From Levilactobacillus brevis (lineage in GTDB: Bacteria > Bacillota > Bacilli > Lactobacillales > Lactobacillaceae), in assembly GCA_003666485.1 (NCBI GenBank), contig CP032931.1, positions 2,914,001 through 2,978,000 on the forward strand: 64,000 nucleotides of DNA, in the 5' to 3' direction. The first letter of the stretch is position 1; each line of letters opens with the position of its first letter. Shown here one piece after another: positions 1 through 64,000 of this stretch. The notes under the pieces are model-generated. The model saw nothing but the letters and a program-made list of their open reading frames with translations, was not told where the DNA came from and searched no databases. The translations under genes were made by a program, and so were the position numbers.

Positions 1-42
1 GTGGCCGAAGATGTGATCGCTGATTTGGCGGATGAAAAATGA
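1..42 (+). CDS. C-terminal end of an upstream gene (partial)
   Basis: Frame 1 is open from the window edge and ends with TGA at 40-42, giving the last 13 residues (VAEDVIADLADEK). A strong hairpin terminator follows directly, which supports a real gene end. The fragment is too short to assign a function. Confidence 0.55.
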   Translation: MAEDVIADLADEK

Positions 43-50
43 GTAACTGA

Positions 51-95
51 AAAGGAGATTGGCTATTCCGATTGGAATGGTCAGTCTCCTTTTTG
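51..95 (+). terminator. Rho-independent terminator of the upstream gene
   Basis: AAAAGGAGA pairs with TCTCCTTTTT, and an inner TATTCC/GGAATG stem extends the hairpin. A T-run closes it on the plus strand, 9 bases after the stop codon at 42. Confidence 0.8.
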
Positions 96-181
96 CTTAC
101 ACTCTGAAAAAAATGCAATTAGCCAGATTCATTATGACACCAAGGTTTACGGCTATAAAATTAGTCGTTGAGAGCAAGGTA

Positions 182-745
182 GTCCGTGCTGGCCGCCTTA
201 CCGTTCGCCAAATTTGGACCGTGACGCTGTGGGAAGGACCGGTCGAAGCCAAAAGTCGGTCTTCAACCTCGCTTCGAGCCGAAAATCACGTCTCGAAGAC
301 GCCAGTTTCCAAGAAAATCACTTGAAAACTCCCACGGCTGAGTCCAAATTTAGCTCACTCACAGCTACATGACAGATTACCCACTAATGTTGTCCAGCAA
401 CTTTCCTACTAACTGGTACCGACACCACTGGATGTACCGAATGCTAGCTAACGCCGGCGGGTTGGCACTTGTCAGTAATACCGAATTGGGTCAGATTTGG
501 CCACAATTCGCCTGTTCAAGGACTAAACTGATTGGCAGTGAAACATCTCTGTAGCCGGGAGTCCGCCAAATATGAGCTCAGCCGTGGGAGTTCCCTTAGC
601 GGCACGGTTTACGCCGGTTAGGGAACTGGCGACTTTGAGACGTGAACTTCGGCTCGAAGTCGAGGAGACGAGACCGCTCTTCGGCTCGTCCCGCCGCCCA
701 CCGCGTTCCGGCTCATATTTGGCAGACGGAAGGCGGCCAGCCCCC
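182..745. repeat. Dispersed repeat with long inverted arms, copy A
   Basis: This non-coding stretch fills most of the gap between 43 and 788. The left arm (about 182-372) starts GTGCTGGCCGCCTTACCG and ends near CTCACAGCTACATG. The right arm (about 549-745) is an imperfect inverted copy, starting GTAGCCGGGAGTCCGCC and ending GGCGGCCAGC. The arms enclose roughly 175 bases of unrelated core. The same arms with a different core recur at 31409-31945, and a third copy starts at 63974. Short reading frames inside are not conserved between copies, so I do not call a gene. It could be a non-autonomous mobile element or a structured RNA. It ends about 45 bases from the stop of the next minus-strand gene. 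Confidence 0.75.
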
Positions 746-788
746 ATTGCAAGCGGAACCTTTGACAGCCACATGTCTTCAGTGACAT

Positions 789-1751
789 CTATTTGCGACG
801 CCGTTTCCGCCGCTTCTTTTGGCTGTACTTGATTTGTTTGATGTGTTTCTTATGGGTCAATTGCCGGTCGGTCGTGAACAGTTCGCGGCTGGTCGTGGGA
901 TGGGCCCGCAAGTAGGCCTGCGTGAAGGCGTCCACGGCTTTAGTATCGGTGGTATCAATATTTTCATTTTGCATGGCCGTGGTCAGGTCTTCAAAGAAGC
1001 TTTCCAACTTGGGGTCGTACATCGTAACCAACGCCGTGTGGTGCTCGCTGACCCACTTTTCTAGGTCAGCGGCTGCGGGTAGCTTGTGTTGATCGGCTAA
1101 GTAACCGAACAGCGTCGTCAGCGCAAATGGCACCAGGTTGAACAGCGTCGGTACCCGGTCGGCCTCATCCAACAGGTGGGTGAACGGGCCAAACATGATT
1201 TCACTCAGCGTTGGCACGTCCCAGTCTTGAGGCTGCTTGCCCTTACCCGTGATCATGAGTTCTGCGGTCGTGTGCACGATGGTCACGAAGTTTTGCAGAT
1301 CACCCTGTGACAGGTTGGCCACGTCGGCCTGCGCCGTCATGGCTTGGACCCACCGTTCTACTTGGGCGACGACACCCTCATAGGCGGTCTGCTCGCTGGC
1401 AGCGTCGGCATGCTTTTCCACCAACGTGGGCCGTGCCTGCTTTAAAGCGGCATCCAGGGCCGACAAATTAGGGAGCTGTTGGGCCTTGAAATAAGCCGTC
1501 AGCACCGGAACAACCGCCACAAAATACAGGTGCGGCTGATCAACCATCGTTGGTAAGGCGGCCAAGGTCGCAGCCACCTGTTGCGGCGTCCAGTCGCCCT
1601 GCGCCATGTTCACCGTTTCCCGAACGTGCAACACATCCGTCAAAATGTCAGCGGCATACTTTTGCTGATTAGCTGATAATGAAGCCAACCGTTGCGGCGT
1701 CAGGAATTCTGCCGGCGTCAACGATTTGGCAGTTGAATCTGATTGTTCCAT
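789..1751 (-). CDS. Uncharacterised protein with basic C-terminal tail
   Basis: I do not recognise this protein of about 320 residues. It is soluble, mostly helical in appearance and rich in Ala, Thr and Gln. No signal peptide or membrane segment is visible. The last about 20 residues are extremely basic (KKHIKQIKYSQKKRRKRRRK), which suggests nucleic-acid or membrane-surface binding. I prefer the ATG at 1751, because GGGGT lies about 9 bases upstream. The ATG at 1760 is almost on top of that ribosome binding site. The gene stands alone between the agmatine operon terminator and repeat copy A. Confidence 0.7.
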   Translation of the reverse strand: MEQSDSTAKSLTPAEFLTPQRLASLSANQQKYAADILTDVLHVRETVNMAQGDWTPQQVAATLAALPTMVDQPHLYFVAVVPVLTAYFKAQQLPNLSALDAALKQARPTLVEKHADAASEQTAYEGVVAQVERWVQAMTAQADVANLSQGDLQNFVTIVHTTAELMITGKGKQPQDWDVPTLSEIMFGPFTHLLDEADRVPTLFNLVPFALTTLFGYLADQHKLPAAADLEKWVSEHHTALVTMYDPKLESFFEDLTTAMQNENIDTTDTKAVDAFTQAYLRAHPTTSRELFTTDRQLTHKKHIKQIKYSQKKRRKRRRK

Positions 1752-1797
1752 TACTTTCATACCCCTATCTTGAAGCGCTTAGGTCTATTATAGGGAA

Positions 1798-1820
1798 ATT
1801 CCTTAAGAAAAAGCAAATCC
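1798..1820. repeat. 23-bp exact repeat, copy 1
   Basis: A 23-base sequence starting ATTCCTTAAG and ending GCAAATCC occurs exactly here and again at 19290-19312. Both copies lie in intergenic DNA upstream of a start codon or beside a terminator. Confidence 0.7.
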
Positions 1821-1824
1821 GAGC

Positions 1825-1857
1825 AAAAAAGAGCCTGGAATATTCGATCCCAGACTC
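1825..1857 (-). terminator. Terminator of the agmatine operon
   Basis: On the minus strand GAGTCTGGGA pairs with TTCCAGGCTC and is followed by six T. It lies 35 bases after the stop of the RpiR gene, the last gene of the operon. Confidence 0.8.
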
Positions 1858-1891
1858 ATATTTCTATACTGTTAGCGAGGAGAGCGTCACC

Positions 1892-2698
1892 CTACTCTTC
1901 ACGCCGCTGAAAATGAAAGTCGCGGCCACCGTAATCCTCAACATATTGATACAGAATTAGTTCCATCACCGAAATCGTCGAAATCCGTGAACTAATGTCG
2001 GTGTCATTGATGGTGACACCGTCCGTAAAGATGTAAAAGTTAATATCACTCAAATTTTGAATCGTGTTGTTGTCCGGTTCAGTAATTGAGACCAGCAACG
2101 GCTTGGGTTGCATGTCGACCAGCCGGCTCATGATATCCAGCATCTCGCCATCAGATCCCGCGTAGGTCAAGATAAAGACCAGCGCATCCCCGTCAATTTG
2201 GCTCAAAGCCTGGCGGCGAAAGTCGTGGTCCCGGGGATAGTGGGTCTTGAACCCCGCCATGGTGTACAAGTAGTCAATGTACTCGACTGCATGTTTACTG
2301 ACTCCCTTGGCAAAGAAGAAGACGTCCGGATGGGCCGCCAACCGCTCAACGACTTGGTGTAACCGATCCGGTTGCATGACCCGCACCGACTCACTGATGT
2401 TTTTCAAATACTCTTCGCGGTAATCCGTCTGCTTAACCACAAACGGGGTCGCCTGGTCGGACTCCTTGCGATTGATCAGGGTAAACTTAATTACGGTGGT
2501 GAACTCGCTAAAGCCCGAGAATCCCAGCTTCTTCACGAACCGTAAAAATGTTGCCGTAGACACGAACGTAGCCGAGGCAACTTCCCGGATACTTTGGTTC
2601 TTGATCTGATCCATATTTTTCACGACATAATCGAACAGTTTTTGTTCATTAGCTGTCAGACCACTGAGATGTGCATTGACGATTTCAAAAAAGTTCAT
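1892..2698 (-). CDS. RpiR/MurR-family regulator of the agmatine operon
   Basis: This 268-residue protein has an N-terminal helix-turn-helix of the RpiR type (about residues 1-75, with TANEQKLFDYVVKN and SIREVASATFVSTATFLRFV) followed by a SIS sugar-phosphate-type ligand domain (about 110-250). Family members sense a phosphorylated or small ligand and act as repressors or activators. It starts only two bases after the stop of the deiminase-like gene, so it is the last gene of the agmatine operon and probably controls it. A TGAAACATGTTTCA palindrome upstream of ptcA is a plausible target. The ligand is unknown to me. Confidence 0.88.
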   Translation of the reverse strand: MNFFEIVNAHLSGLTANEQKLFDYVVKNMDQIKNQSIREVASATFVSTATFLRFVKKLGFSGFSEFTTVIKFTLINRKESDQATPFVVKQTDYREEYLKNISESVRVMQPDRLHQVVERLAAHPDVFFFAKGVSKHAVEYIDYLYTMAGFKTHYPRDHDFRRQALSQIDGDALVFILTYAGSDGEMLDIMSRLVDMQPKPLLVSITEPDNNTIQNLSDINFYIFTDGVTINDTDISSRISTISVMELILYQYVEDYGGRDFHFQRREE

Positions 2699-2700
2699 CG

Positions 2701-3807
2701 CTACTTGCCTCCCGTCTGCCGTCCTGGAACGCCGGCCGCAATCGTGTGGATGTTCCCCCCACCGGTTAAGATCTCCGTTGCGGGTACGGGTACGACTTGC
2801 CGGTCCGGATACAGCTTCGCCAATTGTTGCTGAGCGACGGCGTCTTGTGGGTCATCGAAGGTCGGCATCAAAATGGCCTGGTTGGTCGTGATGTAGCTGA
2901 CGTAACTCGCCGTCAACCGCTGGCCGGCCACTCGTGGCAACATCCCGTTGATGGGGTCCACGCCATTGGCTTCTTCTTCACTCAGCTTCAAGATGCGGGG
3001 CGTCTGTAACTTGTGAATCTTGAAATGCCGGTCCCGTGCATCCGTAGCGGCCGCCAAGATTGCGTAGGCTTCCTCACTGATTTCGTGCTGCGGGTCCGTC
3101 TCATCGTCCGTCCAGGTCAGGACCAACTCACCCGGCGCCACAAAATTCAGCATGTTATCAATGTCACCATTGGTCTCATCCATGAAATAGCCCTCTGGTA
3201 GCCAAATCGTCTTGGTTACCCCCAGATAGTCATGGAAAATCTGTTCCGCGTCGGCCTTGGTCAAGCCACCCGGGTTACGTCCTTCAGATAAAACCACACT
3301 TTCAGTTGCAATCAACGTGCCCTGTCCATCTACGTGAATGGCACAGCCTTCAAGGACTTTATCCACTTGATAGACTGGGAATTCTTGCAGGTCCGCGACC
3401 TTCTTGCCAATTTGGTTGTCCTTATCCCATGGGAAATACAGGCCATCAAGTAGGCCGCCCCAGGCGTTGAACTGAAAGTCGACCGCCCGAATCTCCCCGG
3501 CATCATTGACCACGTAAAAGGGGCCACAGTCTTTCATCCACGAGTCGTTGCTACTCATCTCTACCACGCGTACAGCCGGTGAAAGTTGCGCCCGAGCATG
3601 GGCATACTGATCCTGATTGACCAACATGGTCACGGGTTCAAACTGGGCAATGGTCTCAGCTAATCGGGCAAAGGCCTTCTGCGCGGGTTTGCCGCCCTCT
3701 CGCCAGTTGTCTGGCCGTTCAGGCCAAATCATATAACTGGCCGCTTGATCTTCAAATTCTCCTGGCATCCGGAACCCGTCCGCCGCCGGTGTTTGTGCTA
3801 ATCTCAT
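2701..3807 (-). CDS. Agmatine deiminase paralogue lacking catalytic residues
   Basis: This 368-residue protein aligns along its whole length with the active deiminase at 5004-6098 (start SRMRLAQTPAADGFRMPGEF versus [13 protein letters not shown]). The catalytic signatures have changed. The His motif GHVD is GDID (residue about 215), the C-terminal nucleophile motif NIHC is NIHT, EGGSIH is EGCAIH and WIRDCG is WMKDCG. The codons read clearly as GAC and ACG, so these are not ambiguous calls. The reading frame is intact and the ribosome binding site is good (GGAG 8 bases before ATG at 3807), so it is kept as a protein. I infer a pseudoenzyme, possibly a ligand-sensing or regulatory partner of the adjacent RpiR protein or of AguA. 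Confidence 0.88.
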   Translation of the reverse strand: MRLAQTPAADGFRMPGEFEDQAASYMIWPERPDNWREGGKPAQKAFARLAETIAQFEPVTMLVNQDQYAHARAQLSPAVRVVEMSSNDSWMKDCGPFYVVNDAGEIRAVDFQFNAWGGLLDGLYFPWDKDNQIGKKVADLQEFPVYQVDKVLEGCAIHVDGQGTLIATESVVLSEGRNPGGLTKADAEQIFHDYLGVTKTIWLPEGYFMDETNGDIDNMLNFVAPGELVLTWTDDETDPQHEISEEAYAILAAATDARDRHFKIHKLQTPRILKLSEEEANGVDPINGMLPRVAGQRLTASYVSYITTNQAILMPTFDDPQDAVAQQQLAKLYPDRQVVPVPATEILTGGGNIHTIAAGVPGRQTGGK

Positions 3808-3941
3808 TCTACTCACTCCGCTTATTTCATCATTTTTGATCGGTTCAGCAATCGCTGGAACGCCCCTATAAATTGTTCATCCTTCACGTCTTTCACAATT
3901 CTACACTAGTTTGCCTACGCATACCCGATCATTTTCTATGT

Positions 3942-3978
3942 ACAACTGGCGACACCAACCTGAGTCGATGTCGCCAGT
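3942..3978 (-). other. Intra-operon hairpin between carbamate kinase and the deiminase paralogue
   Basis: AACTGGCGACA and TGTCGCCAGTT form an 11-bp perfect stem in the 175-base gap after arcC. There is no long T-run, so it is more likely a processing or partial termination site that lowers expression of the last two genes. Confidence 0.5.
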
Positions 3979-3991
3979 TCACCTATTCACT

Positions 3992-4936
3992 TTACTTCCG
4001 AATAATAGTCCCGGAACCATTTTCCAAGAAACCAGCGACATTGGCCAACGAGGTAATAACCACCTTGCCATCTGGCTGGTTGTTCACGAAGTCCAAGGCT
4101 GCTTGAATCTTTGGCAACATACTGCCCTTGGCAAATTGATTCTCTTGAATGTACTGCGTCAATTCTGCTGAGGTCACGTCAGTCAGCTGCTTTTGATCAG
4201 GCTGATTGAAGTTCACGAAGACATGGTCGACCGCCGTCAAAATGATCAACAGGTCGGCGTGGACCAATTCGGCCAATTTTTCAGAGGCGAAGTCCTTGTC
4301 GATCACGGCTTCGCGACCCACTAACTGATTACCCTCACGTACAACGGGCACACCGCCACCCCCAACGGAAACGGGAATGACATCGGCATCAACTAACGCG
4401 TTGACGACTGCAGATTCCTTCACGTTGATTGGCTTGGGGGAAGCTACCACACGCCGGTATCCCCGACCCGCATCTTCCACGTAGACATTGTCTGGATGAG
4501 CTTGCTTTTCCGTAGCGACTTCGGCTTCTGTATAGAATGGCCCGATCGGCTTGCTAGGATCCGTAAAGGCTGGGTCATCGGGTGCCACTTCAACTTGGGT
4601 GACTACTGTGGCAACATCCTTCGTTAGGCCTTCATCAGCCAAGGCTTTATCCATGGCGTTTTCCAACCAGTAGCCAATGCTCCCTTGCGTCATGGCCACA
4701 GCCGTATCCAATGGCATGGCCGGGTTCTTAGCCGTACTGCCAGCGGCCTGTTGTAACAGCAGGTTGCCGACTTGCGGCCCGTTCCCGTGAGAAATGATCA
4801 GCTGGTCGCCTTGCTTGACGAACTGGACCAGTGACTTCGCTGTGTCAGCCAGAGCGGCCTGTTGGGCAGCGGCCGAAGCATCGTCAGCTAAAATGGCGTT
4901 TCCGCCTAATGCAACTACAATTTTACGTTTTGTCAT
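3992..4936 (-). CDS. arcC: Carbamate kinase of the agmatine deiminase pathway
   Basis: This 314-residue enzyme transfers phosphate from carbamoyl phosphate to ADP, giving ATP, ammonia and CO2. It is the energy-yielding last step of agmatine catabolism. Family motifs are present: [14 protein letters not shown] at the N-terminus, [12 protein letters not shown] near residue 50, [12 protein letters not shown] near 200 and [13 protein letters not shown] near 220. Length fits the family. The gene starts at an ATG with AAGGAG 9 bases upstream. It follows the active deiminase after a 67-base gap that contains a hairpin (AAAGGTCAGG/CCTGGCCTTT). Confidence 0.95.
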
Positions 4937-5003
4937 GATGGATTCACTCCTTATTTTTAACAGAAAAGGCCAGGCTCTTCACCTGACCTTTCACATTTCC
5001 CGA

Positions 5004-6098
5004 TTAAGCTTCAGGAACTTGTTGCGTAATGCAGTGGATATTACCGCCACCGAGTAAGACTTCACGAGCGGGAACGCCCACAACTTTGCGGTCTGGGTAA
5101 AGTTCTTCCAGTGTTGCTTTGGCCTTCTCATCGGCTGGGTCGCCGAACAGTGGGAAGACAATGCCGCCATTAGCCGTGTAGTAGTTCACGTAGCTAGCAG
5201 CTAAGCGTTCGCCTTCGGTCCGTGGTAAGGTCCCATCAACAGCGTCAACGCCTTCGCTTTCTTCCTTGGTAATGGTGATTGGCTTTGGCAAGTAGAGCTT
5301 AACGACCTTGATCTTACGGCCCTTAGCATCCGTTGCGTTTTCCAAAATATCCAAGTTTTCTTTTGAAATTTCGTATTGTGGATCGTTCTTGTCATCGGTC
5401 CAAGCCAAGGCAACGACGCCGGGCTTAACGAAGTTGGCGATGTTGTCCACGTGGCCGTTGGTTTCGTCCAAGTAGATCCCGCGCTTCAACCAGATGACCT
5501 TCTTCAGGTTCAGGTGTTCCTTCAAGACTTCTTCGATTTGTTCCTTGGACAGTTGTGAATTCCGACCATCAGACAAGAGGCATTCTTCAGTCGTGATCAA
5601 GGTGCCTTCACCATCGACGTGGATGGAGCCGCCTTCCAAAATGAAGTCGTCTAAACGGTACCGATCAACGTGTTCCAGCTCAGTCATCTTTTGGGCAACA
5701 CGGTCGTCCTTGTCCCAAGGGAAGTAGAGGCCATCGACTAAGCCACCCCATGAGTTGAACGTCCAGTCAACACCGCGCAAGTCGCCTTTGTCGTTCTTAA
5801 CAAAGGTTGCGCCACAGTCGCGGATCCAGGAATCGTCATTAGACATTTCGACGACCTCGACATTGTCAGGCAGCATGTTACGGGCGTTGGCAAATTGGTC
5901 ATCGTTCACACCAACCGTGACGTGTTCGAATTGTGAAATAGCCTTGGCTACTTCAACGAAAGTCTTTTGGGCTGGCTTACCACCATTACGCCAGTTATCT
6001 GGACGTTGTGGCCATAAGATGTAAACACCTTTGTGTTGTTCAAATTCGCCGGGCATCCGGTAACCGTCTTGTTTAGGGGTACTATCTAAAGTCTTCAT
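5004..6098 (-). CDS. aguA: Agmatine deiminase
   Basis: This enzyme hydrolyses agmatine to N-carbamoylputrescine and ammonia. At 364 residues it has normal length. The catalytic set of the guanidino-group modifying superfamily is intact: [19 protein letters not shown], the His motif DETNGHVDN and the C-terminal Cys in [12 protein letters not shown]. It is therefore the functional copy, in contrast to its paralogue two genes downstream. It lies 16 bases after the antiporter gene in the same operon. The Shine-Dalgarno GGAG is about 10 bases before the ATG. Confidence 0.96.
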
Positions 6099-6114
6099 AA
6101 TTTAGTTCAGCTCC

Positions 6115-7518
6115 TTATTCTAAGTTCGTATTTTCTTTAACAGCAGTATTAGCGTCTTCTTTGGGTGCGTGGTGTTCAGCGTACCGCACCACGATTTCAC
6201 CAATCACTAAGGTCAAGACCGTCCCAATCAGAACAGGCATCTTAGCGGAAACTTCCGCGGCTGATGAGTTCATTGGGAATACTGAGAAGATGACGGTCAA
6301 GATCAACAGGACTTCGGGAATCCAGGTCATTAAGTTGATCATGACCCGGCCACCAGGAATCTTAAATGGCCGATCAGCATCTGGATCCTTACGCCGTAAT
6401 TCCCAGAAAGCCGGGAACATCATTGTGTAGGATAACAGTAAAGCCACAACGTTCAGTGAGAAGAAGGCCCAGAAGATATCTTGGTTAGGAATAAATGGAC
6501 TGGCAATAACCAATACTGAAGCGACGATACCATTCAGGTACCCCGTCCCAACAGGCATGCCCTTTGCGTCTTCCTTCCCAAAGATCTTTGGTAAGACGTG
6601 ATCTTTACCAGCGTAATCGGCAACGTAGTTCACACCTAACGCCCAGGAGATCATTTCAGAAACCAAGATGTATAGGAAGAAGATCCCAATCAAAATGACA
6701 AACCAATTCATGTGACCAATCAACAGAACGAAGCTGTCGATCAAGCCGCTGGATGCAGACAACTTGTCCGTTGGAATCGCGGCCCCCATCCCAAAGGCTC
6801 CTAACAGGTAGGAAACGGCAATCAAGATACCACCAATAATGATGGCTTGAGGAATCTGCTTCTTGGGGTTGTCCATGTCATCAGCCATAGTGGCCACAAC
6901 TTCAAACCCTAAGAAGTTGAAGATAATAACGGATAAATTGCTTAAACCGGAGAGATTCATTTGTGGTAATAAACTGTGAACGGTGAAACTGTTTGCGACA
7001 CCGCGCGTTGCGGCGACGTAGATACCCAAGCCACCTAAGGCCAGGATCGTGACGATCTTGGCAAATGCCGCCAGGTTCATGATCCATTTACTCTCAGAAA
7101 CTGGCTTATTGCCAACTAACACGACAAACCAAACGAATGCGAGTTGAATGAGGATCGAGCCCCAGGTGTTCACCTTAAATTTAAAGATTTGCTCGGCAAT
7201 TTGGACGAATAGTACCGCCAAACTGGCCATCCACAATGGATAGTTGATCCAGTACAACCAAGCCAGCCGACCGCCCCAGCGGGGACCAAATGCCTTTTTG
7301 ACCCAATCGTACAGGCCCCCATCACCAGTGTAGGTTGTCCCTAGCTCGGAAGAAATCAAGCCATATGGGATAAAGAACAAAATCAGTAAGAAGAACCACC
7401 AGAAGAACTGGGAGGGTCCAATGGCAGCTGCGGGCGCAACTGACTCGACGACCATTACGACGACGACCGCCATCAGGACGGCATCGAATAATTTAAATTT
7501 TTTCTTGTTAGTGTCCAT
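6115..7518 (-). CDS. aguD: APC-family antiporter, probably agmatine/putrescine exchanger
   Basis: This 467-residue membrane protein has about 12 predicted membrane segments, starting at FDAVLMAVVVVMVVESVAPAA, and belongs to the amino acid/polyamine/organocation superfamily. Its position between putrescine carbamoyltransferase and agmatine deiminase points to import of agmatine against export of putrescine. Substrate specificity is inferred from context, not from residues. The N-terminus is cytoplasmic (MDTNKKKFK) and the C-terminal tail is charged. The ribosome binding site GGAGATAGG precedes the ATG. Confidence 0.9.
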   Translation of the reverse strand: MDTNKKKFKLFDAVLMAVVVVMVVESVAPAAAIGPSQFFWWFFLLILFFIPYGLISSELGTTYTGDGGLYDWVKKAFGPRWGGRLAWLYWINYPLWMASLAVLFVQIAEQIFKFKVNTWGSILIQLAFVWFVVLVGNKPVSESKWIMNLAAFAKIVTILALGGLGIYVAATRGVANSFTVHSLLPQMNLSGLSNLSVIIFNFLGFEVVATMADDMDNPKKQIPQAIIIGGILIAVSYLLGAFGMGAAIPTDKLSASSGLIDSFVLLIGHMNWFVILIGIFFLYILVSEMISWALGVNYVADYAGKDHVLPKIFGKEDAKGMPVGTGYLNGIVASVLVIASPFIPNQDIFWAFFSLNVVALLLSYTMMFPAFWELRRKDPDADRPFKIPGGRVMINLMTWIPEVLLILTVIFSVFPMNSSAAEVSAKMPVLIGTVLTLVIGEIVVRYAEHHAPKEDANTAVKENTNLE

Positions 7519-7580
7519 GATCCTATCTCCTCTAGTCCGCGAACGTTTGATGCCGTGCGGATCTCAAACTGAAAAACGGG

Positions 7581-8615
7581 TTATTTCGCATTCCGTTCAT
7601 CAACGGCGTTCCGTAGCATCAGTTCAAATTCAGCATCGTACTTGTCAGCAACGGCCTTAGAAGCATACTTTAAATCTGGATTCAACAGGTAAACGAAGAT
7701 TGCGCGCATCGCCGTCTTACGGTTTTCAGCTTCATCCCAAACAATGGAGTAATCGGAATCGATGACTTCATCGGTCACTTCTTCGCCACGGGTAGCTGGC
7801 AAGCAGTGCATGAACTTCACGTGATCGGAGGCCTTGGCAACTAAGTCAGCATTGACTTGGTACTTCGGGTAGAAGATCTTCATCCGGTCATCCTTGGATA
7901 ATTCGGCTTCGTACAGACCGTACCAAACATCGGTGTAGATAAAGTCGGCATCCTTCAAGGCTTCGTCAGCGTCTTCCGTAACTAAGACAGAACCGCCAGA
8001 AACTTCGGCGTTCTTCTTACCAATTTCCAGGGTTTCAGGCTTGATTTGGAAGCCTTTAGGGCCAAATTGTACGAAGTCCATCCCCATCTTGGTAGCCATG
8101 AACATAGTGGAAACACAAACTTGAGTCGCATCACCGACGAAGACAATCTTGCAATCGCTAAGCTTCTTGCCCTTTGGTAAATGTTCCGTCATGGTAATGA
8201 TGTCGCCAAGCTCTTGGGTTGGGTGGTTGTAATCACTCATGAAGTTAACGACTGGCACCTTGGCAAATTTACCAACTTCGGCAACGGTGTGGTGACGTTC
8301 AACCCGGGCACCGATGATGTCTAAGATCCGGCCGAGGACTTGTGAGGTGTCTTCGATGGATTCATGACCACCTAATTGGATTTGGCCGGGAGCTAAGTAT
8401 TGGGCATGGCCACCTAATTCGGTCATGGCTGCTTCAGCAGAAGTCCGAGTCCGCGTGGAAGATTGTTCAAAGATCATGCCCAGTGTCTTGTTCTTCAACA
8501 GTGGTGGGTAGTAACCATTCTTGATGGATTCCTTAATCTTGATCCCCAAGTCGATCATGTATTGGATTTCGTCTTTCGTGTAAGTGTTGGTGTCAATAAA
8601 ATCACGTTTAGTCAT
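7581..8615 (-). CDS. ptcA: Putrescine carbamoyltransferase
   Basis: The enzyme phosphorolyses N-carbamoylputrescine to putrescine and carbamoyl phosphate. This 344-residue protein has the carbamoyl-phosphate motif [15 protein letters not shown], the ornithine-transcarbamoylase-like HCLPATRG motif and HPTQELGD. The C-terminal extension after residue 310 is typical of PtcA rather than OTC, and the agmatine context supports PtcA. It is the first gene of the operon. Its promoter region holds a cre-like site and a TGAAACATGTTTCA palindrome. The Shine-Dalgarno GAGGGG lies 9 bases before the ATG. Confidence 0.93.
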
Positions 8616-8696
8616 TTCAATTACCCCTCTGTAAGTTTATTTGTGTAGTTCGTATCAATTGATTACGTGCTTAGCATAAAGGAAATATGCACTCTT

Positions 8697-8710
8697 GGGA
8701 AGCGTTTTCA
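8697..8710 (-). promoter_or_regulatory. cre-like CcpA site upstream of ptcA
   Basis: GGGAAGCGTTTTCA matches the core AAnCGnTTTTCA of catabolite responsive elements, with two mismatches in the left half. On the minus strand TTGAAA, part of the site, sits 17 bases from ATATTT, so the site would overlap a -35 box. CcpA repression of agmatine catabolism is established in lactic acid bacteria. Confidence 0.55.
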
Positions 8711-8756
8711 ACGAAGCTGACACCCACTATACTGGGGTGTTTCTCGTTTCATTTGG

Positions 8757-8770
8757 TGAAACATGTTTCA
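8757..8770. promoter_or_regulatory. TGAAACATGTTTCA palindrome upstream of ptcA
   Basis: This is a perfect 14-base palindrome about 140 bases upstream of the ptcA start, with a nearby CGTTTCATTTGGTGAAAC that extends the symmetry. It is a candidate operator for the operon's RpiR regulator. The rest of the 385-base gap (8616-9000) holds the ptcA leader, a hairpin AATACCGA/TCGGTATT at 8875-8915 and the terminator of the next gene. I see no coding sequence there. Confidence 0.45.
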
Positions 8771-8947
8771 TCGGTTGGGGCGCTAAGGCCCACGCTGACT
8801 GGACTTATTGATTTGGTGCCAACACGTCTTTATTACATATCGTGAAATATGAAACAAGATAGCACAATACCGATGTACCGGCTCTGCTGCCGCGTTTTTA
8901 TGCACAGGTCGGTATTTTATTCATCAGATTCACTCACCCACTAGACG

Positions 8948-8990
8948 AAAAAGCCCGCTAATCCGCTGACCACGGATTAACGAGCTTTAT
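8948..8990 (-). terminator. Terminator of the 310-residue membrane-anchored gene
   Basis: A 16-bp imperfect stem (AAAGCCCGCTAATCCG with CGGATTAACGAGCTTT) is followed by T-rich sequence on the minus strand, starting 11 bases after the stop at 9001. Confidence 0.75.
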
Positions 8991-9000
8991 TGCATTCTAT

Positions 9001-9933
9001 CTATTCTTCTTGGTCAAAATTCTTTACCCAGTTGTGTAGATCAATGCTGGCCTGGTGTCGGTTCACTTCCGCCCAGGTATAGGGAAAATAGTTTTTCCAA
9101 ATATCATCTGTAAAAGCCGCTTCGTAAGGTTCCAATTGTGGGACCACCGTCCGATCTGGCTTTAGCAGGTTAGCAATGATTTCAAGACCAACTGTTAAGA
9201 AACAAGTAGTCACAATCTTGCCAGATTCATTGGTGACAAACCCATTTTCATCACCGTTCAGGAAAGAAAAGACATCTCGTTCGACTTCTTCTAGCTTCCG
9301 TTTTTGTTGGACCTTGTAGATATTCCATTCATTCAGCGTTGGGTAATACAGCCAGAAGTAATAGTCTTGGAGAAACAGCGCATAGTTACCAGAAAATTTC
9401 GTTGCGGGTTGAATGTCTGGACCCGATGCCCGTGAAAATACCGAAGTCGTATCCAACAGATTTTCAATCGTCCCAAACGGATTTCCTTGCTTGATGAACA
9501 TCGACAGGTACCGCATTTGGCGGCGATATAGCGCAATGGCTTCTTCAGGAGTCATTGCCCGGACCGTCGTCAACGCTAAGGACAAATCGACCTTGTCAAT
9601 ATAGCGAATTAAATCGTCAGACAATTGCCCTGTTTCTCGCAAATGCATGACATTATTTTTGAATTTAGCCAAGAGTTTTTGCCGTTGATGATCATTGGGC
9701 AATTCGTCCTTGGGAAACGATCTAGCGTAGACATACGTGTCTCCAATTGAGGAATTCCAAGGAAGCTTCGAATGCAAGTAACACTTCATAGCTTCGGCTT
9801 GTGTCAACGGGTAGCTGGGAAAACTCTCAGTAGCATCGTCGTTCTTTTGCTGCTGCATTCTGTCCACTCCTTTATACACAAATAGGTAGTAACCTAATCC
9901 TGCCGCTAATAGTACACTGCTATACATATTCAA
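9001..9933 (-). CDS. Uncharacterised membrane-anchored protein
   Basis: I do not recognise this 310-residue protein. Residues 2-22 (NMYSSVLLAAGLGYYLFVYKG) form a single membrane anchor and the rest is hydrophilic with many aromatic residues. A region near residues 80-200 is rich in Tyr, Phe and Leu. No enzyme motif is visible. It is flanked by its own terminator and by the gltX terminator, so it is monocistronic. Its base composition is visibly more A/T-rich than addAB, like the neighbouring gltX-gadCB block. Confidence 0.7.
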   Translation of the reverse strand: MNMYSSVLLAAGLGYYLFVYKGVDRMQQQKNDDATESFPSYPLTQAEAMKCYLHSKLPWNSSIGDTYVYARSFPKDELPNDHQRQKLLAKFKNNVMHLRETGQLSDDLIRYIDKVDLSLALTTVRAMTPEEAIALYRRQMRYLSMFIKQGNPFGTIENLLDTTSVFSRASGPDIQPATKFSGNYALFLQDYYFWLYYPTLNEWNIYKVQQKRKLEEVERDVFSFLNGDENGFVTNESGKIVTTCFLTVGLEIIANLLKPDRTVVPQLEPYEAAFTDDIWKNYFPYTWAEVNRHQASIDLHNWVKNFDQEE

Positions 9934-10057
9934 AGCTCCCTTCTATAATTTGTTATCTAATACGATACACCAAACTGTCCAAAAATAAAGTAAAGCCCGT
10001 TATTTTTTTAAAGTTCAATCGTAATTTTACTTAAGTATCCGCTTATTTGCCCAGCAC

Positions 10058-10104
10058 AAAAAAGGGTAATCCCGTCAAAAAATCTAACGGCATTACCCTT
10101 TTTT
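10058..10104 (-). terminator. Terminator after gltX
   Basis: AAAAAAGGGTAAT pairs perfectly with ATTACCCTTTTTT around a loop with an inner CCGT/ACGG pair. It lies 25 bases after the gltX stop and closes the gadC-gadB-gltX unit. It could work in both directions. Confidence 0.85.
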
Positions 10105-10128
10105 ATTCTTCCTGAAAGAAGCTGAAGC

Positions 10129-11640
10129 TTACAATGCTGAAATTGCTTTATTCAGCAAGGCAATAATCGTGCTAGTTGAGTAGAGTTGAAGAATTTCATT
10201 GATTTGCGGTGCCGATTGCGACCCCGTAAATGAAACGTTCAATGGGAAGTAGAGGTTCCGGCCCTTAACCCCCGTATCTACGCTAACATCTTTGATGATT
10301 TGGTTAAAATCACGAGCAACCACATCTTCTTGTAACGCTTGAACATGGCTCCTGAAGCTCTTCAATACTGCTAGTGTTTCGTCTCTGTCAAATTGATTGA
10401 GTTGACTGTAATCAATCTCTTCGTCCAGAATATTCGAGTACCAAACAATCTTCTTCATAATTTGACTCAGTTGATAAACTTCTGATTGATAGATCTTGCA
10501 AATTTGCTTTGTAAATCCACGTAAGTCAGGCAACTGTAAGCCTTGAACTTGCTTAGCAATATCTGTTTGACCTTCATCTACCAGGTTCAACACCCGATCC
10601 GTCATATCATCTAAATCAAGTTTCTTAATGTACTCCGCGTTTGTCCAATCCAATTTGTTTTGATCAAAGTAAGCTGGCGACTTCGACATCCGACTAGGAT
10701 CATACAATTTAATTAACTCTTCCCGTGAGAAGATTTCCTTTTCACCAACTGGTGACCAACCTAAGAAAGCAATAAAGTTAAAGATTGCTTCGCTCAAGTA
10801 GCCTTGGTTCTTGTATTGGCTAATAAATTGCAGGGTTTCCTTGTCTCGCTTACTTAACTTCTTTCGCGTCTTTGGATTGTAAATCAACGTAATGTGGCCA
10901 AAGTTAGGCGGTGTGATTCCCAAAGCTTCGTATACGGCGATTTGCTTAGGCGTGTTCGCAATGTGGTCATCCCCACGTAAGACATCCGTGATATCCATCA
11001 AGTAGTCGTCAATAACAACAGCAAAGTTGTAGGTCGGCATCCCATTACTCTTTTCAATAATGAAGTCACCACCCATGTTGTCAGAGTTAAATGACACATG
11101 TCCCTTGATGATATCGTCCCACGCGTATTCATGATTGGCAGGCATGTGCAGGCGAACACTTGGCTTCAGTCCTTGTGCTTCTGCAGCTTGTTGTTCGGCT
11201 TCACTCTTGCCATACCAACGGCCATCATAATGCGGTGCTTCGCCTTTGGCGCGTTGTGCGTCCCGCATTTCCGTTAATTCTTCTTCGGTTGCGTAGTCCT
11301 TGTAAGCCAGTCCCTGATCCAATAGCTGTTTAATGTAACGGTGATAGAGGTCTTTTCTCTCGGTTTGGTGATAAGGCGCATACTTAGGATTAGGCTTATC
11401 TGGCCCTTCATCCCAGTCGATCCCTAGCCAATGCAAGTTTTCAATTTGGCTATCTTCACCATGTGGTACATTCCGCTTAACATCAGTATCTTCAATCCGT
11501 AGCACCATCGTTCCGTTGTAGTGACGCGCAAACAAATAGTTAAACAAGGCGGATTGGGCGTTACCGATATGCAGGAAACCAGTTGGACTGGGGGCATATC
11601 TCACCCGTACGTTCTTTCTCAATCCTGAATTTTCACTCAC
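10129..11640 (-). CDS. gltX: Glutamyl-tRNA synthetase
   Basis: This 503-residue class I synthetase charges tRNA-Glu. In bacteria without GlnRS it also charges tRNA-Gln for later amidation. The HIGH-type motif is [16 protein letters not shown] (about residues 15-30). The KMSKS-type motif is [11 protein letters not shown] (about 258-268). The anticodon-binding C-terminal half is complete. It lies 65 bases after gadB with no terminator between, so it probably shares the gad transcript, as reported for L. brevis. Genes for tRNA-Glu and tRNA-Gln lie 5 kb away on the same strand. Confidence 0.96.
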
Positions 11641-11705
11641 ACTAATTCCTCCTCTATGCTCTTACATTTACTAACTATTATTCAAGTGCTGGCTTAGCTT
11701 AAAAC

Positions 11706-13151
11706 TTAGTTGTGAACTGTCGTCTTGTTATCAGTATCCGCATTAGCGGCATCTTCTGTACCAAAACTGTGATTCAACCCATCAATAGCTAACTTCAAGT
11801 CATCCAAGAAATCATCCGCAATCGTCATGGTCATTGAAGGCCGTACAACGATCCGACTGATGGTAACATCGTCACGGTTCTTTGGTAGTGGGTAGGCAGG
11901 TACTTGCCAACCGTACTTAGCTAATTCAGATTCCAAATCATACAACGTCCACTTAACATTAGCGTCATCAGCTAATTTCCAGCAATTGATTGGTAATTGT
12001 GAACCGTCGACTAAAATGTCAAAGATCCCGAATTTCTTTAAAGCATCGGTCAGTTTCAGAGAAACCTTCCGAACATTTTGCATAATAGCCTTGTACCCAT
12101 CTTTACCGAACCGGATAAAGTTGTAGTATTGTGCACTAATATGCGCCCCACTGTGGGAGAAGTTAATGGCAATGGAGTCAACCGTCTTGCCTAAGTATGG
12201 AACTTGGAAACGCATTTCTTCTGGCAGCGTATCAGCATTGTTGTGACGCCATACGATCCACCCTAAACCAGGGTAAACCATGCCGTACTTGTGACCAGAA
12301 ACGTTGATTGAAACAACGTTCTTCAGACGGAAGTCCCAAGGCTTGAACCCGTCAACGAATGGGGCAAATAACCCACCGAAGGCAGCATCCACGTGAATGT
12401 GTACAGGCATTACGGCAGTCTTGTTGTACTCAGTAACTAATTGATCCAAGGTTTGGATATCATCAACTGAGCCAGTGTACGTAATCCCTTCAATACCGAT
12501 AATACCAATAGTATTTTCATCAACATAACCCATAACACTATCCATATCCAAAGATACTTGATCACCGTTGATTGGCACTTGACGCATTTCAACGTTCCAG
12601 TACGTGCAGAACTTTTCCCAAACAACTTGGTAACCAGACATGATAACCAAGTTTGGCTTGTGGGTGTGTAAGTCATCAATGTCAAAGCCTAAGTCCTTGG
12701 CACGGTGCTTCCAACTGTGTAGTAAGGCCAAGCCACCTAACATGCAACCTTCAGAAGACCCAACTGTCGAAGTCCCGATAAAGTCATCGTAGATCTTTTC
12801 GCTTTCAGGAATGCCCCAAAGGTGAGCAATCATGCTAACACAGTAGTTTTCCATGGCCGCCGTCTTAGGGTACTCGGACTTGTCAATCGCGTTCGTGTTC
12901 AACGCGTTCTTCATTAATTCATCTGCTTGTGGTTCCATTTGCGTGGTGCAGAACGTTGCCAAGTTTTGGTTGGCTTTTGCTTCGTTCAACCGGTAGTGTT
13001 CTACCAATTGTGCGGCAACATCCGGTGCCATTGGGTGCTCTGGCAACGTGTTCGTTGGCAATGACTTGCCGGCTTCAACGCTACCTAAGAACGTCTTTTC
13101 TAAATCAACATCACTGATAATCTGCTGCGTTTCCTGATCCTGTTTAGTCAT
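11706..13151 (-). CDS. gadB: Glutamate decarboxylase
   Basis: This PLP enzyme converts glutamate and a proton to GABA and CO2, which raises internal pH. The 481-residue protein shows group II decarboxylase features: the HVDAAFGG motif (about residue 247) and the PLP lysine in NVSGHKYGMVYPGLGW (about 279). The C-terminal segment carries a conserved-looking His tail (TTVHN). The start at 13151 has no Shine-Dalgarno within 12 bases. The only strong one (GGAGG, 13188-13192) is 36 bases away, beyond a hairpin and a nine-codon frame. It is co-transcribed with gadC. Confidence 0.96.
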   Translation of the reverse strand: MTKQDQETQQIISDVDLEKTFLGSVEAGKSLPTNTLPEHPMAPDVAAQLVEHYRLNEAKANQNLATFCTTQMEPQADELMKNALNTNAIDKSEYPKTAAMENYCVSMIAHLWGIPESEKIYDDFIGTSTVGSSEGCMLGGLALLHSWKHRAKDLGFDIDDLHTHKPNLVIMSGYQVVWEKFCTYWNVEMRQVPINGDQVSLDMDSVMGYVDENTIGIIGIEGITYTGSVDDIQTLDQLVTEYNKTAVMPVHIHVDAAFGGLFAPFVDGFKPWDFRLKNVVSINVSGHKYGMVYPGLGWIVWRHNNADTLPEEMRFQVPYLGKTVDSIAINFSHSGAHISAQYYNFIRFGKDGYKAIMQNVRKVSLKLTDALKKFGIFDILVDGSQLPINCWKLADDANVKWTLYDLESELAKYGWQVPAYPLPKNRDDVTISRIVVRPSMTMTIADDFLDDLKLAIDGLNHSFGTEDAANADTDNKTTVHN

Positions 13152-13192
13152 AATGTGTTGTCATACCTAGCATGCAGGTATGGCTTACCTCC
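13144..13192 (-). promoter_or_regulatory. Unusual gadB translation leader: Shine-Dalgarno, hairpin and mini-ORF
   Basis: TAAGGAGGT sits at 13187-13195. Between it and the gadB ATG (13151) lies a perfect 7-bp stem CATACCT/AGGTATG (13162-13182). The loop contains an ATG at 13173 that opens MLGMTTHYD and stops at 13144, overlapping the gadB start as ATGACTAA. Either the hairpin shortens the spacing to about 15 bases, or the small peptide is translated and couples to gadB. Confidence 0.6.
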
Positions 13193-13210
13193 TTAATAAA
13201 TATATTTAGC

Positions 13211-14716
13211 TTACTTAGTTTCCTTTTCCAATGATTCATCCGCTGCGACACCTGGTACTTCATCAACATTGATACCCAATTGATTAGCCCACCGTTCATG
13301 GAACCGATACAGAATAAATGGTAAGACCAGCATAACCACGAACGCACTAATCAAGAGAATTGAGTACGTATGCTTGGACGCTAGTGACAAATCAGCTGGT
13401 GGGAAGAAAGTAACGACAAATCCAAAGGCTGACAAAATAAATCCTAAACCACCGTAAACGATCCGTAAGGTACTTGACTTAGAAGCCACAAAGCTTCGGT
13501 GAAGATCCTTGTAACGGAACTGTAAGACTAAGTAACTGATGAACATCAGCATGTACATCAAGGTGTACAGTGCCACCGTCAGACTCATAGCGATTTGGAA
13601 GGAAAGGCTCGACTTATTCCCCCCAGCACCAAAGGTCAACAGTGCACCAACGATAGAAACAATTACCCCTTGAAGAATCATGACATTGGTTTCAATGCCA
13701 TACTTATTGGCCTTAGAGAACCGTGGTGGTAAGTAACCCGCCTTAGCGGCTTCAAACATCCCGGAGTTTGGACCAACTACCCAGCTGCTAATTTCACCAA
13801 GAACACCAACAGCCAGTAAGAATCCAGTTAATTTTTCAACAAAGACGACGCTGACGCCGTAATCTTTAACCAATGCACCGTACGCGTAAACGATCCCGTT
13901 GCTCAATTGAATTTGATCGTTAGGAATCGTCATGGCAATTGCCATACTACCGATAATATCGGAGCAAATAGCGGCGATTGCCAAGGCCATCATAACCTTC
14001 GGGTAGACGCTAGGCTTGTCCAAGTCCTTAACGTGAGGTGCAGAACCTTCTGCCCCCGCAAACGCTAGGATGAATGGCACAAACCCAACTAACACACTAC
14101 CGCTCCAATTCTTAGGCAGAATCGTGTGTACGTTAACATCGATCATGGTTGGATTGCCTTTAACTAAATACATAATGAATAAGAAGAGCAAGAAGAAAAC
14201 AGGAATAATAACGCCCAACGTGAAGCACCATTGTGCAATCTTACCAGTAACACTTGTCCCTCTTTGTTGCAGAGCAATCAATCCCCAGAGAATAACCATC
14301 ATCAAAATAAATTTGACGAGCGGATTATCTGTGATGATTGGCAACCCAAACGTTACGGAGAAACAACCGATAATGAAGTACATCATCGTGTTCATACCCA
14401 CCGTAATGTGAATCCATTGATAGAACAATGCCGACCAACCAGCGCGTTCACCTAACATATTCCGTGACCAAGTAAAGATACCACCTTTACTCCAGCCATC
14501 GATAGAGGCCATTTCCCCTGAAGTTCTCGTTACTGGTAAAAACCAGAGAATCCCAGCTAGGAAGAGGTAAAAGAACGCTGTCGGTCCTTGCTTAGCAAAT
14601 GCCGCAAATCCGTAAACCGTCATGACCATGGAGGTAGTCATTGAAAATAACTGGAACCCAGTTATCCGGTTAGCTTTTTGCGTATCAATCTGCTGTCCAG
14701 ACTTATTTTCATCCAC
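13211..14716 (-). CDS. gadC: Glutamate/GABA antiporter
   Basis: GadC imports glutamate and exports GABA, completing the acid-resistance cycle with GadB. The protein of about 501 residues has around 12 membrane segments (for example FQLFSMTTSMVMTVYGFAAFA near the N-terminus) and a cytoplasmic charged tail. I prefer the GTG at 14716, because GAAGGGA lies 9 bases upstream. The TTG at 14725 touches that ribosome binding site. The upstream 100 bases carry a cre site, two direct repeats and a 16-base palindrome. It is followed by gadB after a 59-base gap. Confidence 0.93.
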   Translation of the reverse strand: MDENKSGQQIDTQKANRITGFQLFSMTTSMVMTVYGFAAFAKQGPTAFFYLFLAGILWFLPVTRTSGEMASIDGWSKGGIFTWSRNMLGERAGWSALFYQWIHITVGMNTMMYFIIGCFSVTFGLPIITDNPLVKFILMMVILWGLIALQQRGTSVTGKIAQWCFTLGVIIPVFFLLFLFIMYLVKGNPTMIDVNVHTILPKNWSGSVLVGFVPFILAFAGAEGSAPHVKDLDKPSVYPKVMMALAIAAICSDIIGSMAIAMTIPNDQIQLSNGIVYAYGALVKDYGVSVVFVEKLTGFLLAVGVLGEISSWVVGPNSGMFEAAKAGYLPPRFSKANKYGIETNVMILQGVIVSIVGALLTFGAGGNKSSLSFQIAMSLTVALYTLMYMLMFISYLVLQFRYKDLHRSFVASKSSTLRIVYGGLGFILSAFGFVVTFFPPADLSLASKHTYSILLISAFVVMLVLPFILYRFHERWANQLGINVDEVPGVAADESLEKETK

Positions 14717-14739
14717 TTTGTACAATCCCTTCGCATCAA

Positions 14740-14776
14740 ATTGAAACGATTGACCGTCTCGCCATTGAAACGATTG
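14740..14776 (-). promoter_or_regulatory. Tandem ATTGAAACGATTG repeats upstream of gadC
   Basis: ATTGAAACGATTG occurs at 14740-14752 and again at 14764-14776, 24 bases apart. A degenerate inverted copy lies in the adjoining cre. The repeats sit between the cre and the gadC ribosome binding site. They may be regulator half-sites. Confidence 0.5.
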
Positions 14777-14789
14777 TTAGCGTTTTCAA
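14774..14789 (-). promoter_or_regulatory. cre site (CcpA) upstream of gadC
   Basis: TTGTTAGCGTTTTCAA matches the consensus WTGNNARCGNWWWCAW at every position. It lies about 60 bases upstream of the gadC start. Carbon catabolite control of the gad operon is inferred. Confidence 0.7.
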
Positions 14790-14801
14790 TTTGAATATTG
14801 A

Positions 14802-14817
14802 ATACTCGGCCGAGTAT
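14802..14817. promoter_or_regulatory. Perfect 16-base palindrome between gadR-like gene and gadC
   Basis: ATACTCGGCCGAGTAT is self-complementary over 16 bases and lies 85 bases upstream of gadC. This size and symmetry suit a TetR-family dimer, and the adjacent gene encodes one. Confidence 0.6.
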
Positions 14818-14926
14818 CGAAGATTACCCACAAAACCAGTTTGCAGATAGTTATTTTGTTAACAAGTTCAGGGTAATCCCCCGGCCCAAAATAGAGAATA
14901 GACAGTGAATGTGTTATGTATAAGAG

Positions 14927-15517
14927 TTAGACAGATAATACTTGTTGTTTAAATAATGTCAGTGCTTCATCGCTTATGCCATCAAACAGTGTACCCATTT
15001 GTTGCCTACTGACTTTACTGACACTTTCAACCAATATTGCTGGATTCTCTCGTAACCCATCGCGAAACCAGTTGCGGACTATACCTTGTAGCCCATATTC
15101 AAATAACAACAACCCAGACTGATCCTTAATTCTCAGCTGGGGACACACCTGCTGCAACGATTTTGTTAATTTAGTAACAATCAAATCGATGACTTGCAAG
15201 ATAAAATCGTCCCCATACGAATACGCATGCGATTCACTAATGTGCTGAAAGAAGTTCTGATGCGTATCAATGTAGCGGAACAAACTTAGATATAACTCTA
15301 ACCAATTAGCAGCCGTAACTTCTCCCACTAAGCGATTGGCATCCTGATACAGCTGATACTGCAAGCAGTCATACTTATCTTGAAAGTGGTAATAAAAAGT
15401 TTGCCGATTTACATGACTTTCTAAAACCAATCGTTTAACTGTGATTGCGTCAAATTGTTCATCTGAAGCCATTTTTTGTAGCGTCGCCCCCAGAATGTCC
15501 TTCGTTCTTGATTCCAT
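14927..15517 (-). CDS. TetR-family regulator next to gadC (DhaS-like)
   Basis: This 196-residue regulator has a TetR helix-turn-helix at about residues 20-50 (TVKRLVLESHVNRQTFYYHF). Its ligand domain resembles the DhaS branch by feel of sequence. It is encoded directly upstream of gadC in the same direction, the position usually named gadR in L. brevis. The palindrome at 14802-14817 is a likely binding site. Whether it activates or represses cannot be read from sequence. No ribosome binding site stronger than GAGATGAGGG is seen before the ATG. Confidence 0.85.
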   Translation of the reverse strand: MESRTKDILGATLQKMASDEQFDAITVKRLVLESHVNRQTFYYHFQDKYDCLQYQLYQDANRLVGEVTAANWLELYLSLFRYIDTHQNFFQHISESHAYSYGDDFILQVIDLIVTKLTKSLQQVCPQLRIKDQSGLLLFEYGLQGIVRNWFRDGLRENPAILVESVSKVSRQQMGTLFDGISDEALTLFKQQVLSV

Positions 15518-15720
15518 ACCCTCATCTCCATTTCCATAGGTTGCTCCAAGGTCAATTTTGCCCCGTGGCTATTCAATTTAGTATAGACACATTTGATGAT
15601 TTGTATAGGATACTGGCTAAAATGAATTAACTCGGATAATTTTCACATTTTTTAGTAGTTTTTGGAAAAACTATCACCCCATAACGTCATCTCAGTTGTT
15701 AGCCAACCGTAAACCTGCGT

Positions 15721-15769
15721 AAAAAGCCGGTTTGCTTTCAAATGATTCTTGAAAACTAACCGGCTTTTT
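15721..15769. terminator. Bidirectional-looking terminator after the GNAT gene
   Basis: AAAAAGCCGGTT pairs with AACCGGCTTTTT, with an inner TTTCAA/TTGAAA stem. It lies about 28 bases after the GNAT stop at 15797 on the minus strand. Confidence 0.8.
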
Positions 15770-15796
15770 AAACTAAAATATGTCGAATTTTATAAA

Positions 15797-16360
15797 TTAA
15801 TCAACTAATGACTCACTAAATTGTTTTTGATGAACATTAGTGTTTAACCGTTCATAGGCGAAATTGTTTGTATGTGGTTTCCCAATTGCTGTCAAATTGA
15901 CCGTTCCAATTTGGGTGAAGCCACACTTCTTAATGATGTGTTGCATCGCCTTATTTTGTGGATGGGTATCAATCCGCACACTCGCAAAGTGATCTGACTT
16001 TTCAATTTCCTTCAATATTTGACGGATCAAATTTTCAGCCACGCCCTCGCCATGATGCTCAGTCGACACCATCACGCGATGAATCGCTAAATACGCCGAG
16101 CCATCTGTCAGCCATTGTCCTGTCATAATTTGCTGATAGGTTGGATCAAGGCCTGGAACGACTGCCGCTGCACCTAAAATCTGATTTGCTTGTACCAACA
16201 CGTAGGTGTGCTGGTGCTGTATGTCGGCGACTAATGTTGCGGTCTTAGGATAGACTCCTTGCCATTGATCAATTCCTTGCGCCGCTAAAAATTGCCTACC
16301 ATCCCCAACCATCTTTAAAATTTGTGGTAAGTCGTTCATTTGTGCTTGTCTTAACAGCAT
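15797..16360 (-). CDS. GNAT-family N-acetyltransferase
   Basis: The 187-residue protein has GNAT signatures: acetyl-CoA-loop region STEHHGEGVAENLIRQILKE (about residues 96-115) and the following RIDTHPQNKAMQHIIKKCGFTQIG. The substrate is not predictable. It is a single gene between the tRNA terminator and its own terminator. The Shine-Dalgarno GAAGGTGG lies before the ATG. Confidence 0.85.
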   Translation of the reverse strand: MLLRQAQMNDLPQILKMVGDGRQFLAAQGIDQWQGVYPKTATLVADIQHQHTYVLVQANQILGAAAVVPGLDPTYQQIMTGQWLTDGSAYLAIHRVMVSTEHHGEGVAENLIRQILKEIEKSDHFASVRIDTHPQNKAMQHIIKKCGFTQIGTVNLTAIGKPHTNNFAYERLNTNVHQKQFSESLVD

Positions 16361-16380
16361 GCCAGCACCACCTTCTAATT

Positions 16381-16435
16381 TATTTTAAAAGGAGGTATCT
16401 GCACAATCCCTGACGCTTCGCAGATACCTCCTTTT
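16381..16435 (-). terminator. Terminator of the tRNA-Glu/tRNA-Gln unit
   Basis: A perfect 16-bp stem (AAAAGGAGGTATCTGC with GCAGATACCTCCTTTT) follows the tRNA-Gln 3' end within 4 bases and runs into a T/A-rich tail on the minus strand. Confidence 0.85.
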
Positions 16436-16438
16436 GAT

Positions 16439-16509
16439 TGGGCTAGCTGGATTCGAACCAACGCATGACGGGATCAAAACCCGTTGCCTTACCGCTTGGC
16501 TATAGCCCA
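16439..16509 (-). tRNA. tRNA-Gln (anticodon TTG)
   Basis: On the minus strand the 71-base cloverleaf has acceptor arms TGGGCTA/TAGCCCA, anticodon loop TTTTGAT (anticodon TTG) and T-loop GGTTCGAATCC. The CCA is not encoded. Confidence 0.95.
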
Positions 16510-16519
16510 AATATAAAAA

Positions 16520-16593
16520 TGACCCGTACGGGATTCGAACCCATGTTACCGCCGTGAAAGGGCGGTGTCTTAAACCACTTGACCAACGGGTCA
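16520..16593 (-). tRNA. tRNA-Glu (anticodon TTC)
   Basis: On the minus strand the 74-base cloverleaf has acceptor arms TGACCCG/CGGGTCA, anticodon loop CTTTCAC (anticodon TTC) and T-arm GGGTTCGAATCCC. It lies 10 bases before tRNA-Gln and is co-transcribed with it. Confidence 0.95.
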
Positions 16594-16684
16594 TACAAGT
16601 TTGTCAGCTAAGTTGTTCTTGCTTAACTCAACAAATACATTATGCGCCCGCTACTGCATTTCGTCATTATACAGAACGCTTGAT

Positions 16685-16712
16685 TTGTCAAAAGAACCAC
16701 TCCTTTTGACAA
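16685..16712. promoter_or_regulatory. Inverted repeat between the tRNA unit and the HTH gene
   Basis: TTGTCAAAAG and CTTTTGACAA form a perfect 10-base inverted repeat with an 8-base centre. Each arm contains a TTGACA-like -35 hexamer pointing outward. A TATAAT lies 14 bases from the arm on the tRNA side. It could be a shared divergent promoter or an operator of the HTH protein. Confidence 0.5.
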
Positions 16713-16791
16713 TACTGCTGAGTTGTCTAAGTCAATTTATCCCGGCCTCACCTACAATTAACTTATTCCCTTAGAAGAAAGGAAGCGCATA

Positions 16792-17325
16792 ATGGCACCC
16801 AATCAACTCTATTTATCTTTCAAAATCAGTCAGATTCGTCAACGCCGTTTTGCTGATAACTATTCACGCTTTACGCAGGAAATCATGACACTTACTGGAA
16901 AAAGTGTCGGTCGGGGTACGCTCATTCGTTGGGAAAGAGGGCAGTCCATTCCCCGACTTCCCTTCCTTATCGCTATTGCAGAATTAGGGGCGACTAGCTT
17001 GGACAACATGCTGAAACCTAGTTACGACCTCTCAACCACTGACGTTCCCCCGGAACTGTTGACACAACTGTCAATGGAGGGACTACAGGATGTTCCAGCG
17101 AAATTTTTTCAAATCCAAAATTATCCGCAAAAGCGTAGTGTTACTAAATTTTCTCGAGATATTTTTAATCAGTTTGGCTATCAGATTAGTACGACCAAAC
17201 TGGCCTATTGGATCAGTGGGGACCATCGCCCCAACCCGCTTTACCTCTATCCATTAGCCCACATGGCAGATATTTCCGTCGACGAACTACTTGTTCACCC
17301 TTATCCTTTGGACTTAAATCGATGA
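16792..17325 (+). CDS. Xre-like HTH protein with two tandem HTH-type segments
   Basis: The first 65 residues read as an Xre/Cro helix-turn-helix (GRGTLIRWERGQSIPRLPFLIAIAELG). Residues about 105-165 look like a second, diverged copy (FNQFGYQISTTKLAYWISGDHRPNPLYLYPLAHMADISVDELL). A two-headed regulator of 177 residues without a ligand domain is unusual. It lies 30 bases upstream of the B6 kinase gene on the same strand and may control that operon. The Shine-Dalgarno AAAGGAAG precedes the ATG. Confidence 0.75.
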   Translation: MAPNQLYLSFKISQIRQRRFADNYSRFTQEIMTLTGKSVGRGTLIRWERGQSIPRLPFLIAIAELGATSLDNMLKPSYDLSTTDVPPELLTQLSMEGLQDVPAKFFQIQNYPQKRSVTKFSRDIFNQFGYQISTTKLAYWISGDHRPNPLYLYPLAHMADISVDELLVHPYPLDLNR

Positions 17326-17355
17326 GGCATCTTTAAGTATTGGAGGTCTAAACTC

Positions 17356-18159
17356 TTGGAAAATGTCCTAACAATTGCTGGTTCTGATAACTTGGCTGGT
17401 GGAGGGATTCAGGCAGACTTGAAAACATTTGAAGAACTCGATGTCTTCGGTGTTAGTGCATTAACTAGTGTGGTCAACGTTGTTCCTGGTGAGATTCATC
17501 CCCATACATTATCCTCGGAACTTTTAGCTGAACAGCTGGACGCCACACTATCTCAGCTCCCGATTCACTTTGCTAAAATTGGGTTAATTGGTAGTTTTTC
17601 TAATTTATTAGTTATTATTAAAAAACTAATGAATACTGATATTAAATTAATAGTTGATCCTGTTTTATTCTTCAAAGAAGGCACGCATCACTTTCAAAAA
17701 CTCTACGCGGATGCCATGAAATCATTGCTCCTCCCCATTGCCTACCTGGTGACGCCCAACCTAGAAGAAGCTGCCTACCTTAGCGATACCAGTAAGCTTG
17801 AAACTCAGTCTGACATCCAACAAGCCGCCCAAAAGATCCAGGCCTTGGGCTGTCCCAACGTCGTCATTAAGTTCGGCAGTCGCTTTCCTGGCGACACCGC
17901 CTACAATTACTTGCTGACCGAATCTGGTGATTACTGGTTCGACACACCAAAATTAGCTGTTACTACGACTGACGGTGCTGGCTGTACTTTTTCCGCAGCC
18001 ATTACGGCCTTGCTAGCGCGTGATTACTCCCTGGTGGAAGCTGTTCGCCTGGCCACACGCTTTGTTTACCTGGGCATTCAGGCAGGCATCCCCATCAGTC
18101 CACGCCTCGGTAGCGTTTGGCAGGGCGCCTACCGTCAACAAAAGGAGGTCCACCCATGA
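17356..18159 (+). CDS. Pyridoxine/pyridoxal kinase (PdxK/ThiD-type)
   Basis: This 267-residue ribokinase-fold enzyme probably phosphorylates vitamin B6 vitamers. It starts like ThiD/PdxK proteins (LTIAGSDNLAGGGIQADLKTF). It ends the active-site loop with DGAGCTFSAAI, which contains the Cys of the PdxK/ThiD 'CC' subgroup. The start is TTG with GGAGG nine bases upstream. Its stop overlaps the next ATG as ATGA. An HMP kinase role is possible, but the adjacent S component and nearby PLP-dependent GadB favour B6. Confidence 0.8.
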   Translation: MENVLTIAGSDNLAGGGIQADLKTFEELDVFGVSALTSVVNVVPGEIHPHTLSSELLAEQLDATLSQLPIHFAKIGLIGSFSNLLVIIKKLMNTDIKLIVDPVLFFKEGTHHFQKLYADAMKSLLLPIAYLVTPNLEEAAYLSDTSKLETQSDIQQAAQKIQALGCPNVVIKFGSRFPGDTAYNYLLTESGDYWFDTPKLAVTTTDGAGCTFSAAITALLARDYSLVEAVRLATRFVYLGIQAGIPISPRLGSVWQGAYRQQKEVHP

Positions 18160-18656
18160 CTCATGCACATCTCAAGCAAGACATTCTCGCCGCAATTCTG
18201 ACCGCGATGACCGTCGCACTTTCAATCCTAGTCGTGATTCCCGTTCCTGCTACCAATGGCTTCGTTACCCTTTGCGAAGTGGGTATCTACACCAGTGCGA
18301 TTCTCTTTGGCCCCAAGGTTGGCGCCATCGTGGGCGGCGGTAGCGGTTTTCTAATCGACATTATCACGGGCTATCCCGTTTGGTGTCTTTTTTCGCTAGT
18401 CATCCATGGTACTCAAGGATTTACCGTCGGCTACCTTACCTCCCAGCAGCAACCAAGGCTCAAAACCTATCTGGTGCCGCTCCTAATTGGAAGCGCCATC
18501 ATGGTAGCTGGTTATTTCTTCGCGACAGCTTTACTCTTCGGCTGGCCTGCTGGCTTAGCCTCTGTATTTGGCAATTGCCTACAAGTCGCTTTCGGCATGG
18601 CAGTCACGACCGCAATGGTTGGCAGTCTGCGCAAACTTGTACCTCATTCAATTTAA
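18156..18656 (+). CDS. ECF transporter S component, probably for vitamin B6
   Basis: The 166-residue hydrophobic protein has five or six membrane segments and the N-terminal AAILTAMTVALSILVVIP pattern of ECF S components. Substrate is inferred from the overlapping kinase gene, as in predicted PdxU/PdxU2 systems. The energising EcfA/EcfT module is not in the window and is probably the shared housekeeping one. The ATG at 18156 has AAAGGAGG 7 bases upstream. Confidence 0.8.
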   Translation: MTHAHLKQDILAAILTAMTVALSILVVIPVPATNGFVTLCEVGIYTSAILFGPKVGAIVGGGSGFLIDIITGYPVWCLFSLVIHGTQGFTVGYLTSQQQPRLKTYLVPLLIGSAIMVAGYFFATALLFGWPAGLASVFGNCLQVAFGMAVTTAMVGSLRKLVPHSI

Positions 18657-18671
18657 GAAAGGATTTTCATT

Positions 18672-19235
18672 ATGATTTCAATTGACACTGTTGAATTTAC
18701 CAAGCAACTTACCACTGACATTCAAAATATTCTCACCACCGCGCAACTTCACCGCGGCGACATCTTTGTTTTGGGCTGCTCGACCAGCGAAATCGTTGGT
18801 GGTCATATCGGTAAAAATTCCGATTTGACCGTGGGTGAACTGGTCATCAAAACCTTGAAGCACCAACTTGATCCATTGGGCATCAACTTAGCCGTTCAGG
18901 GTTGCGAGCACATCAATCGTAGCCTGGTCGTCGAACGTGCTGTCGCCCAGCAGCGTAACTTAGAAATCGTGACCGTGGTCCCTGCCCTCCACGCGGGTGG
19001 CGCCTGCTCCATCGCTGCCTTCAAGCAGTTCACTGATCCCGTCGAAGTCGAACACGTCACCGCTACGGCGGGCCTAGACATTGGCGATACAGCAATCGGC
19101 ATGCACGTTAAATTCGTTCAGGTCCCCGTTCGACCAACCTATACCGAACTGGGCGGGGCTCACGTCACCGCACTCCGGTCACGGCCAAAATACGTTGGCG
19201 GACCACGTGCTAACTATGATCTATCAAAAATTTAA
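18672..19235 (+). CDS. UPF0340/YwlG (TIGR01440) family protein
   Basis: The 187-residue protein carries features of this conserved Firmicutes family: [32 protein letters not shown] and [12 protein letters not shown]. The biochemical role of the family is not established. It is the last gene of the kinase/ECF operon, 15 bases after the S component, and is followed by a terminator. This linkage hints at a connection with cofactor salvage, which I state only as inference. Confidence 0.82.
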
Positions 19236-19247
19236 CACGTTACTTGG

Positions 19248-19278
19248 GAATCAGTGTTTACCCGCACTGATTCTTTTT
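19248..19278 (+). terminator. Terminator of the B6 operon
   Basis: GAATCAGTG and CACTGATTC form a 9-bp stem followed by TTTTTATTT, 12 bases after the YwlG-family stop. Confidence 0.85.
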
Positions 19279-19289
19279 ATTTGCCGTCG

Positions 19290-19312
19290 ATTCCTTAAGA
19301 AAAAGCAAATCC
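19290..19312. repeat. 23-bp exact repeat, copy 2
   Basis: This is identical over 23 bases to 1798-1820. It lies between the B6-operon terminator and the thiolase gene. Confidence 0.7.
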
Positions 19313-19397
19313 CCCCAATTTAAGCCCAAAATTCAAGACAAATCCGGAAAAGTCAGTTATATTTGAGGTTCGGAGACTATCGAAAAGGAGAATCACC

Positions 19398-20567
19398 ATG
19401 GCAGATGAAGTTGTGATTGTAAGTGCGGTGCGGACCCCCATTGGCAAATTTGGGCGGAGCTTGCGGGGGCTTTCGGCCGTTGAACTGGGCACCATTGCGG
19501 CCCAGGCTGCCGTTACGCGGAGTGGGCTCGCCCCTACCGCGATTCAACAAACGATTTTTGGCACGGTCCTTCAAGCCGGGCTAGGGCAAAATGTAGCGCG
19601 ACAAATCGAACTCAATGCCGGTCTACCGGTCACGAGCACCGCAATGACCATCAATCAGGTCTGTGGCTCGAGCCTGAAGGCCATTCGGTTAGGCCAAAGC
19701 GCCATTCTCATGGGCGACGCCGACGCTGTACTCGTGGGCGGCACCGAAAGCATGAGTAACGCCCCCTTTTTAAACAACGACATTCGTTGGGGACAGAAAT
19801 TAGGCCACACCACGCTGGTCGACAGCCTGGCCAATGACGGCTTGACCGACGCTTTTGGTGGCGAGGCCATGGGCATTACCGCGGAAAACGTGGCCGCCAA
19901 ATACCACGTCACCCGCGCCGAACAGGACGCCTTTGCCCTACGTTCCCAGCAAAAAGCCACCCAAGCCCAAGCCGCGGATCGTTTTACTGACGAAATTATC
20001 CCCGTGACCGTTGGTGACACGACCATCACTGCCGACGAGGCCGTGCGGACGACCACATCTCTGGACCAACTGGCTCATTTGAAACCAGCCTTCAAGGCCG
20101 ATGGTACGGTCACAGCCGGCAATGCCGCGGGTCTAAACGACGGCGCGGCAGCCATGGTGTTGATGCGCAAATCAGCGGCCCAAGCGGCGCACATTCCTTA
20201 TTTGGCCACGTTGCGCGGCTACCGAGAAGTGGGCATCGACCCTGCCATAATGGGCTACGCACCGGTAACGGCCATCCAAGGTGCACTGGGACAAGACGAC
20301 CTGACTATTGCGGACATTGACCGTTTCGAGATCAACGAGGCCTTTGCCGCTCAGTCCGTTGCCATTGCCCGCGACCTGGCCATCCCCGCCGACAAGCTCA
20401 ACGTCAACGGCGGCAGCATTGCCCTCGGCCACCCATTAGGCGCCTCGGGGACCCGCATCGTCGTCACCCTCTTGCACGAGCTGATCCGCGCTGATCTACA
20501 TCGCGGTCTCGCATCCATGTGCATCGGTGGCGGTATGGGCATTGCCCTAACACTCGAACGCGATTAG
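19398..20567 (+). CDS. Acetyl-CoA acetyltransferase (thiolase)
   Basis: This enzyme condenses two acetyl-CoA to acetoacetyl-CoA, feeding the mevalonate pathway used by lactobacilli. The 389-residue protein has the nucleophile Cys in NQVCGSSLKAI (about residue 88), INEAFAAQSVA, GGSIALGHPLGASG and the second Cys in MCIGGGMGIAL near the C-terminus. Length and motifs are complete. AAAGGAG lies 9 bases before the ATG. Confidence 0.93.
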   Translation: MADEVVIVSAVRTPIGKFGRSLRGLSAVELGTIAAQAAVTRSGLAPTAIQQTIFGTVLQAGLGQNVARQIELNAGLPVTSTAMTINQVCGSSLKAIRLGQSAILMGDADAVLVGGTESMSNAPFLNNDIRWGQKLGHTTLVDSLANDGLTDAFGGEAMGITAENVAAKYHVTRAEQDAFALRSQQKATQAQAADRFTDEIIPVTVGDTTITADEAVRTTTSLDQLAHLKPAFKADGTVTAGNAAGLNDGAAAMVLMRKSAAQAAHIPYLATLRGYREVGIDPAIMGYAPVTAIQGALGQDDLTIADIDRFEINEAFAAQSVAIARDLAIPADKLNVNGGSIALGHPLGASGTRIVVTLLHELIRADLHRGLASMCIGGGMGIALTLERD

Positions 20568-20587
20568 GCGCTGCCGACCAACAAGTC

Positions 20588-20597
20588 TGGTATAATG
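20588..20597 (+). promoter_or_regulatory. Extended -10 promoter of the small membrane gene
   Basis: TGGTATAAT lies about 33 bases upstream of the ATG at 20630. No clear -35 is seen. Confidence 0.5.
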
Positions 20598-20629
20598 GCG
20601 TTAAATAGCTATGGTAAGGGGCGCATGCG

Positions 20630-20821
20630 ATGTTAACCACAGACTTCGATGTTAAATTAAAACTGATCATCATGCTGGTCGTTGGCCTAATCGTTCTGGC
20701 CAGCATCATCGGTTGGCTGTTCCACCGCGACCACCACTACACGCGGTATTTTACTGGCGTACTGGTCGTCATGGTCGTTCAAGTCTTTATCTTGATTTCG
20801 CTATTCTTGATTCATCAATAA
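20630..20821 (+). CDS. Small two-helix membrane protein
   Basis: The 63-residue protein has two hydrophobic helices (LIIMLVVGLIVLASIIGWLF and TGVLVVMVVQVFILISLFLI) separated by a His-rich turn (HRDHHYTR). It has its own extended -10 promoter, a Shine-Dalgarno (AAGGGG) and a terminator. The function is unknown. Confidence 0.7.
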   Translation: MLTTDFDVKLKLIIMLVVGLIVLASIIGWLFHRDHHYTRYFTGVLVVMVVQVFILISLFLIHQ

Positions 20822-20826
20822 TTCAA

Positions 20827-20869
20827 AAAAACGAGGACGGATCGTCATTGCGACGGTACGTCCTCGTTT
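20827..20869. terminator. Shared terminator between the small membrane gene and addA
   Basis: AAACGAGGAC pairs with GTCCTCGTTT, with T-runs on both strands. It lies between two convergent genes. Confidence 0.85.
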
Positions 20870-20873
20870 GTTG

Positions 20874-23800
20874 TTAGTCTGGTAAATTCTGAATTTTCTT
20901 CACCGGTACTGCCAACAGGTCACCACTCGCCAACAAGTAGAGGTACTGGGCGACTACAGGTTTGCCCGTCATCTGCTTTAAAGCCGCCGCGTATAAATTG
21001 ACCTGGCCGCCATACCGGTCCAGCAATTTGGCCTCACTCTGCGCTTTAGCCGCCACGTTGACGTGGTCCGTCTTGTAGTCAAACAGGACCACACCGGTGG
21101 GCGTCTCCAAATAGCCGTCCACGATCCCATGGACCAGCACCTGTGAGTCGGCTTCTTTAAAGTTTCGAAACAGGCTACGGGCCGGCATCAACAGGGAAAA
21201 CGGCACTTCACGATGGAGTTCATCCGGCGCCGCCAAAATTTGTTGGCCCAGCTCACTGTCATAGAAGCGCAGGATGGCCGCCGGTTGAATGCGTTGCGCG
21301 ACTGCGGCCGTTAACACTTGGTCGGCCACCAGTTGGTCAATGACCGCCTGCACACTCGCCGCAGTGGGTGCTGCGTGCACATCCAGCTTTTGCAAGACCA
21401 AATGCGTGGCGCTCCCAATTTCGGTCGGCAAGGGCTCACGCACGGTCTGGAGAAATTCCGGTCGGGCGAAGTCGTGTGTCACGAACCGGTGTCCCGTTTG
21501 TCCCGTAGCGCTGGCTTGATATTCGCCAATCGTGGCGTTGTCGGGGTCCTCGAATAGCCGCTTGGCTTCTGACACGGACTGGTACGCCGTGGTCACGGTC
21601 GCCGCCTGGTGCGGGTAATGGAAGTCCATGATGTGTTGGAACTGTTCACCGTCGACCGCCGTTGCCGGCACCTGTGCAGCGGACGCGCTGTTGGTCTTTA
21701 GCCAATCCACGGCCGCCGCATTAACGCTTTCTGTCGGCGCCAGCTCACTGGCCGTCGCAAAGGTCACGCTAAAGTTGGCGGGATCACCAGCCAGCCCAGA
21801 GAACGTCGCCGTCCCCTGGCGCAAATCGTCGGGGAATTTGCCATCCCGGACTAAGCACATGCCGATCCAATCCAAATAATTGGCCACCGTGCTCTTCTCC
21901 CGCAAGGTCGCATTCAAGACCAAGTCCGGACTCTGGTAGGCCTGTTCCCAAGCCGTGATTGCTTCAGCCTGCGTCTTGTGTGACCCCACGATGTACAACC
22001 GCGATTCGGCCCGGGTCAACGCCACGTACAATTTCCGCATTTCCTCGGCAAGACTGGCCCGAGAAATGGCTTGGGCGGTGACTAGTTTTTGCAGACTAGG
22101 TGTCTTGACACGACTCTCCGGATCCAGGTAGTCAATGCCAATGCCGCGTCGGCCACTCATGACGTAATTGCCCTGCTGGTCTTGTTTATTGAATTCCCGC
22201 GAGGCATCCATGATGAAGACGACCGGAAATTCCAGTCCCTTACTGCCATGAATGGTCATAACGGACACGGCGTCTTCAGCCGACTGAACCGGTGCACCGG
22301 CCAAATCGGCCTCGCGTTCCTGGAGTCGTTCCACGAACCGGACGAACTGAAAGAGGCCTTTGAAGCTACTCTTCTCATAGCTCTGCGCCCGTTCATACAA
22401 GGCGTGAAGGTTGGCCTGACGCTGTTCACCAGCCGGCATCCCCCCGACATAGTCCAAGAAGCCGGTATCCTGATAGATTCGCCAGATCAGCGTAACCAAT
22501 TCGTTTTGCTGAGCCACGTCGCGGAAGGTCTGGAGCTGTTCCAGAAAATGACTGAGCTTGTTATAGACGTTCAGCTGAAAATCACTGGCCGTCGTGGCCG
22601 CAAAGGTCCGTTGGTAGTGCAACAATGCCTGATAGTAGTCGCCGGTCTTTTGGTTGATCCGCAGTTGGGCGAGTTCATTTTCATTTAAGCCCACGATGGG
22701 TGACCGCAAGACCGCGGCCAACGGAATATCCTGGTAGGGGTTATCGATAATTTTTAACATCGCCATCATGATTTGAATCTCGGTGGTCTTAAAGTAATTT
22801 TGCGCATCATTGACCACGACAGGGATTCCCAGACGGCGCAGTTCATCCGTAATGATTAGGTTATTGGTCCTCGTTGGTGTCAACAGCGTAATGTCGCCGT
22901 AAGAGATCGGCCGAACCTTTTTTTGGTCGCGGTCATAAAATGGCGTCTTGGTAGCCACCAACTCCTGAATCTTCTTCCCCACCAGGAGCACTTCCCCTTG
23001 ATGCTTGTTGTCCACCTGAAATGTCGCATCAAGGGGTTCACCGTCCGTATCCGCAGCCGAATCGCCCTCGGTCAAATAGACCAACAGCTCGGCCGTACTG
23101 GTCACGTCCGGCGCCTGGTCATCGTAGTAGGTGGCGCCATACTTCAGCTGTGCCGACCCAGTATAGGCGATTTCGCCTAGTTCTCGGTCCATTAGCTGCT
23201 TAAAAATCAGATTGGTAAAGTCGTCCACATTTTTCATCGACCGGAAGTTCTCGGCCAGGACGATCAGCTGGCCATCGTCACCATCCGTGGCGTACCGGTC
23301 CGTCTTGTCCATGAACAAGGTGGGGTCGGCCTGCCGGAAGCGGTAGATTGACTGCTTGACGTCCCCCACCATAAATAAGTTGCCGTGTGGGGCTGGTTGA
23401 GCGATGGCCGTCAAAATGGCTTCTTGCAGACCATTGGTGTCTTGGTATTCATCAATCATAATTTCCTGATACTGGTCGCGCAATTGTGCCGCGACCTGTC
23501 GCGACTGGTCGGTGTCACTGGTCAAGATCTCCAGCGCGGCGTGTTCAATGTCGGCGAAGTCCAAGACGTGACGCCGCTGTTTTTCTTGACGATAGGCATC
23601 CCGAAAGGCCGTCACCACCCGGGCCAACTCCCCAACTAGTTCACCGGACTTGGTGATAGTCGTCAGGACCTGTTCTTCCGTCTGCAGCAGATAGGATTTC
23701 TGGAGCGCCGCCAACTGCTTACGGGCCGGGTCGTAGTAGGTACTCTTCAGCTCGTTATAGACCGGATAATCTTCATTATTTTTTCGGATATAGGGCATTT

Positions 23801-24662
23801 TCCCCCAGGCAAAGTTTTGAATCGCCGCGCGCAACGCATTCCAACTATCACCATCCACTAGATCTTGAATCTCTTGTACCTGGCCAAGTAGCGGGGTCAG
23901 ATGCGCCTCTTGTTTGGTCAAATCCGCCTGCACGGCCAGCTGTTGTGCGCTGGTCAGGTCGGCCTTGACCTGCTGGAGTTGCTCAGTGAACAATGGCTTG
24001 ACCCGCTGCTGATAAAAGGTCGTGCCGGTCAAATGGTCACTGTCCAACTGGTACGGTTGTGGTAACGCCGCCAGCCAGGCCGCTGGGTCCGGGGTCGCGT
24101 TGGCAAACGTATAGGTCTGTTGCACCAAGTCGGCTAGCCCCTGATCATTCCGGTCCCCCGAAAAGTTCTCGGTCAGCCGGGCAAACACCCCCGATTCATC
24201 ATCGGCGTAGAGCTGTTCGCGCAGATCGGCCCAGACCTCATCCCGCAGTAGCGTGTTTTCCGTTTCGTCCGCTAGCAAGCGGAACACGGGGTCCTGGTCG
24301 ATCACGTAGTAGTAATGCTGCAGAATGCGCAGACAAAAGGCATCCAGCGTACTGATGTCAGCGACCGGTAACTGGTTCAATTGGCGCAGATAAAATTGTT
24401 GCTGCTCACTATTGCCTTGATTGGCAGCCAATTCCTTGCGCATCTCGGTTTGAATCCGGTCGCGCATTTCCGCGGCGGCCGCCTTGGTAAAGGTCACGAT
24501 CAAGATGTGGTCGATACCCATCCCGGCCTTGAGGTGCTCGATCACCCGCTGGACCAGCACCCGGGTCTTCCCAGAACCGGCCGAAGCCGAGACTAACAGG
24601 TTATTGCCCGTCTGGAAAATGGCTTGGTGTTGGCTTTTAGTATAGTTAAATTTTGTGCTCAT
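20874..24662 (-). CDS. addA: ATP-dependent helicase/nuclease subunit A
   Basis: AddA (RexA) is the UvrD-type helicase and RecB-type nuclease subunit of the complex that resects double-strand breaks. The 1262-residue protein has Walker A ASAGSGKTRVLVQR (about residue 29), DEXX-type MIDEYQDTN (about 410), TIHGSKGLEFPVVF (about 800) and a C-terminal nuclease domain with GSATHLVLQ and the catalytic DYKTDHV. It overlaps the end of addB by 17 bases, so translation is coupled. AGGAGG precedes the ATG by 8 bases. Confidence 0.96.
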   Translation of the reverse strand: MSTKFNYTKSQHQAIFQTGNNLLVSASAGSGKTRVLVQRVIEHLKAGMGIDHILIVTFTKAAAAEMRDRIQTEMRKELAANQGNSEQQQFYLRQLNQLPVADISTLDAFCLRILQHYYYVIDQDPVFRLLADETENTLLRDEVWADLREQLYADDESGVFARLTENFSGDRNDQGLADLVQQTYTFANATPDPAAWLAALPQPYQLDSDHLTGTTFYQQRVKPLFTEQLQQVKADLTSAQQLAVQADLTKQEAHLTPLLGQVQEIQDLVDGDSWNALRAAIQNFAWGKMPYIRKNNEDYPVYNELKSTYYDPARKQLAALQKSYLLQTEEQVLTTITKSGELVGELARVVTAFRDAYRQEKQRRHVLDFADIEHAALEILTSDTDQSRQVAAQLRDQYQEIMIDEYQDTNGLQEAILTAIAQPAPHGNLFMVGDVKQSIYRFRQADPTLFMDKTDRYATDGDDGQLIVLAENFRSMKNVDDFTNLIFKQLMDRELGEIAYTGSAQLKYGATYYDDQAPDVTSTAELLVYLTEGDSAADTDGEPLDATFQVDNKHQGEVLLVGKKIQELVATKTPFYDRDQKKVRPISYGDITLLTPTRTNNLIITDELRRLGIPVVVNDAQNYFKTTEIQIMMAMLKIIDNPYQDIPLAAVLRSPIVGLNENELAQLRINQKTGDYYQALLHYQRTFAATTASDFQLNVYNKLSHFLEQLQTFRDVAQQNELVTLIWRIYQDTGFLDYVGGMPAGEQRQANLHALYERAQSYEKSSFKGLFQFVRFVERLQEREADLAGAPVQSAEDAVSVMTIHGSKGLEFPVVFIMDASREFNKQDQQGNYVMSGRRGIGIDYLDPESRVKTPSLQKLVTAQAISRASLAEEMRKLYVALTRAESRLYIVGSHKTQAEAITAWEQAYQSPDLVLNATLREKSTVANYLDWIGMCLVRDGKFPDDLRQGTATFSGLAGDPANFSVTFATASELAPTESVNAAAVDWLKTNSASAAQVPATAVDGEQFQHIMDFHYPHQAATVTTAYQSVSEAKRLFEDPDNATIGEYQASATGQTGHRFVTHDFARPEFLQTVREPLPTEIGSATHLVLQKLDVHAAPTAASVQAVIDQLVADQVLTAAVAQRIQPAAILRFYDSELGQQILAAPDELHREVPFSLLMPARSLFRNFKEADSQVLVHGIVDGYLETPTGVVLFDYKTDHVNVAAKAQSEAKLLDRYGGQVNLYAAALKQMTGKPVVAQYLYLLASGDLLAVPVKKIQNLPD

Positions 24663-27600
24663 CGGGGCCCTCCTGTCCTTGTTCTGCCTTGATTTTCGCC
24701 ATGACGTCGGCTTTCTTTAACGCCGCGAGATCCCGGTAATTATTTTCCTTTAGTAAGGGGTCAAACTGCATGATCGACTTGTACGGCGAATACTGTAGGG
24801 CCGTGCGACTCTGTTGCCGGAACGGCGCCAGGTCCACGTGGCCCTCAAAGATTTCCGTGGCCGCGCGTTTGATCAGGCGTTCCGTGTGGGCTAGCAGTAA
24901 TTTCAACTCCTCGGGATTCACAAGCAACTTGCCATAAGAGCTGATGCCCTTCTTGGTCTTGCGCAGCCCGCGGAAGAGTAAGGAACTCCCGGTGAAGTCA
25001 GGGTCCGCGAACAGCGTGTCCAAATTGGTCAACAGGTCTGGGTCATCGAGTAACAGGCCCTGATACTGCTCCGCTTTCAACAAGGCATCCCCCAGGTCCG
25101 TCCCCAATACGTCGGCGGCCTTTAAAATCGGGTTTTGCAGGTGCAAGTACACCGCTCCCGCCAATTCGGCATCCTTAGCCGTCACGTTATCCAAAAGATC
25201 TGGCATATTCTTCTGGACGGCATCCAGATACGTCAGCATTTGCATGGCCTGACCGTAGTAGGCATCTTGGTAGCTGAACTTGTGCTCGGAGCTCTTGTAG
25301 TCCACGATGCCCAGGTAGGTCTTATCGTTGACCTGCATGGCATCCAGCCGGTCGATCCGGCCGCGGACTGTGACCTGGCGTTGCTTACCAACGTCAAAGG
25401 ACAGCGCCGCTAAGCCTTGCTCGTCCCCCAGGCCAAATTGCACCTCGGTCCGCTTGGGCCGGAATTTGGTGCGTTTACTCTGTTCCTGCAGGGTCGACGC
25501 CATCCGCCGCATCGTCTTGATCAATTGCTCGCGAATGTAGGTCATCCGGTGGGAACTCTCCAGAATGGCGAATTGCGGGTTGGCCGTTGTGTCGAGAATC
25601 TTGGCAATGACCTCGTCCGTCATTTCGCGCAATTGCTGGTCGTCCATCTCGGCTAGATCAAGGTGCTGGCGGTTAACCAGCTTCATCAGGCCATCTAAGG
25701 TCGCGTGGAAGAACTCCCCGGTACTTGCCGGTGAAAGCTCAAAGACGTCGCGTTCCTGCAGTTTTAGGCCGTATTTCAGGTAATAGGCGTACGGGTTGGC
25801 ATAGTATTCCTCCAACTTGGAAATGGAAGTATTGATCTTATTGCCATACAGTTGGGTCACGATGTCTGGCGTCAGTGACGTCGGCACGTTGCGGTAGCTG
25901 AGACTGCCCAGTAATTTGGTCGTTAGCTCACCATAATTGGGGTCCGCGCGCAACAGTTGTAGCACGTACAGCCAGGCATTAGACAGCGGCTTTTCACGGA
26001 GTTGACTGTCATGGCCGGCTTGGACCAGATGTCGTAGCGTGGTCCGCCGCGTCCCGATGAACGGTAAAATGTCGTCGTCCTCGGCTTGAGGAGTCGCCGC
26101 CGCAATTTGAGTGGGCAGTTGGAAATAATCGCGAATCCGCGCCACGTACGGCGAAATCTGCAAGCCATTGTGGTCCGCATCGCTGGTGACTGGATAGCTG
26201 AAAATCAGCTGTTCGCTACCACTCAAATAAGCCAGGTAGTTTAAATATGGCTCACCGGCCAATTGCGTTGCGGCATCGTCGCGGAGATAGCTATTTTCAT
26301 CGACCTGCTGGAGCTGTTCACTCAGGTCTTGTCGATCGTTATCCGCCAGCAATGTCGTTGGCACCTGGTCGTCCGGCATGGCATCGGCCGTGGCCCCCAT
26401 CAAGAAGGTAATCTTACGGTTATTGGCTTGGACGATCCCGCTTTCAGAAATCGTGACCTGATCTAAGGTCGACGGAATCTGATTGAATTTAGCCCCCGCA
26501 AACCCGGCCTGTAGCAATGCCTGGAAATCCGCTTGGACAAACGGGGTGTCGCCCAAAATCGTGTGGAACTCGTCTAAAATTTGGCAGAAGGTGCCCCAGG
26601 TCTGTTCGGGTTGCCCAGCCTTGACCAGGTCCCCCGCGTCAATGGCTTGGTCCCGCCAGGCCATCAAGCGGTCGGGCACCCCGGCATTGGCCAGAAATTG
26701 GTAGAGCACGGCCACGGCATCGGTGTAGGTCGCTGCCGCCTTGAGCCGGGCAAAGAATGGCGGCAAGGTTTGCTTGACGAAACGGCGGATCACGTTGATC
26801 TGCGTCGTCGTTTGCGCATCCTTAGTGGTTTGTACTCCGCCATCCCCCGCGGCGAAGCGGTTGAAGACCCAGTCCGCTTCCTGCGTCCAGCGGTGTTGGC
26901 CCTCGTAACCAGTCTTCAAGACCAAGTTCTCGGTCAGTGCCAGCGCTTGGCGGTAGGCTGTCAATGACATCGGCTTGCCATCCGCGGCTGTGGGCAACAA
27001 TAATTCTGATTTCAAGACCCGAAAGACGTCGGCGTAGCGGTAGTTCTTACGCTGCACGTCAAACAAACCATTGAGCAACTCAACAAAGGGGTGGTCGGCC
27101 ATTTGGACGTCGGCGTCATCAAAGTACGGAATCGCCTGTGCCTGAAAGATGGGGTCGATCACCGTTTGGTAGGCGTCCAAATGTCGTGCCAGCACGAGAA
27201 AGTCTTGGTAGCGGTACTTACCCGTCGCCACCAATTGGCGAATCTGCGTGGCGACGCGCGAGACCTCCACGTAGCGGTTGTCGGCTTGGACGATCTGAAT
27301 GTTGGTCGGCGTCACGGCTGCGTGGGCAGGCAAGGGCGCCAAGGTGTTACTGGCCTGCCAGTAGTCATCAAGTGCCTGTAGGTCGGCAGAGACCCGGGCT
27401 GATTTCGCCCGCTGGTCCACCAGCACGCGGACGTGATTGGCCTGGGCCACCGTGTAAAGTTGATGATAGGTTTTAGCTGATTGAAAGAATAGATTGGTGG
27501 TGTCTGGCAAGTCTTGCGGATACGGCTTATCCAGGTTCAAGGCCACTGTCACGCTGGCGGCTTGTTGAATCAAAACCGCCACCAACTGCCGCTCCTGAGC

Positions 27601-28251
27601 GCTCAGTTGCGAGAAACCTTCCAGATAGAAATGCGCATGGCTCAGGTCAACGCGGTGCGTGAGGTAATCGGCCAGCTGATTGAGCAGGTCGGTGTTTTCA
27701 ATGTATTTGCCCAGCATCTGGGTCTCAAATGCGTCATAGATAATCATCAGGTCGTGCAGCTTGGCCTGCAGGTCGGCGTTGGTGCCCGGCAGTTGATCGA
27801 TAGCGCTCATGAGGTCGGCGGCCGTGACCTGACCCACCTTGAATTCGGCCAATTGTGTCGTCAGTTGGCTGACGAAGCCGGGACGGTCAACCTCACCCCT
27901 GAAGATGGTCAGCTCATCGGCGTGGCTCTGGATAATCTGGTAGATCAGCATGTTGAGTCCGGCCGTAGAGATTCGGGGCAACTGATAGACCGGTTCATTT
28001 TTCATGAAAAACCAGGCCAATCGCGTAAACGAAAAGACCTGGACCTGCGTCTGGGCAAACAGCGGTTGGTCCGGCGCAATCTTGGCCTTTAACGCCGCCA
28101 AGACATCGACTTCCGTTTCAAACTTGATATGGTTCGGCACCAAATAATAGCCCTGATCAGTGGGCTGGTCCGTCACCTGTTGTGCCAGTGCCGCGACCAT
28201 CGGCGCCCGGTGGTCCTGCCCGGCGCTTCCCAAAATAAATTGTAAACTCAT
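24646..28251 (-). CDS. addB: ATP-dependent nuclease subunit B (RexB type)
   Basis: This 1201-residue partner of AddA has the C-terminal RecB-type nuclease (GIVDYKSSEHKFSYQD, about residue 1020). The N-terminal site where AddB has a Walker A reads LGSAGQDH, lacking the Lys-Thr of a P-loop. I see only one cysteine in the protein, so the four-Cys iron-sulfur cluster of AddB is absent. Both absences are features of RexB, the form in lactic acid bacteria. It is the first gene of the two-gene operon. GGAGG lies before the ATG. Confidence 0.93.
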   Translation of the reverse strand: MSLQFILGSAGQDHRAPMVAALAQQVTDQPTDQGYYLVPNHIKFETEVDVLAALKAKIAPDQPLFAQTQVQVFSFTRLAWFFMKNEPVYQLPRISTAGLNMLIYQIIQSHADELTIFRGEVDRPGFVSQLTTQLAEFKVGQVTAADLMSAIDQLPGTNADLQAKLHDLMIIYDAFETQMLGKYIENTDLLNQLADYLTHRVDLSHAHFYLEGFSQLSAQERQLVAVLIQQAASVTVALNLDKPYPQDLPDTTNLFFQSAKTYHQLYTVAQANHVRVLVDQRAKSARVSADLQALDDYWQASNTLAPLPAHAAVTPTNIQIVQADNRYVEVSRVATQIRQLVATGKYRYQDFLVLARHLDAYQTVIDPIFQAQAIPYFDDADVQMADHPFVELLNGLFDVQRKNYRYADVFRVLKSELLLPTAADGKPMSLTAYRQALALTENLVLKTGYEGQHRWTQEADWVFNRFAAGDGGVQTTKDAQTTTQINVIRRFVKQTLPPFFARLKAAATYTDAVAVLYQFLANAGVPDRLMAWRDQAIDAGDLVKAGQPEQTWGTFCQILDEFHTILGDTPFVQADFQALLQAGFAGAKFNQIPSTLDQVTISESGIVQANNRKITFLMGATADAMPDDQVPTTLLADNDRQDLSEQLQQVDENSYLRDDAATQLAGEPYLNYLAYLSGSEQLIFSYPVTSDADHNGLQISPYVARIRDYFQLPTQIAAATPQAEDDDILPFIGTRRTTLRHLVQAGHDSQLREKPLSNAWLYVLQLLRADPNYGELTTKLLGSLSYRNVPTSLTPDIVTQLYGNKINTSISKLEEYYANPYAYYLKYGLKLQERDVFELSPASTGEFFHATLDGLMKLVNRQHLDLAEMDDQQLREMTDEVIAKILDTTANPQFAILESSHRMTYIREQLIKTMRRMASTLQEQSKRTKFRPKRTEVQFGLGDEQGLAALSFDVGKQRQVTVRGRIDRLDAMQVNDKTYLGIVDYKSSEHKFSYQDAYYGQAMQMLTYLDAVQKNMPDLLDNVTAKDAELAGAVYLHLQNPILKAADVLGTDLGDALLKAEQYQGLLLDDPDLLTNLDTLFADPDFTGSSLLFRGLRKTKKGISSYGKLLVNPEELKLLLAHTERLIKRAATEIFEGHVDLAPFRQQSRTALQYSPYKSIMQFDPLLKENNYRDLAALKKADVMAKIKAEQGQEGPDEHKI

Positions 28252-28433
28252 CAGCCAACCTCCATTTTCGTTCTCGTCTTAGTTGATTATATTCTAGCAT
28301 ATCCGTCAGCAAAAGCGAACAAATGTTTGCCATAAATTTTGTGATATTCAGCAACTTTACGGGCCATTTTTCTGAAAGCGTGCTACACTGAATTATAATA
28401 TTAAAAAATGGTGAGAAAGTGGGCTGGTATTAT

Positions 28434-29576
28434 ATGAAAGACAGTGCAGCAGTGCAGATTTTACAGGACTTGGTCAGCATTAATTCCGTCAACGGTAACG
28501 AGGAAGCCGTCGCGACCTATATTCAGCAGCTCTTCGCGGAGCACGGGATCGCCGCCAAACTAATTTCTTACGCTCCCGGCCGTAGCAACGTGGTAGCCGA
28601 AATCGGTGACCCCGCCAGCGATAACGTTTTCGCGCTGGCTGGTCACCTAGACACCGTGGCCACGGGCGATTTGGCCGATTGGCAGTTCGACCCATTTAGC
28701 GCGCATATTGCCGACAATACGCTTTACGGCCGTGGTGCCGCAGACATGAAGAGTGGCCTGGCAGGCATGCTGATCACCTTCATCAACCTTGCCGACGCTC
28801 AGGTCAAGCTCAACGGCCGGTTGCGGTTCATCGGGACCGTCGGCGAGGAAAACGGGGCCATGGGCTCACGGATGCTGACTGAACAAGGCCTCGCTGACGA
28901 TCTGACTGGCATGGTCATCGGCGAACCGACCGGCGGCAACTTAGTCTACGCCCACAACGGATCACTGAACTATCACGTCTATTCTCGCGGGGTCGGCGCC
29001 CACAGTTCGATGCCAGAAAAAGGTGTCAACGCCATTACCAATTTGATCAAATACGTGACCGCCGAAGCTACCGAATTTGACGACACCCCGGTCAGTCCAG
29101 AACTCGGGCCGCTAGTCCACAGCGTGACCGTCTTCAACGGTGGCGAACAAGTTAACAGCATCCCCGCCAAGGCCGAGCTTCAAGGCAACATCCGGCCGAT
29201 TCCGGAATTCGACAACGCCGCCGTCATTAAGCGGTTGAACGAGACCGTCGACCGCCTCAACCAAGAAGACGGCGTGGACCTGACCTTGCACGTGGACTAC
29301 AGCTTCAAACCAATCATCAGCGCACAGGATTCCCCGCTCGTCAAAACGACTAAGGCCATCGCGGACGCCGAATTTGGCCACCCCATCGACCTGCAAGTCA
29401 TCCATGGCGCCACTGACGCATCGGAGTTCACCAAGTCAGCCAACACCTTCCCCGTCATCGTTTACGGCGCGGGCAAATGGTATGACGCCCACTCGCTGAA
29501 CGAATCCGTCGACCTCGACGAATTCCGCCACGTCCAACACGTTTATGAACAACTGGTCAAGCAATTGTTGGCCTAA
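28434..29576 (+). CDS. M20-family peptidase (ArgE/DapE/ACY1 type)
   Basis: The protein of about 380 residues is a two-metal amidohydrolase with LAGHLDTVATGD (metal His and Asp), GRGAADMKSGLAGML, TVGEENGAMGS (catalytic Glu) and VIHGATDASEF. It may be succinyl-diaminopimelate desuccinylase or a peptidase of the same fold; sequence alone does not decide. A GTG 15 bases further upstream (28419) is an alternative start with GGTGA near it. The gene is divergent from addB and ends at a terminator. Confidence 0.85.
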   Translation: MKDSAAVQILQDLVSINSVNGNEEAVATYIQQLFAEHGIAAKLISYAPGRSNVVAEIGDPASDNVFALAGHLDTVATGDLADWQFDPFSAHIADNTLYGRGAADMKSGLAGMLITFINLADAQVKLNGRLRFIGTVGEENGAMGSRMLTEQGLADDLTGMVIGEPTGGNLVYAHNGSLNYHVYSRGVGAHSSMPEKGVNAITNLIKYVTAEATEFDDTPVSPELGPLVHSVTVFNGGEQVNSIPAKAELQGNIRPIPEFDNAAVIKRLNETVDRLNQEDGVDLTLHVDYSFKPIISAQDSPLVKTTKAIADAEFGHPIDLQVIHGATDASEFTKSANTFPVIVYGAGKWYDAHSLNESVDLDEFRHVQHVYEQLVKQLLA

Positions 29577-29590
29577 TCTATCGCTACAGC

Positions 29591-29646
29591 AAAAAACGAT
29601 CAGTCTCACGGGAAAATGTTCCACGTGAAACTAATCGTTTTTTTAT
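29591..29646. terminator. Terminator between M20 peptidase and deacetylase, containing a parS-like arm
   Basis: CGATCAGTCTCACG pairs with CACGTGAAACTAATCG, flanked by A-run and T-run, so it can terminate both convergent genes. The right arm contains a parS-like 16-mer at 29617-29632. Confidence 0.8.
29617..29632. other. parS-like site 1
   Basis: TGTTCCACGTGAAACT differs from the Bacillus parS consensus TGTTNCACGTGAAACA only at the last base. It also forms part of a terminator stem, so the match may be partly fortuitous. Confidence 0.45.
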
Positions 29647-30665
29647 TTGCCAACGACTCGCGAATCGTGCGCGCCAAAGTATTGTAACCCCGGCAGCGCC
29701 TGATTGTTCAGCAGTTCGCTGACCGTGACCAATTTGTACCCCTTGGCCTTGAGGCGCTTGATGATCGTTGGTACCGCGGCGACGGATTGCTTGTGAACAT
29801 CGTGCATCAAGATGATGTCGCCACCCCGCGTGTCTTTCATGACTTCTTTAATATCCTTCTTGCTATTCAAATATGCCCAATCGCGTGAATCCACCGACCA
29901 GCGAATGATCGGCTGCTGGAGCTTGCGGCCTTCCGCAGCGGTAATGCTCCCGTATGGCGGCCGAACGTATTGCGGCAAGGTCTTCGTCGCTTGATAAATG
30001 GCTTGATTGGTCCGCAAGACCTGTTGCGCCGTCTTCTTGGTCCCAATGCTACCAAAGTTCGGGTGGTTCCAGGAATGGTTCGCCAACTCGTTGCCCCCTG
30101 CTAAAACGGCCCGGGCAATCTGCGGATAGCGTTTCACACTTTGACCAACCTCAAAGAACGTGGCGTGCACGTGGGCCTTCTTCAGCGTCTTGAGCAGGCG
30201 CGGCGTCAAGGTCTTATCCGGTCCATCGTCAAAGGTCAAGGCCACCATCTTGTTGGCGTTGATCTTCTGGGTGCGGTTAGCCTTGGGTAAGTAACGATTG
30301 GCAATCTTGCCCGTTAACGCGCTGTAAGGCACCGTGACGTGTGACAGCTTAAAACTGTTCTTCAGTAGCGGCATCTGTAGCCCCTTCTCGGCCAGTCCCG
30401 CCTTCTTCGTCATGTGGGTCGGCAACTTCACTTGATATACCGCTGGCACCCGCTTACTCTTAGACTTGGTCGTCTGTAAAATCGCCTGACGCGCCGCTTC
30501 CCGAACAGCTGCCAGTCGATGTGGATTTTTGTTGGTCAACTGCCCGTACGTCACCATTTTCATCGTTGCTTTAGCCTTCGCTGGGGCCACAACTGGTGCG
30601 GACCCCCAACCCAGGGTCAATGCGAACAGCGCCGTACCCAAAAGTAATTGCCAATACTTCTTCAT
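29643..30665 (-). CDS. Secreted polysaccharide deacetylase (NodB domain)
   Basis: This 340-residue exported enzyme has a signal peptide (LLLGTALFALTLGWG, cleavage after APAKA). Its C-terminal NodB homology domain shows VALTFDDGPD (motif 1), ELANHSWNHPNFG (motif 2), RPPYGS (motif 3), IRWSVDSRDWA and ILMHDVH (motif 5). It probably removes acetyl groups from peptidoglycan or a wall polymer, which can give lysozyme resistance. The middle about 100 residues are a linker domain that I do not recognise. Confidence 0.92.
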   Translation of the reverse strand: MKKYWQLLLGTALFALTLGWGSAPVVAPAKAKATMKMVTYGQLTNKNPHRLAAVREAARQAILQTTKSKSKRVPAVYQVKLPTHMTKKAGLAEKGLQMPLLKNSFKLSHVTVPYSALTGKIANRYLPKANRTQKINANKMVALTFDDGPDKTLTPRLLKTLKKAHVHATFFEVGQSVKRYPQIARAVLAGGNELANHSWNHPNFGSIGTKKTAQQVLRTNQAIYQATKTLPQYVRPPYGSITAAEGRKLQQPIIRWSVDSRDWAYLNSKKDIKEVMKDTRGGDIILMHDVHKQSVAAVPTIIKRLKAKGYKLVTVSELLNNQALPGLQYFGAHDSRVVGK

Positions 30666-30906
30666 GAGATCTCTCCTCCAAAAAAGATTTCTTCTCCCCT
30701 ATCGGTATCTCCATCTTACCAGTTTTACGTGCGCAATAGCGGCTTGACGCGAAAATGTCACAAAAAAATACCAGTTCGCTTAGTCGCCGACATTTGGTGA
30801 CTTTGCTGGCATTTTCCATGTATCGTTTAATGCTGTTTGCCATTAATCTTTTCCGTATAACTTGGTCAAATCACCTGTTGATTATGGCGGCCCCATTTCA
30901 ACGCCT

Positions 30907-30941
30907 AACAAAAAGGCGACCAACCTAAGCTAGTCGTCTGA
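30907..30941 (-). terminator. Terminator of the 128-residue gene
   Basis: AGACGACTA and TAGGTTGGTCGCCT pair imperfectly and are followed by five T on the minus strand. The 5' arm overlaps the end of the coding sequence. Confidence 0.6.
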
Positions 30942-31307
30942 ATCAGTCGCGTCTTCTGGCGGATTGATGGTTTGATGATTTTCTTGCAACACCGCATTCG
31001 TGTAGTGCTCCAGATCGGCCAAGACCGCCGCACTGTCACCCTGTTGTTGGGCCGCCATATTTTCGGCAACTGCCCAGCGCGCTAACGTGGCCGTGATGGG
31101 CACGATGTCTTGGATAATCGTCATGTCGGAGTCGTCTTGATGCTGGTCGCGAATCGTTCGGAAACTTTCGATATCCGTGATGAGGCGCAGGACTTTACCA
31201 GTCGCCCGTTCCACGGACTTAAAAATTACGAAGTGGGCGCGTTGATTGGCCTCATCCATACGCTCGCGAATCGCTTCTAATTGGTCTTGATCAATATTAA
31301 TTGCCAC
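30930..31307 (-). CDS. Small acidic protein of unknown function
   Basis: The protein has 125-128 residues, is helical and has an acidic C-terminus (PPEDATDSDD). No motif is recognised. I prefer the GTG at 31307 over the GTG at 31316, because TGGGGTG lies 7 bases upstream of the former. It stands alone next to repeat copy B. Confidence 0.6.
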   Translation of the reverse strand: MAINIDQDQLEAIRERMDEANQRAHFVIFKSVERATGKVLRLITDIESFRTIRDQHQDDSDMTIIQDIVPITATLARWAVAENMAAQQQGDSAAVLADLEHYTNAVLQENHQTINPPEDATDSDD

Positions 31308-31381
31308 TGCTTTCACCCCACTAGCTCTATTTTAACAAACATTTCGGCAACCCACGACTGAATTCCTCAGGTTTTGGCAAA

Positions 31382-31397
31382 CTTTAATCAGTTAGCA
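31382..31397 (+). repeat. 16-bp direct repeat, left of element copy B
   Basis: CTTTAATCAGTTAGCA recurs exactly at 31982-31997, 600 bases away, bracketing the inverted-arm element. Confidence 0.8.
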
Positions 31398-31408
31398 CAA
31401 ACAAGATG

Positions 31409-31945
31409 GTCCGTGCTGGCCGCCTTACCGTTCGCCAAATGTGGACCGTGACGCTGTGGGAAGGACCGGTCGAAGCCCAAGAACGGTCTTCAACCTCGGC
31501 TGAGTCCAAATTCAGCTCACTCACGGCTACGTGGAGAATCACCCACCAATGTAGCTGAACGTTGCTATTTCAGCAATGTTCCTGCCAATTTTGTGACCGA
31601 GCACTGCTGTAACTGTGGATGTCGGGTGTGACCCAATTTAATAGTCATAATTTCTGTCACCAGCTTCACTGCTGGTTGGCGTTTATCAGCAGCATTGTCT
31701 GCCCTTCAACGCTGCCAAGAAACACTCCGACTGGTGATAAATCATCCCCGTAGCTGAGAGTTCGCCAAATATGAGCTCAGCCGTGGGAGATTCCTTAGCG
31801 GCACGATTCACGCCGGTTAGGGATCTGGCGACTTCGAGACGCGGTCCTTCGGCTCAAAGTCGAGGCGTCGAGACCGCTTCTTGGCTCAACCCGTCCGCCC
31901 ACCGCGTTCCGGCTCATATTTGGCGAACGGAAAGCGGACAGCTCA
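31409..31945. repeat. Dispersed repeat with long inverted arms, copy B
   Basis: The left arm (31409-31534) matches copy A from GTCCGTGCTGGCCGCC on but lacks about 76 bases. The right arm (31749-31945) has a perfect inner inverted pair, GTTCGCCAAATATGAGC near its start and GCTCATATTTGGCGAAC near its end. The core between the arms is different from that of copy A. The gap 31317-31991 holds nothing else: no coding region, promoter or terminator that I can support. Confidence 0.8.
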
Positions 31946-31981
31946 GACTGTGTAGTTGTACGCACCTAATTTTCCTGCCAG

Positions 31982-31997
31982 CTTTAATCAGTTAGCA
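31982..31997 (+). repeat. 16-bp direct repeat, right of element copy B
   Basis: This is the second copy of CTTTAATCAGTTAGCA. It overlaps the stop codon (31992-31994) and last codon of the adjacent minus-strand gene, so the left copy looks like a duplicate of that gene's 3' end. Confidence 0.8.
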
Positions 31998-32594
31998 GAT
32001 CGCCAACGACTGATAATCTGCGCCACCGTCAGTCATCAGCTGGACAGCGACCTGAGCGACTGTTTCACGTGGAACAGTCCCAGCCGGTACAGCCGCGCCC
32101 TCTTTGATGATCCGAGGGTCGCGTTTGGCATCGTCATTCAACGTTACCGGCCGCAAGATGGTGTACGGGAATTCCGCCTCGTCCACCAATTTGGCCGCAT
32201 ACCGTTGCTGGTTCAGGTATTCCTTGACGTCGGTGATGCCCGAGTAATGCAAGTCGCCCGTGACCTCCTGATCGACGCCGGCCGTACTCAACATCACGAA
32301 CCGCGTCAACGTCAGGCGCTGGTGGTATTGCGCATCGAATAACGCCTCAAACGCCAGGTCCACGTCCATGCCGCTCAATGCCGAGAAAATAATGGGTTGG
32401 TCTTGCAGGGCCGGACCGTAAGTTGCCTCTTGCGTCAGGTCCCCTGTCAAAACCGTGACCTGTTGGGCTAATGCGGGCGCCACCACCTCGTCAGGCGCGC
32501 TTAAGAGTCGCACCGTCGCGTCGGCTTGCGTTGCCAGTTGTTGGGCGACCGACTGCCCGAGAGCACTCGCCCCCACGATTAAGTAAGTTGTCAT
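31992..32594 (-). CDS. NAD(P)-binding protein (atypical SDR / NmrA-like)
   Basis: This 200-residue Rossmann-fold protein starts MTTYLIVGASALGQSVAQQL, a glycine-rich nucleotide loop. It continues with FVMLSTAGVDQ and YTILRP, as in NAD(P)H-binding family members. Substrate unknown. A parS-like 16-mer (32061-32076) lies inside its coding sequence. The Shine-Dalgarno AAAGGAG precedes the ATG. Confidence 0.8.
   Translation of the reverse strand: MTTYLIVGASALGQSVAQQLATQADATVRLLSAPDEVVAPALAQQVTVLTGDLTQEATYGPALQDQPIIFSALSGMDVDLAFEALFDAQYHQRLTLTRFVMLSTAGVDQEVTGDLHYSGITDVKEYLNQQRYAAKLVDEAEFPYTILRPVTLNDDAKRDPRIIKEGAAVPAGTVPRETVAQVAVQLMTDGGADYQSLAIC
32061..32076. other. parS-like site 2
   Basis: TGTTTCACGTGGAACA has one mismatch to TGTTTCACGTGAAACA. 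It lies within a coding sequence, as many genuine parS sites do. Confidence 0.6.
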
Positions 32595-32666
32595 TTTTCA
32601 CCGCTCCTTTTCCTTGCCTTCCAGTGTACCAGAAAGTGGCGCTGGCTAACACCAGACCAAGTTATT

Positions 32667-32694
32667 TTTCACGCTCGGTGAAATCCGCTATAAT
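32667..32694 (+). promoter_or_regulatory. Promoter and operator-like palindrome of the aldo/keto reductase
   Basis: TATAAT lies at 32689-32694. TTTCACGCTCGGTGAAA, with 6-base inverted arms, fills the space where the -35 and spacer would be. A repressor bound there would block the promoter. Confidence 0.5.
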
Positions 32695-32743
32695 AGGAAA
32701 TGTATTTGAATCCGGTTTCACAACTTCATTAGGAGGGTCATGT

Positions 32744-33727
32744 ATGACACACAAACAAGTTACGATTGGTAAATCTGATGTGCAGGCCACGCCACTCGGT
32801 CTCGGGACTAACGCGGTCGGCGGCTACAACCTCTTCCCCAATTTAAAAGATGAAGACGGCTTGAACCTGGTCAAGGCCGGGCTGAACAACGGTATCAAAT
32901 TGCTCGATACCGCCTACGTTTACGGCCTGGGTCACTCCGAAGAACTGGTCGGCCAAGCCATGCACGACTTCGACCGGCACAGCTTTGCGCTCGCCACCAA
33001 GGGCGCCCAGGACTTTTCGAGCGGCGAACAGGTCATCAATAACGACCCCAAGTTCCTGACCGCCCAAGTCGAGGCCAGCCTGAAACGGCTCAACACCGAC
33101 TACCTGGATATTTACTACATTCACTTCCCCGACAAGCAAACACCTAAGGCCGAAGCAGTCGGCGCCTTACAACGCTTGCGAGAACAAGGCAAGATTCGCG
33201 CGATTGGGCTGTCCAACTTCAGTCTGGACCAAGTCAAAGAAGCCAATGCCGACGGGTATGTCGACGTGGTCGAAGACGAATTCAGCCTGCTCCACCGCGA
33301 TCACGAGGCTGATTTGATGCCATATCTCAAGGACCACCAAATTAGTTTCGTCCCATACTTTCCGCTGGCTTCCGGCCTGTTAACTGGGAAATACGATCAA
33401 GACGTCACCTTCCCGGCCGACGATATCCGCAGCCAGATCAGTGATTTTCAAGAACCACGGTACAGCCAAGCTCTCAAGGCCATCGACGCCATCCGGCCGA
33501 TTGCGGACGCGCACAACGCCACGGTCGCCCAAACCGTCTTAGCCTGGTACATGCAAGATCCACTGGTCAGCGTCGTCATCCCCGGTGCCAAGCGCGCTGC
33601 CCAAGTCGAGGCCAACGCCCAAGCCCTGGACGTCACGCTCAGCGACGCGGAATACCAAACGATCGACACGGCCTTTTCTGGCTTTAAGTCCATCACCAGC
33701 GGCAAGTCCCTGGCTGATCCGGATTAA
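32744..33727 (+). CDS. Aldo/keto reductase
   Basis: The 327-residue TIM-barrel oxidoreductase uses NADPH to reduce carbonyls. Motifs include LLDTAYVYGLGHSEELVG (catalytic Asp and Tyr), DYLDIYYIHFPD, IRAIGLSNFSLDQ and VVIPGAKRAAQVEANAQAL near the C-terminus. The start is the ATG at 32744 with AGGAGGG 8 bases upstream. The substrate is unknown. It is a single gene with its own promoter and terminator. Confidence 0.92.
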   Translation: MTHKQVTIGKSDVQATPLGLGTNAVGGYNLFPNLKDEDGLNLVKAGLNNGIKLLDTAYVYGLGHSEELVGQAMHDFDRHSFALATKGAQDFSSGEQVINNDPKFLTAQVEASLKRLNTDYLDIYYIHFPDKQTPKAEAVGALQRLREQGKIRAIGLSNFSLDQVKEANADGYVDVVEDEFSLLHRDHEADLMPYLKDHQISFVPYFPLASGLLTGKYDQDVTFPADDIRSQISDFQEPRYSQALKAIDAIRPIADAHNATVAQTVLAWYMQDPLVSVVIPGAKRAAQVEANAQALDVTLSDAEYQTIDTAFSGFKSITSGKSLADPD

Positions 33728-33747
33728 CCTGCATCAAAACATGACTG

Positions 33748-33776
33748 AGTCTGGGAAATTTCCCAGGCTTTTTTTA
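33748..33776 (+). terminator. Terminator of the aldo/keto reductase gene
   Basis: AGTCTGGGAAA pairs with TTTCCCAGGCT and is followed by seven T. Confidence 0.85.
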
Positions 33777-33787
33777 TTTTTCGAGAT

Positions 33788-33831
33788 AATCACGAACTAG
33801 TCCATTATAAAATTATTTATAATTCGTGATT
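33788..33831 (+). other. Hairpin in the permease leader
   Basis: AATCACGAA and TTCGTGATT form a 9-bp stem around an A/T-rich loop, about 110 bases before the purine permease start. It does not match the purine riboswitch layout. Confidence 0.4.
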
Positions 33832-33881
33832 GCTTTTATTTTTAGAACGTGATAAGCTTTATAAGGATTGATTAAGAATAA

Positions 33882-33915
33882 AAACACGAACGATAGCAAT
33901 AAACGTTCGGATTTT
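33882..33915 (+). promoter_or_regulatory. Inverted PurBox pair upstream of the purine permease
   Basis: AAACACGAACGAT and, in reverse, AACGTTCGGATTT resemble the PurR box AWWWCCGAACWWT. They face each other with the spacing seen in PurR operators of Firmicutes. Regulation of the downstream permease by purine supply is inferred. Confidence 0.6.
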
Positions 33916-33946
33916 ACATAAATTTGCCTTAAAGGAGCAATCATTC

Positions 33947-35257
33947 ATGCAAAGAATCGCTGACTTTTTCCATTTTGAAGAATTGGGCACAAACTACAAG
34001 AAAGAAACGCTGGCCGGTTTAACGACCTTCGTTTCCATGGCGTACATCTTGTTCGTGAACCCGCAAGTGCTGGGGGCTTCCGGCATTAGCCAAGGGGCCG
34101 TGTTTACCGCGACCGCCTTTGCCTCAGCCTTTGGGTGCATGTTGATGGGGATTCTGGCCAACTACCCGATCGCCATCTCCGCCAGCCTGGGGATCAACGC
34201 CTTCTTCGCTTACTCCGTAGTCATCGGAATGAAGGTGCCTTGGGAAACGGCGCTGGCTGGTGTCTTCGTGGCCTCCATCCTGTTCATGATCCTGACGGCC
34301 TTCAAGCTGCGGGAAAAGGTCGTCGATGCCATTCCACGGGATTTGAAAATGGCTATTAGCGCCGGGATCGGCCTGTTCATCGCCTTTATTGGGTTGAGCC
34401 AAGGTGGCTTGATCGTCGCCGACAAGTCCACGGTCGTGACCCTCGGCTCCCTGCAAGTTGGAAGCACGTGGTTGACCATCTTCGGGTTAATCGTGACGTT
34501 AGTGCTGATGAGTGCGCGCGTTCCTGGGGCCATCTTCATTGGGATGGTGGCCAACTCCATTTTGGGACTGTCAACCGGCTTGATCGCTATGCCTAAGCAA
34601 TTGGTCTCCGGTGTCCCAAGCATCAGCTCCACCTTCATGGTCGGGCTGACCCACGTTACTAGCATCAACTCCTTACAGCTGGTGGTCGTCGTCTTGACCT
34701 TCTTGCTGGTCACCTTCTTTGATACCACCGGGACCTTAGTTGGCCTGGCCGAACAAGCCGGTCTGGTCAAGAACAACAAGCTGCCACGGATCGGTAAGGC
34801 TCTGATGGCCGATTCCAGCACTATGGTCGTCGGTTCGCTGTTAGGGACGTCGCCGATGGGGGCCTTCGTCGAATCCTCTGCCGGTATCGCAGTCGGTGGT
34901 CGGAGCGGTTTCACTGCCATTGTTACTGGGATTCTCTTCATCTTTGGGGCCTTCTTCTCCCCACTGCTCGCGGTCGTGACCAACCAAGTCACTGCCCCAG
35001 CCCTGATTATCGTGGGTGTGCTGATGGCCCAATCCCTAAAGAACATTCACTGGGAAAAATTCGAAGTGGCTGCCCCAGCTTTCCTGATCGTCTTGGGCAT
35101 GCCGTTGACCTACAGTATTTCTGACGGTATCGCCTTGGGCTTCATCACCTACCCGCTGACCATGATTGCGGCCAAGCGCGGTAAGGAAGTCGGCGCCATG
35201 ATGTACGGGTTAGCCGTCGTCTTCGTCTTGTTCCTGTGGATCTTAAACGCTGATTAA
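33947..35257 (+). CDS. NCS2/AzgA-type purine permease
   Basis: This 436-residue membrane protein with about 12-13 segments begins FHFEELGTNYKKETLAGLTTFVSMAYI, typical of the AzgA/PbuG branch that imports adenine, guanine or hypoxanthine with protons. DTTGTLVGLAEQAG and GTSPMGAFVESSAGIAVGGR match the family's core substrate motifs. The PurBox pair upstream supports a purine substrate. AAAGGAG lies 10 bases before the ATG. Confidence 0.92.
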   Translation: MQRIADFFHFEELGTNYKKETLAGLTTFVSMAYILFVNPQVLGASGISQGAVFTATAFASAFGCMLMGILANYPIAISASLGINAFFAYSVVIGMKVPWETALAGVFVASILFMILTAFKLREKVVDAIPRDLKMAISAGIGLFIAFIGLSQGGLIVADKSTVVTLGSLQVGSTWLTIFGLIVTLVLMSARVPGAIFIGMVANSILGLSTGLIAMPKQLVSGVPSISSTFMVGLTHVTSINSLQLVVVVLTFLLVTFFDTTGTLVGLAEQAGLVKNNKLPRIGKALMADSSTMVVGSLLGTSPMGAFVESSAGIAVGGRSGFTAIVTGILFIFGAFFSPLLAVVTNQVTAPALIIVGVLMAQSLKNIHWEKFEVAAPAFLIVLGMPLTYSISDGIALGFITYPLTMIAAKRGKEVGAMMYGLAVVFVLFLWILNAD

Positions 35258-35270
35258 GCTTCATTAACTG

Positions 35271-35313
35271 AAATCCCGCCGTTGGGCTAACTGCCTGAAC
35301 GACGGGATTTTTT
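35271..35313 (+). terminator. Terminator of the purine permease gene
   Basis: AAATCCCGCCGTT pairs with AACGACGGGATTT and is followed by T-residues. Confidence 0.85.
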
Positions 35314-35345
35314 GTGCTATGCTGAGCCTTAAAGGAGCCCTGCCC

Positions 35346-35855
35346 ATGACCCATTACGACCCACTCAAGCGGACGCTATTAATGTCCCTCCACCCGGAAA
35401 ATGTGGCTGCTATCGTAAACCAAACAAAGATTATCGAGTACCGCCGGCGTTTCTTTAAGGCGGCCTTTCAAGCCTTCGTCTGTACGACCGGCCCGCACGG
35501 CGGCATCGCCCTATTTCTCGACTGCGACACGCCCATCGCCGCGGATGCCGACCACCTGGCGCAGCTAGGCCAACGCCTTCAGGGTGATACTTATTCGGAA
35601 ATTTTTGACTACTTTCAACCCCGTAACACGGGCGTCATCATTCCCATCAAGACGGCCATTTCCTTACAATCACTGGACCGTCATTGGCTGCAACAGACCT
35701 TTCCCGGTTTCAGTGTCCCACAGGCCTATCTATTCCTGGACACCCCGGCCAAACAGCCTTTGCTAGATTGCCTACTGCATACACCAACGACGCAGCAGTG
35801 GACCCTGGATTGGACCAGTCGCTACGCCCAAATTGCACAACTCCTGACCGACTAA
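35346..35855 (+). CDS. ASCH/PUA-like domain protein
   Basis: The 169-residue protein starts with TLLMSLHPENVAAIVNQTKIIEYRRRFF, matching the 'LLMSIKPE...GTKKYEFRR' opening of ASCH-type PUA-like domains that bind RNA or modified nucleotides. The remainder is less conserved. The ATG at 35346 has AAAGGAG about 8 bases upstream. The stop is followed after 3 bases by a copy of the convergent-junction repeat R. Confidence 0.72.
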   Translation: MTHYDPLKRTLLMSLHPENVAAIVNQTKIIEYRRRFFKAAFQAFVCTTGPHGGIALFLDCDTPIAADADHLAQLGQRLQGDTYSEIFDYFQPRNTGVIIPIKTAISLQSLDRHWLQQTFPGFSVPQAYLFLDTPAKQPLLDCLLHTPTTQQWTLDWTSRYAQIAQLLTD

Positions 35856-35858
35856 AAC

Positions 35859-36036
35859 GAGAGTGGGACAAAAGGCGGTTAGCTGGCGAGCATTAAGGCT
35901 GGTAAGCGAATAATCCCGGGTTGGGATTGTTTGCTTATCAGTTTTAAGCGGAACCAGTTGCCTTTTGGCCCAGGTTTCAACACCAGATATTCGGAGACAC
36001 AAAGGGCCTGAGACTTTTGTCCCAGACCCGTTTTTT
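35859..36036 (+). repeat. Convergent-junction repeat R, full copy 1
   Basis: The about 177-base element starts GAGAGTGGGACAAAAGGCGG and ends with a terminator-like hairpin GGGCCTGAGAC/GTCCCAGACCC plus T-run. An inner stem CTGGTAAGC/GCTTATCAG contains a G-U pair. It fills the space between two convergent stop codons (35855 and 36041). Two more full copies and two shortened copies are in the window. Confidence 0.85.
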
Positions 36037-36040
36037 CTGA

Positions 36041-36649
36041 TCAACGGTCCGCCAACCACGACTGGTAAGCTGCCGGTCGCAAGACAGCCCCCATGATCAT
36101 GGTGGTCAAATCCGTCAAGTTCTGCGGGGTATCGGCGTAAAGCCCCGACTGGACCCCGGCCGCTAAATGAAAGACTGGTCGCGCCAAAAAATAGCGGCTC
36201 AGGTTCAGATCAGCATTGCGCAAAACTTGCTGCGCGACTCCCGTTTGCAACAGCTGTTGGATCTGCTGATTGGCCTGGTCGTCGGCTTTCAATCGTAACT
36301 GGTGCTTTAGCTCCGGATCATCGAGTAAGACTTGCAGTGCCGCCACCGTTTCCGGATGATTGCGGGCAAAGTGGTACAGCGCGGTGATACTAGCCGCCAG
36401 CTGCGTCACCACTGACGTCGTTGCATCTAACGCTGTCACGACGGCCACACTCTGCTGATGGACAGTGTCTTGATAGATGGCCTCAAGTAATCCCTGTTTG
36501 TTGGCAAAATAAATATAGACGTTAGACTGCGGAATTCCCGCCAATTTAGCTACCTTGGTCGTGGAAAAATTAGCGAGTCCCCCCTGTGCCAAGACCGTGA
36601 TTCCTGCTTGAATCAGGCGGCTATGCTTCTCTTCATCTTTAAGCTTCAT
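36041..36649 (-). CDS. TetR-family regulator of the NmrA-like gene
   Basis: The 202-residue protein has a TetR helix-turn-helix at residues about 25-50 (STTKVAKLAGIPQSNVYIYFANKQGLLEAI). It is divergent from the NAD(P)-binding gene at 36769. Two near-identical operator-like sequences in the 119-base gap suit autoregulation and control of that gene. The inducer is unknown. Confidence 0.9.
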   Translation of the reverse strand: MKLKDEEKHSRLIQAGITVLAQGGLANFSTTKVAKLAGIPQSNVYIYFANKQGLLEAIYQDTVHQQSVAVVTALDATTSVVTQLAASITALYHFARNHPETVAALQVLLDDPELKHQLRLKADDQANQQIQQLLQTGVAQQVLRNADLNLSRYFLARPVFHLAAGVQSGLYADTPQNLTDLTTMIMGAVLRPAAYQSWLADR

Positions 36650-36689
36650 TGGTAAGCCCTCACTTTTAGCATTTTCTTTAGTTTACCAG

Positions 36690-36751
36690 TTGACAAAAGA
36701 TAAATCTATCTCTTATAATGGGGCCAAGTTAAAAGATAGACCTATATTTTA
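36690..36751 (+). promoter_or_regulatory. Promoter with twin operators in the TetR/NmrA gap
   Basis: A near-perfect promoter (TTGACA at 36690-36695, 18-base spacer, TATAAT at 36714-36719) carries the partial palindrome AAAGATAAATCTATCT exactly in its spacer. A second copy, AAAGATAGACCTATAT, lies 36 bases downstream (36731-36751), between TSS and ATG. The layout fits a TetR repressor. Confidence 0.75.
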
Positions 36752-36768
36752 AGAAAGAAGTCTTCTCA

Positions 36769-37656
36769 ATGAAATTCACCCTAACTGGTTCCCTTGGCCA
36801 CATCAGTCGGCCCCTCGCCCAACAGCTACTGGCTGCTGGACACGACGTCACCATCATCAGTCACAGTTCCGACCGTGCCGCTGAAATCACTGCGCTAGGC
36901 GCCACCCCAGCAATCGGCAGTATTGCCGATGCGCACTTTCTGGCTCAGGCATTCGCTAGGGCCGATGCTGTTTACCTAATGATCACGGCCGCTCAAGGTG
37001 ATGCTGACCTCTTTGAAGCCGGTCGGCAACAGGCCATCACTTATGCCACTGCCGTCAAAGCTGCCGGTGTCAAACGGGTGGTCAATCTGAGTAGTGTTGG
37101 GGCCAACCTAGGGCCCGAAGTCGGGGCACTACACATCTACAACGTGATCGAACATCAGCTGACGCACGACCTCCCTGGCATCAGTTTAACTTTCCTCCGA
37201 CCTACCGCTATGTTTTACAACTTGTTCAGCAGTTTACCCAGCATTAAACGGGATCACACCATCTATACCAACAGTAGTCTGACCAAGAAGAACTCATGGG
37301 TCGCACCGGCTGACATCGCACCCATTGCGGCCCAAGCCTTGGTTGCGCCCCAGCCTGGCATCACGAGTCAATATATCGCTAGCGATGAACAAAGCTACAG
37401 CGACGTCGCCACTATCCTCGCCACCGCATGTCATCTCCCCGACTTGAAAGCCGTACAGATCAGCGACGAGGCCATGTTGCAAAATCTTTTGGCTAGCGGT
37501 GCGCCCGCAACCTTTGCCCGTCAGTACATCAAGATGACAGCCTTTGAGCGTGACCACGACTTCTACGCTGATTATCGCGCACATCATCCCCTCCTGGGAC
37601 CAACGAAGCTGACTGACTTTGCCACCACCGACTTTGCCCAAGCCTATACCCGCTAG
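36769..37656 (+). CDS. NmrA-like NAD(P)-binding protein
   Basis: The 295-residue atypical SDR has N-terminal TGSLGHISRPLAQQLLAAGHDV (nucleotide loop), VKRVVNLSSVGAN and LTFLRPTAMFYN. It resembles quinone oxidoreductase 2-like or NmrA redox sensors. It is controlled in all likelihood by the divergent TetR protein, a pairing common for electrophile or quinone responses. Its stop is followed after 6 bases by repeat R copy 2. Confidence 0.82.
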   Translation: MKFTLTGSLGHISRPLAQQLLAAGHDVTIISHSSDRAAEITALGATPAIGSIADAHFLAQAFARADAVYLMITAAQGDADLFEAGRQQAITYATAVKAAGVKRVVNLSSVGANLGPEVGALHIYNVIEHQLTHDLPGISLTFLRPTAMFYNLFSSLPSIKRDHTIYTNSSLTKKNSWVAPADIAPIAAQALVAPQPGITSQYIASDEQSYSDVATILATACHLPDLKAVQISDEAMLQNLLASGAPATFARQYIKMTAFERDHDFYADYRAHHPLLGPTKLTDFATTDFAQAYTR

Positions 37657-37662
37657 CTAAAA

Positions 37663-37838
37663 GAGAGTGGGCCAAAAGGCGGTTAGCTGGCGAGCATTAA
37701 GGCTGGTAAGCGAATAATCCCGGGCTTGGATTGTTTGCTTACCAGCTTTAAGCGGAACCAGCTGCCTTTTGGCCCAGGTTTCAACACCAGATATTCGGAG
37801 ACACAAAGGGCCCGAGACTTTTGTCCCAGGCCCCCTTT
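37663..37838 (+). repeat. Convergent-junction repeat R, full copy 2
   Basis: This copy has the same architecture as copy 1, with the inner stem CTGGTAAGC/GCTTACCAG (G-C where copy 1 has G-U). The 5' arm GGGCCAAAAGGC pairs with GCCTTTTGGCCC. It runs into the stop codon of the convergent gene at 37837. Confidence 0.85.
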
Positions 37839-38223
37839 AGTTGGTCCGCCGATGCTTACGCCAACGGGCCGCTAGCCAGTAACCGATCGTCAGGACGGCA
37901 AAAGCCAGCGTCACGTAATTTACACCATTGGCCACCTGCCACAAGTAGACCGACCACCCGTGCATTGTGGAACTGGTCCCCATGAATAAGTAGAGTAGAT
38001 CTAGCAGAATGATGCCACCTAACTCTATACCGGGCCGAATATTCCCATGCCGCAATTCATGAGTATGCTGGGACCAAAAAATCAGACTCGCATTAAAGAG
38101 GACTAAGAAGACCCCCAGATGGGTGAAGCGCAGCCACCACGGTCCCGCTAAGGTCAGCGCCGTATAGCCAGTGGCCAAGTTTCCCACCAATCCTATGAGT
38201 AGTAGCCACCCGCGTTTACGCAT
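37837..38223 (-). CDS. Small four-helix membrane protein
   Basis: The 128-residue protein has four hydrophobic stretches (GWLLLIGLVGNLATGYTALTLA, LRFTHLGVFLVLFNASLIFW, GGIILLDLLYLFMGT, VNYVTLAFAVLTIGYWLAA) and a basic C-terminus. It is the third gene of an operon with two paralogous membrane proteins. No known family is recognised. Confidence 0.7.
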   Translation of the reverse strand: MRKRGWLLLIGLVGNLATGYTALTLAGPWWLRFTHLGVFLVLFNASLIFWSQHTHELRHGNIRPGIELGGIILLDLLYLFMGTSSTMHGWSVYLWQVANGVNYVTLAFAVLTIGYWLAARWRKHRRTN

Positions 38224-38241
38224 ACGTTTCTCTCCCCTTAC

Positions 38242-38700
38242 TTAATGCTGGTAACGAATCAACCAGCGTAAAATATTAAACCCCAAAATACCCACCACGC
38301 AGACCAGACTGTCCAGCCCGAGAAATAACAGGGCCGTGGGCGGCAGGGTCAACACACCATCCAGCAGACTGACGCCCGCCATCAAGAGGACTAACCCCAA
38401 GATCACGCCCCGCGACCAGGTCCACCAGTTACGGGTAGGATTGGCGTCGTGTTCATTTAGCAAATATAGCCAATGCGTCGTCGTATCTACCGGCTGACTG
38501 TGGCCGCTGCCGCGGTAGTGATACCAGGCGTTACTGCCAATCAGACCGGCTAGTATGATGAATAGGATTCCCAAGACAGTCACGCGCCACGGCCAAAGCT
38601 GGTCCCAGTCTAATAGTGACAAGGCCAGTTGTCCCGTGATGAGGATCTGGAAAATATCGCCAAAAAACAATTGCCAGTAATCACGTTGTTGTTTTGTCAT
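38242..38700 (-). CDS. Membrane protein, second of a duplicated pair
   Basis: This protein of about 152 residues starts MTKQQRDYWQLFFGDIFQILITGQ and has four membrane segments. A HWLYLLNEHDANPTRNWWTWSRG segment in the middle aligns with HWLYLANEPQGDFRQLNWTKGFW of the preceding gene, so the two are tandem duplicates. Its ATG overlaps the preceding stop (ATGA). Function unknown. Confidence 0.72.
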   Translation of the reverse strand: MTKQQRDYWQLFFGDIFQILITGQLALSLLDWDQLWPWRVTVLGILFIILAGLIGSNAWYHYRGSGHSQPVDTTTHWLYLLNEHDANPTRNWWTWSRGVILGLVLLMAGVSLLDGVLTLPPTALLFLGLDSLVCVVGILGFNILRWLIRYQH

Positions 38701-39185
38701 GCCTGACCTCCCCGTACTCGTGTGTAATGGCGCCACCAGCGCACCGCCCAAAGGCCAATCGTTCCCAACACGAAGCCGAAAACCACGATAGCCACCGTAA
38801 GTTTCACGGAGAGCTGCAGGTTGGCCGACCAGCCCAGTGCCGAGCCAAACTGTGTTATCACCAAATTAAAGAGGGCAGCGCCACACCAAAAACCCTTCGT
38901 CCAGTTCAGCTGGCGAAAGTCACCCTGCGGTTCATTGGCCAGGTACAGCCAGTGGGCCGTCTGCGACCAGGTAAAGTCGCGGGCATCTGGCCGCGGTCGC
39001 CAAAGACCCACGACCAGTAGCGCCAACACCGCCAGTAAATAGCCCCCAAATAGTAGCGACGATCCCCACTGATAGTACCACGCGCTCAGCCGCGGCTGAC
39101 CCAACGGCACACTGTTGCCTAAGACCAGCAAGATAAACCCATTACTAATCTGCTGCAGTAAATAATCCCGTACATGTTTTGTCAC
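38697..39185 (-). CDS. Membrane protein, first of a duplicated pair
   Basis: The protein of about 162 residues starts at a GTG at 39185 (VTKHVRDYLLQQISNGF), with GGGGAGG 7 bases upstream. An ATG further upstream lacks a ribosome binding site. It has four membrane segments and the shared HWLYLxNE motif. It opens a three-gene operon whose promoter region carries the TAACCCGGGTTA palindrome. The family is not known to me. Confidence 0.72.
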   Translation of the reverse strand: MTKHVRDYLLQQISNGFILLVLGNSVPLGQPRLSAWYYQWGSSLLFGGYLLAVLALLVVGLWRPRPDARDFTWSQTAHWLYLANEPQGDFRQLNWTKGFWCGAALFNLVITQFGSALGWSANLQLSVKLTVAIVVFGFVLGTIGLWAVRWWRHYTRVRGGQA

Positions 39186-39225
39186 TTGATTTCCTCCCCT
39201 GGAAATACCGACTGCCAACATTTTA

Positions 39226-39237
39226 TAACCCGGGTTA
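39226..39237. promoter_or_regulatory. TAACCCGGGTTA palindrome 1
   Basis: This perfect 12-base palindrome is 41 bases upstream of the first membrane-protein start. On the minus strand it merges into TTATAAAAT, a possible -10 box. A degenerate half copy (AACTCGGGCT) follows in tandem. Confidence 0.65.
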
Positions 39238-39437
39238 ACTCGGGCTATTTCCCCTAACTGTTCCCAAATTGATGCCGATGCTCAGTGGTAATCGTAACGG
39301 CTCTTTTGCAGGCATAGCCGTTTACTTAATCTCCAACACCAATGGGTATACCCCTACGATACCGTATTTCGGTGCGCTTGCAAAGGGAGAATTTTTTCAT
39401 CGGAACGCGTAGAACGGTTTACGCCGCTATTTAAATA

Positions 39438-39449
39438 TAACCCGGGTTA
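39438..39449. promoter_or_regulatory. TAACCCGGGTTA palindrome 2
   Basis: This is identical to site 1, with the wider context AAATATAACCCGGGTTAACC shared with site 3. It lies 212 bases from site 1. The 403-base gap 39186-39588 holds these sites and a terminator; I see no gene in it. Confidence 0.65.
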
Positions 39450-39503
39450 ACCTGGCGTCTTTGTTCCGTTTTTTTTGCGCAAGGACGCTATTACCGCCAC
39501 AGC

Positions 39504-39529
39504 AAAAAGGACGGCTAACACAGCCGTCC
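39504..39529 (-). terminator. Terminator of the prenyltransferase gene
   Basis: GGACGGCT and AGCCGTCC form an 8-bp stem followed by five T on the minus strand, about 60 bases after the stop at 39589. Confidence 0.75.
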
Positions 39530-39568
39530 ATCCCATTTTTCAGTAACGCCCAGCGTAGATTTCAAATA

Positions 39569-39580
39569 TAACCCGGGTTA
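39569..39580. promoter_or_regulatory. TAACCCGGGTTA palindrome 3
   Basis: This third identical palindrome is only 9 bases beyond the prenyltransferase stop, inside its predicted 3' untranslated region. Confidence 0.65.
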
Positions 39581-39588
39581 ACCCGCCC

Positions 39589-40503
39589 TCACAACCAGGT
39601 CCCCAGCGCAAACAACAGCGGGTAGGCCACAAAGAACAGTGAGGCGCTTTTCACCATCGTCATGAACGTCCGGTGCTTGTCTTGGACCGCAAAGAAGGGC
39701 CGCATTCCCCGCCACATCACGGGCAATAACAGCACCGCCAACGCCGTCCAAACCGGCGCAATGCCCAGTGCCACGTTCACCAGCGGCCACAGACTGCCCA
39801 CCACCACGACCACTTGGATCAGCCGCACGGACCCAGGCTGGCCCAGGTAATACGCCAGTGTGTAGCGGTGATTGGCGATGTCTTCATCCCGGTCGGCCGT
39901 ATCATTGGCCATCTGGAGTGTAAAGAAGATCAGCGTGAGTGGCAGGCACAACAGGAAGGTCACGCCCACCATCGACCAGGTCAGCGGTCGTTCCCCGTAA
40001 ATGGACACGTAGACACAGGTCAGCTGGATCAAAAAGGCAATCGCTAAGGCCACCACGATGGCTGAAACCGGCGTCGCGTTGATTGGTCGCGGTCCCGCGG
40101 TGTAAAAGATACCAATCAGATAGCCGACGGCACCAAACACCGCCACCGGCCAACCGGTCCGTAAAACCAAGACCACGCCGGGCACAGCGGCCAGCGCATA
40201 CAAGCTCCACGCCAGCCGGGCCACCCCGGTTGCTGGCAACGCAAGTCGGCCGACCGGATTGGTCTTTTGCGCGTACCCCGCCCGGTCATGGGCGTGTTGA
40301 TAATCATAATAGTTGTCCGCCACATTGACGGCCAAATCAAAGATGAAGACGACCAGCAGACACAACCCGACATTTAACCAGTTCACCGTTCCCGCATAGT
40401 ACTGGGCAATCGCTGCCCCCAAGATGAACCACATCACATTGAGTGGCGCCGTGTAGATCTCCGTCAATTCGTAGAACACGGGCCACGTTAACCACCGTGA
40501 CAT
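39589..40503 (-). CDS. UbiA-family prenyltransferase (MenA-like)
   Basis: The protein of about 304 residues has around nine membrane segments. It carries the two Asp-rich metal/diphosphate motifs of UbiA enzymes, NVADNYYDYQHAHD (about residue 60) and NDTADRDED (about 195). It probably attaches a polyprenyl chain to an aromatic acceptor such as 1,4-dihydroxy-2-naphthoate for menaquinone. I start it at the ATG at 40503, which has GGGGAG 8 bases upstream, rather than at a GTG 9 bases earlier. No other quinone gene is adjacent. Confidence 0.87.
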   Translation of the reverse strand: MSRWLTWPVFYELTEIYTAPLNVMWFILGAAIAQYYAGTVNWLNVGLCLLVVFIFDLAVNVADNYYDYQHAHDRAGYAQKTNPVGRLALPATGVARLAWSLYALAAVPGVVLVLRTGWPVAVFGAVGYLIGIFYTAGPRPINATPVSAIVVALAIAFLIQLTCVYVSIYGERPLTWSMVGVTFLLCLPLTLIFFTLQMANDTADRDEDIANHRYTLAYYLGQPGSVRLIQVVVVVGSLWPLVNVALGIAPVWTALAVLLLPVMWRGMRPFFAVQDKHRTFMTMVKSASLFFVAYPLLFALGTWL

Positions 40504-40557
40504 TGTAATCACTCCCCTAAAAGTTTTACTGCTTCTCTAGTGTACCAAACCACAGAC

Positions 40558-40594
40558 AAAATGGCGGCCCTCAAGTCTTGAGAGTCGCCATTTT
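40558..40594 (-). terminator. Terminator of the yfhO-like gene
   Basis: AAAATGGCG pairs with CGCCATTTT, with an inner CTCAAG/CTTGAG stem, 8 bases after the stop at 40602. Confidence 0.85.
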
Positions 40595-40601
40595 ATCTGG
40601 T

Positions 40602-43600
40602 TTACGGTCGCCGCCAATACCGCCAACCGACCTCGCTCAGTAATACCAAACTACCGAGCGCCGTCAGCACCCAACCGAGCTTGAGGCCGGGCGTCTGATA
40701 GGTCAGTTGAATACGGTGGGTCCCGCTGGTCAGCCGAGCCCCAACAAAGCCGTCGTTGACCACCAGCGTGGGTGTTGTCCGGCCATCGACCGTCAAGCGC
40801 CAGCCGGTAGAGTACGGGATCGACGTGGTCAGCACACTGGTCTGGGCCGTTGTCAGGTCACCGGTCACCTGGTTGTTGGTGACCCGCTCGTGCTGCAGGC
40901 CGCGGCGCTGTACGCGGTGGACCTGCTGATCATAGGTCTTGCCAAATGGTACGGCGATCAACCGGGCAGATTTGAAATTGATCTGCCGGGTCGCGTTGAA
41001 GGTCACATCTACCGTTTTACGCAACTGCTTCGAGTAGCCCAAGTTGAGCAAGACGTGTTGCTTGGGCTCGTAGTCGGACAGGTTATCGATGCCAAATTGG
41101 GAGAAGGTCTTGGCCGCATTGCGCGTCTTGGCCGTGACCCAGTAGTCGCCCAAATCCGGATTGCGCGTCGCCGTCCGCCAGGCATTTAGCTTGGTCAAAT
41201 CCGAACGTGGCGTGGCCCCTAGGACGCTGGTATTGTCCTGAGCTTGCAGCTGCCCACGAGTGGTCAATTGATCCGATGTGATGCCGTCTAAGGCCAAGTA
41301 CAGTTCCGTGCCCTGAGCGCGCTTGGGGTGCTTGAGCGTCAGCGTGTAGCTGATGGGCTGCCCCTGCGCGTCGCTAGCCAATTGACGCAGGCCGTTCGCG
41401 TTAGCTTGGGTGGTCCGTTTTAAGATGGTTTGGTTCTGCGTCAAGACGTTTTCTAAGGCTTGACGATGGCGCTGTAGCCCCACCATTGGACCGTATTGCT
41501 GGACGTCGCGGCGACTGATCAGGCCGTTCTTATCGACCGTCAGCTGGGGCGCCTTGATCGTTGCCCCATACGTTGCTAGTTGTTTGTCATTGAGCCCCGT
41601 CTTTTGGCCCGCGACCGCCTGCTTTAAGCGGTACTGAATGACCTTGTTGGTGCTGTCGATCACGGGGAGCGCATCTGGGGTTACCGTGTAATCCAGCTGA
41701 CGCTTGGGTGAGCGGTAGCCAGCTGACTTCACCCCGGTCACAGTCGTGGGGGTTACCGCCGCTTGGGTCAGACTGCGTTCACGGTCCACCCCACTGAGCT
41801 GCCGCCAGGCCGTCGTCGTGAGGGCTTGTGGTTGCGTATAGACCAGCGGAAAGGCCAGGTTGGTGCGTAACACCTGGGTCCCTACCCCGTTAGATAGCGC
41901 GTACACGGGCTTTTCCGTGAAGACCTTTCCCGCAGCATGGTAGCCGTACGGGAGGGCCTGATGCGTCGCCACTTGATCTTCCCGGGCGAACAGCGTCTTG
42001 ACGCCGAGCAGTTGATTCAGCGTGGTACGGCTATCACCTTGGCCAATGGGCGCGTTCATCGCGTACTCAGAGTTCTGCAGGTCACGACTGAACTGCCCCA
42101 CGTAACCATTTTGCACGGAGAAGTACGACATGACCCCGTTCAAGCCGTGGGTCATGGTCATATTGTTGCCGACCGTGCGAAATAAATTAAAGTTCCGCGT
42201 GGCGTCGACCCGGCTAAAGGTGCGGTCGCGCTTAGCCACAGTCTGGGCGCCGTCAAAGTAATCTTGGATGTAGCGCGTCGCATCCCCGCGGCGCAGCTCT
42301 TGGGTCGCCTGTACCCCGGCGTTGGGATCGTAGTACCCCCAGGCGTTGCTGACCAAATTTAGCCCGACCACGACACCCACCAGTTCCAGCGTGAGCCGGC
42401 GAGGCGCTTGAATCATCAGGATCGCCGTTAACGCCAGCAGTAGGCCGTAGGTGATGAGGTCCCGGGCGGCATTACTGAAGATGAGCCCGTTACTCAGGTA
42501 GACGACGGCGAGGAGTCCGGCCGCACTACCAGCCAACCACCAACGGTCACGGGGCGTCAATTTCCCCAGTTGGTCGGCCAAAGTCATGGTCGCCAGGCCA
42601 AACGGCACCGCCGCCAGTAAGATCCAGCGATTCGATGGCGTTGAAAAGACGTTGAAGACCGCAGCTACCGCCGGGATGCCCAGGGCCACCACAATGGCGA
42701 CCAAGGTACCGGCCAACCAGCGATGACGCCGCCAGTGAACCAACGTGTAGACACACCCGAAGAAGGTCAGCCCACTCAATCCCAGCACCGACCAGTAGTT
42801 CAGCGTGTTCCCCGTGGTCAAGATGGCGTTGCCCAACGTCAGGTAATAGCCCAGCGGATAGGTCACCAGGCCGTTGGCAAAGATGGCCCCGGTCCGCGTG
42901 GATTTCAGCATCATCAATAATGAAGGCACCAGCAAAACGCCAGAGACCAGCATACCGGTCGCGGCCGCGGCGAGAAAGCGCCCAATCACGACAGGGAGCC
43001 GAATGGCCAGCGTCCCCTGCTGTTTCACGTGCAGGTAGTGGATCACGGCATAAATCAGGCTGCCCAAGCCGAGAATGTAGGCGAAGTAAAAATTACTCAG
43101 AATCGTGAGCCCGGTCATCAGTGCCAGCAGCCCCCACCCTTTGCCGTGGAGAATCCGGTCAATGCCCACGAATAACAGTGGCAGCCAGATCATCGGCAAC
43201 AAGAAGAACGGGTGATGGACCCCAACCATCAGCGAGTAGCCGGTAAACGCGTACGTCAGCGCCCCCAACAACCGACTGCTGGGCCGAAAGCTGTAGCGTT
43301 TAGCCAGCGCCAGGAACGCCAGCCCACTGGCATACAGCCGCAACACGATGCCCCAACCGTAGCCAACTTCTAGCAAACGCGTGGGCAGCAGCGCGACCAG
43401 GTAGGCAAACGGATCGCCCAACACGTAATAGGCCAAAGTCGTGAGTTTGTCCGCCCCTAATCCCAGCGTCCACGACCAGCCGGCCAAACCGCCGAGGCCT
43501 TCTTTGACCAGTAGGCGGTGGAGCTCTAAAATCAGCGGATAATGCTGCGTGACACCATCCATATACCAAATCATGGTCCGATTAGCCAGGCCAAACACGC

Positions 43601-43679
43601 CAAAACCCAATGCCGCGATCACCGTAAACGCTAGGGTGTACAGCCCCCACAGCGGCCACTGGCGGTGTGCGATTTTCAT
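40602..43679 (-). CDS. YfhO-family large membrane protein
   Basis: The 1025-residue protein has about 12-13 N-terminal membrane segments (residues about 10-430), a large extracytoplasmic region and a final membrane helix (LGWVLTALGSLVLLSEVGWRYW). This is the layout of YfhO/GT-C-like proteins that decorate lipoteichoic acid or other wall polymers with sugars. MIWYMDGVTQHYPLILELHR near residue 35 and ATTAWRQL-type extracellular repeats fit. GGAGG precedes the ATG. The acceptor is not predictable. Confidence 0.88.
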   Translation of the reverse strand: MKIAHRQWPLWGLYTLAFTVIAALGFGVFGLANRTMIWYMDGVTQHYPLILELHRLLVKEGLGGLAGWSWTLGLGADKLTTLAYYVLGDPFAYLVALLPTRLLEVGYGWGIVLRLYASGLAFLALAKRYSFRPSSRLLGALTYAFTGYSLMVGVHHPFFLLPMIWLPLLFVGIDRILHGKGWGLLALMTGLTILSNFYFAYILGLGSLIYAVIHYLHVKQQGTLAIRLPVVIGRFLAAAATGMLVSGVLLVPSLLMMLKSTRTGAIFANGLVTYPLGYYLTLGNAILTTGNTLNYWSVLGLSGLTFFGCVYTLVHWRRHRWLAGTLVAIVVALGIPAVAAVFNVFSTPSNRWILLAAVPFGLATMTLADQLGKLTPRDRWWLAGSAAGLLAVVYLSNGLIFSNAARDLITYGLLLALTAILMIQAPRRLTLELVGVVVGLNLVSNAWGYYDPNAGVQATQELRRGDATRYIQDYFDGAQTVAKRDRTFSRVDATRNFNLFRTVGNNMTMTHGLNGVMSYFSVQNGYVGQFSRDLQNSEYAMNAPIGQGDSRTTLNQLLGVKTLFAREDQVATHQALPYGYHAAGKVFTEKPVYALSNGVGTQVLRTNLAFPLVYTQPQALTTTAWRQLSGVDRERSLTQAAVTPTTVTGVKSAGYRSPKRQLDYTVTPDALPVIDSTNKVIQYRLKQAVAGQKTGLNDKQLATYGATIKAPQLTVDKNGLISRRDVQQYGPMVGLQRHRQALENVLTQNQTILKRTTQANANGLRQLASDAQGQPISYTLTLKHPKRAQGTELYLALDGITSDQLTTRGQLQAQDNTSVLGATPRSDLTKLNAWRTATRNPDLGDYWVTAKTRNAAKTFSQFGIDNLSDYEPKQHVLLNLGYSKQLRKTVDVTFNATRQINFKSARLIAVPFGKTYDQQVHRVQRRGLQHERVTNNQVTGDLTTAQTSVLTTSIPYSTGWRLTVDGRTTPTLVVNDGFVGARLTSGTHRIQLTYQTPGLKLGWVLTALGSLVLLSEVGWRYWRRP

Positions 43680-43709
43680 GATGACGCCTCCAATTTTTTA
43701 AATGATTTC

Positions 43710-43728
43710 AGTTAAGTTAGTCTTAACT
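43710..43728. promoter_or_regulatory. AGTTAAG-N5-CTTAACT inverted repeat upstream of yfhO-like gene
   Basis: Perfect 7-base inverted arms lie about 30 bases before the start of the membrane protein gene. It is a candidate operator for an unidentified regulator. Confidence 0.45.
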
Positions 43729-43784
43729 TACACAACCACCCGGCTTCGTGTCAATGCTTCTTCCCAGACAATACCGGATTGTAA

Positions 43785-43800
43785 TGTTTCACATGGAACA
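43785..43800. other. parS-like site 3
   Basis: TGTTTCACATGGAACA has two mismatches to TGTTTCACGTGAAACA. It lies between the divergent yfhO-like and queT genes. Confidence 0.5.
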
Positions 43801-43879
43801 TTTTGCCAAATCCCGTGGTTTGCGGTACCCTTATGTATGCATCAAAAAATTGAATAACTAGCAAAGGAAGGAATTTCTC

Positions 43880-44401
43880 GTGAATTCTAAGAAAAGTTTT
43901 CTGGGCATCGACGACACCCGTAGTATGGTCCTCGCTGCCCTGGTAGCTGCACTCTACGTTGTTTTAACAACGGTCTTGTCAGCCCTGAGCTTCGGCCCCT
44001 TTCAGGTCCGCCTGTCGGAAATGTTTAACCACTTAGTCGTCTTTAACAAGCGCTACATTGTCGCAGTCACCTTGGGGGTCTTCATCTCAAATATCATCGC
44101 CTCGCCGTTTGGTTTCCTGGACATCGTGACCGGGACCGTCCAAACGCTACTGGCCTTGCTGGTCATGTACTGGCTCAGCAAGTTCGTCCACAACCGCATC
44201 GCCCAAATGGCGGTCAACACGGTAGTCGCTGTCTTCTTCATGTGCATGATTGCCTGGGAGATCGCCATCGTGGGGAGCGCCGCCTTCTGGCCAACTTTTT
44301 GGGCCAACTGGCTGTCCATCGGCTGGGGCGAACTCGTCAGCATGGTCGTTGGTGGGGTCGTGGTCTACTTCTTGAGTCTCGCCATTGATTTTACGAAATA
44401 G
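43880..44401 (+). CDS. queT: QueT-type queuosine precursor transporter
   Basis: The 173-residue membrane protein has five to six segments and matches QueT: TRSMVLAALVAALYVVLTTVLSALSFGPFQVRLSEMFNHLVVFNKRYI. It is an ECF S-type component for preQ1 or queuine uptake. The start is GTG with AAAGGAAGG upstream. A preQ1 riboswitch often precedes queT, but I could not fold a convincing one here. A terminator follows. Confidence 0.9.
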   Translation: MNSKKSFLGIDDTRSMVLAALVAALYVVLTTVLSALSFGPFQVRLSEMFNHLVVFNKRYIVAVTLGVFISNIIASPFGFLDIVTGTVQTLLALLVMYWLSKFVHNRIAQMAVNTVVAVFFMCMIAWEIAIVGSAAFWPTFWANWLSIGWGELVSMVVGGVVVYFLSLAIDFTK

Positions 44402-44445
44402 GTGACGCGATACAACTAGGATTTCACCAATCAAATAAGTCCTTA

Positions 44446-44479
44446 AAATGCCCCGCAGTCGGTCGACCGCGGGGCATTT
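44446..44479. terminator. Terminator after queT
   Basis: AAATGCCCCGC and GCGGGGCATTT form an 11-bp perfect stem with A- and T-runs on either side. Confidence 0.85.
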
Positions 44480-44573
44480 ACTTTACTGTCTGTCTATCCC
44501 AGCGGCTTAGAGGGCACTCCCATTTCTCATGTCAAATCAGGAAGAACCCCCTCGTTCAGTAAGACGGATTGCC

Positions 44574-44662
44574 CCCTTACTGAGCAAGCGACTTAACCAA
44601 TCGTTCCTTAACGCGATTGTTAAGCCATTTCATTGTGTTTGCCGCCTTGCTCAGTTAATATA
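44574..44662. other. Nested long hairpin between queT and cls
   Basis: An outer stem TTACTGAGCAAG/CTTGCTCAGTTAA encloses an inner stem CTTAACCAATCG/CGATTGTTAAG. No gene or T-run is associated. The 625-base gap 44402-45026 also holds the queT terminator, a second terminator at 44771-44797 (CCCCAGC/GCTGGGG), a minus-strand terminator at 44806-44838 and a possible small reading frame. Confidence 0.5.
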
Positions 44663-44805
44663 ACACTTGTGGATGGGGGCGGTTGTCCGGTCTCATCTAT
44701 GGATTGCATTGGCACCCCTAACTAGTCAAACCAATTCAGCAAAGAACCATTTAACCAAGCATTTGCCACTGCCCCAGCAACGCTTTCGCTGGGGTATTTT
44801 GGTCT

Positions 44806-44838
44806 AAAAAAGAAGCCTGGGCACTTCACCCAGACTCC
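44806..44838 (-). terminator. Terminator downstream of cls
   Basis: On the minus strand GGAGTCTGGG pairs with CCCAGGCTTC and is followed by six T. It lies 190 bases after the cls stop, so an extra short unit may be transcribed with cls. Confidence 0.7.
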
Positions 44839-44870
44839 AGCGACTCAGACTTTTACGACACTAAAGGGCG

Positions 44871-45014
44871 TCACTGCCGCCCGACCGGGATTCCGGCCTC
44901 AATCCGGGCCACCAGCGTCCACCACTTTAGCGGCTCCATCATAACATCTGGTGTGACCCGGACCAACCAATCTGCTTCGTGCGAAACCTGACCCGCACTA
45001 TTTTCCCATGCCAC
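44871..45014 (-). CDS. Possible 47-residue gene after cls
   Basis: A frame opening at GTG 45014 encodes a plausible protein-like sequence (WENSAGQVSHEADWLVRV, then MEPLKWWTLVARIEAGIPVG). It is in the same frame as cls, three codons after the cls stop region, and ends before the terminator. No Shine-Dalgarno is visible, so it may be a gene remnant. Confidence 0.3.
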   Translation of the reverse strand: MAWENSAGQVSHEADWLVRVTPDVMMEPLKWWTLVARIEAGIPVGRQ

Positions 45015-45026
45015 ACAGATTAGGCG

Positions 45027-46484
45027 CTACAAGATTGGGGACAACAACCGTGAAGCCGTCTGTTTGAATTTCAAATAAGTTGATTGCGCCTTGAACTTTT
45101 CCGGTGTGATCAGCTCGCTGTAGCGCATGTCCGCCTCGTAGATTTCCTCCAGTTGCGTGGCCACTTGCGGGTCGTAAATAAAGGCGTTGATCTCGAAATT
45201 CAACTTGAAACTCCGATAATCCATATTTGCTGAACCCACCGAGGCGATGCGGCCATCAACGACCATCGTCTTGGCGTGAATGAACCCGTTGTGATAGAAG
45301 TAAATCTTGACCCCATCATCGGCCAACTGCCGGGCGTAGTACTGCGTGGCCCGGTACACGAAGGCGTGATCCGGCTTGTCTGGAATCATGATGCGCACAT
45401 CGACGCCAGCCATGGCCGCGATCCGCAGGGAGTCCAAGACGCTATCATCTGGAATCAGGTATGGCGTCTGGATCCACAAGCGCTTTTCGGCCGTCTGAAT
45501 CAGCCGCATGTAGCCCATTTTGATCTGTTGCAGGTCGGAATCCGGCCCACTGGACACGATCTGCAGGCTGGTCGCGCCCTTGACCTTGGTCAGCGGGAAG
45601 TATTTATGCTCGATCCGGTCATCCTTGAAGGGATGGTCGCGGTCGGTGGCGTTCCAATCCAACATGAAGCGCGCCTGCAAGGAGAAGACCCCGGACCCCA
45701 CGATGCGTAAATGGGTGTCGCGCCAGTAGCCGAATTTTTCCTTACGGCCCAGGTACTGATCGCCGATATTAAAGCCACCGACGTAACCAATCTGCCCGTC
45801 AATCGTCACAATCTTACGGTGATCACGGAAGTTCAGCCGAAAATCGATCACGGCTGAACGCGTACCCAGGAAGGCCTCGACGTGCCCACCGGCAGCAATC
45901 AAAGGCTTGAAGAAACTCTTCCAGGTCCCCATCGACCCCCACGGATCATAGATGACCCGGACCTCGACGCCAGCGCGCGCCTTTTTAATCAGGAGATCCA
46001 AGACGTCATTCCCAATCCGATCGTTATAAAAGGTGTAAAATTCAATATGAATGCTGGAATGGGCCCGCTCGATGTCTTCTAACATCAGATGGAACAGGTC
46101 GTGGCCATCCGTGATGACCCGCACCCGGTTCTTCCGCGCAAGAAAAGCGTGGTCGGTTTCCATAAACATATTTACCATATTAATGACCGAGTGACTAATT
46201 TGGTCAGACGGCATAATTTCATCGCCAATTTCTTCGCGTTGCTGGTTCAGCCGTTCCTCTAATTGAACGGCGACCTGCCGCTGCAGGCGAAACATCCGGC
46301 CCTTCGGCAGTTTCCGGCCGATGAAGGCGTACGCAATGAAGCCGACGACGGGCAGGAGTACCAACACCAGCATCCAAGCCCAAGTTGCCGCAATATCGCG
46401 TTTTTCCCGGAAGACCGTCACGAAGGCCAACGCCGCGTTGACCACCACAATGATTTCCAGGATGAGCATGTAATTCACGTTCAC
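45027..46484 (-). CDS. cls: Cardiolipin synthase
   Basis: The 485-residue phospholipase D-family enzyme joins two phosphatidylglycerols to cardiolipin and glycerol at the membrane. It has two N-terminal membrane helices (residues about 5-60) and two HKD motifs, DHRKIVTIDGQIGYVGGFNIGD (about 222) and HAKTMVVDGRIASVGSANMDYRS (about 400). Length is normal. GGAGGGTATT precedes the ATG. Confidence 0.95.
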   Translation of the reverse strand: MNVNYMLILEIIVVVNAALAFVTVFREKRDIAATWAWMLVLVLLPVVGFIAYAFIGRKLPKGRMFRLQRQVAVQLEERLNQQREEIGDEIMPSDQISHSVINMVNMFMETDHAFLARKNRVRVITDGHDLFHLMLEDIERAHSSIHIEFYTFYNDRIGNDVLDLLIKKARAGVEVRVIYDPWGSMGTWKSFFKPLIAAGGHVEAFLGTRSAVIDFRLNFRDHRKIVTIDGQIGYVGGFNIGDQYLGRKEKFGYWRDTHLRIVGSGVFSLQARFMLDWNATDRDHPFKDDRIEHKYFPLTKVKGATSLQIVSSGPDSDLQQIKMGYMRLIQTAEKRLWIQTPYLIPDDSVLDSLRIAAMAGVDVRIMIPDKPDHAFVYRATQYYARQLADDGVKIYFYHNGFIHAKTMVVDGRIASVGSANMDYRSFKLNFEINAFIYDPQVATQLEEIYEADMRYSELITPEKFKAQSTYLKFKQTASRLLSPIL

Positions 46485-46603
46485 GTGTAATACCCTCCTC
46501 TAGGTCTCTGTGGTTTTCATCATACGCTAAATCGCTGAAAAGTCTTTACTTTTCCTTAATTTTTTCAGATAATTTTTAAAAAATTTCATCGGGAGATGGT
46601 TAC

Positions 46604-46759
46604 ATGCTGCTTCACCTCACCACCTTAATTGGCGGCTTACACGGCACCAGTCCACTACGCGTCGTCCACTGGCTCTTTCGCGACAATCCGGCAATCGGCC
46701 TCATTGTGCTGGCCGGAATTATTTTGTATAGCATCTACCGCTACATGAATCGGCGGTAA
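46604..46759 (+). CDS. 51-residue single-helix membrane protein
   Basis: The frame starts at ATG 46604 with GGGAG about 8 bases upstream and ends at TAA 46757-46759. It encodes MLLHLTTLIGGLHGTSPLRV followed by a hydrophobic helix (AIGLIVLAGIILYSIYRY) and a basic end (MNRR). Repeat R copy 3 begins 8 bases after its stop, the same arrangement as for the two other genes followed by R. Confidence 0.6.
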   Translation: MLLHLTTLIGGLHGTSPLRVVHWLFRDNPAIGLIVLAGIILYSIYRYMNRR

Positions 46760-46767
46760 CTTTAAAG

Positions 46768-46945
46768 GAGAGTGGGCCAAAAGGCGGTTAGCTGGCGAGC
46801 ATTAAGGCTGATAAGCGAATAATCCCGGGCTTGGATTGTTTGCTTATCAGTTTTAAGCGGAACCAGCTGCCTTTTGGCCCAGGTTTCAACACCAGATATT
46901 CGGAGACACAAAAGGCCCGAAACTTTTGTCCCAGGCCCCTAATTT
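46768..46945 (+). repeat. Convergent-junction repeat R, full copy 3
   Basis: The inner stem is CTGATAAGC/GCTTATCAG, an A-U pair where copy 2 has G-C and copy 1 has G-U. It fills the gap between the 51-residue gene and the nuclease stop at 46953. Confidence 0.85.
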
Positions 46946-46952
46946 TCACCCC

Positions 46953-47771
46953 TTAAAAGCTGCTAGCGGGATTGCCATACTGACTGGTCCCCGTACTATA
47001 GTTGATTTTGACGCCGGCTTGGATATTAAAAATATAGACGTTATAAGAAATACCGGTATTCTTCACAGATTTGGCCTGCATGTGAACACCCCGTGCGACC
47101 AGCTCATTGCCCCGAAAGACGGGCTGCACCTGGTAACGCACGTAATCATTGGGGTGGCTCTTCAGGTAACTGGCTACCGGATTTTCATACGCCGTCATGC
47201 CAGGGTCGTTCAGCGACCGGGTCCCGGTCATCAAGTTTTTCAAATTGTTGTTTTGCCCGGTCAACTGATAGCCAATCAAATGACTACGGTTATATAGGTA
47301 GCCCTTCTTGCCGTTGACCGTGTAGGCCTTGTTCTTCCAACCAGTGGGACTGACGTACAGCGGCTGCCGTTTAGCCGTGGGCATGGTACTCTTGCTCAAC
47401 AGCGCATTGGCCGTGGTCACCCGATTCAGGCTGTCCAGGTCGCCATACGTGGCCCAGGCGCCCTTCTTGGTCGACAGCTCGGCCGTGGTGAAGGTCGGCT
47501 TGTTGTGGTTGACCGCCACGATTTGGGTCCCGGTGTATTTCTGGTCAGCCAACGCCTTGGTGGCCACAGACTGCTTAGGCGTGGTCGTCGCTGAGCCCGC
47601 GTTCTGACTACTACTGGAACTGCCCACCAGGCTAGTCGCAACGTCCGTAATCTTACGGGCAGTCGGATTGCCCTGGCTGCTCAATGCCCCCACAGCCCCA
47701 ATCAAAATTACCGCAATCGCTGTATAGATGGAGACTTTCCCTCGACGACGCCCCCGATATCGTTTGCTCAT
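46953..47771 (-). CDS. DNA/RNA non-specific endonuclease, membrane-anchored or secreted
   Basis: The 272-residue protein has an N-terminal basic region and a membrane helix (VSIYTAIAVILIGAVGALSS), then a Ser/Thr-rich linker. The C-terminal EndA-type nuclease domain has the catalytic region YNRSHLIGYQLTGQNNNLKNLMTGTRSLN, equivalent to the DRGH motif with conserved His and Asn. It may degrade extracellular DNA or take part in uptake. It is a single gene, divergent from the lipoprotein gene. Confidence 0.9.
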   Translation of the reverse strand: MSKRYRGRRRGKVSIYTAIAVILIGAVGALSSQGNPTARKITDVATSLVGSSSSSQNAGSATTTPKQSVATKALADQKYTGTQIVAVNHNKPTFTTAELSTKKGAWATYGDLDSLNRVTTANALLSKSTMPTAKRQPLYVSPTGWKNKAYTVNGKKGYLYNRSHLIGYQLTGQNNNLKNLMTGTRSLNDPGMTAYENPVASYLKSHPNDYVRYQVQPVFRGNELVARGVHMQAKSVKNTGISYNVYIFNIQAGVKINYSTGTSQYGNPASSF

Positions 47772-47841
47772 TTTCCTCTTCCTCTCATCTCTTCTAAAGT
47801 GATAGCTCTAGTTTACCAAAAGAACATACGTTTGTCTTCTT

Positions 47842-47879
47842 TTATTAGTTATTAATTATTGATTTTTAATAACTAATAA
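47842..47879. other. A/T-rich perfect inverted repeat between nuclease and lipoprotein genes
   Basis: TTATTAGTTATTAA and TTAATAACTAATAA are perfect 14-base arms around a 10-base centre. It lies in the divergent promoter region and may bind a regulator or nucleoid protein. It could also be a terminator-like hairpin. Confidence 0.5.
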
Positions 47880-48031
47880 TGATTATTAACGACTGTCACC
47901 GCAACTTAACACTTTTTTAACTGGGTACAACCGATTTTACCAGTAACCCCATGCTATACTAGTCATATAGAAGTAGGCGGTTTGTGTGTCGCGCACAAAA
48001 CTGTTATTATTTTGGATGAGGTGATTGAGAT

Positions 48032-48571
48032 ATGAAGAAATCCCGTATTTTTGCCGCCGCTCTGAGTCTCGTGGCCATCATGGCTGTGGGCTTAGCCGGT
48101 TGCAGCTCAAGCAGTCAGTCCGGGAGCAATCAACAAGCTAGTTTTAAAAACAAAACGACGAAAAAGTCAGACGTGAAGTCCACGTTAACTAGTTCTAAGC
48201 AACTCTGGTACGTCACGGGTTCCGTGAACGCCAAGAGCAACTCCGGCCTAGAAGCCTACCGTTTCAACAGCAATGGTAAGGCCACGGTCTACAACGTCAA
48301 CAAGATCTACAAGTCTTACAGCGCCGCTAAGAAGGACAATGCCTTGAGCAAGGTGGGCACGCTCAACACCACCTTCAAGACCAAGGGTGACAACACTGTC
48401 ATTAAATTCAAAGGGAAGCTGTCTGACATTCCAATGACGCAAAAGTTTACGGTCAAGCAGACGTTGACGGGTAAAAATAACGCCGCTAAATTAAAGGTCG
48501 CCGGTTATCACATTAACCGCGACGTTGACAATGACGTGACGAAAGCCGTCTTGGTTAAGGTTGCTGAATAA
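48032..48571 (+). CDS. Small lipoprotein
   Basis: The 179-residue protein has a signal peptide with a lipobox (MAVGLAGCSSSS, Cys about residue 24), then a Ser/Gln-rich linker and a beta-rich Lys-rich domain. It is exported and lipid-anchored on the outer face of the membrane. No enzyme motif is seen. A TGCTATACT extended -10 lies 72 bases upstream, and a perfect terminator follows. Confidence 0.82.
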   Translation: MKKSRIFAAALSLVAIMAVGLAGCSSSSQSGSNQQASFKNKTTKKSDVKSTLTSSKQLWYVTGSVNAKSNSGLEAYRFNSNGKATVYNVNKIYKSYSAAKKDNALSKVGTLNTTFKTKGDNTVIKFKGKLSDIPMTQKFTVKQTLTGKNNAAKLKVAGYHINRDVDNDVTKAVLVKVAE

Positions 48572-48581
48572 TCTATCCGCA

Positions 48582-48614
48582 AACGGTGCCGAACTTTTCG
48601 GTGCCGTTTTTTTC
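48582..48614 (+). terminator. Terminator of the lipoprotein gene
   Basis: AACGGTGCCGA pairs perfectly with TCGGTGCCGTT and is followed by at least seven T. Confidence 0.9.
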
Positions 48615-48628
48615 TTGGGAGGAACCCT

Positions 48629-48802
48629 ATGATCAACAAATTTATCCCGTGGGGCGGCGGCCTGCTAGTGCTCGGCGGCGTCTTACTTTACCAACAGTAT
48701 CGTCATCTCAGTGGCATCGTTATCTTGGAGACCGGTCTACTGGGCATCGCCGTCATTTTGGGGCTCTTGCATCTTTGGAGCCTGTGGCGGAATCGCCGTT
48801 AG
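48629..48802 (+). CDS. 57-residue two-helix membrane protein
   Basis: The ATG at 48629 has GGGAGG about 6 bases upstream. The product starts MINKFIPWGGGLLVLGGVLL and has a second helix (ETGLLGIAVILGLLHLWSLW) ending WRNRR. Function unknown. It lies just after the lipoprotein terminator. Confidence 0.65.
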   Translation: MINKFIPWGGGLLVLGGVLLYQQYRHLSGIVILETGLLGIAVILGLLHLWSLWRNRR

Positions 48803-48870
48803 AAAAAATGGTCCATTAACTGACAGCGCTTTCTCTTTGGGGTATGATAGGGCCAAAGGAGCGTGACGAT

Positions 48871-49194
48871 ATGTTTAAAGACAAGTTAGCGGCCCCACAA
48901 GTGTCGGCCGAAGAAATGAAGGAACACCGCGACCGTTTTTCTGCATTGATTGCCGAGTATCCGTGGCTGATTCCCGCCACCGTTTCGCTGGAAATCATTC
49001 CAGTCACCGTAATGATTCATGGCTTCTGGAAGAACCGGCAACTCAAGAAGCAACTCCTGATTGAAAAGGAACATACCAAACAACGCCAGCTCGGTGGCGG
49101 CTGTCACCACGGCCACGGCGGCCATTGCCATCACCATCCGGACGGTAAGCCCCAACTGTTGGCTGGTCCCCATCACGGCCATCATCGGGACTAA
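48871..49194 (+). CDS. Histidine-rich small membrane protein
   Basis: The 107-residue protein starts at ATG 48871 with AAAGGAG 9 bases upstream. It has a helical N-terminus, one membrane segment (WLIPATVSLEIIPVTVMIHGFW) and a C-terminal tail packed with His, Gly and one Cys pair (GGGCHHGHGGHCHHHPDG, then PHHGHHRD). This suggests binding of Zn, Ni, Cu or Co. A degenerate cre-like site lies at 48822-48835. No transporter is adjacent. Confidence 0.75.
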   Translation: MFKDKLAAPQVSAEEMKEHRDRFSALIAEYPWLIPATVSLEIIPVTVMIHGFWKNRQLKKQLLIEKEHTKQRQLGGGCHHGHGGHCHHHPDGKPQLLAGPHHGHHRD

Positions 49195-49230
49195 GGGCTC
49201 TGTGTCAAAAAATCAGATTAAATCTAAATG

Positions 49231-49260
49231 GACTGGGCAATTGACCGCTCAGTCTATTTT
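49231..49260 (+). terminator. Terminator of the His-rich gene
   Basis: GACTGGGC pairs with GCTCAGTC (G-U tolerated) and is followed by ATTTTTCTT. Confidence 0.7.
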
Positions 49261-49459
49261 TCTTAATAAAATCTTAATATTTAAACCAATATTCTAAAAC
49301 TTATCAATAACATCAGAAATATAAATTTATCTCGATGACAATGACTTAATATCTCTGATTTTATATAAAAATATGCCTTAAACGATTAGAAAAAAGTAAT
49401 CCAACCCCCGTTCAATTGCCGGAATCATCGAAAAACGATAGTCATTAAGATGATTCTAA

Positions 49460-49474
49460 TGATAAGCATTATCA
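49460..49474. promoter_or_regulatory. TGATAA-GCA-TTATCA palindrome
   Basis: This Fur/Zur-box-like palindrome lies upstream of the candidate sRNA promoter. A GAATCATC/GATGATTC inverted pair lies just before it (49421-49456). Confidence 0.4.
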
Positions 49475-49488
49475 GACTATAAATTTTC

Positions 49489-49520
49489 TTCACAATTTCT
49501 TCACAATTGCCAGCTAGGAT
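49489..49520 (+). promoter_or_regulatory. PhoP-box-like promoter
   Basis: TTCACA repeats at 49489-49494 and 49500-49505 have an exact 11-base period. They are followed nine bases later by TAGGAT at 49515-49520, a possible -10. Direct TTNACA repeats at one helical turn are the signature of PhoP-type response regulators. Confidence 0.5.
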
Positions 49521-49526
49521 ACAAGC

Positions 49527-49641
49527 ATACCAATAAAAACCTATTAACCAACCTTTTTTCATTTTATTCACCAAATAAAATGAACGGCTTGCCCTAACCA
49601 AGCGAGTCGACGCCGTCCTCTAACCAGGGACGGTTTTTTTT
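49527..49641 (+). ncRNA. Candidate small RNA
   Basis: No reading frame is apparent between the promoter-like sequence and a terminator. The predicted transcript of about 115 bases has a perfect 11-bp hairpin (TTCATTTTATT/AATAAAATGAA, 49558-49584), a small stem (GCTTG/CAAGC) and a terminal hairpin CCGTCC/GGACGG followed by eight T (49634-49641). The rest of the 532-base gap 49195-49727 is A/T-rich and non-coding. Confidence 0.5.
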
Positions 49642-49644
49642 CGT

Positions 49645-49676
49645 CAAAAAAAGTTTGGGAAAAACCACCCAAACTT
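49645..49676 (-). terminator. Terminator of the HAD gene
   Basis: AAGTTTGGG and CCCAAACTT form a 9-bp stem followed by seven T on the minus strand, about 50 bases after the stop at 49728. Confidence 0.85.
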
Positions 49677-49727
49677 CGCTCACGAGCTTAACTAGCCGAA
49701 ACCCGCGCCTAATTCTCTATTGCCAAT

Positions 49728-50372
49728 CTATCTAAAAATCATCAGTAATGCCGCTGGCGTCCGTAACAGGTACGTCGGCTTTTCGGCTTTCACGGAAGCC
49801 GGATCTGCGGCTCCCCACATCGCTGCGGCTGTCGCGATTCCCGCGTTATTGCCCATCTGCATGTCGTATTTGGCATCGCCGATCATGACGCTTTGTGCGG
49901 GATTCAAGTTGAAACGGTCCAGCAGGCTCAAGATGCCGTCCGGCGCTGGCTTATAGTGCGCCACGGTGTCTGACCCACTGATGGCCTCAAAGGTCTGACC
50001 CAGGCCAATTTGGTCCAAATTTCGCTGCAAGGGAACCGAATGCTTGCTTGAAACAACAAACAGCCGCGCGCCCCGCTTCTTGAGGGCGTCCAAGGTCGCT
50101 GCCATGCCGTCAAACAAGGTGATGCCCAACTTCTCAGCCTCGTGGTACTGCGCACGAAACTCCGTGTACAGCTCTTCTAAGGCGGCGTCACTCAAAGACT
50201 CCGTTGCCATTTTGGCAAAGGAGACTTCAATCGGCACGCCCATGTAACTCACGACGGCATCACGACTAGGAACCGTTAATCCCTTGGCCGCGTATGCTTT
50301 TTGGGTCGCCAATACGGCTACATCGCGGGTATCCGCGAGGGTACTATCAAAATCAAATAAAAAGTTGTGCAT
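49728..50372 (-). CDS. HAD-superfamily phosphatase (phosphoglycolate phosphatase-like)
   Basis: The 214-residue hydrolase has HAD motif I FLFDFDSTLADT (nucleophile and acid Asp), motif II VVSSKHS, motif III Lys in YKPAPDGI and motif IV MIGDAKYDM. A helical cap domain lies between residues 15 and 80. Substrate may be phosphoglycolate, pyrophosphate or a nucleotide; this is not decidable here. Confidence 0.88.
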   Translation of the reverse strand: MHNFLFDFDSTLADTRDVAVLATQKAYAAKGLTVPSRDAVVSYMGVPIEVSFAKMATESLSDAALEELYTEFRAQYHEAEKLGITLFDGMAATLDALKKRGARLFVVSSKHSVPLQRNLDQIGLGQTFEAISGSDTVAHYKPAPDGILSLLDRFNLNPAQSVMIGDAKYDMQMGNNAGIATAAAMWGAADPASVKAEKPTYLLRTPAALLMIFR

Positions 50373-50478
50373 CCTATCACCTCATCAGTTTGTCTCGTCA
50401 GCGTCTGCTTTAATTCTACGCGTTATGTAGCGGTGATTACCAGTCCTAACCCATTTTTTACTGAAATTTCTGCCGAGA

Positions 50479-50494
50479 TGTTTCACATGAAACA
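50479..50494. other. parS-like site 4
   Basis: TGTTTCACATGAAACA has one mismatch to TGTTTCACGTGAAACA and is a perfect palindrome except at its centre. It is intergenic, just before shortened repeat R copy 4. Confidence 0.6.
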
Positions 50495-50509
50495 TTGCCT
50501 AAAAAATAG

Positions 50510-50608
50510 CGTGGGACGAAAGGCAGTTAGTTGGCCCAGGCTTCAACACCAGCTACTTGGAGATAACAAAGGGTCTGAGACTTTTGCCTCAGACCCTTTG
50601 TTATCTCT
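50510..50608 (+). repeat. Repeat R, shortened copy 4
   Basis: It begins GTGGGACGAAAGGCAGTTAG and keeps the 3' hairpin (GGGTCTGAGAC/GTCTCAGACCC type, perfect here), but the middle about 80 bases with the covarying stem are missing. It serves as terminator of pepC (stop at 50632). Confidence 0.75.
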
Positions 50609-50631
50609 GAACTTCTATTGCTGAAATCTGA

Positions 50632-51963
50632 TTAAGCTAAGGAATCCCACGGTGCCAAAACGTGTGGCTCCGCGTTCAAGAGTGCTTGTTGGGCCGACGT
50701 CAAGAAACGCTTGTGGACGACAACTTCATAAACGAAGTCATCGAGCCATTCATCGGTCATCACGAAGTACCCTTTGTCACCATTCTTTTCGCCCCAGCTG
50801 TTTTCAACTTTCCAACGGTTAGGCGCGTCATCCACCAAATTGACACCGGTCAGCGTCATCGCGTGTGACACGTTGGCTTCACCCGTGGCAAGACGTTGGG
50901 CCTTGGTCAGGCTCAGGTCCACGCCAAACAGGTCGCTGATCTGGAACAAGTGGCTATCCAAGAAGCCGCGTTCTCTGCTCATCTGTTGAAGCACATCATT
51001 GCCAAACCAGACCGCTTCACCGCTTTGTAATTGGGCGACAGCGGCGCGTTTCATCTCCGCCAGCGGCAGGTTCAAGAAGGTAATGTGCTTGCCACCGACG
51101 ATATTTTCCTGACTCGGCAGGCGGTATAGCTGATCAAAGGCCTTGTCTGGTGAGTTGGAAATGACGACATAATCATCCAGGTCAATGTCAAAGTAATCCT
51201 GGAAGAAGCCCTGTGGCGTCAATCCCGCGGCCCGGTGGAGCTTATGGTCGTCGTCCTTGAATTCCAGGTCAAACGTTGCGGGCGGTTCGCCAAACGCGTA
51301 GACCGCCATCCGGTAGATTTCCTTTAGGGCTTGAGCCCGCGTTGCCGCAATCTTTTCTTCGCTGGCACCGTCTGCGACCAACTGCCGCAACGCCAAAGCA
51401 TCCTTACGTAATTTCAAATTCATCGCCGCACCAATTCCGGTGGTATCGTTGCTGTTAAAGGATTCTGGCATGGCGCTGGTCGGCACGACCCCGTACTTTT
51501 GCACGAGCGCCGCCCCCATCGCCCATTGCCCACCATCATTGTCGGGACTCTCCAAAATACTGGCCACTTCGCGGTCATCCAAGGGCTGGTCGGCCGTACG
51601 CAAAATGCGGTCATAGAAGATGTTAGCCCGTTCGACCCGGTCCCAGAAGAACAGATAACTCTGAGACAACTCAAAATCTTTGACGTGGTACTTGGCCGCA
51701 AACTGATGACGAATCACATTCAGCGTGGCAAAGAGCCAGCAACGTCCGGAATGCTTTTGGTTGGCCACTTTACCCGTGGGTAGTTCGACAGAGAAGGTCC
51801 GGTTCAACCGAACAGCGGCTTGGGGATCTTCAGACGCCGCCAACACCCCATTTTTAATGGTAGCGCGGCTGATGACTTGATGTGCTGGCTGGGCCTGTAG
51901 ATCGGCCTGCAGGGCCGCAATCTCGGTAGTGGTTAGTTCATGATCTAATTTTGTTTCTGGCAT
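50632..51963 (-). CDS. pepC: Cysteine aminopeptidase C
   Basis: This intracellular bleomycin-hydrolase-type peptidase of 443 residues trims N-terminal residues from peptides. The catalytic Cys is in HSGRCWLFATLNV (about residue 73), the His in VSHAMTLTGVNL (about 365) and the Asn in VENSWGEKNGDKGYF (about 385). Length matches PepC/PepE/PepG relatives. GGAAAGGAG lies before the ATG. Shortened R repeats flank it on both sides. Confidence 0.94.
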   Translation of the reverse strand: MPETKLDHELTTTEIAALQADLQAQPAHQVISRATIKNGVLAASEDPQAAVRLNRTFSVELPTGKVANQKHSGRCWLFATLNVIRHQFAAKYHVKDFELSQSYLFFWDRVERANIFYDRILRTADQPLDDREVASILESPDNDGGQWAMGAALVQKYGVVPTSAMPESFNSNDTTGIGAAMNLKLRKDALALRQLVADGASEEKIAATRAQALKEIYRMAVYAFGEPPATFDLEFKDDDHKLHRAAGLTPQGFFQDYFDIDLDDYVVISNSPDKAFDQLYRLPSQENIVGGKHITFLNLPLAEMKRAAVAQLQSGEAVWFGNDVLQQMSRERGFLDSHLFQISDLFGVDLSLTKAQRLATGEANVSHAMTLTGVNLVDDAPNRWKVENSWGEKNGDKGYFVMTDEWLDDFVYEVVVHKRFLTSAQQALLNAEPHVLAPWDSLA

Positions 51964-52111
51964 AAAACGAACTCCTTTCCGGTACCCTCATGAGAATTCT
52001 CATTATAATCTCATAATTTAGTTGTTTTCATTCTAGCGCTTTCGTTTGGCAAAGGCAATTAAATTCTGACCTAACGCATCAATTTCACCGGTGTCCGGCC
52101 AAACCTGGTGA

Positions 52112-52194
52112 AGCCAAAACGGCAGCGGTTAGCTGGTTTCAACACCAGATATTCGGAGACAGAAAAGGCCTGAGACGCTTATCCCAGACCCTAC
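52112..52194 (+). repeat. Repeat R, shortened copy 5
   Basis: It keeps the end segments (CAACACCAGATATTCGGAGA and GGCCTGAGAC...ATCCCAGACCC) but lacks the middle. It abuts the stop codon of the TetR gene at 52201. Confidence 0.7.
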
Positions 52195-52200
52195 CAATCC

Positions 52201-52845
52201 TTATTTAGGGGCCAAGCCCTTTTCCAAGAAATCAATCATGAGCGGGCCCGCCGTCGTGACCGGTTCAGCGGCCAGATTGCTGCGGACAAACTGGCTGACC
52301 ATGGTCCCAATCATGAACTGGGCGATGCGGTCGTTGGGCCAATCCACTAGCTCCCCGTCGGCCTTGAGCCGCTCCAACAAAGGATACAGGTTACGCTGCA
52401 CCAGCGGCACCGCGCGCTTCAGAAATTGTTCTCGCAAGTCCGCCCGCACCATGATTTCCGTCGCCAGCACCCGCATGACCTGCCCGTTGTCCTGCAAAAA
52501 TTGCAGCCGATCCGTGACGACCGCCGTGATCAGGTCGTGGCGCGTCATGTATTCTTGTCGGATCACCTTGGCCGCAAATTCCTCGACCAACCGCGGCAAG
52601 ACCTCCGTGGTAAACGGCGCCAGCACGGCCGCCAGCAGCTCATTTTTCGTCTTATAGCGCCGGTAAACGGTGCCCTCAGCCACGTCGGCGCGCGCAGCAA
52701 TTTCCTTGGTGGTAGTGTTGGCAAACCCGTGGGCCGCGAACAGCTCGAGGCTCGCCGCCAACACCCGTTTCTGTTTTGGGGGAATGTCCCCGCTGGCCGC
52801 CATCACGTCTTGAAAGGCGGTTTGAATATTCATTTCCTGTGTCAT
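52201..52845 (-). CDS. TetR-family regulator of the ABC exporter
   Basis: The 214-residue protein has a TetR helix-turn-helix at about residues 35-70 (FANTTTKEIAARADVAEGTVYRRYKTKNELLAAV). It is the last gene of an operon with an ABC-2 permease and its ATPase. Its likely operator, TGAGTG-GA-CACTCA, lies between promoter and first gene. Gene order implies autoregulation. GGAGGGT precedes the ATG. Confidence 0.9.
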   Translation of the reverse strand: MTQEMNIQTAFQDVMAASGDIPPKQKRVLAASLELFAAHGFANTTTKEIAARADVAEGTVYRRYKTKNELLAAVLAPFTTEVLPRLVEEFAAKVIRQEYMTRHDLITAVVTDRLQFLQDNGQVMRVLATEIMVRADLREQFLKRAVPLVQRNLYPLLERLKADGELVDWPNDRIAQFMIGTMVSQFVRSNLAAEPVTTAGPLMIDFLEKGLAPK

Positions 52846-52846
52846 G

Positions 52847-54028
52847 TTAGACCCTCCGATAGCGTTTCATCCCAACGACATTGAGTACCGTAAACAGTGC
52901 GGTGAAGCCCACTAGAATTGCCAGCTCACCAGCAACGCCACTGAAGGTCATCCCCCGTGTCGCCACATTCATCAGCGCATTGCCGCCGTAGTATAGCGGG
53001 AAGATGTGGGCGATCCACTGCAGCCAGTGGGCCATCTGGTCGACCGGGATCAGGCCGGAGAAGAAGACCTGCGGCACGATGAGGATGGGAATAAACTGCA
53101 TCATCTGGAATTCTGAATTGGCAAACGTCGACACGAAGATTCCCATCGACAGCGCCACCAACGCCAGCAAGAAGTTGATCAGTAAAATCAGCCAGACGCT
53201 CCCTAACATGTGAATCTTAAAGACCGTCAACGCAAATGTCACGGTAATCAGCGTTTGGACCAGGGCAAATAGCCCGTAACCCAACAGGTAGCCGCTGATG
53301 ATCTCGCCGCGGCGAATTGGCGTGGCTAACAACCGCGTCAGTGTGCCCGTCGTCCGCTCATTCAGTAGGGAAATTCCCGAAATCAGGAAGACAAAGAAGA
53401 AGACGAAGAATCCCAGCAGAATCGGTAAGAACGTATCGAAGAAGGTCGAGTCCGCGCTACCGTACAGGTAATGGCTGGTCACCGTGTAGGTCTTGGGGGC
53501 CTGAAGCTGGGTCTTAGCGGTCGCCGTCGCTGACGGCCGCTTGCCTTGTGACGCAGCCATTTGTTGTTGCTGGGCCATGACCGCCTTTAACGCCTTGGCC
53601 TGCGTGGTCAGCGCCTGCTTTTGTGCCTTGGTCGCTGCCACCAATGCCTGAACCCGCAGCTTGGTCAACCCGCCCTGCAAGGCCTGCCGTACCAGCGCCG
53701 AATCACTGGGCTGGCTGTTTTGGTAGGTCACCGTTAGCTTGCCTGACTTTTGCTGAATGAAAGCTGCCAAATTATCTTCTCGCACCGCCGTCTTAGCGGT
53801 CGTCGTTTTGGTGTAGTGATGGAGCTTAACGTGCTTGTTCTTGACGGCCTTGACCAGACTGGTATCGACATTGCTGACACCGATCTTGGCCACCGAATCT
53901 GAGTTGGTATTAAATAAGAAATACATCAAAGATAAAATAAATAATGGCGCAATGAACATCAATGCTAACGTTCGCTTATCCCGCAGCATTTCTCGAATGA
54001 CCCGTTTAAATATCGCGATGACTCTCAT
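52847..54028 (-). CDS. ABC-2 type permease (drug-exporter-like)
   Basis: The 393-residue protein has one N-terminal membrane helix (TLALMFIAPLFILSLMYFLF), a large extracytoplasmic region rich in Lys, Ala and Gln (residues about 45-185), then five membrane segments. This is the YhgE/NatB-like layout of exporter permeases. It overlaps the end of the ATPase gene by 23 bases. Its substrate is unknown, but TetR control suggests a toxic compound. Confidence 0.9.
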   Translation of the reverse strand: MRVIAIFKRVIREMLRDKRTLALMFIAPLFILSLMYFLFNTNSDSVAKIGVSNVDTSLVKAVKNKHVKLHHYTKTTTAKTAVREDNLAAFIQQKSGKLTVTYQNSQPSDSALVRQALQGGLTKLRVQALVAATKAQKQALTTQAKALKAVMAQQQQMAASQGKRPSATATAKTQLQAPKTYTVTSHYLYGSADSTFFDTFLPILLGFFVFFFVFLISGISLLNERTTGTLTRLLATPIRRGEIISGYLLGYGLFALVQTLITVTFALTVFKIHMLGSVWLILLINFLLALVALSMGIFVSTFANSEFQMMQFIPILIVPQVFFSGLIPVDQMAHWLQWIAHIFPLYYGGNALMNVATRGMTFSGVAGELAILVGFTALFTVLNVVGMKRYRRV

Positions 54029-54749
54029 CTTGTAGCCGCCCCGCTTTCAAAAAGACTTGTTCGATCGTTGATACCGCATATTCGTGCTCCAGGTTCTGTG
54101 GTGTGCCCTGAGCCAACGCGATGCCCTCACGAATCAGCATCAGGTAATCACACCGCTCGGCCTCGTCCATGACGTGGGTCGTCACCAGAATCGACTTGCC
54201 GGCATCCCGCAGCTGGTTAAGTTCCGCCCAGATCTGTTGCCGCAACTCGGGGTCGATTCCCACCGTCGGCTCATCTAAGATCAAGAGGTCAGGGTCTTGC
54301 ACCAACGCGATTGCCAGTGATAACCGCCGTTTCATCCCCCCAGAATAAGCGGACACGCGGCGGTCTAACGCATCCGTCAAATTGACCACCGTTGCCGCAT
54401 GCGTAATGGCCGCGGTTAATTTGGCCTTCGGCACGCTCATCAGTTCCGCAAAGAACCGAATATTTTCGCGCGCCGTCAGGTCTTCGTAAAGGGCATCGCT
54501 CTGGGCCATGTAGCCGATGCGCTGCATGATCTTACGGTTAGGCATCGTGACACCCAGCACCGTGGTCGTGCCGGCATCGACCTTCTCCATCCCCAAGATT
54601 GCCTTCACCAGCGTGGTCTTACCCGCCCCAGACGGGCCGATCAACCCCATGATTTGGCCCGCGGGTAACCGTAGACTGATTTGCTTCAACACCGGATTAT
54701 CGCCAAAGGACTTGGCCACATCCGTGACTTCAATGGTATTGGTGCGCAT
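54006..54749 (-). CDS. ABC transporter ATPase
   Basis: The protein of about 247 residues has Walker A GPSGAGKTTLVKA (about residue 38), Q-loop MAQSDAL, signature YSGGMKRRLSLA (about 135), Walker B LLILDEPTVGIDP and H-loop TTHVMDEAE. The start at 54749 has AAAGGAGGGG about 8 bases upstream; an earlier ATG has no such site. It is the first gene of the ATPase-permease-TetR operon. Confidence 0.94.
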   Translation of the reverse strand: MRTNTIEVTDVAKSFGDNPVLKQISLRLPAGQIMGLIGPSGAGKTTLVKAILGMEKVDAGTTTVLGVTMPNRKIMQRIGYMAQSDALYEDLTARENIRFFAELMSVPKAKLTAAITHAATVVNLTDALDRRVSAYSGGMKRRLSLAIALVQDPDLLILDEPTVGIDPELRQQIWAELNQLRDAGKSILVTTHVMDEAERCDYLMLIREGIALAQGTPQNLEHEYAVSTIEQVFLKAGRLQDESHRDI

Positions 54750-54771
54750 GAAAACCCCTCCTTTGCAATAA

Positions 54772-54785
54772 TGAGTGGACACTCA
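54772..54785. promoter_or_regulatory. TetR operator downstream of the ABC promoter
   Basis: TGAGTGGACACTCA has perfect 6-base arms. It lies just after the expected transcription start, where a bound repressor would block elongation. Confidence 0.7.
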
Positions 54786-54800
54786 CTCATTTCTGTCTTT

Positions 54801-54829
54801 ATCATAGAGCGTCTACCCGGGAAAGTCAA
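54801..54829 (-). promoter_or_regulatory. Promoter of the ABC exporter operon
   Basis: On the minus strand TTGACT and TATGAT are separated by exactly 17 bases. Confidence 0.75.
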
Positions 54830-55038
54830 CGCTTATTTGTTAGCGGTTTTATTACGGGACTACGACCAGTTCTAAAGTGGTGAGCCTACGCGGTAGAACC
54901 TAGCCGTGACAAGCTAAGGCTTCGTATTGCCATCTGCCCTCCACCTCATTTCTAGACGTAAACCTTTCGCTTCTTTAATTGCTCCTACAATTACCAGTAT
55001 GCTGAGATCGTTCCAAAATTAAGAGGCGGAAACATGTT

Positions 55039-55152
55039 ATGAAGACTATGGTTAAGAAAACATCGCGATTGCTTGCGGGGATAATGTTGTGTACACTAGA
55101 GGCACAGACTGAATTTAGCGCTGAAGTCTGCTCTCAAAAAAGCTGGTTTTAA
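55039..55152 (+). CDS. Possible 37-residue peptide
   Basis: A frame from ATG 55039 with AGAGGCGG upstream encodes a basic start, a hydrophobic stretch (RLLAGIMLCTLEA) and a short end with a Cys. It looks like a signal peptide without a mature protein, so it could be a gene remnant. It is the only coding-like content in the gap 54830-55221. Confidence 0.3.
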   Translation: MKTMVKKTSRLLAGIMLCTLEAQTEFSAEVCSQKSWF

Positions 55153-55221
55153 CAATTACTGGACCGGCGTTTTAGCAAAGACTAGCGCCTTCCTATCCTT
55201 CTAAAAGGGACGCGAATTTTA

Positions 55222-55464
55222 ATGAAGAATTTATACAAGCGATACCGGGTACAACTCACCAATTACTTTGACAGCATCGAACTGATGGCATTCATTATCT
55301 TGTTGATTGTCTTCGCCATAAAGGGACCAATAGATTTGTTTACCAATGGTCACTACCACTTACTTAGCTATATCGGCCTTTCAATCAAGGCAATTATTAG
55401 TGTCGCCGTGTCATTTATCATCGTCTTCATCATTGATTGTATCAATGCCAATCGTAAATCTTAA
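55222..55464 (+). CDS. Small two-helix membrane protein
   Basis: The 80-residue protein has two hydrophobic helices (IELMAFIILLIVFAIKG and AIISVAVSFIIVFIIDCI). A weak GGGA Shine-Dalgarno lies about 12 bases upstream. A strong terminator follows. Function unknown. Confidence 0.6.
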   Translation: MKNLYKRYRVQLTNYFDSIELMAFIILLIVFAIKGPIDLFTNGHYHLLSYIGLSIKAIISVAVSFIIVFIIDCINANRKS

Positions 55465-55477
55465 TCTGTATGCTAAA

Positions 55478-55520
55478 ATAACCAGCAAGATAACACGCTT
55501 GTCTTTGCTGGTTATTTTTG
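55478..55520 (+). terminator. Terminator of the 80-residue membrane gene
   Basis: AAATAACCAGCAAGA pairs with TCTTTGCTGGTTATTT and is followed by TTTG. Confidence 0.85.
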
Positions 55521-55684
55521 TTCTTTGTCAGTTGCTGGGAAGCATTCGAGAGGTTCAATTCATTCTGCAAATTGGGCCTCTTTTTTGACTCGACTTTTAA
55601 AATCGATTGGCCAATCACAATAACTGTCGGCAGGCGGCTCAGGCCAGGCCATGTGGCTAGTCATCTTTTACCGGTCACTTTGAC

Positions 55685-56158
55685 TTACTGATTTTTCGGT
55701 GCGGTCTTTCCCGGCGTCTCGTTGGCCACGGCGCGCAAGGCCACCTGGCGAATCTGGGCGACCAGCGCATCGTGGTCTGCGGCCGGCACGTCGGTCAGCA
55801 ATTGGTCAGCGACCTCTTGGCGCAGCTTCACGATTTCTGGGTACAGGGCCTCACCGCGTTTGGTCAACGATAACTCATAGACCCGCTTATCGGCCTTGGA
55901 CTGGCGTTTGCGGACATACCCCAGATTCACCAGCTGATTGACCGCGCGGGTCACATTGCTGGGGTTCAGATACGTCAGGGCAATCAGTCGGTCTTGCGTC
56001 AACCGCGGCTGCTCATGAATCCGCAAGATGTAGTAGTACATGCTGGCGTTGAGCCGGTATGGCTGCAGGCGCCGGTCCAACGCAATTCGGGTATAGCGAT
56101 TGGCGATCGACAACCATTTTAAAATGTCAGGATCATTGCTACTGGTGACCATAGGCAC
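55685..56158 (-). CDS. MarR-family regulator
   Basis: The 157-residue protein has a MarR winged helix: LTQDRLIALTYLNPSNVTRAVNQLVNLGYVRKRQSKADKRVYELSLTKRG across residues about 52-102, with DKR in the wing. It stands alone, so its targets cannot be read from context. The C-terminus has a dimerisation helix. Confidence 0.88.
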   Translation of the reverse strand: MPMVTSSNDPDILKWLSIANRYTRIALDRRLQPYRLNASMYYYILRIHEQPRLTQDRLIALTYLNPSNVTRAVNQLVNLGYVRKRQSKADKRVYELSLTKRGEALYPEIVKLRQEVADQLLTDVPAADHDALVAQIRQVALRAVANETPGKTAPKNQ

Positions 56159-56240
56159 CCTTCTCTCCTAAAATTACGTGCGCAAGCATATACTAAATTG
56201 GATTTGTTGTCAAGCAAAGGCCGCAGTGACGGCTGCCATC

Positions 56241-56275
56241 AAAAAAAGAGCTCGGCAGCAATGCCCCTAGCTCTT
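56241..56275 (-). terminator. Terminator of lepB
   Basis: AAGAGCT and AGCTCTT pair around a GC-rich inner stem, with seven T on the minus strand, about 40 bases after the lepB stop. Confidence 0.75.
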
Positions 56276-56313
56276 CTCTTCAGCCCGATTAACGTTCAGG
56301 CCACATTTTTAAA

Positions 56314-56907
56314 TTAGTAGGCCAGCGAATTGATATTTGCCCGCCGCGTCTTGTTGGAAGCCCAGAATGGCACCTTGACGACGCCCAAGACCTTGTCCTT
56401 ATCAACGAAGCCCCAGTAACGGCTATCGTTAGACACGCTCCGATGGTCGCCCAACACGAAGTACTTGCCCTTAGGGACGACCGTGGTAATGGCCTTGCCA
56501 TCATTCCATTTCTGCGTCTTTTGGAGGCTGGCTAACGTCCAGTTACCGGTCCCCGAAGTCCGTTCACTCTTAGAAATGAAGCTTTGCTTGATCTTTTTGT
56601 GGTTAACGTAGATGTACCCATTCTTGCTGGTTACGGAATCGCCCGGCAAGCCAATGACCCGCTTGACGTAATTGGTATTGGCCTTGGCAGAAGGATCTTC
56701 ACCGTGAGCATCGAATACGATCACGCTTAAATGCTTGACCTTCGCTTGCTTCCAGGCAAAAACCTTTTCGTTGTTTTGCAGGTTCGGTTCCATAGATGGC
56801 CCGTCAACCCGCACCCGGGTAAAGACAAATGACTTAATCGCAAAGGCGATGGCCAACCCGATGATCACCGGAATGATCCAACTCATAACTTCCTTGATTG
56901 CTTTCAT
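56314..56907 (-). CDS. lepB: Signal peptidase I
   Basis: The membrane-bound serine peptidase removes signal peptides. The 197-residue Gram-positive type has one N-terminal membrane helix (WIIPVIIGLAIAFAIKSFVF), the catalytic Ser in DGPSMEPNL (about residue 38), the catalytic Lys in YVKRVIGLPGD (about 80) and the family box LGDHRSVSNDSRYWGFV (about 152). AAGGAG lies before the ATG. The gap to the next gene (56908-57257) holds its promoter and a hairpin AATCCGA/TCGGATT (57049-57077). Confidence 0.95.
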   Translation of the reverse strand: MKAIKEVMSWIIPVIIGLAIAFAIKSFVFTRVRVDGPSMEPNLQNNEKVFAWKQAKVKHLSVIVFDAHGEDPSAKANTNYVKRVIGLPGDSVTSKNGYIYVNHKKIKQSFISKSERTSGTGNWTLASLQKTQKWNDGKAITTVVPKGKYFVLGDHRSVSNDSRYWGFVDKDKVLGVVKVPFWASNKTRRANINSLAY

Positions 56908-57257
56908 GCTGCCGCTCCTTAATATTCAAATATTCATATACTGTTATCATACACCCCCGCCGTGGCCAGGAAAACTTTTCGCCATCTAAGGGGGTCGAGT
57001 TTAATCTTACCATTTACTGACCAAAACGCCCACGTTTTCGCTAAAATTAATCCGAGAGAATTCTCATCATCGGATTTTTCCCGGTCTAACAGCGTTTAGC
57101 ACCGTTTACACCAACCTTACGATTTCATTACGAGCACCAACAGTGCTTGCAAATTTTGGGGATTCCAGCAATAATTAGAAAAAACAATGAGAGCCAGCCT
57201 GATGTCCCACTGACTCGCGCAATCATTTTAATTTTATTTATGAAAGGCTGACTGCTT

Positions 57258-58451
57258 TTGAATCCTACACTGACACGGCGCCGGCAAATTTGGCTGACGC
57301 TGTTACTGGGGACCGTGAGTGCGACCGGCCCCCTGGCCATTGACCTGTACCTCCCGGCGCTACCGCAAATGAAGGTCCAATTTGCCACCAACGCCTCGCT
57401 AATGCAGCTGAGCATCACCGCCTGCCTGATTGGGCTCGCGTTGGGCCAGCTGATTGCCGGGCCGTTATCTGACCAATATGGCCGCCACAAGCCTCTGATT
57501 ACGGGCTTTGTCATCTTCGGGTTGGTTTCGCTGGCCATGGCCTTTATCCATTCGATCACCCTGCTGATCATTTTACGCTTTATCCAAGGCCTCGCCGGTG
57601 CCACCGGTCAAGTCCTGGCCCGGGCCGTGGCGCGCGACCTCTTTTCCGGCAAACGCCTGACACGCTTCTATGCGCTGCTTAATACGGTCAATGGCGTCTT
57701 TCCCATCATCGCGCCGATTATTGGGGGCGTCATGATCCACTACGTCGACTGGCAAGCCATTTTCATCTTACTGGCCATCATCGGCTGGGTCATCGCTTTG
57801 GCCGTGGCATTTGGCCTTCACGAATCCCTGCCCGCTGACCAACGCCAGACTGGCGGCTTTACCACTTCGCTGGCAGCCATGGGCAAGCTGGTCGTTCAAC
57901 CCGCCTTTTGGCCCTTGATTCTAGCCACTGGCTTGGTTTACGGCGGCCTGTTCAGCTACATTTCCGCATCGACCTTCGTCTTTCAAACGGGCTTTGGCCT
58001 AGCGCCGCAAACGTTTAGCCTGCTATACGCCTTTAATGGGCTGGGCATCGTGGTCGGTAGTAACTTGCCCGGCCAACTGGCAAGTCGCTTCACCAACCGC
58101 CAACAAGTCACCAGTCTATTGACCCTAGCGGCCGGCGTCAGTGCGATTTTGCTGGCAACGCTGTTATTCCCGGCTAACGTCTGGGTCGTGAGCGTCTTGA
58201 TTCTGGCGCTGGTCATCTTGATTGGCGCGCTGCTCACGCTGACGGTCACCATCATCATGGACCAAGCCACCAGTAATGCCGGCGGGGCCTCCGCGGTAAT
58301 TGGTCTGGCACAAAATGCCTGTGGCGGCCTGGCATCACCGCTAGTTGGTCTGTCCGGTAGCTCATACGCGGCCATGGCCACGATGCTGTTGATCTGCAAT
58401 GTCGGTGCACTCGGCTTGGTACGGTTCCAGGGACACACCGCGCGACAATAA
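57258..58451 (+). CDS. MFS drug exporter (Bcr/CflA type)
   Basis: The 397-residue protein has 12 membrane segments and the Bcr/CflA opening ATGPLAIDLYLPALPQM. GPLSDQYGRHKPLI is the MFS motif between helices 2 and 3, and RFIQGLAGATGQVLARAVARD is also typical. It exports small toxic compounds with protons. The start is TTG with AAAGG about 10 bases upstream. Confidence 0.92.
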   Translation: MNPTLTRRRQIWLTLLLGTVSATGPLAIDLYLPALPQMKVQFATNASLMQLSITACLIGLALGQLIAGPLSDQYGRHKPLITGFVIFGLVSLAMAFIHSITLLIILRFIQGLAGATGQVLARAVARDLFSGKRLTRFYALLNTVNGVFPIIAPIIGGVMIHYVDWQAIFILLAIIGWVIALAVAFGLHESLPADQRQTGGFTTSLAAMGKLVVQPAFWPLILATGLVYGGLFSYISASTFVFQTGFGLAPQTFSLLYAFNGLGIVVGSNLPGQLASRFTNRQQVTSLLTLAAGVSAILLATLLFPANVWVVSVLILALVILIGALLTLTVTIIMDQATSNAGGASAVIGLAQNACGGLASPLVGLSGSSYAAMATMLLICNVGALGLVRFQGHTARQ

Positions 58452-58655
58452 GCGATTGACAACGCTGTGTTGGTTAAGTGAATTCCTCCAACTCCCAGTG
58501 TTTTTAGCCATTTCGCGGTGACTGGGCGACTTTCAAATCGTCTAACCCCCTGGTTTGTGAAAAACATGCTACACTACACGTACAGACAACGTTAAGGATA
58601 CCGCCTCCTTCTTAGCACTCCCCCACGGCGCGGTAAACTTATCAGCTTAAACTTA

Positions 58656-58697
58656 AAAACGTCCGGTGCACTTCGGTGTCCGGGCGTTTTGTCTATC
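58656..58697. terminator. Hairpin terminator in the gap after the MFS gene
   Basis: AAAACGTCCGG pairs with TCCGGGCGTTTT. It lies 200 bases after the MFS stop and ends a possible short transcript with an extended -10 TGCTACACT at 58567-58575. Confidence 0.65.
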
Positions 58698-58750
58698 GTA
58701 TTTAACAACGTTGCGTGGTGCTCGCCGACTTACGGTTGATCAAACCAGTT

Positions 58751-59056
58751 ACCTGCGGCTGTCAGGCATTCCGCCTGCTATGGGGGACACCTCCAGCCTG
58801 AAAAGCGGGCTTCCGGTTCGCTTGAAAGCCTCGCCAAAATCGCGAGTCTTCCAAGTCGCCCCACGCTGTAACCTGGCCCAAAACGCCAGGTAACACCGTC
58901 GACACAGCTGGCTACACGCCTGACCGCCTCCGGTATGTTTGCCACTCGCGCGGACATGGCAGTGGTCCACCCCTCAGAACTCAGTGTTCTGGGTCCAATG
59001 ATTCACGCCGGACGACCACGACAACTCTGTGAGTGGAACGCCTGACAGCCACAGGT
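58751..59056. repeat. Non-coding element with inverted ends
   Basis: ACCTGCGGCTGTCAGGCATT at the left end is the inverted match, with three mismatches, of AACGCCTGACAGCCACAGGT at the right end. The inside has further short stems (for example CAGAAC/GTTCTG). A minus-strand frame inside has no ribosome binding site and lacks protein-like composition. With the C-rich segment and terminator before it, this accounts for the 625-base gap 58452-59076. It ends 20 bases from the stop of the next minus gene. Confidence 0.6.
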
Positions 59057-59076
59057 GAATGCCATCCGGGTAACCG

Positions 59077-60285
59077 CTAGTTGCCGCGGCCCCACTGGGT
59101 CAGTTGGGCGACGACATTTTTCAAGATTTTGATGCCCAGCTGGTAGTCCGGCTCCGAGCCCAACATTCGAAAGGCCAGCGTCCACGCGTCGTGGTACACG
59201 CTGACGGTCAGTTGGAAATGCGGCATCGTGCGGTAGGCCCCGGCAAAGTAGATCTGACTGACCGCGGCCCCGGCAAATTGCAAGCGGGTATGGTCGATAT
59301 GACCGAAGTTGGCAAAGGAAATAGCCGCTTGCGGCCGGTGTTTACCCGCTAAGCGCCGGACCAATTGTGGTGGTAACGCACGGCTCATGCGGTTGAGCTC
59401 GACTAACGGCGGCAGGTAGGCCAATTCGGCGCGCAACTGACTGATGGTCGCCTGCGTGCGCTGAACCACGTCCGCCAGTTGGTCGCCGGCTTCTACCGTA
59501 ATGGGAATCGGCATTTCGCTGGTCAGGTTCGCGACTTGGACCACGTTGGTTGCCACGACCGGACCGTGCAACCGCAGATCCACTTGATACGGGATCACCA
59601 GCCGATTTTCACCGGTCAGGGCAAAGAGGGCCAGTGCGTACGCCGATAACAAGACGGCGTTCATGGTCACATTTTCCGCCTGCGTGCGTTGGCGCAACCG
59701 CCGACTGACGACGCGCGGAATCGTGGCCTCACCGCGGTGGTGGTGGACATCCCCCCGTAACCGCGGGAAGGTCTCATCCGAGTTGCCGTTCAACGTCGGC
59801 AAGGCGCGATGGGGATGGCGCAGGTGGGCCAAAATTTTCCGCACGCTGCGCTCATTGGTAAAGTTCGCCAGGTCCTGCCCATCGTAGGCCGCCGCCAACA
59901 AGTAGAGGTAGTGTTTGAACCCCTCACCGTCCGTCAACAGGCGGCTCATCGACAACCGCAACGCATCATAGTCGGGATGATGGAGGACTTGGATCTTCAG
60001 TTGCGGACCGGCTAAAACGTCTAAGGCCGCACGTCCCGGGTCATGGGCGGCCGTAAATTCTTCGATCACCTGGTCCAAGACGTCGGTCTCAACTTCGAAC
60101 CGATTCCAACGTAAATTGTAGCGGCCCAACACCTGTGGGACCACCGTTTGTGTCGTGGCAATCGCGGTCTTCAACCGGTCCACGTCAATGGGGTGCGTCA
60201 AACTCAGTGTACACTCGAGCAACGGATACGTTTCCGCCAAATCTAGCGTTGGCATCAAGTCCAACGGTTCACCATGATAGAACAT
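59077..60285 (-). CDS. Condensation-fold protein with degenerate active site
   Basis: The protein of about 402 residues resembles CoA-dependent acyltransferase/condensation domains in layout: an N-terminal half with LRLSMSRLLTDGEGFKHYLYLL in the position of the HHxxxDG motif (about residue 125), and a C-terminal half with NAVLLSAYALALF and ISFANFGHID. The two histidines are replaced (Ser-Arg) while the DG is kept. The start at 60285 has AAGGAGGGG 8 bases upstream. No carrier protein or NRPS gene is nearby. Confidence 0.65.
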   Translation of the reverse strand: MFYHGEPLDLMPTLDLAETYPLLECTLSLTHPIDVDRLKTAIATTQTVVPQVLGRYNLRWNRFEVETDVLDQVIEEFTAAHDPGRAALDVLAGPQLKIQVLHHPDYDALRLSMSRLLTDGEGFKHYLYLLAAAYDGQDLANFTNERSVRKILAHLRHPHRALPTLNGNSDETFPRLRGDVHHHRGEATIPRVVSRRLRQRTQAENVTMNAVLLSAYALALFALTGENRLVIPYQVDLRLHGPVVATNVVQVANLTSEMPIPITVEAGDQLADVVQRTQATISQLRAELAYLPPLVELNRMSRALPPQLVRRLAGKHRPQAAISFANFGHIDHTRLQFAGAAVSQIYFAGAYRTMPHFQLTVSVYHDAWTLAFRMLGSEPDYQLGIKILKNVVAQLTQWGRGN

Positions 60286-60458
60286 GCTAACACCCCTCCT
60301 TGCTGATTTACCCACAGTATAGCAAAGCTCCTCGCGTTGACCGCAGCATTTTACTCAGATATTGCGAAAAATTAATAAACCCGTAACCTACCGTCAGTGT
60401 CGCCGTTTCTCAGGGACTCTGTTAAAATGGGGGCAGCAAAAATAATGAGGTGACTCTT

Positions 60459-60983
60459 TTGACCAATAAACCAGCTCCCGTTTCCTGTAACGCCACGCTC
60501 ATCGTGACCAGCCACCGGGTGTTTCAACCCGATCTCAACGAGCACGACTCCGTTTTCGGCGGTAAGATCCTGTCACTGGTCGACGACAGTGCGTCCGTGG
60601 CGGCCGTGCGGTTGACCCACAAGACTGTGGTGACGGCTTCTTTTGACCACGTCAGCTTTCTGCGGCCATTTCATCTGGACGATTCCATGTTCTTGGAAGC
60701 CTACGTGACTGGTACCGGGACGCGGTCGCTAGAGGTCTTCGTCAAAATTATTGGCGAAAACCTGACGACCGGCGAGCGTTTCGTCGGCTACACCTGCTTC
60801 ATTACCTATGTCATTGAAGACCCAACGGCCAGCGACCCACTGCCAGACGTGGCGCCCGTCACCGCTGAGCAGCGCTACATTTGTGCCGGCTATGACAAAC
60901 GAACCGCACAACGTAAGGAACGCCGGATCGAACAGCGCGGATTGAACGCCCACGTCACGGTCTCCTCACCGTGGCCGATGTAA
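60459..60983 (+). CDS. Acyl-CoA thioesterase (hotdog fold, YkhA-like)
   Basis: The 174-residue protein shows RVFQPDLNEHDSVFGGKILSLVDDSASVAA, with the Asn and Asp pattern of BACH/YkhA thioesterases, then TASFDHVSFLRPFHL. It hydrolyses acyl-CoA. I choose the TTG at 60459, because GAGGTG lies six bases upstream. The GTG at 60450 would overlap that ribosome binding site. The end of the protein is basic. Confidence 0.87.
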   Translation: MTNKPAPVSCNATLIVTSHRVFQPDLNEHDSVFGGKILSLVDDSASVAAVRLTHKTVVTASFDHVSFLRPFHLDDSMFLEAYVTGTGTRSLEVFVKIIGENLTTGERFVGYTCFITYVIEDPTASDPLPDVAPVTAEQRYICAGYDKRTAQRKERRIEQRGLNAHVTVSSPWPM

Positions 60984-60999
60984 TGTTTCATGTGAAACA
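60984..60999. other. parS-like site 5
   Basis: TGTTTCATGTGAAACA has one mismatch to TGTTTCACGTGAAACA. It starts right after the thioesterase stop. Confidence 0.6.
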
Positions 61000-61015
61000 T
61001 CCAGAAGTTACCTTA

Positions 61016-61056
61016 AACTAGCGCGGAACTGGGACTTACCTGGCACCGCGCTAGTT
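61016..61056 (+). terminator. Terminator of the thioesterase gene
   Basis: ACTAGCGCGG pairs with CCGCGCTAGT around an 18-base loop. The T-run is weak (TTGTGTC). Confidence 0.65.
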
Positions 61057-61135
61057 GTGTCTAAACTTCCGATTGTCCTCCCCGGTCGCAACCCGTATAC
61101 TGAGGTGGTACCGACTATTCTAGGGGGAATTTAAC

Positions 61136-62257
61136 ATGAAAAAGATGGTTTGTCTCACGTTGCTCGCCGCCACGATCGGTCTCAGTGGCCTCATCTCGGC
61201 ACAGGCGACAATCAAAACAAATTTTACCAATATTCATTACAGCGAAGACCTTTTTGAGCACGGCAAGTTCACCGACGTTGCCTATCATGCCAAGAGTCGG
61301 ACCAAAAATACTTACATTTGGAACGATACACATACCAAAAAGCTCTACAACCTCAAATCATATCCAAACTACACTTGGTTCAAGCTGGGGACGGCGACAT
61401 ACAAGGGCAATTCTCACTGGATGAAAGTCGTCAACGCGGTCAATAGTAAGACCGGCTGGGTTTACAGTCCGCGTTTGACGAAGGGCTTCAATCCCAAGGG
61501 GTATCAAATCACCCGCCGCAGCTACGCGCAACCCAAGTACGCCGGCAAGACCTACCACGTGACCAGCGCCAAGAAAAACGCCTATTTGTGGAATTGGACC
61601 CACACCAAGAAACTTCTGAACTTGAAGCACTATACGAACCAAAATCTCTCCCAGATTCATTCTGTTCTGGTGTCCCATCAAGGGAAAACGATGTGGTACT
61701 ACTACACGAGCGTTAACACGAAGAAGGGCGACATTCGGGGCTACGTTCGCAGTGATCAGGTCACCCTGGGCAAAACCACGGATCACCAGGGCCAAAATAT
61801 TTTGTATCCCGACGCCTTTGTGACGACCAAGGATTACCTGCAATACATCAACCAAAGCAAGTACCAGAAGCTGGCCCGAGCAATTGTGAAATTGTTCCCG
61901 AATACGCCAGTCGACCTGGGCTTATCGCGAATCGCCGCATTTAACTACGCCACCAATGATACGTGGGATGAAGACCCGGATGAACCGGTCGCAACGACTG
62001 GCTACACCGACATCGTGCCCTTTAAGACCGTCGCCGCCTATCTGATGACCCACAAGAGTCAAACGAACGCCCAAAAGCTGGCGGGCGTTGAGAAGGCCCT
62101 CAACAAGGCCGGCTATACTAAGGCCAAACGCGCTAAGTTGACCAACTACCGCTTAGGAATTTACATCCTAAACAATGTGATGGGCGGTAAATACGACGAA
62201 GCCGGTGACGCCCACAAGGGGAACTGGTACGGCCTAATCATTGGCAAGACGGATTAA
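61136..62257 (+). CDS. Secreted surface protein with two GW/SH3-like repeats
   Basis: The 373-residue protein has a signal peptide (MKKMVCLTLLAATIGLSGLISAQA). Two repeats follow, YHAKSRTKNTYIWNDTHTKK near residue 50 and YHVTSAKKNAYLWNWTHTKK near 142. Each is a wall-binding GW/SH3-like module common in lactobacilli. The C-terminal about 150 residues (from DYLQYINQSKYQ) form a separate domain without a recognised motif. It probably sits in the cell wall. GGGGG precedes the ATG. Confidence 0.82.
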   Translation: MKKMVCLTLLAATIGLSGLISAQATIKTNFTNIHYSEDLFEHGKFTDVAYHAKSRTKNTYIWNDTHTKKLYNLKSYPNYTWFKLGTATYKGNSHWMKVVNAVNSKTGWVYSPRLTKGFNPKGYQITRRSYAQPKYAGKTYHVTSAKKNAYLWNWTHTKKLLNLKHYTNQNLSQIHSVLVSHQGKTMWYYYTSVNTKKGDIRGYVRSDQVTLGKTTDHQGQNILYPDAFVTTKDYLQYINQSKYQKLARAIVKLFPNTPVDLGLSRIAAFNYATNDTWDEDPDEPVATTGYTDIVPFKTVAAYLMTHKSQTNAQKLAGVEKALNKAGYTKAKRAKLTNYRLGIYILNNVMGGKYDEAGDAHKGNWYGLIIGKTD

Positions 62258-62270
62258 TCTTTTGCTCACA

Positions 62271-62318
62271 AAAAATGAGAGACTACCGTGATTTACGGTT
62301 GGCCTCTCGTTTTTATTT
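62271..62318 (+). terminator. Terminator of the surface protein gene
   Basis: AATGAGAG pairs with CTCTCGTT, with an inner ACCG/CGGT stem, and is followed by TTTTTATTT. Confidence 0.8.
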
Positions 62319-62439
62319 GCCGAACTTTTAAAGGTAAAAATCGACCAGAGTCATTGTCGTAGTACGCCCTGGCACGATAAACCGGCTTGCGTGTAGCGAC
62401 ACAGCCTGAGTTAGCAGGCTCTCGGCTACAAGGTGATTG

Positions 62440-62991
62440 TTAATCCAGCACCTGAGCGCTCTGCCACTCGCGGTCCAAGATGCCGTAGCTGTACAGATCC
62501 AGCCAGCGGCCGTCCTGGAACACGCCTTCGCGGTTGACCCCCTCGCGGACGAACCCGACCGCCTCGTAGGCGTGGATGGCCGCCAGATTGTTGGCATTGA
62601 CCTCCAAAACGACCTTGTGCAGGCCCAGCTCGTTGAAGGCAAACGATAGAATCGTGTTCAGCGCATCCTCGCCAAAGCCCTGGCCGCGGTCACTGACGAC
62701 GGGCAAAGCGATACCTAATGTGGCCCGGCGATTTTTAAAATAAACATCGTCGAGCACGACCCACCCCAGCAGCCCGTCATCGGCGTTGGCCCGGATCATG
62801 AAGAAGAACCGCTCATTGTTGTCGGGGTCCGCCGCGAGTTCGCTATAATCCGTGGCTGTCCACGGGTGAAAGGCATCCGCCGCCAAGTTGCGCAACAGCC
62901 CGTCTTCCCACTGCGTATCCTGTAGCCACTCGGCATCCCCATCACGCATTTCCGTCAAATGAACCAAATTTCCTTGAACAACATCCTTCAT
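62440..62991 (-). CDS. GNAT N-acetyltransferase (RimJ/RimL-like)
   Basis: The 183-residue protein follows the RimJ/RimL pattern: VHLTEMRDGDAEWL at the start, LGIALPVVSDRGQGFGEDALNTIL (acetyl-CoA loop) and ELGLHKVVLEVNANNLAAIHAYEAVGFVREG. The substrate is not predictable; ribosomal protein or small amine are both possible. A GGGTCGGG ribosome binding site precedes the ATG. Confidence 0.88.
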   Translation of the reverse strand: MKDVVQGNLVHLTEMRDGDAEWLQDTQWEDGLLRNLAADAFHPWTATDYSELAADPDNNERFFFMIRANADDGLLGWVVLDDVYFKNRRATLGIALPVVSDRGQGFGEDALNTILSFAFNELGLHKVVLEVNANNLAAIHAYEAVGFVREGVNREGVFQDGRWLDLYSYGILDREWQSAQVLD

Positions 62992-63114
62992 CGTACCCGA
63001 CCCCCTGTGTGTTTTGTTCCTACTCTACCACAGGTTGTGACCGAGCCAAAATAGTTGGCGGCCACCACCATCTAGCCTATACTGAACCCAGCTCTTAAAG
63101 GAGGAATTCCATTT

Positions 63115-63762
63115 ATGAAAATTATGGTAATCGGCGCCACCGGGATGGCCGGCTCGGCCGTGGTCGCCGAGGCTTTGCGGCGGGGACATCAAGTCGTGGC
63201 CGTTGCGCGTTCCGCAGAAAAATTAGCTGCGCTGGGCACTAACGCTAACCTCACCACCCAGGTGACTGATGCCTTTGCCCTGACGCGTTCAGACCTAACG
63301 GCGGTCGATGCCGTGGTTGACGCCTTTGCGACGGCTCCCGCGCAGGCTTACTTACACGTGGATCTGGCCGCGCACCTGGTAGCCCAACTGCGCGAGACGA
63401 CGACACCGCGGCTAGCCTTTATCCTGGGCGCCGGAAGCCTCTATACCGGGGCGGACCATCACCTGTTCGTGCGTGATCTGGAAAAAGACCCACACGCCGC
63501 CGACTTCATCCAAGTCCCGCAAAACCAGCTCAAGGAACTGAACTTCCTGCGTGACGTCGACAACGTCAACTGGGTCGGCGTATCGCCAGCCGCTGATTTT
63601 CATGCAGGAGCCGCCGTGCCCGCCCTGTTAGGGACCAACGACTTACTGGTCAACGCGGCCAAGCAATCTGGCACCAGCGCCGGTACCATGGCCGTCACCA
63701 TTTTAGACGAGCTGGAACGCCCGCAACACCACCAGACGCGCTTCACTGTCGCCGATAAATAA
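63115..63762 (+). CDS. NAD(P)-binding protein (YwnB-like)
   Basis: The 215-residue Rossmann-fold protein begins MKIMVIGATGMAGSAVVAEALRRGHQV, with the GxxGxxG loop. It contains LAFILGAGSLYTGADHHLFVRD, typical of YwnB-like atypical SDR proteins. GGAGG lies 10 bases before the ATG. A terminator follows. Function unknown. Confidence 0.85.
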   Translation: MKIMVIGATGMAGSAVVAEALRRGHQVVAVARSAEKLAALGTNANLTTQVTDAFALTRSDLTAVDAVVDAFATAPAQAYLHVDLAAHLVAQLRETTTPRLAFILGAGSLYTGADHHLFVRDLEKDPHAADFIQVPQNQLKELNFLRDVDNVNWVGVSPAADFHAGAAVPALLGTNDLLVNAAKQSGTSAGTMAVTILDELERPQHHQTRFTVADK

Positions 63763-63772
63763 TCATCCCCGA

Positions 63773-63804
63773 GTGCCTGAGACTAAATTGCTCAGACACT
63801 TTTT
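63773..63804 (+). terminator. Terminator of the YwnB-like gene
   Basis: GTGCCTGAG pairs with CTCAGACAC and is followed by five T, 10 bases after the stop. Confidence 0.9.
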
Positions 63805-63973
63805 GAATAGTCGGATTTGAAAGCGGAAATAACGTGTTGCTCCCTGGAACGAAAGTATTTTGTCCGCTAAAATTAGTTAAACTAGGGGGTTTGCGTCAAC
63901 CAGGGGGTGGTACTTATCCGTAACACTGTGTTGGCTAGGGACAAGATTAAGTCGATTGTTACTGACCAGCACA

Positions 63974-64000
63974 CTTGTAGCCGAGAGTTCACCAAATATG
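63974..64000. repeat. Start of a third copy of the inverted-arm element (cut by window end)
   Basis: CTTGTAGCCGAGAGTTCACC and the following AAATATG match the start of the right arms of copies A and B (GTAGCYGRGAGT, then CCAAATATG). No left arm is visible in the preceding 170 bases, so this copy may be a single arm. Confidence 0.6.

Follow-up and report, generated by a model that had tools for sequence, protein, structure and literature searches.

The window, a 64,000-nucleotide stretch of Levilactobacillus brevis DNA (contig CP032931.1), contains two copies, A and B, of a dispersed element in which two inverted arms enclose a core, and the edge of a third copy, C, at its right end. Each arm is a folded unit of its own, with four helices and a length of about 185 bp. 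The features in the window are listed below, with bit scores from an arm profile and a covariance model.

117..790 (borders approximate): copy A, whole stretch absent at the orthologous site of genome G003, which reads GAAAAATGC then CTACTTGCGACGCC
188..368, plus strand: left arm of copy A, short-P4 'L' subfamily; profile 168 bits, covariance model 174.8 bits
369..550: core of copy A, with partial relatives (72-79%) in other copies in the same genome
551..741, minus strand: right arm of copy A, long-P4 'R' subfamily, facing the left arm tail to tail; profile 185.3 bits, covariance model 182.4 bits
31377..31397, plus strand: left unit of the direct repeat flanking copy B (21 bp, 90%)
31415..31530, plus strand: left arm of copy B, with an internal deletion (hairpins P3 and P4); covariance model 75.5 bits
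31531..31749: core of copy B, with about 25 other cores related to its first ~80 bp
31750..31942, minus strand: right arm of copy B; covariance model 182.5 bits
31977..31997, plus strand: right unit of the direct repeat flanking copy B
63977..64000, minus strand: tail of the arm of copy C (model positions 162-185), the remainder lying beyond the window

The arms align well between A and B and the cores only in short stretches, bearing out the two-armed organization proposed in the initial annotation. The right arm had been described as an imperfect inverted copy of the left, and the two arms of A indeed match each other at 71% over 197 bp (E 4e-16). A third copy had been placed near the window end; the covariance model finds its full arm continuing past that end, from position 63977 outward (L275 1178-1366, minus strand, 185.3 bits).

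The likeness of copy A to other copies in the genome begins at position 117, 71 bp ahead of the left arm. Copy A folds far better than its shuffled versions (z of -15.2 and -14.4 for the two strands), and besides 2 bases of a neighbouring gene only ORFs of 61-88 amino acids overlap it. The left arm of copy B lacks about 65 bp and covers profile positions 1-84 and then 151-187. The same P3 and P4 deletion was also observed in L101 (4539-4652) and L105 (16774-16889); as several arms have it, the short arm form may itself have spread. A weak further arm match lies on the plus strand at 58745-58936 (19.3 bits, E 0.0013), possibly another decayed copy.

Fold, abundance and distribution of the arms

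An alignment of 41 arms from the window's genome and other genomes of the genus gave a fold made up of a long closing stem, P1, that continues inward, together with the three hairpins P2, P3 and P4. P2 and P3 have a common motif, GAGCC...GTCTC. For the model alignment (A2), two arms of genome G032 (L127 and L128) were omitted from 40 representatives and three arms from the window were added. Under the four-helix structure 93.8% of 1927 cells are paired, with double changes in 30 of the 48 pairs. Double-change cells number 205 in the arms and 53 in shuffles, and none of 500 shuffles reached any of five measures. Slid versions of the structure fell far below the true register on the covariation measures, a comparison that favours the true register, since the structure was derived from the same sequences on which it was scored, and in which the effect is still large. 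Many unpaired positions are nearly invariant, and the loops are conserved.

Searches of the window's genome returned at least 44 matches to the left arm and at least 46 to the right arm. The arm profile, built from 86 arm sequences that do not all come from separate loci, found 60 arm matches, fragments included, in 464 kb of this genome: 55 in twenty 20-kb stretches taken at regular steps (400 kb) and five in the window. This density, about 0.14 matches per kb, extrapolates to several hundred in the 3.1-Mb genome. The 58 strong arm matches (at least 139 bits) have a G+C content of 0.51-0.65; a partner arm was found at E 0.01 for 32 of them, whereas for the 26 without one at that threshold the partner may have been lost or have diverged. 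Weak partner arms unseen by the sequence profile were picked up by the covariance model.

Arm orientation was counted over 885 kb, in stretches of five genomes, some chosen for holding arms, after removal of five weak matches that overlapped better ones (105 of 110 kept). Among 34 pairs of neighbouring arms less than 700 bp apart, 30 were tail to tail, four in tandem and none head to head. The claim that all copies lie next to gene ends proved only loosely true. The arms are mostly intergenic; among 46 sampled arms of at least 60 bits with an ORF on both sides, as judged by a simple ORF heuristic and exclusive of those of A, 31 lay between codirectional, 10 between convergent and five between divergent ORFs. 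Two of the five 'divergent' arms are those of B, miscalled, as B sits between two minus-strand genes. Between codirectional ORFs, 14 arms were sense and 17 antisense, giving no hint of a transcribed-strand function for the arms.

As DNA, the left arm has matches in 22 of the 35 genomes that represent the genus, one of them the window's own. Within Lactobacillaceae the covariance model matched 87 of the 301 genomes sampled, and 13 of 40 genera. In an order-wide sample it matched 13 of 295 genomes, only one of them outside the family, by a single weak match (E 3.9e-5). The estimate of several hundred strongly folded arms per genome concerns a food-relevant bacterial family, and the arm family offers a comparative test, through wobble content and strand balance, of whether a nucleic-acid fold serves as RNA or as DNA.

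Ends, cores and mobility

Seven copies in the window's genome align over about 620 bp. In the best preserved of the copies, L003 and L015, inverted ends, ACTAAAGGTTGCAAG and CTTGCAACCTTTAGT, lie outside the arms with small differences, and a similar right end, CAACCTTTAG, is found in most of nine G003 copies, in some with one base changed. Among the loci examined in the window's genome, eleven elements contain an arm and are bounded on both sides by ACTAAAGGTTGCAAG-like ends with at most three mismatches, measuring 358-751 bp end to end. A direct repeat of 6-7 bp abuts the ends in six of the eleven and in none of 110 mismatched control pairs. The other five lack an exact 6-bp duplication, among them L239, whose 12-bp repeat contains one mismatch. 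The 21-bp repeat on either side of copy B was excluded as a target duplication on account of its length, above 6-7 bp, and its likeness to the end of the element; only one related unit of it is present at the sites of B in G003 and G026.

At orthologous sites the element is absent from G003 for both A and B and from G026 for B, and the G026 site of A retains an end remnant, ACGGTAGGCGGCCAG. Further copies in the window's genome are missing from, or present as remnants in, G003 or G026, indicating that insertion and loss both occur. G003 and G026 themselves (L245-L264) carry one ~475-bp inner element in dozens of similar copies whose core is conserved, the apparent product of a later burst than the one in the window's genome.

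The 58 end matches with at most two mismatches include nine convergent pairs, 357-616 bp apart, and no convergent pair spaced at 616-6000 bp, as an autonomous partner in the genome might be. At four of the eight loci with unpaired ends, no transposase was evident among the ORFs, as judged by reading. A search for a plasmid-borne element with the same ends returned eight records with a best E of 0.2, all of which covered less than 80% of the query, and window 170-760 had no match in a plasmid or a phage collection. IS66 was considered as a source and rejected: the repeated sequence at L098 9122-9607 proved to be the end of a gene for an IS66 transposase (Pfam DDE_Tnp_IS66, E 4e-87), and the ACTAAAGG end is not evident by eye in its flanks. 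The IS66 genes at L098 7568-9516 (Pfam TnpB_IS66 and DDE_Tnp_IS66) adjoin an arm, and related DNA is present in G026.

The core of A has relatives at 11 other distinguishable places in the genome (72-79%, aligned over 57-186 bp), and about 25 others match the opening ~80 bp of the core of B (75-89%). The stretch of A, core included, matches L008 and L024 at 80-85%. These matches contradict the idea of exchanged cores and of an element that picks up passengers: the cores go back to a small number of sequences, of which they are degenerate relatives, an outcome named beforehand among those that would speak against it, and they had seemed unrelated because only two copies were compared. An invertible segment had also been suggested, but in every distinct matched segment, 13 for the core of A and 25 for that of B with the queries counted, the core end adjoins the arm tail in the same way as in the query, which gives inversion no support in these copies. 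On these alignments the cores are fast-decaying relatives in a fixed orientation to the arm. Of the proposed non-autonomous element with passengers, the mobility is supported, by the inverted ends, target duplications and empty orthologous sites, and the passengers are not.

The inverted ends and target duplications, together with the absence of A and B from G003, point to a MITE-like family. As an explanation of the whole, A and B are, with high probability, copies of some age and partial erosion that belong to a MITE-like, non-autonomous transposable element found in Lactobacillaceae. In its fullest young form, of about 620 bp, this element consists of a ~15-bp terminal inverted repeat (ACTAAAGGTTGCAAG), ~75 bp, an arm, a fast-evolving core, the opposite arm and the inverted end. 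A transposase acting in trans would have moved it by its ends, and many copies would have been truncated afterwards; movement by way of the ends is supported. Less certainly, the arms may have been kept for their ability to fold as DNA hairpins, cruciform or single-stranded, for example during transposition or replication. This last step is suggested by the way in which the stems change: one Watson-Crick pair mostly gives way to another, and G-U pairs are few.

Folded DNA, RNA or palindrome repair

The base pairs were tabulated over 97 arms (the 64 best of 110 rows of alignment A3 and all 33 rows of A4), giving 4172 Watson-Crick, 71 G-U, 84 A-C and 92 other cells. Five Rfam RNAs from the same genome gave 99 Watson-Crick, 16 G-U, 2 A-C and 10 other. 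G-U pairs therefore account for 1.7% of the standard pairs in the arms and for 14% in the control RNAs. The G-U to A-C balance also differed between arms and controls (Fisher p 7e-4, or p 0.005 with the arms read on the opposite strand), p values that are a guide only, since the copies are related and the control RNAs just five. Within the arms overall, 71 G-U to 84 A-C favours neither strand (p 0.34). In the 40 best-scoring arms A-C exceeds G-U by 34 to 11, which points, if anywhere, to the opposite strand, and G-U would still be below 2% if these arms were read on it. Random decay of single copies would likewise equalize G-U and A-C. More telling is the exchange of whole Watson-Crick pairs between subfamilies and between species, with few G-U pairs fixed.

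Loci shared between genomes allowed arms and cores to be compared in place. At locus 4, common to three species, the left arm is 86.9-91.3% and the right arm 88-90% identical (in G026 over just 121 bp of it), and the core 68-74%, with shuffles averaging 62-64% and reaching 81%. Because the neighbouring flanks are also conserved there, at 89-97%, the core is the outlier. At locus 3 the arm is 88% and the core 59% identical. In a tree of chosen arms, the orthologues at loci 3 and 4L grouped together or nearly so, the G003 arms at 2R and 6 and the G026 arm at 2R grouped with copies from their own genomes, and at 4R the nearest arms were not the orthologues. Arms have thus been kept by descent at some loci and overwritten or re-inserted at others. 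Among changed stem pairs in nine comparisons at five shared arms, 19 were compensated and 25 uncompensated, so that compensation in place is present and not dominant.

The combination of strong covariation, few G-U pairs and an arm kept while the core decays at two shared loci favours, without being conclusive, arms that act as folded DNA rather than RNA. Folded DNA is our first choice for why the arms pair; RNA and palindrome repair compete with it and carry about the same weight. In a more specific form, which we put forward only tentatively and hold to be less likely than not, the arms would be four-helix sites read as folded DNA and kept by selection after their carrier had decayed, a domesticated chromosome-wide hairpin set in Lactobacillaceae that would parallel attC or REP hairpins in principle and have a far larger fold. 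Should the arms work as hairpins of DNA, it could be tested directly which protein recognizes them and why they are retained.

A structured RNA family, one of the readings in the initial annotation, agrees with the same strong covariation. The arms would then be RNA elements in untranslated regions that modulate the stability of the mRNA or its termination, a role put forward for the BOX repeats of pneumococci or for Correia repeats, and their inversion would ensure that a transcript from either side meets a sense arm first. The tail-to-tail layout does read sense from both sides, the arms are mostly intergenic with conserved loops, and an RNA made from the opposite strand would agree with the A-C excess among the 40 best-scoring arms. 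Nevertheless, we consider this possible but unlikely given a G-U share so far below that of RNAs in the same genome and sense arms that are no more frequent than antisense ones between codirectional ORFs. Copy A also has no counterpart in Rfam: in window 150-780 no family matched, even at E 5, and none of the gathering-score matches in the window and seven other stretches of the genome fell on arms. An Rfam RT-18 RNA match (57.9 bits) was seen in this genome at L102 15520-15595.

Pairing might instead be kept by copying and not by selection, with template switching or gene conversion perfecting palindromes and homogenizing arms, so that covariation would arise without function; such copying could also act together with either the DNA or the RNA reading. 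Watson-Crick replacement on both strands fits this mechanism. So do the G003 arms at 2R and 6 and the G026 arm at 2R, which are closer to their own paralogues (94.8-96.3%) than to their orthologues (82.5-90.1%), the G003 element at locus 6, which resembles other G003 copies over its whole length, and 4R, where orthologues are likewise not nearest. Palindrome repair does not, however, explain the near-invariant unpaired positions, and at loci 3 and 4L the orthologous arms are closest or nearly so (86.9-90.2%) with cores at 59-74%, within the shuffle range. On balance we regard copying as an improbable, though serious, explanation.

Relation to known repeat systems

A literature search, with subscription papers largely outside its reach, returned no recognized description of this arm family. 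Lactobacillus johnsonii is tabulated in a survey of stem-loop families (PMC2267715), the accessible part of which does not describe the arms.

In integrons, the structure of attC matters more than its sequence, and the site works as folded single-stranded DNA. The arms share the idea of folded DNA with attC and differ in having four helices and in occurring as inverted pairs. The modules of pneumococcal BOX run in one direction. The arms are inverted twins, whereas BOX is described as consisting of boxA, boxB and boxC modules, and the likeness is one of described features: BOX, RUP and SPRITE of Streptococcus pneumoniae, another member of Lactobacillales, resemble the arms as numerous structured, modular and mostly intergenic repeats (PMC3049150).

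REP, BIME and REPIN sequences, as covered in the portion consulted of PMC3733652, likewise have palindromic units in opposite orientation and GTAG at one end. The arms might accordingly be giant relatives of REPs or REPINs, moved by a single-strand Y1, RAYT-like transposase that recognizes GTAG-tagged hairpins. Read from the core, they begin with GTAGCCG or near it, followed by a palindrome, their inverted pairs recall BIMEs and REPINs, and the genome has five Y1 transposase genes. Against this, the arm measures ~185 bp and a REP palindrome 20-40 bp, making the unit here five to nine times longer, and the inverted ends with target duplications suggest another enzyme. The association with RAYT was not seen at the five Y1 loci: within 1.5 kb of four of the genes there is no arm, and beside the fifth there is a single arm on one side, so that none is flanked by arms on both sides and a Y1 partner was rejected. 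A REP origin therefore seems very unlikely.

The closest likeness is to MITE-type repeats, which, in the sections of the sources that were at hand (PMC3049150, PMC10969869), share inverted ends, target duplications, small size, many copies, a mostly intergenic location and strong folding. Of the features by which MITEs are recognized, we observed terminal inverted repeats, target duplication, small size without a transposase gene, many copies, and presence or absence between relatives. AT-richness, a typical MITE feature, is absent, as the G+C content of the arms shows; the part of PMC10969869 consulted calls MITEs 'typically' AT-rich, so that this feature is not strictly defining. The element is unusual in stems that covary strongly yet hold few G-U pairs, and in arms that stay conserved at two shared loci where the core decays. 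It differs from MITE-type repeats in being GC-rich, in having no parent IS found in its own genome, and in carrying two separate multi-helix arms that covary.
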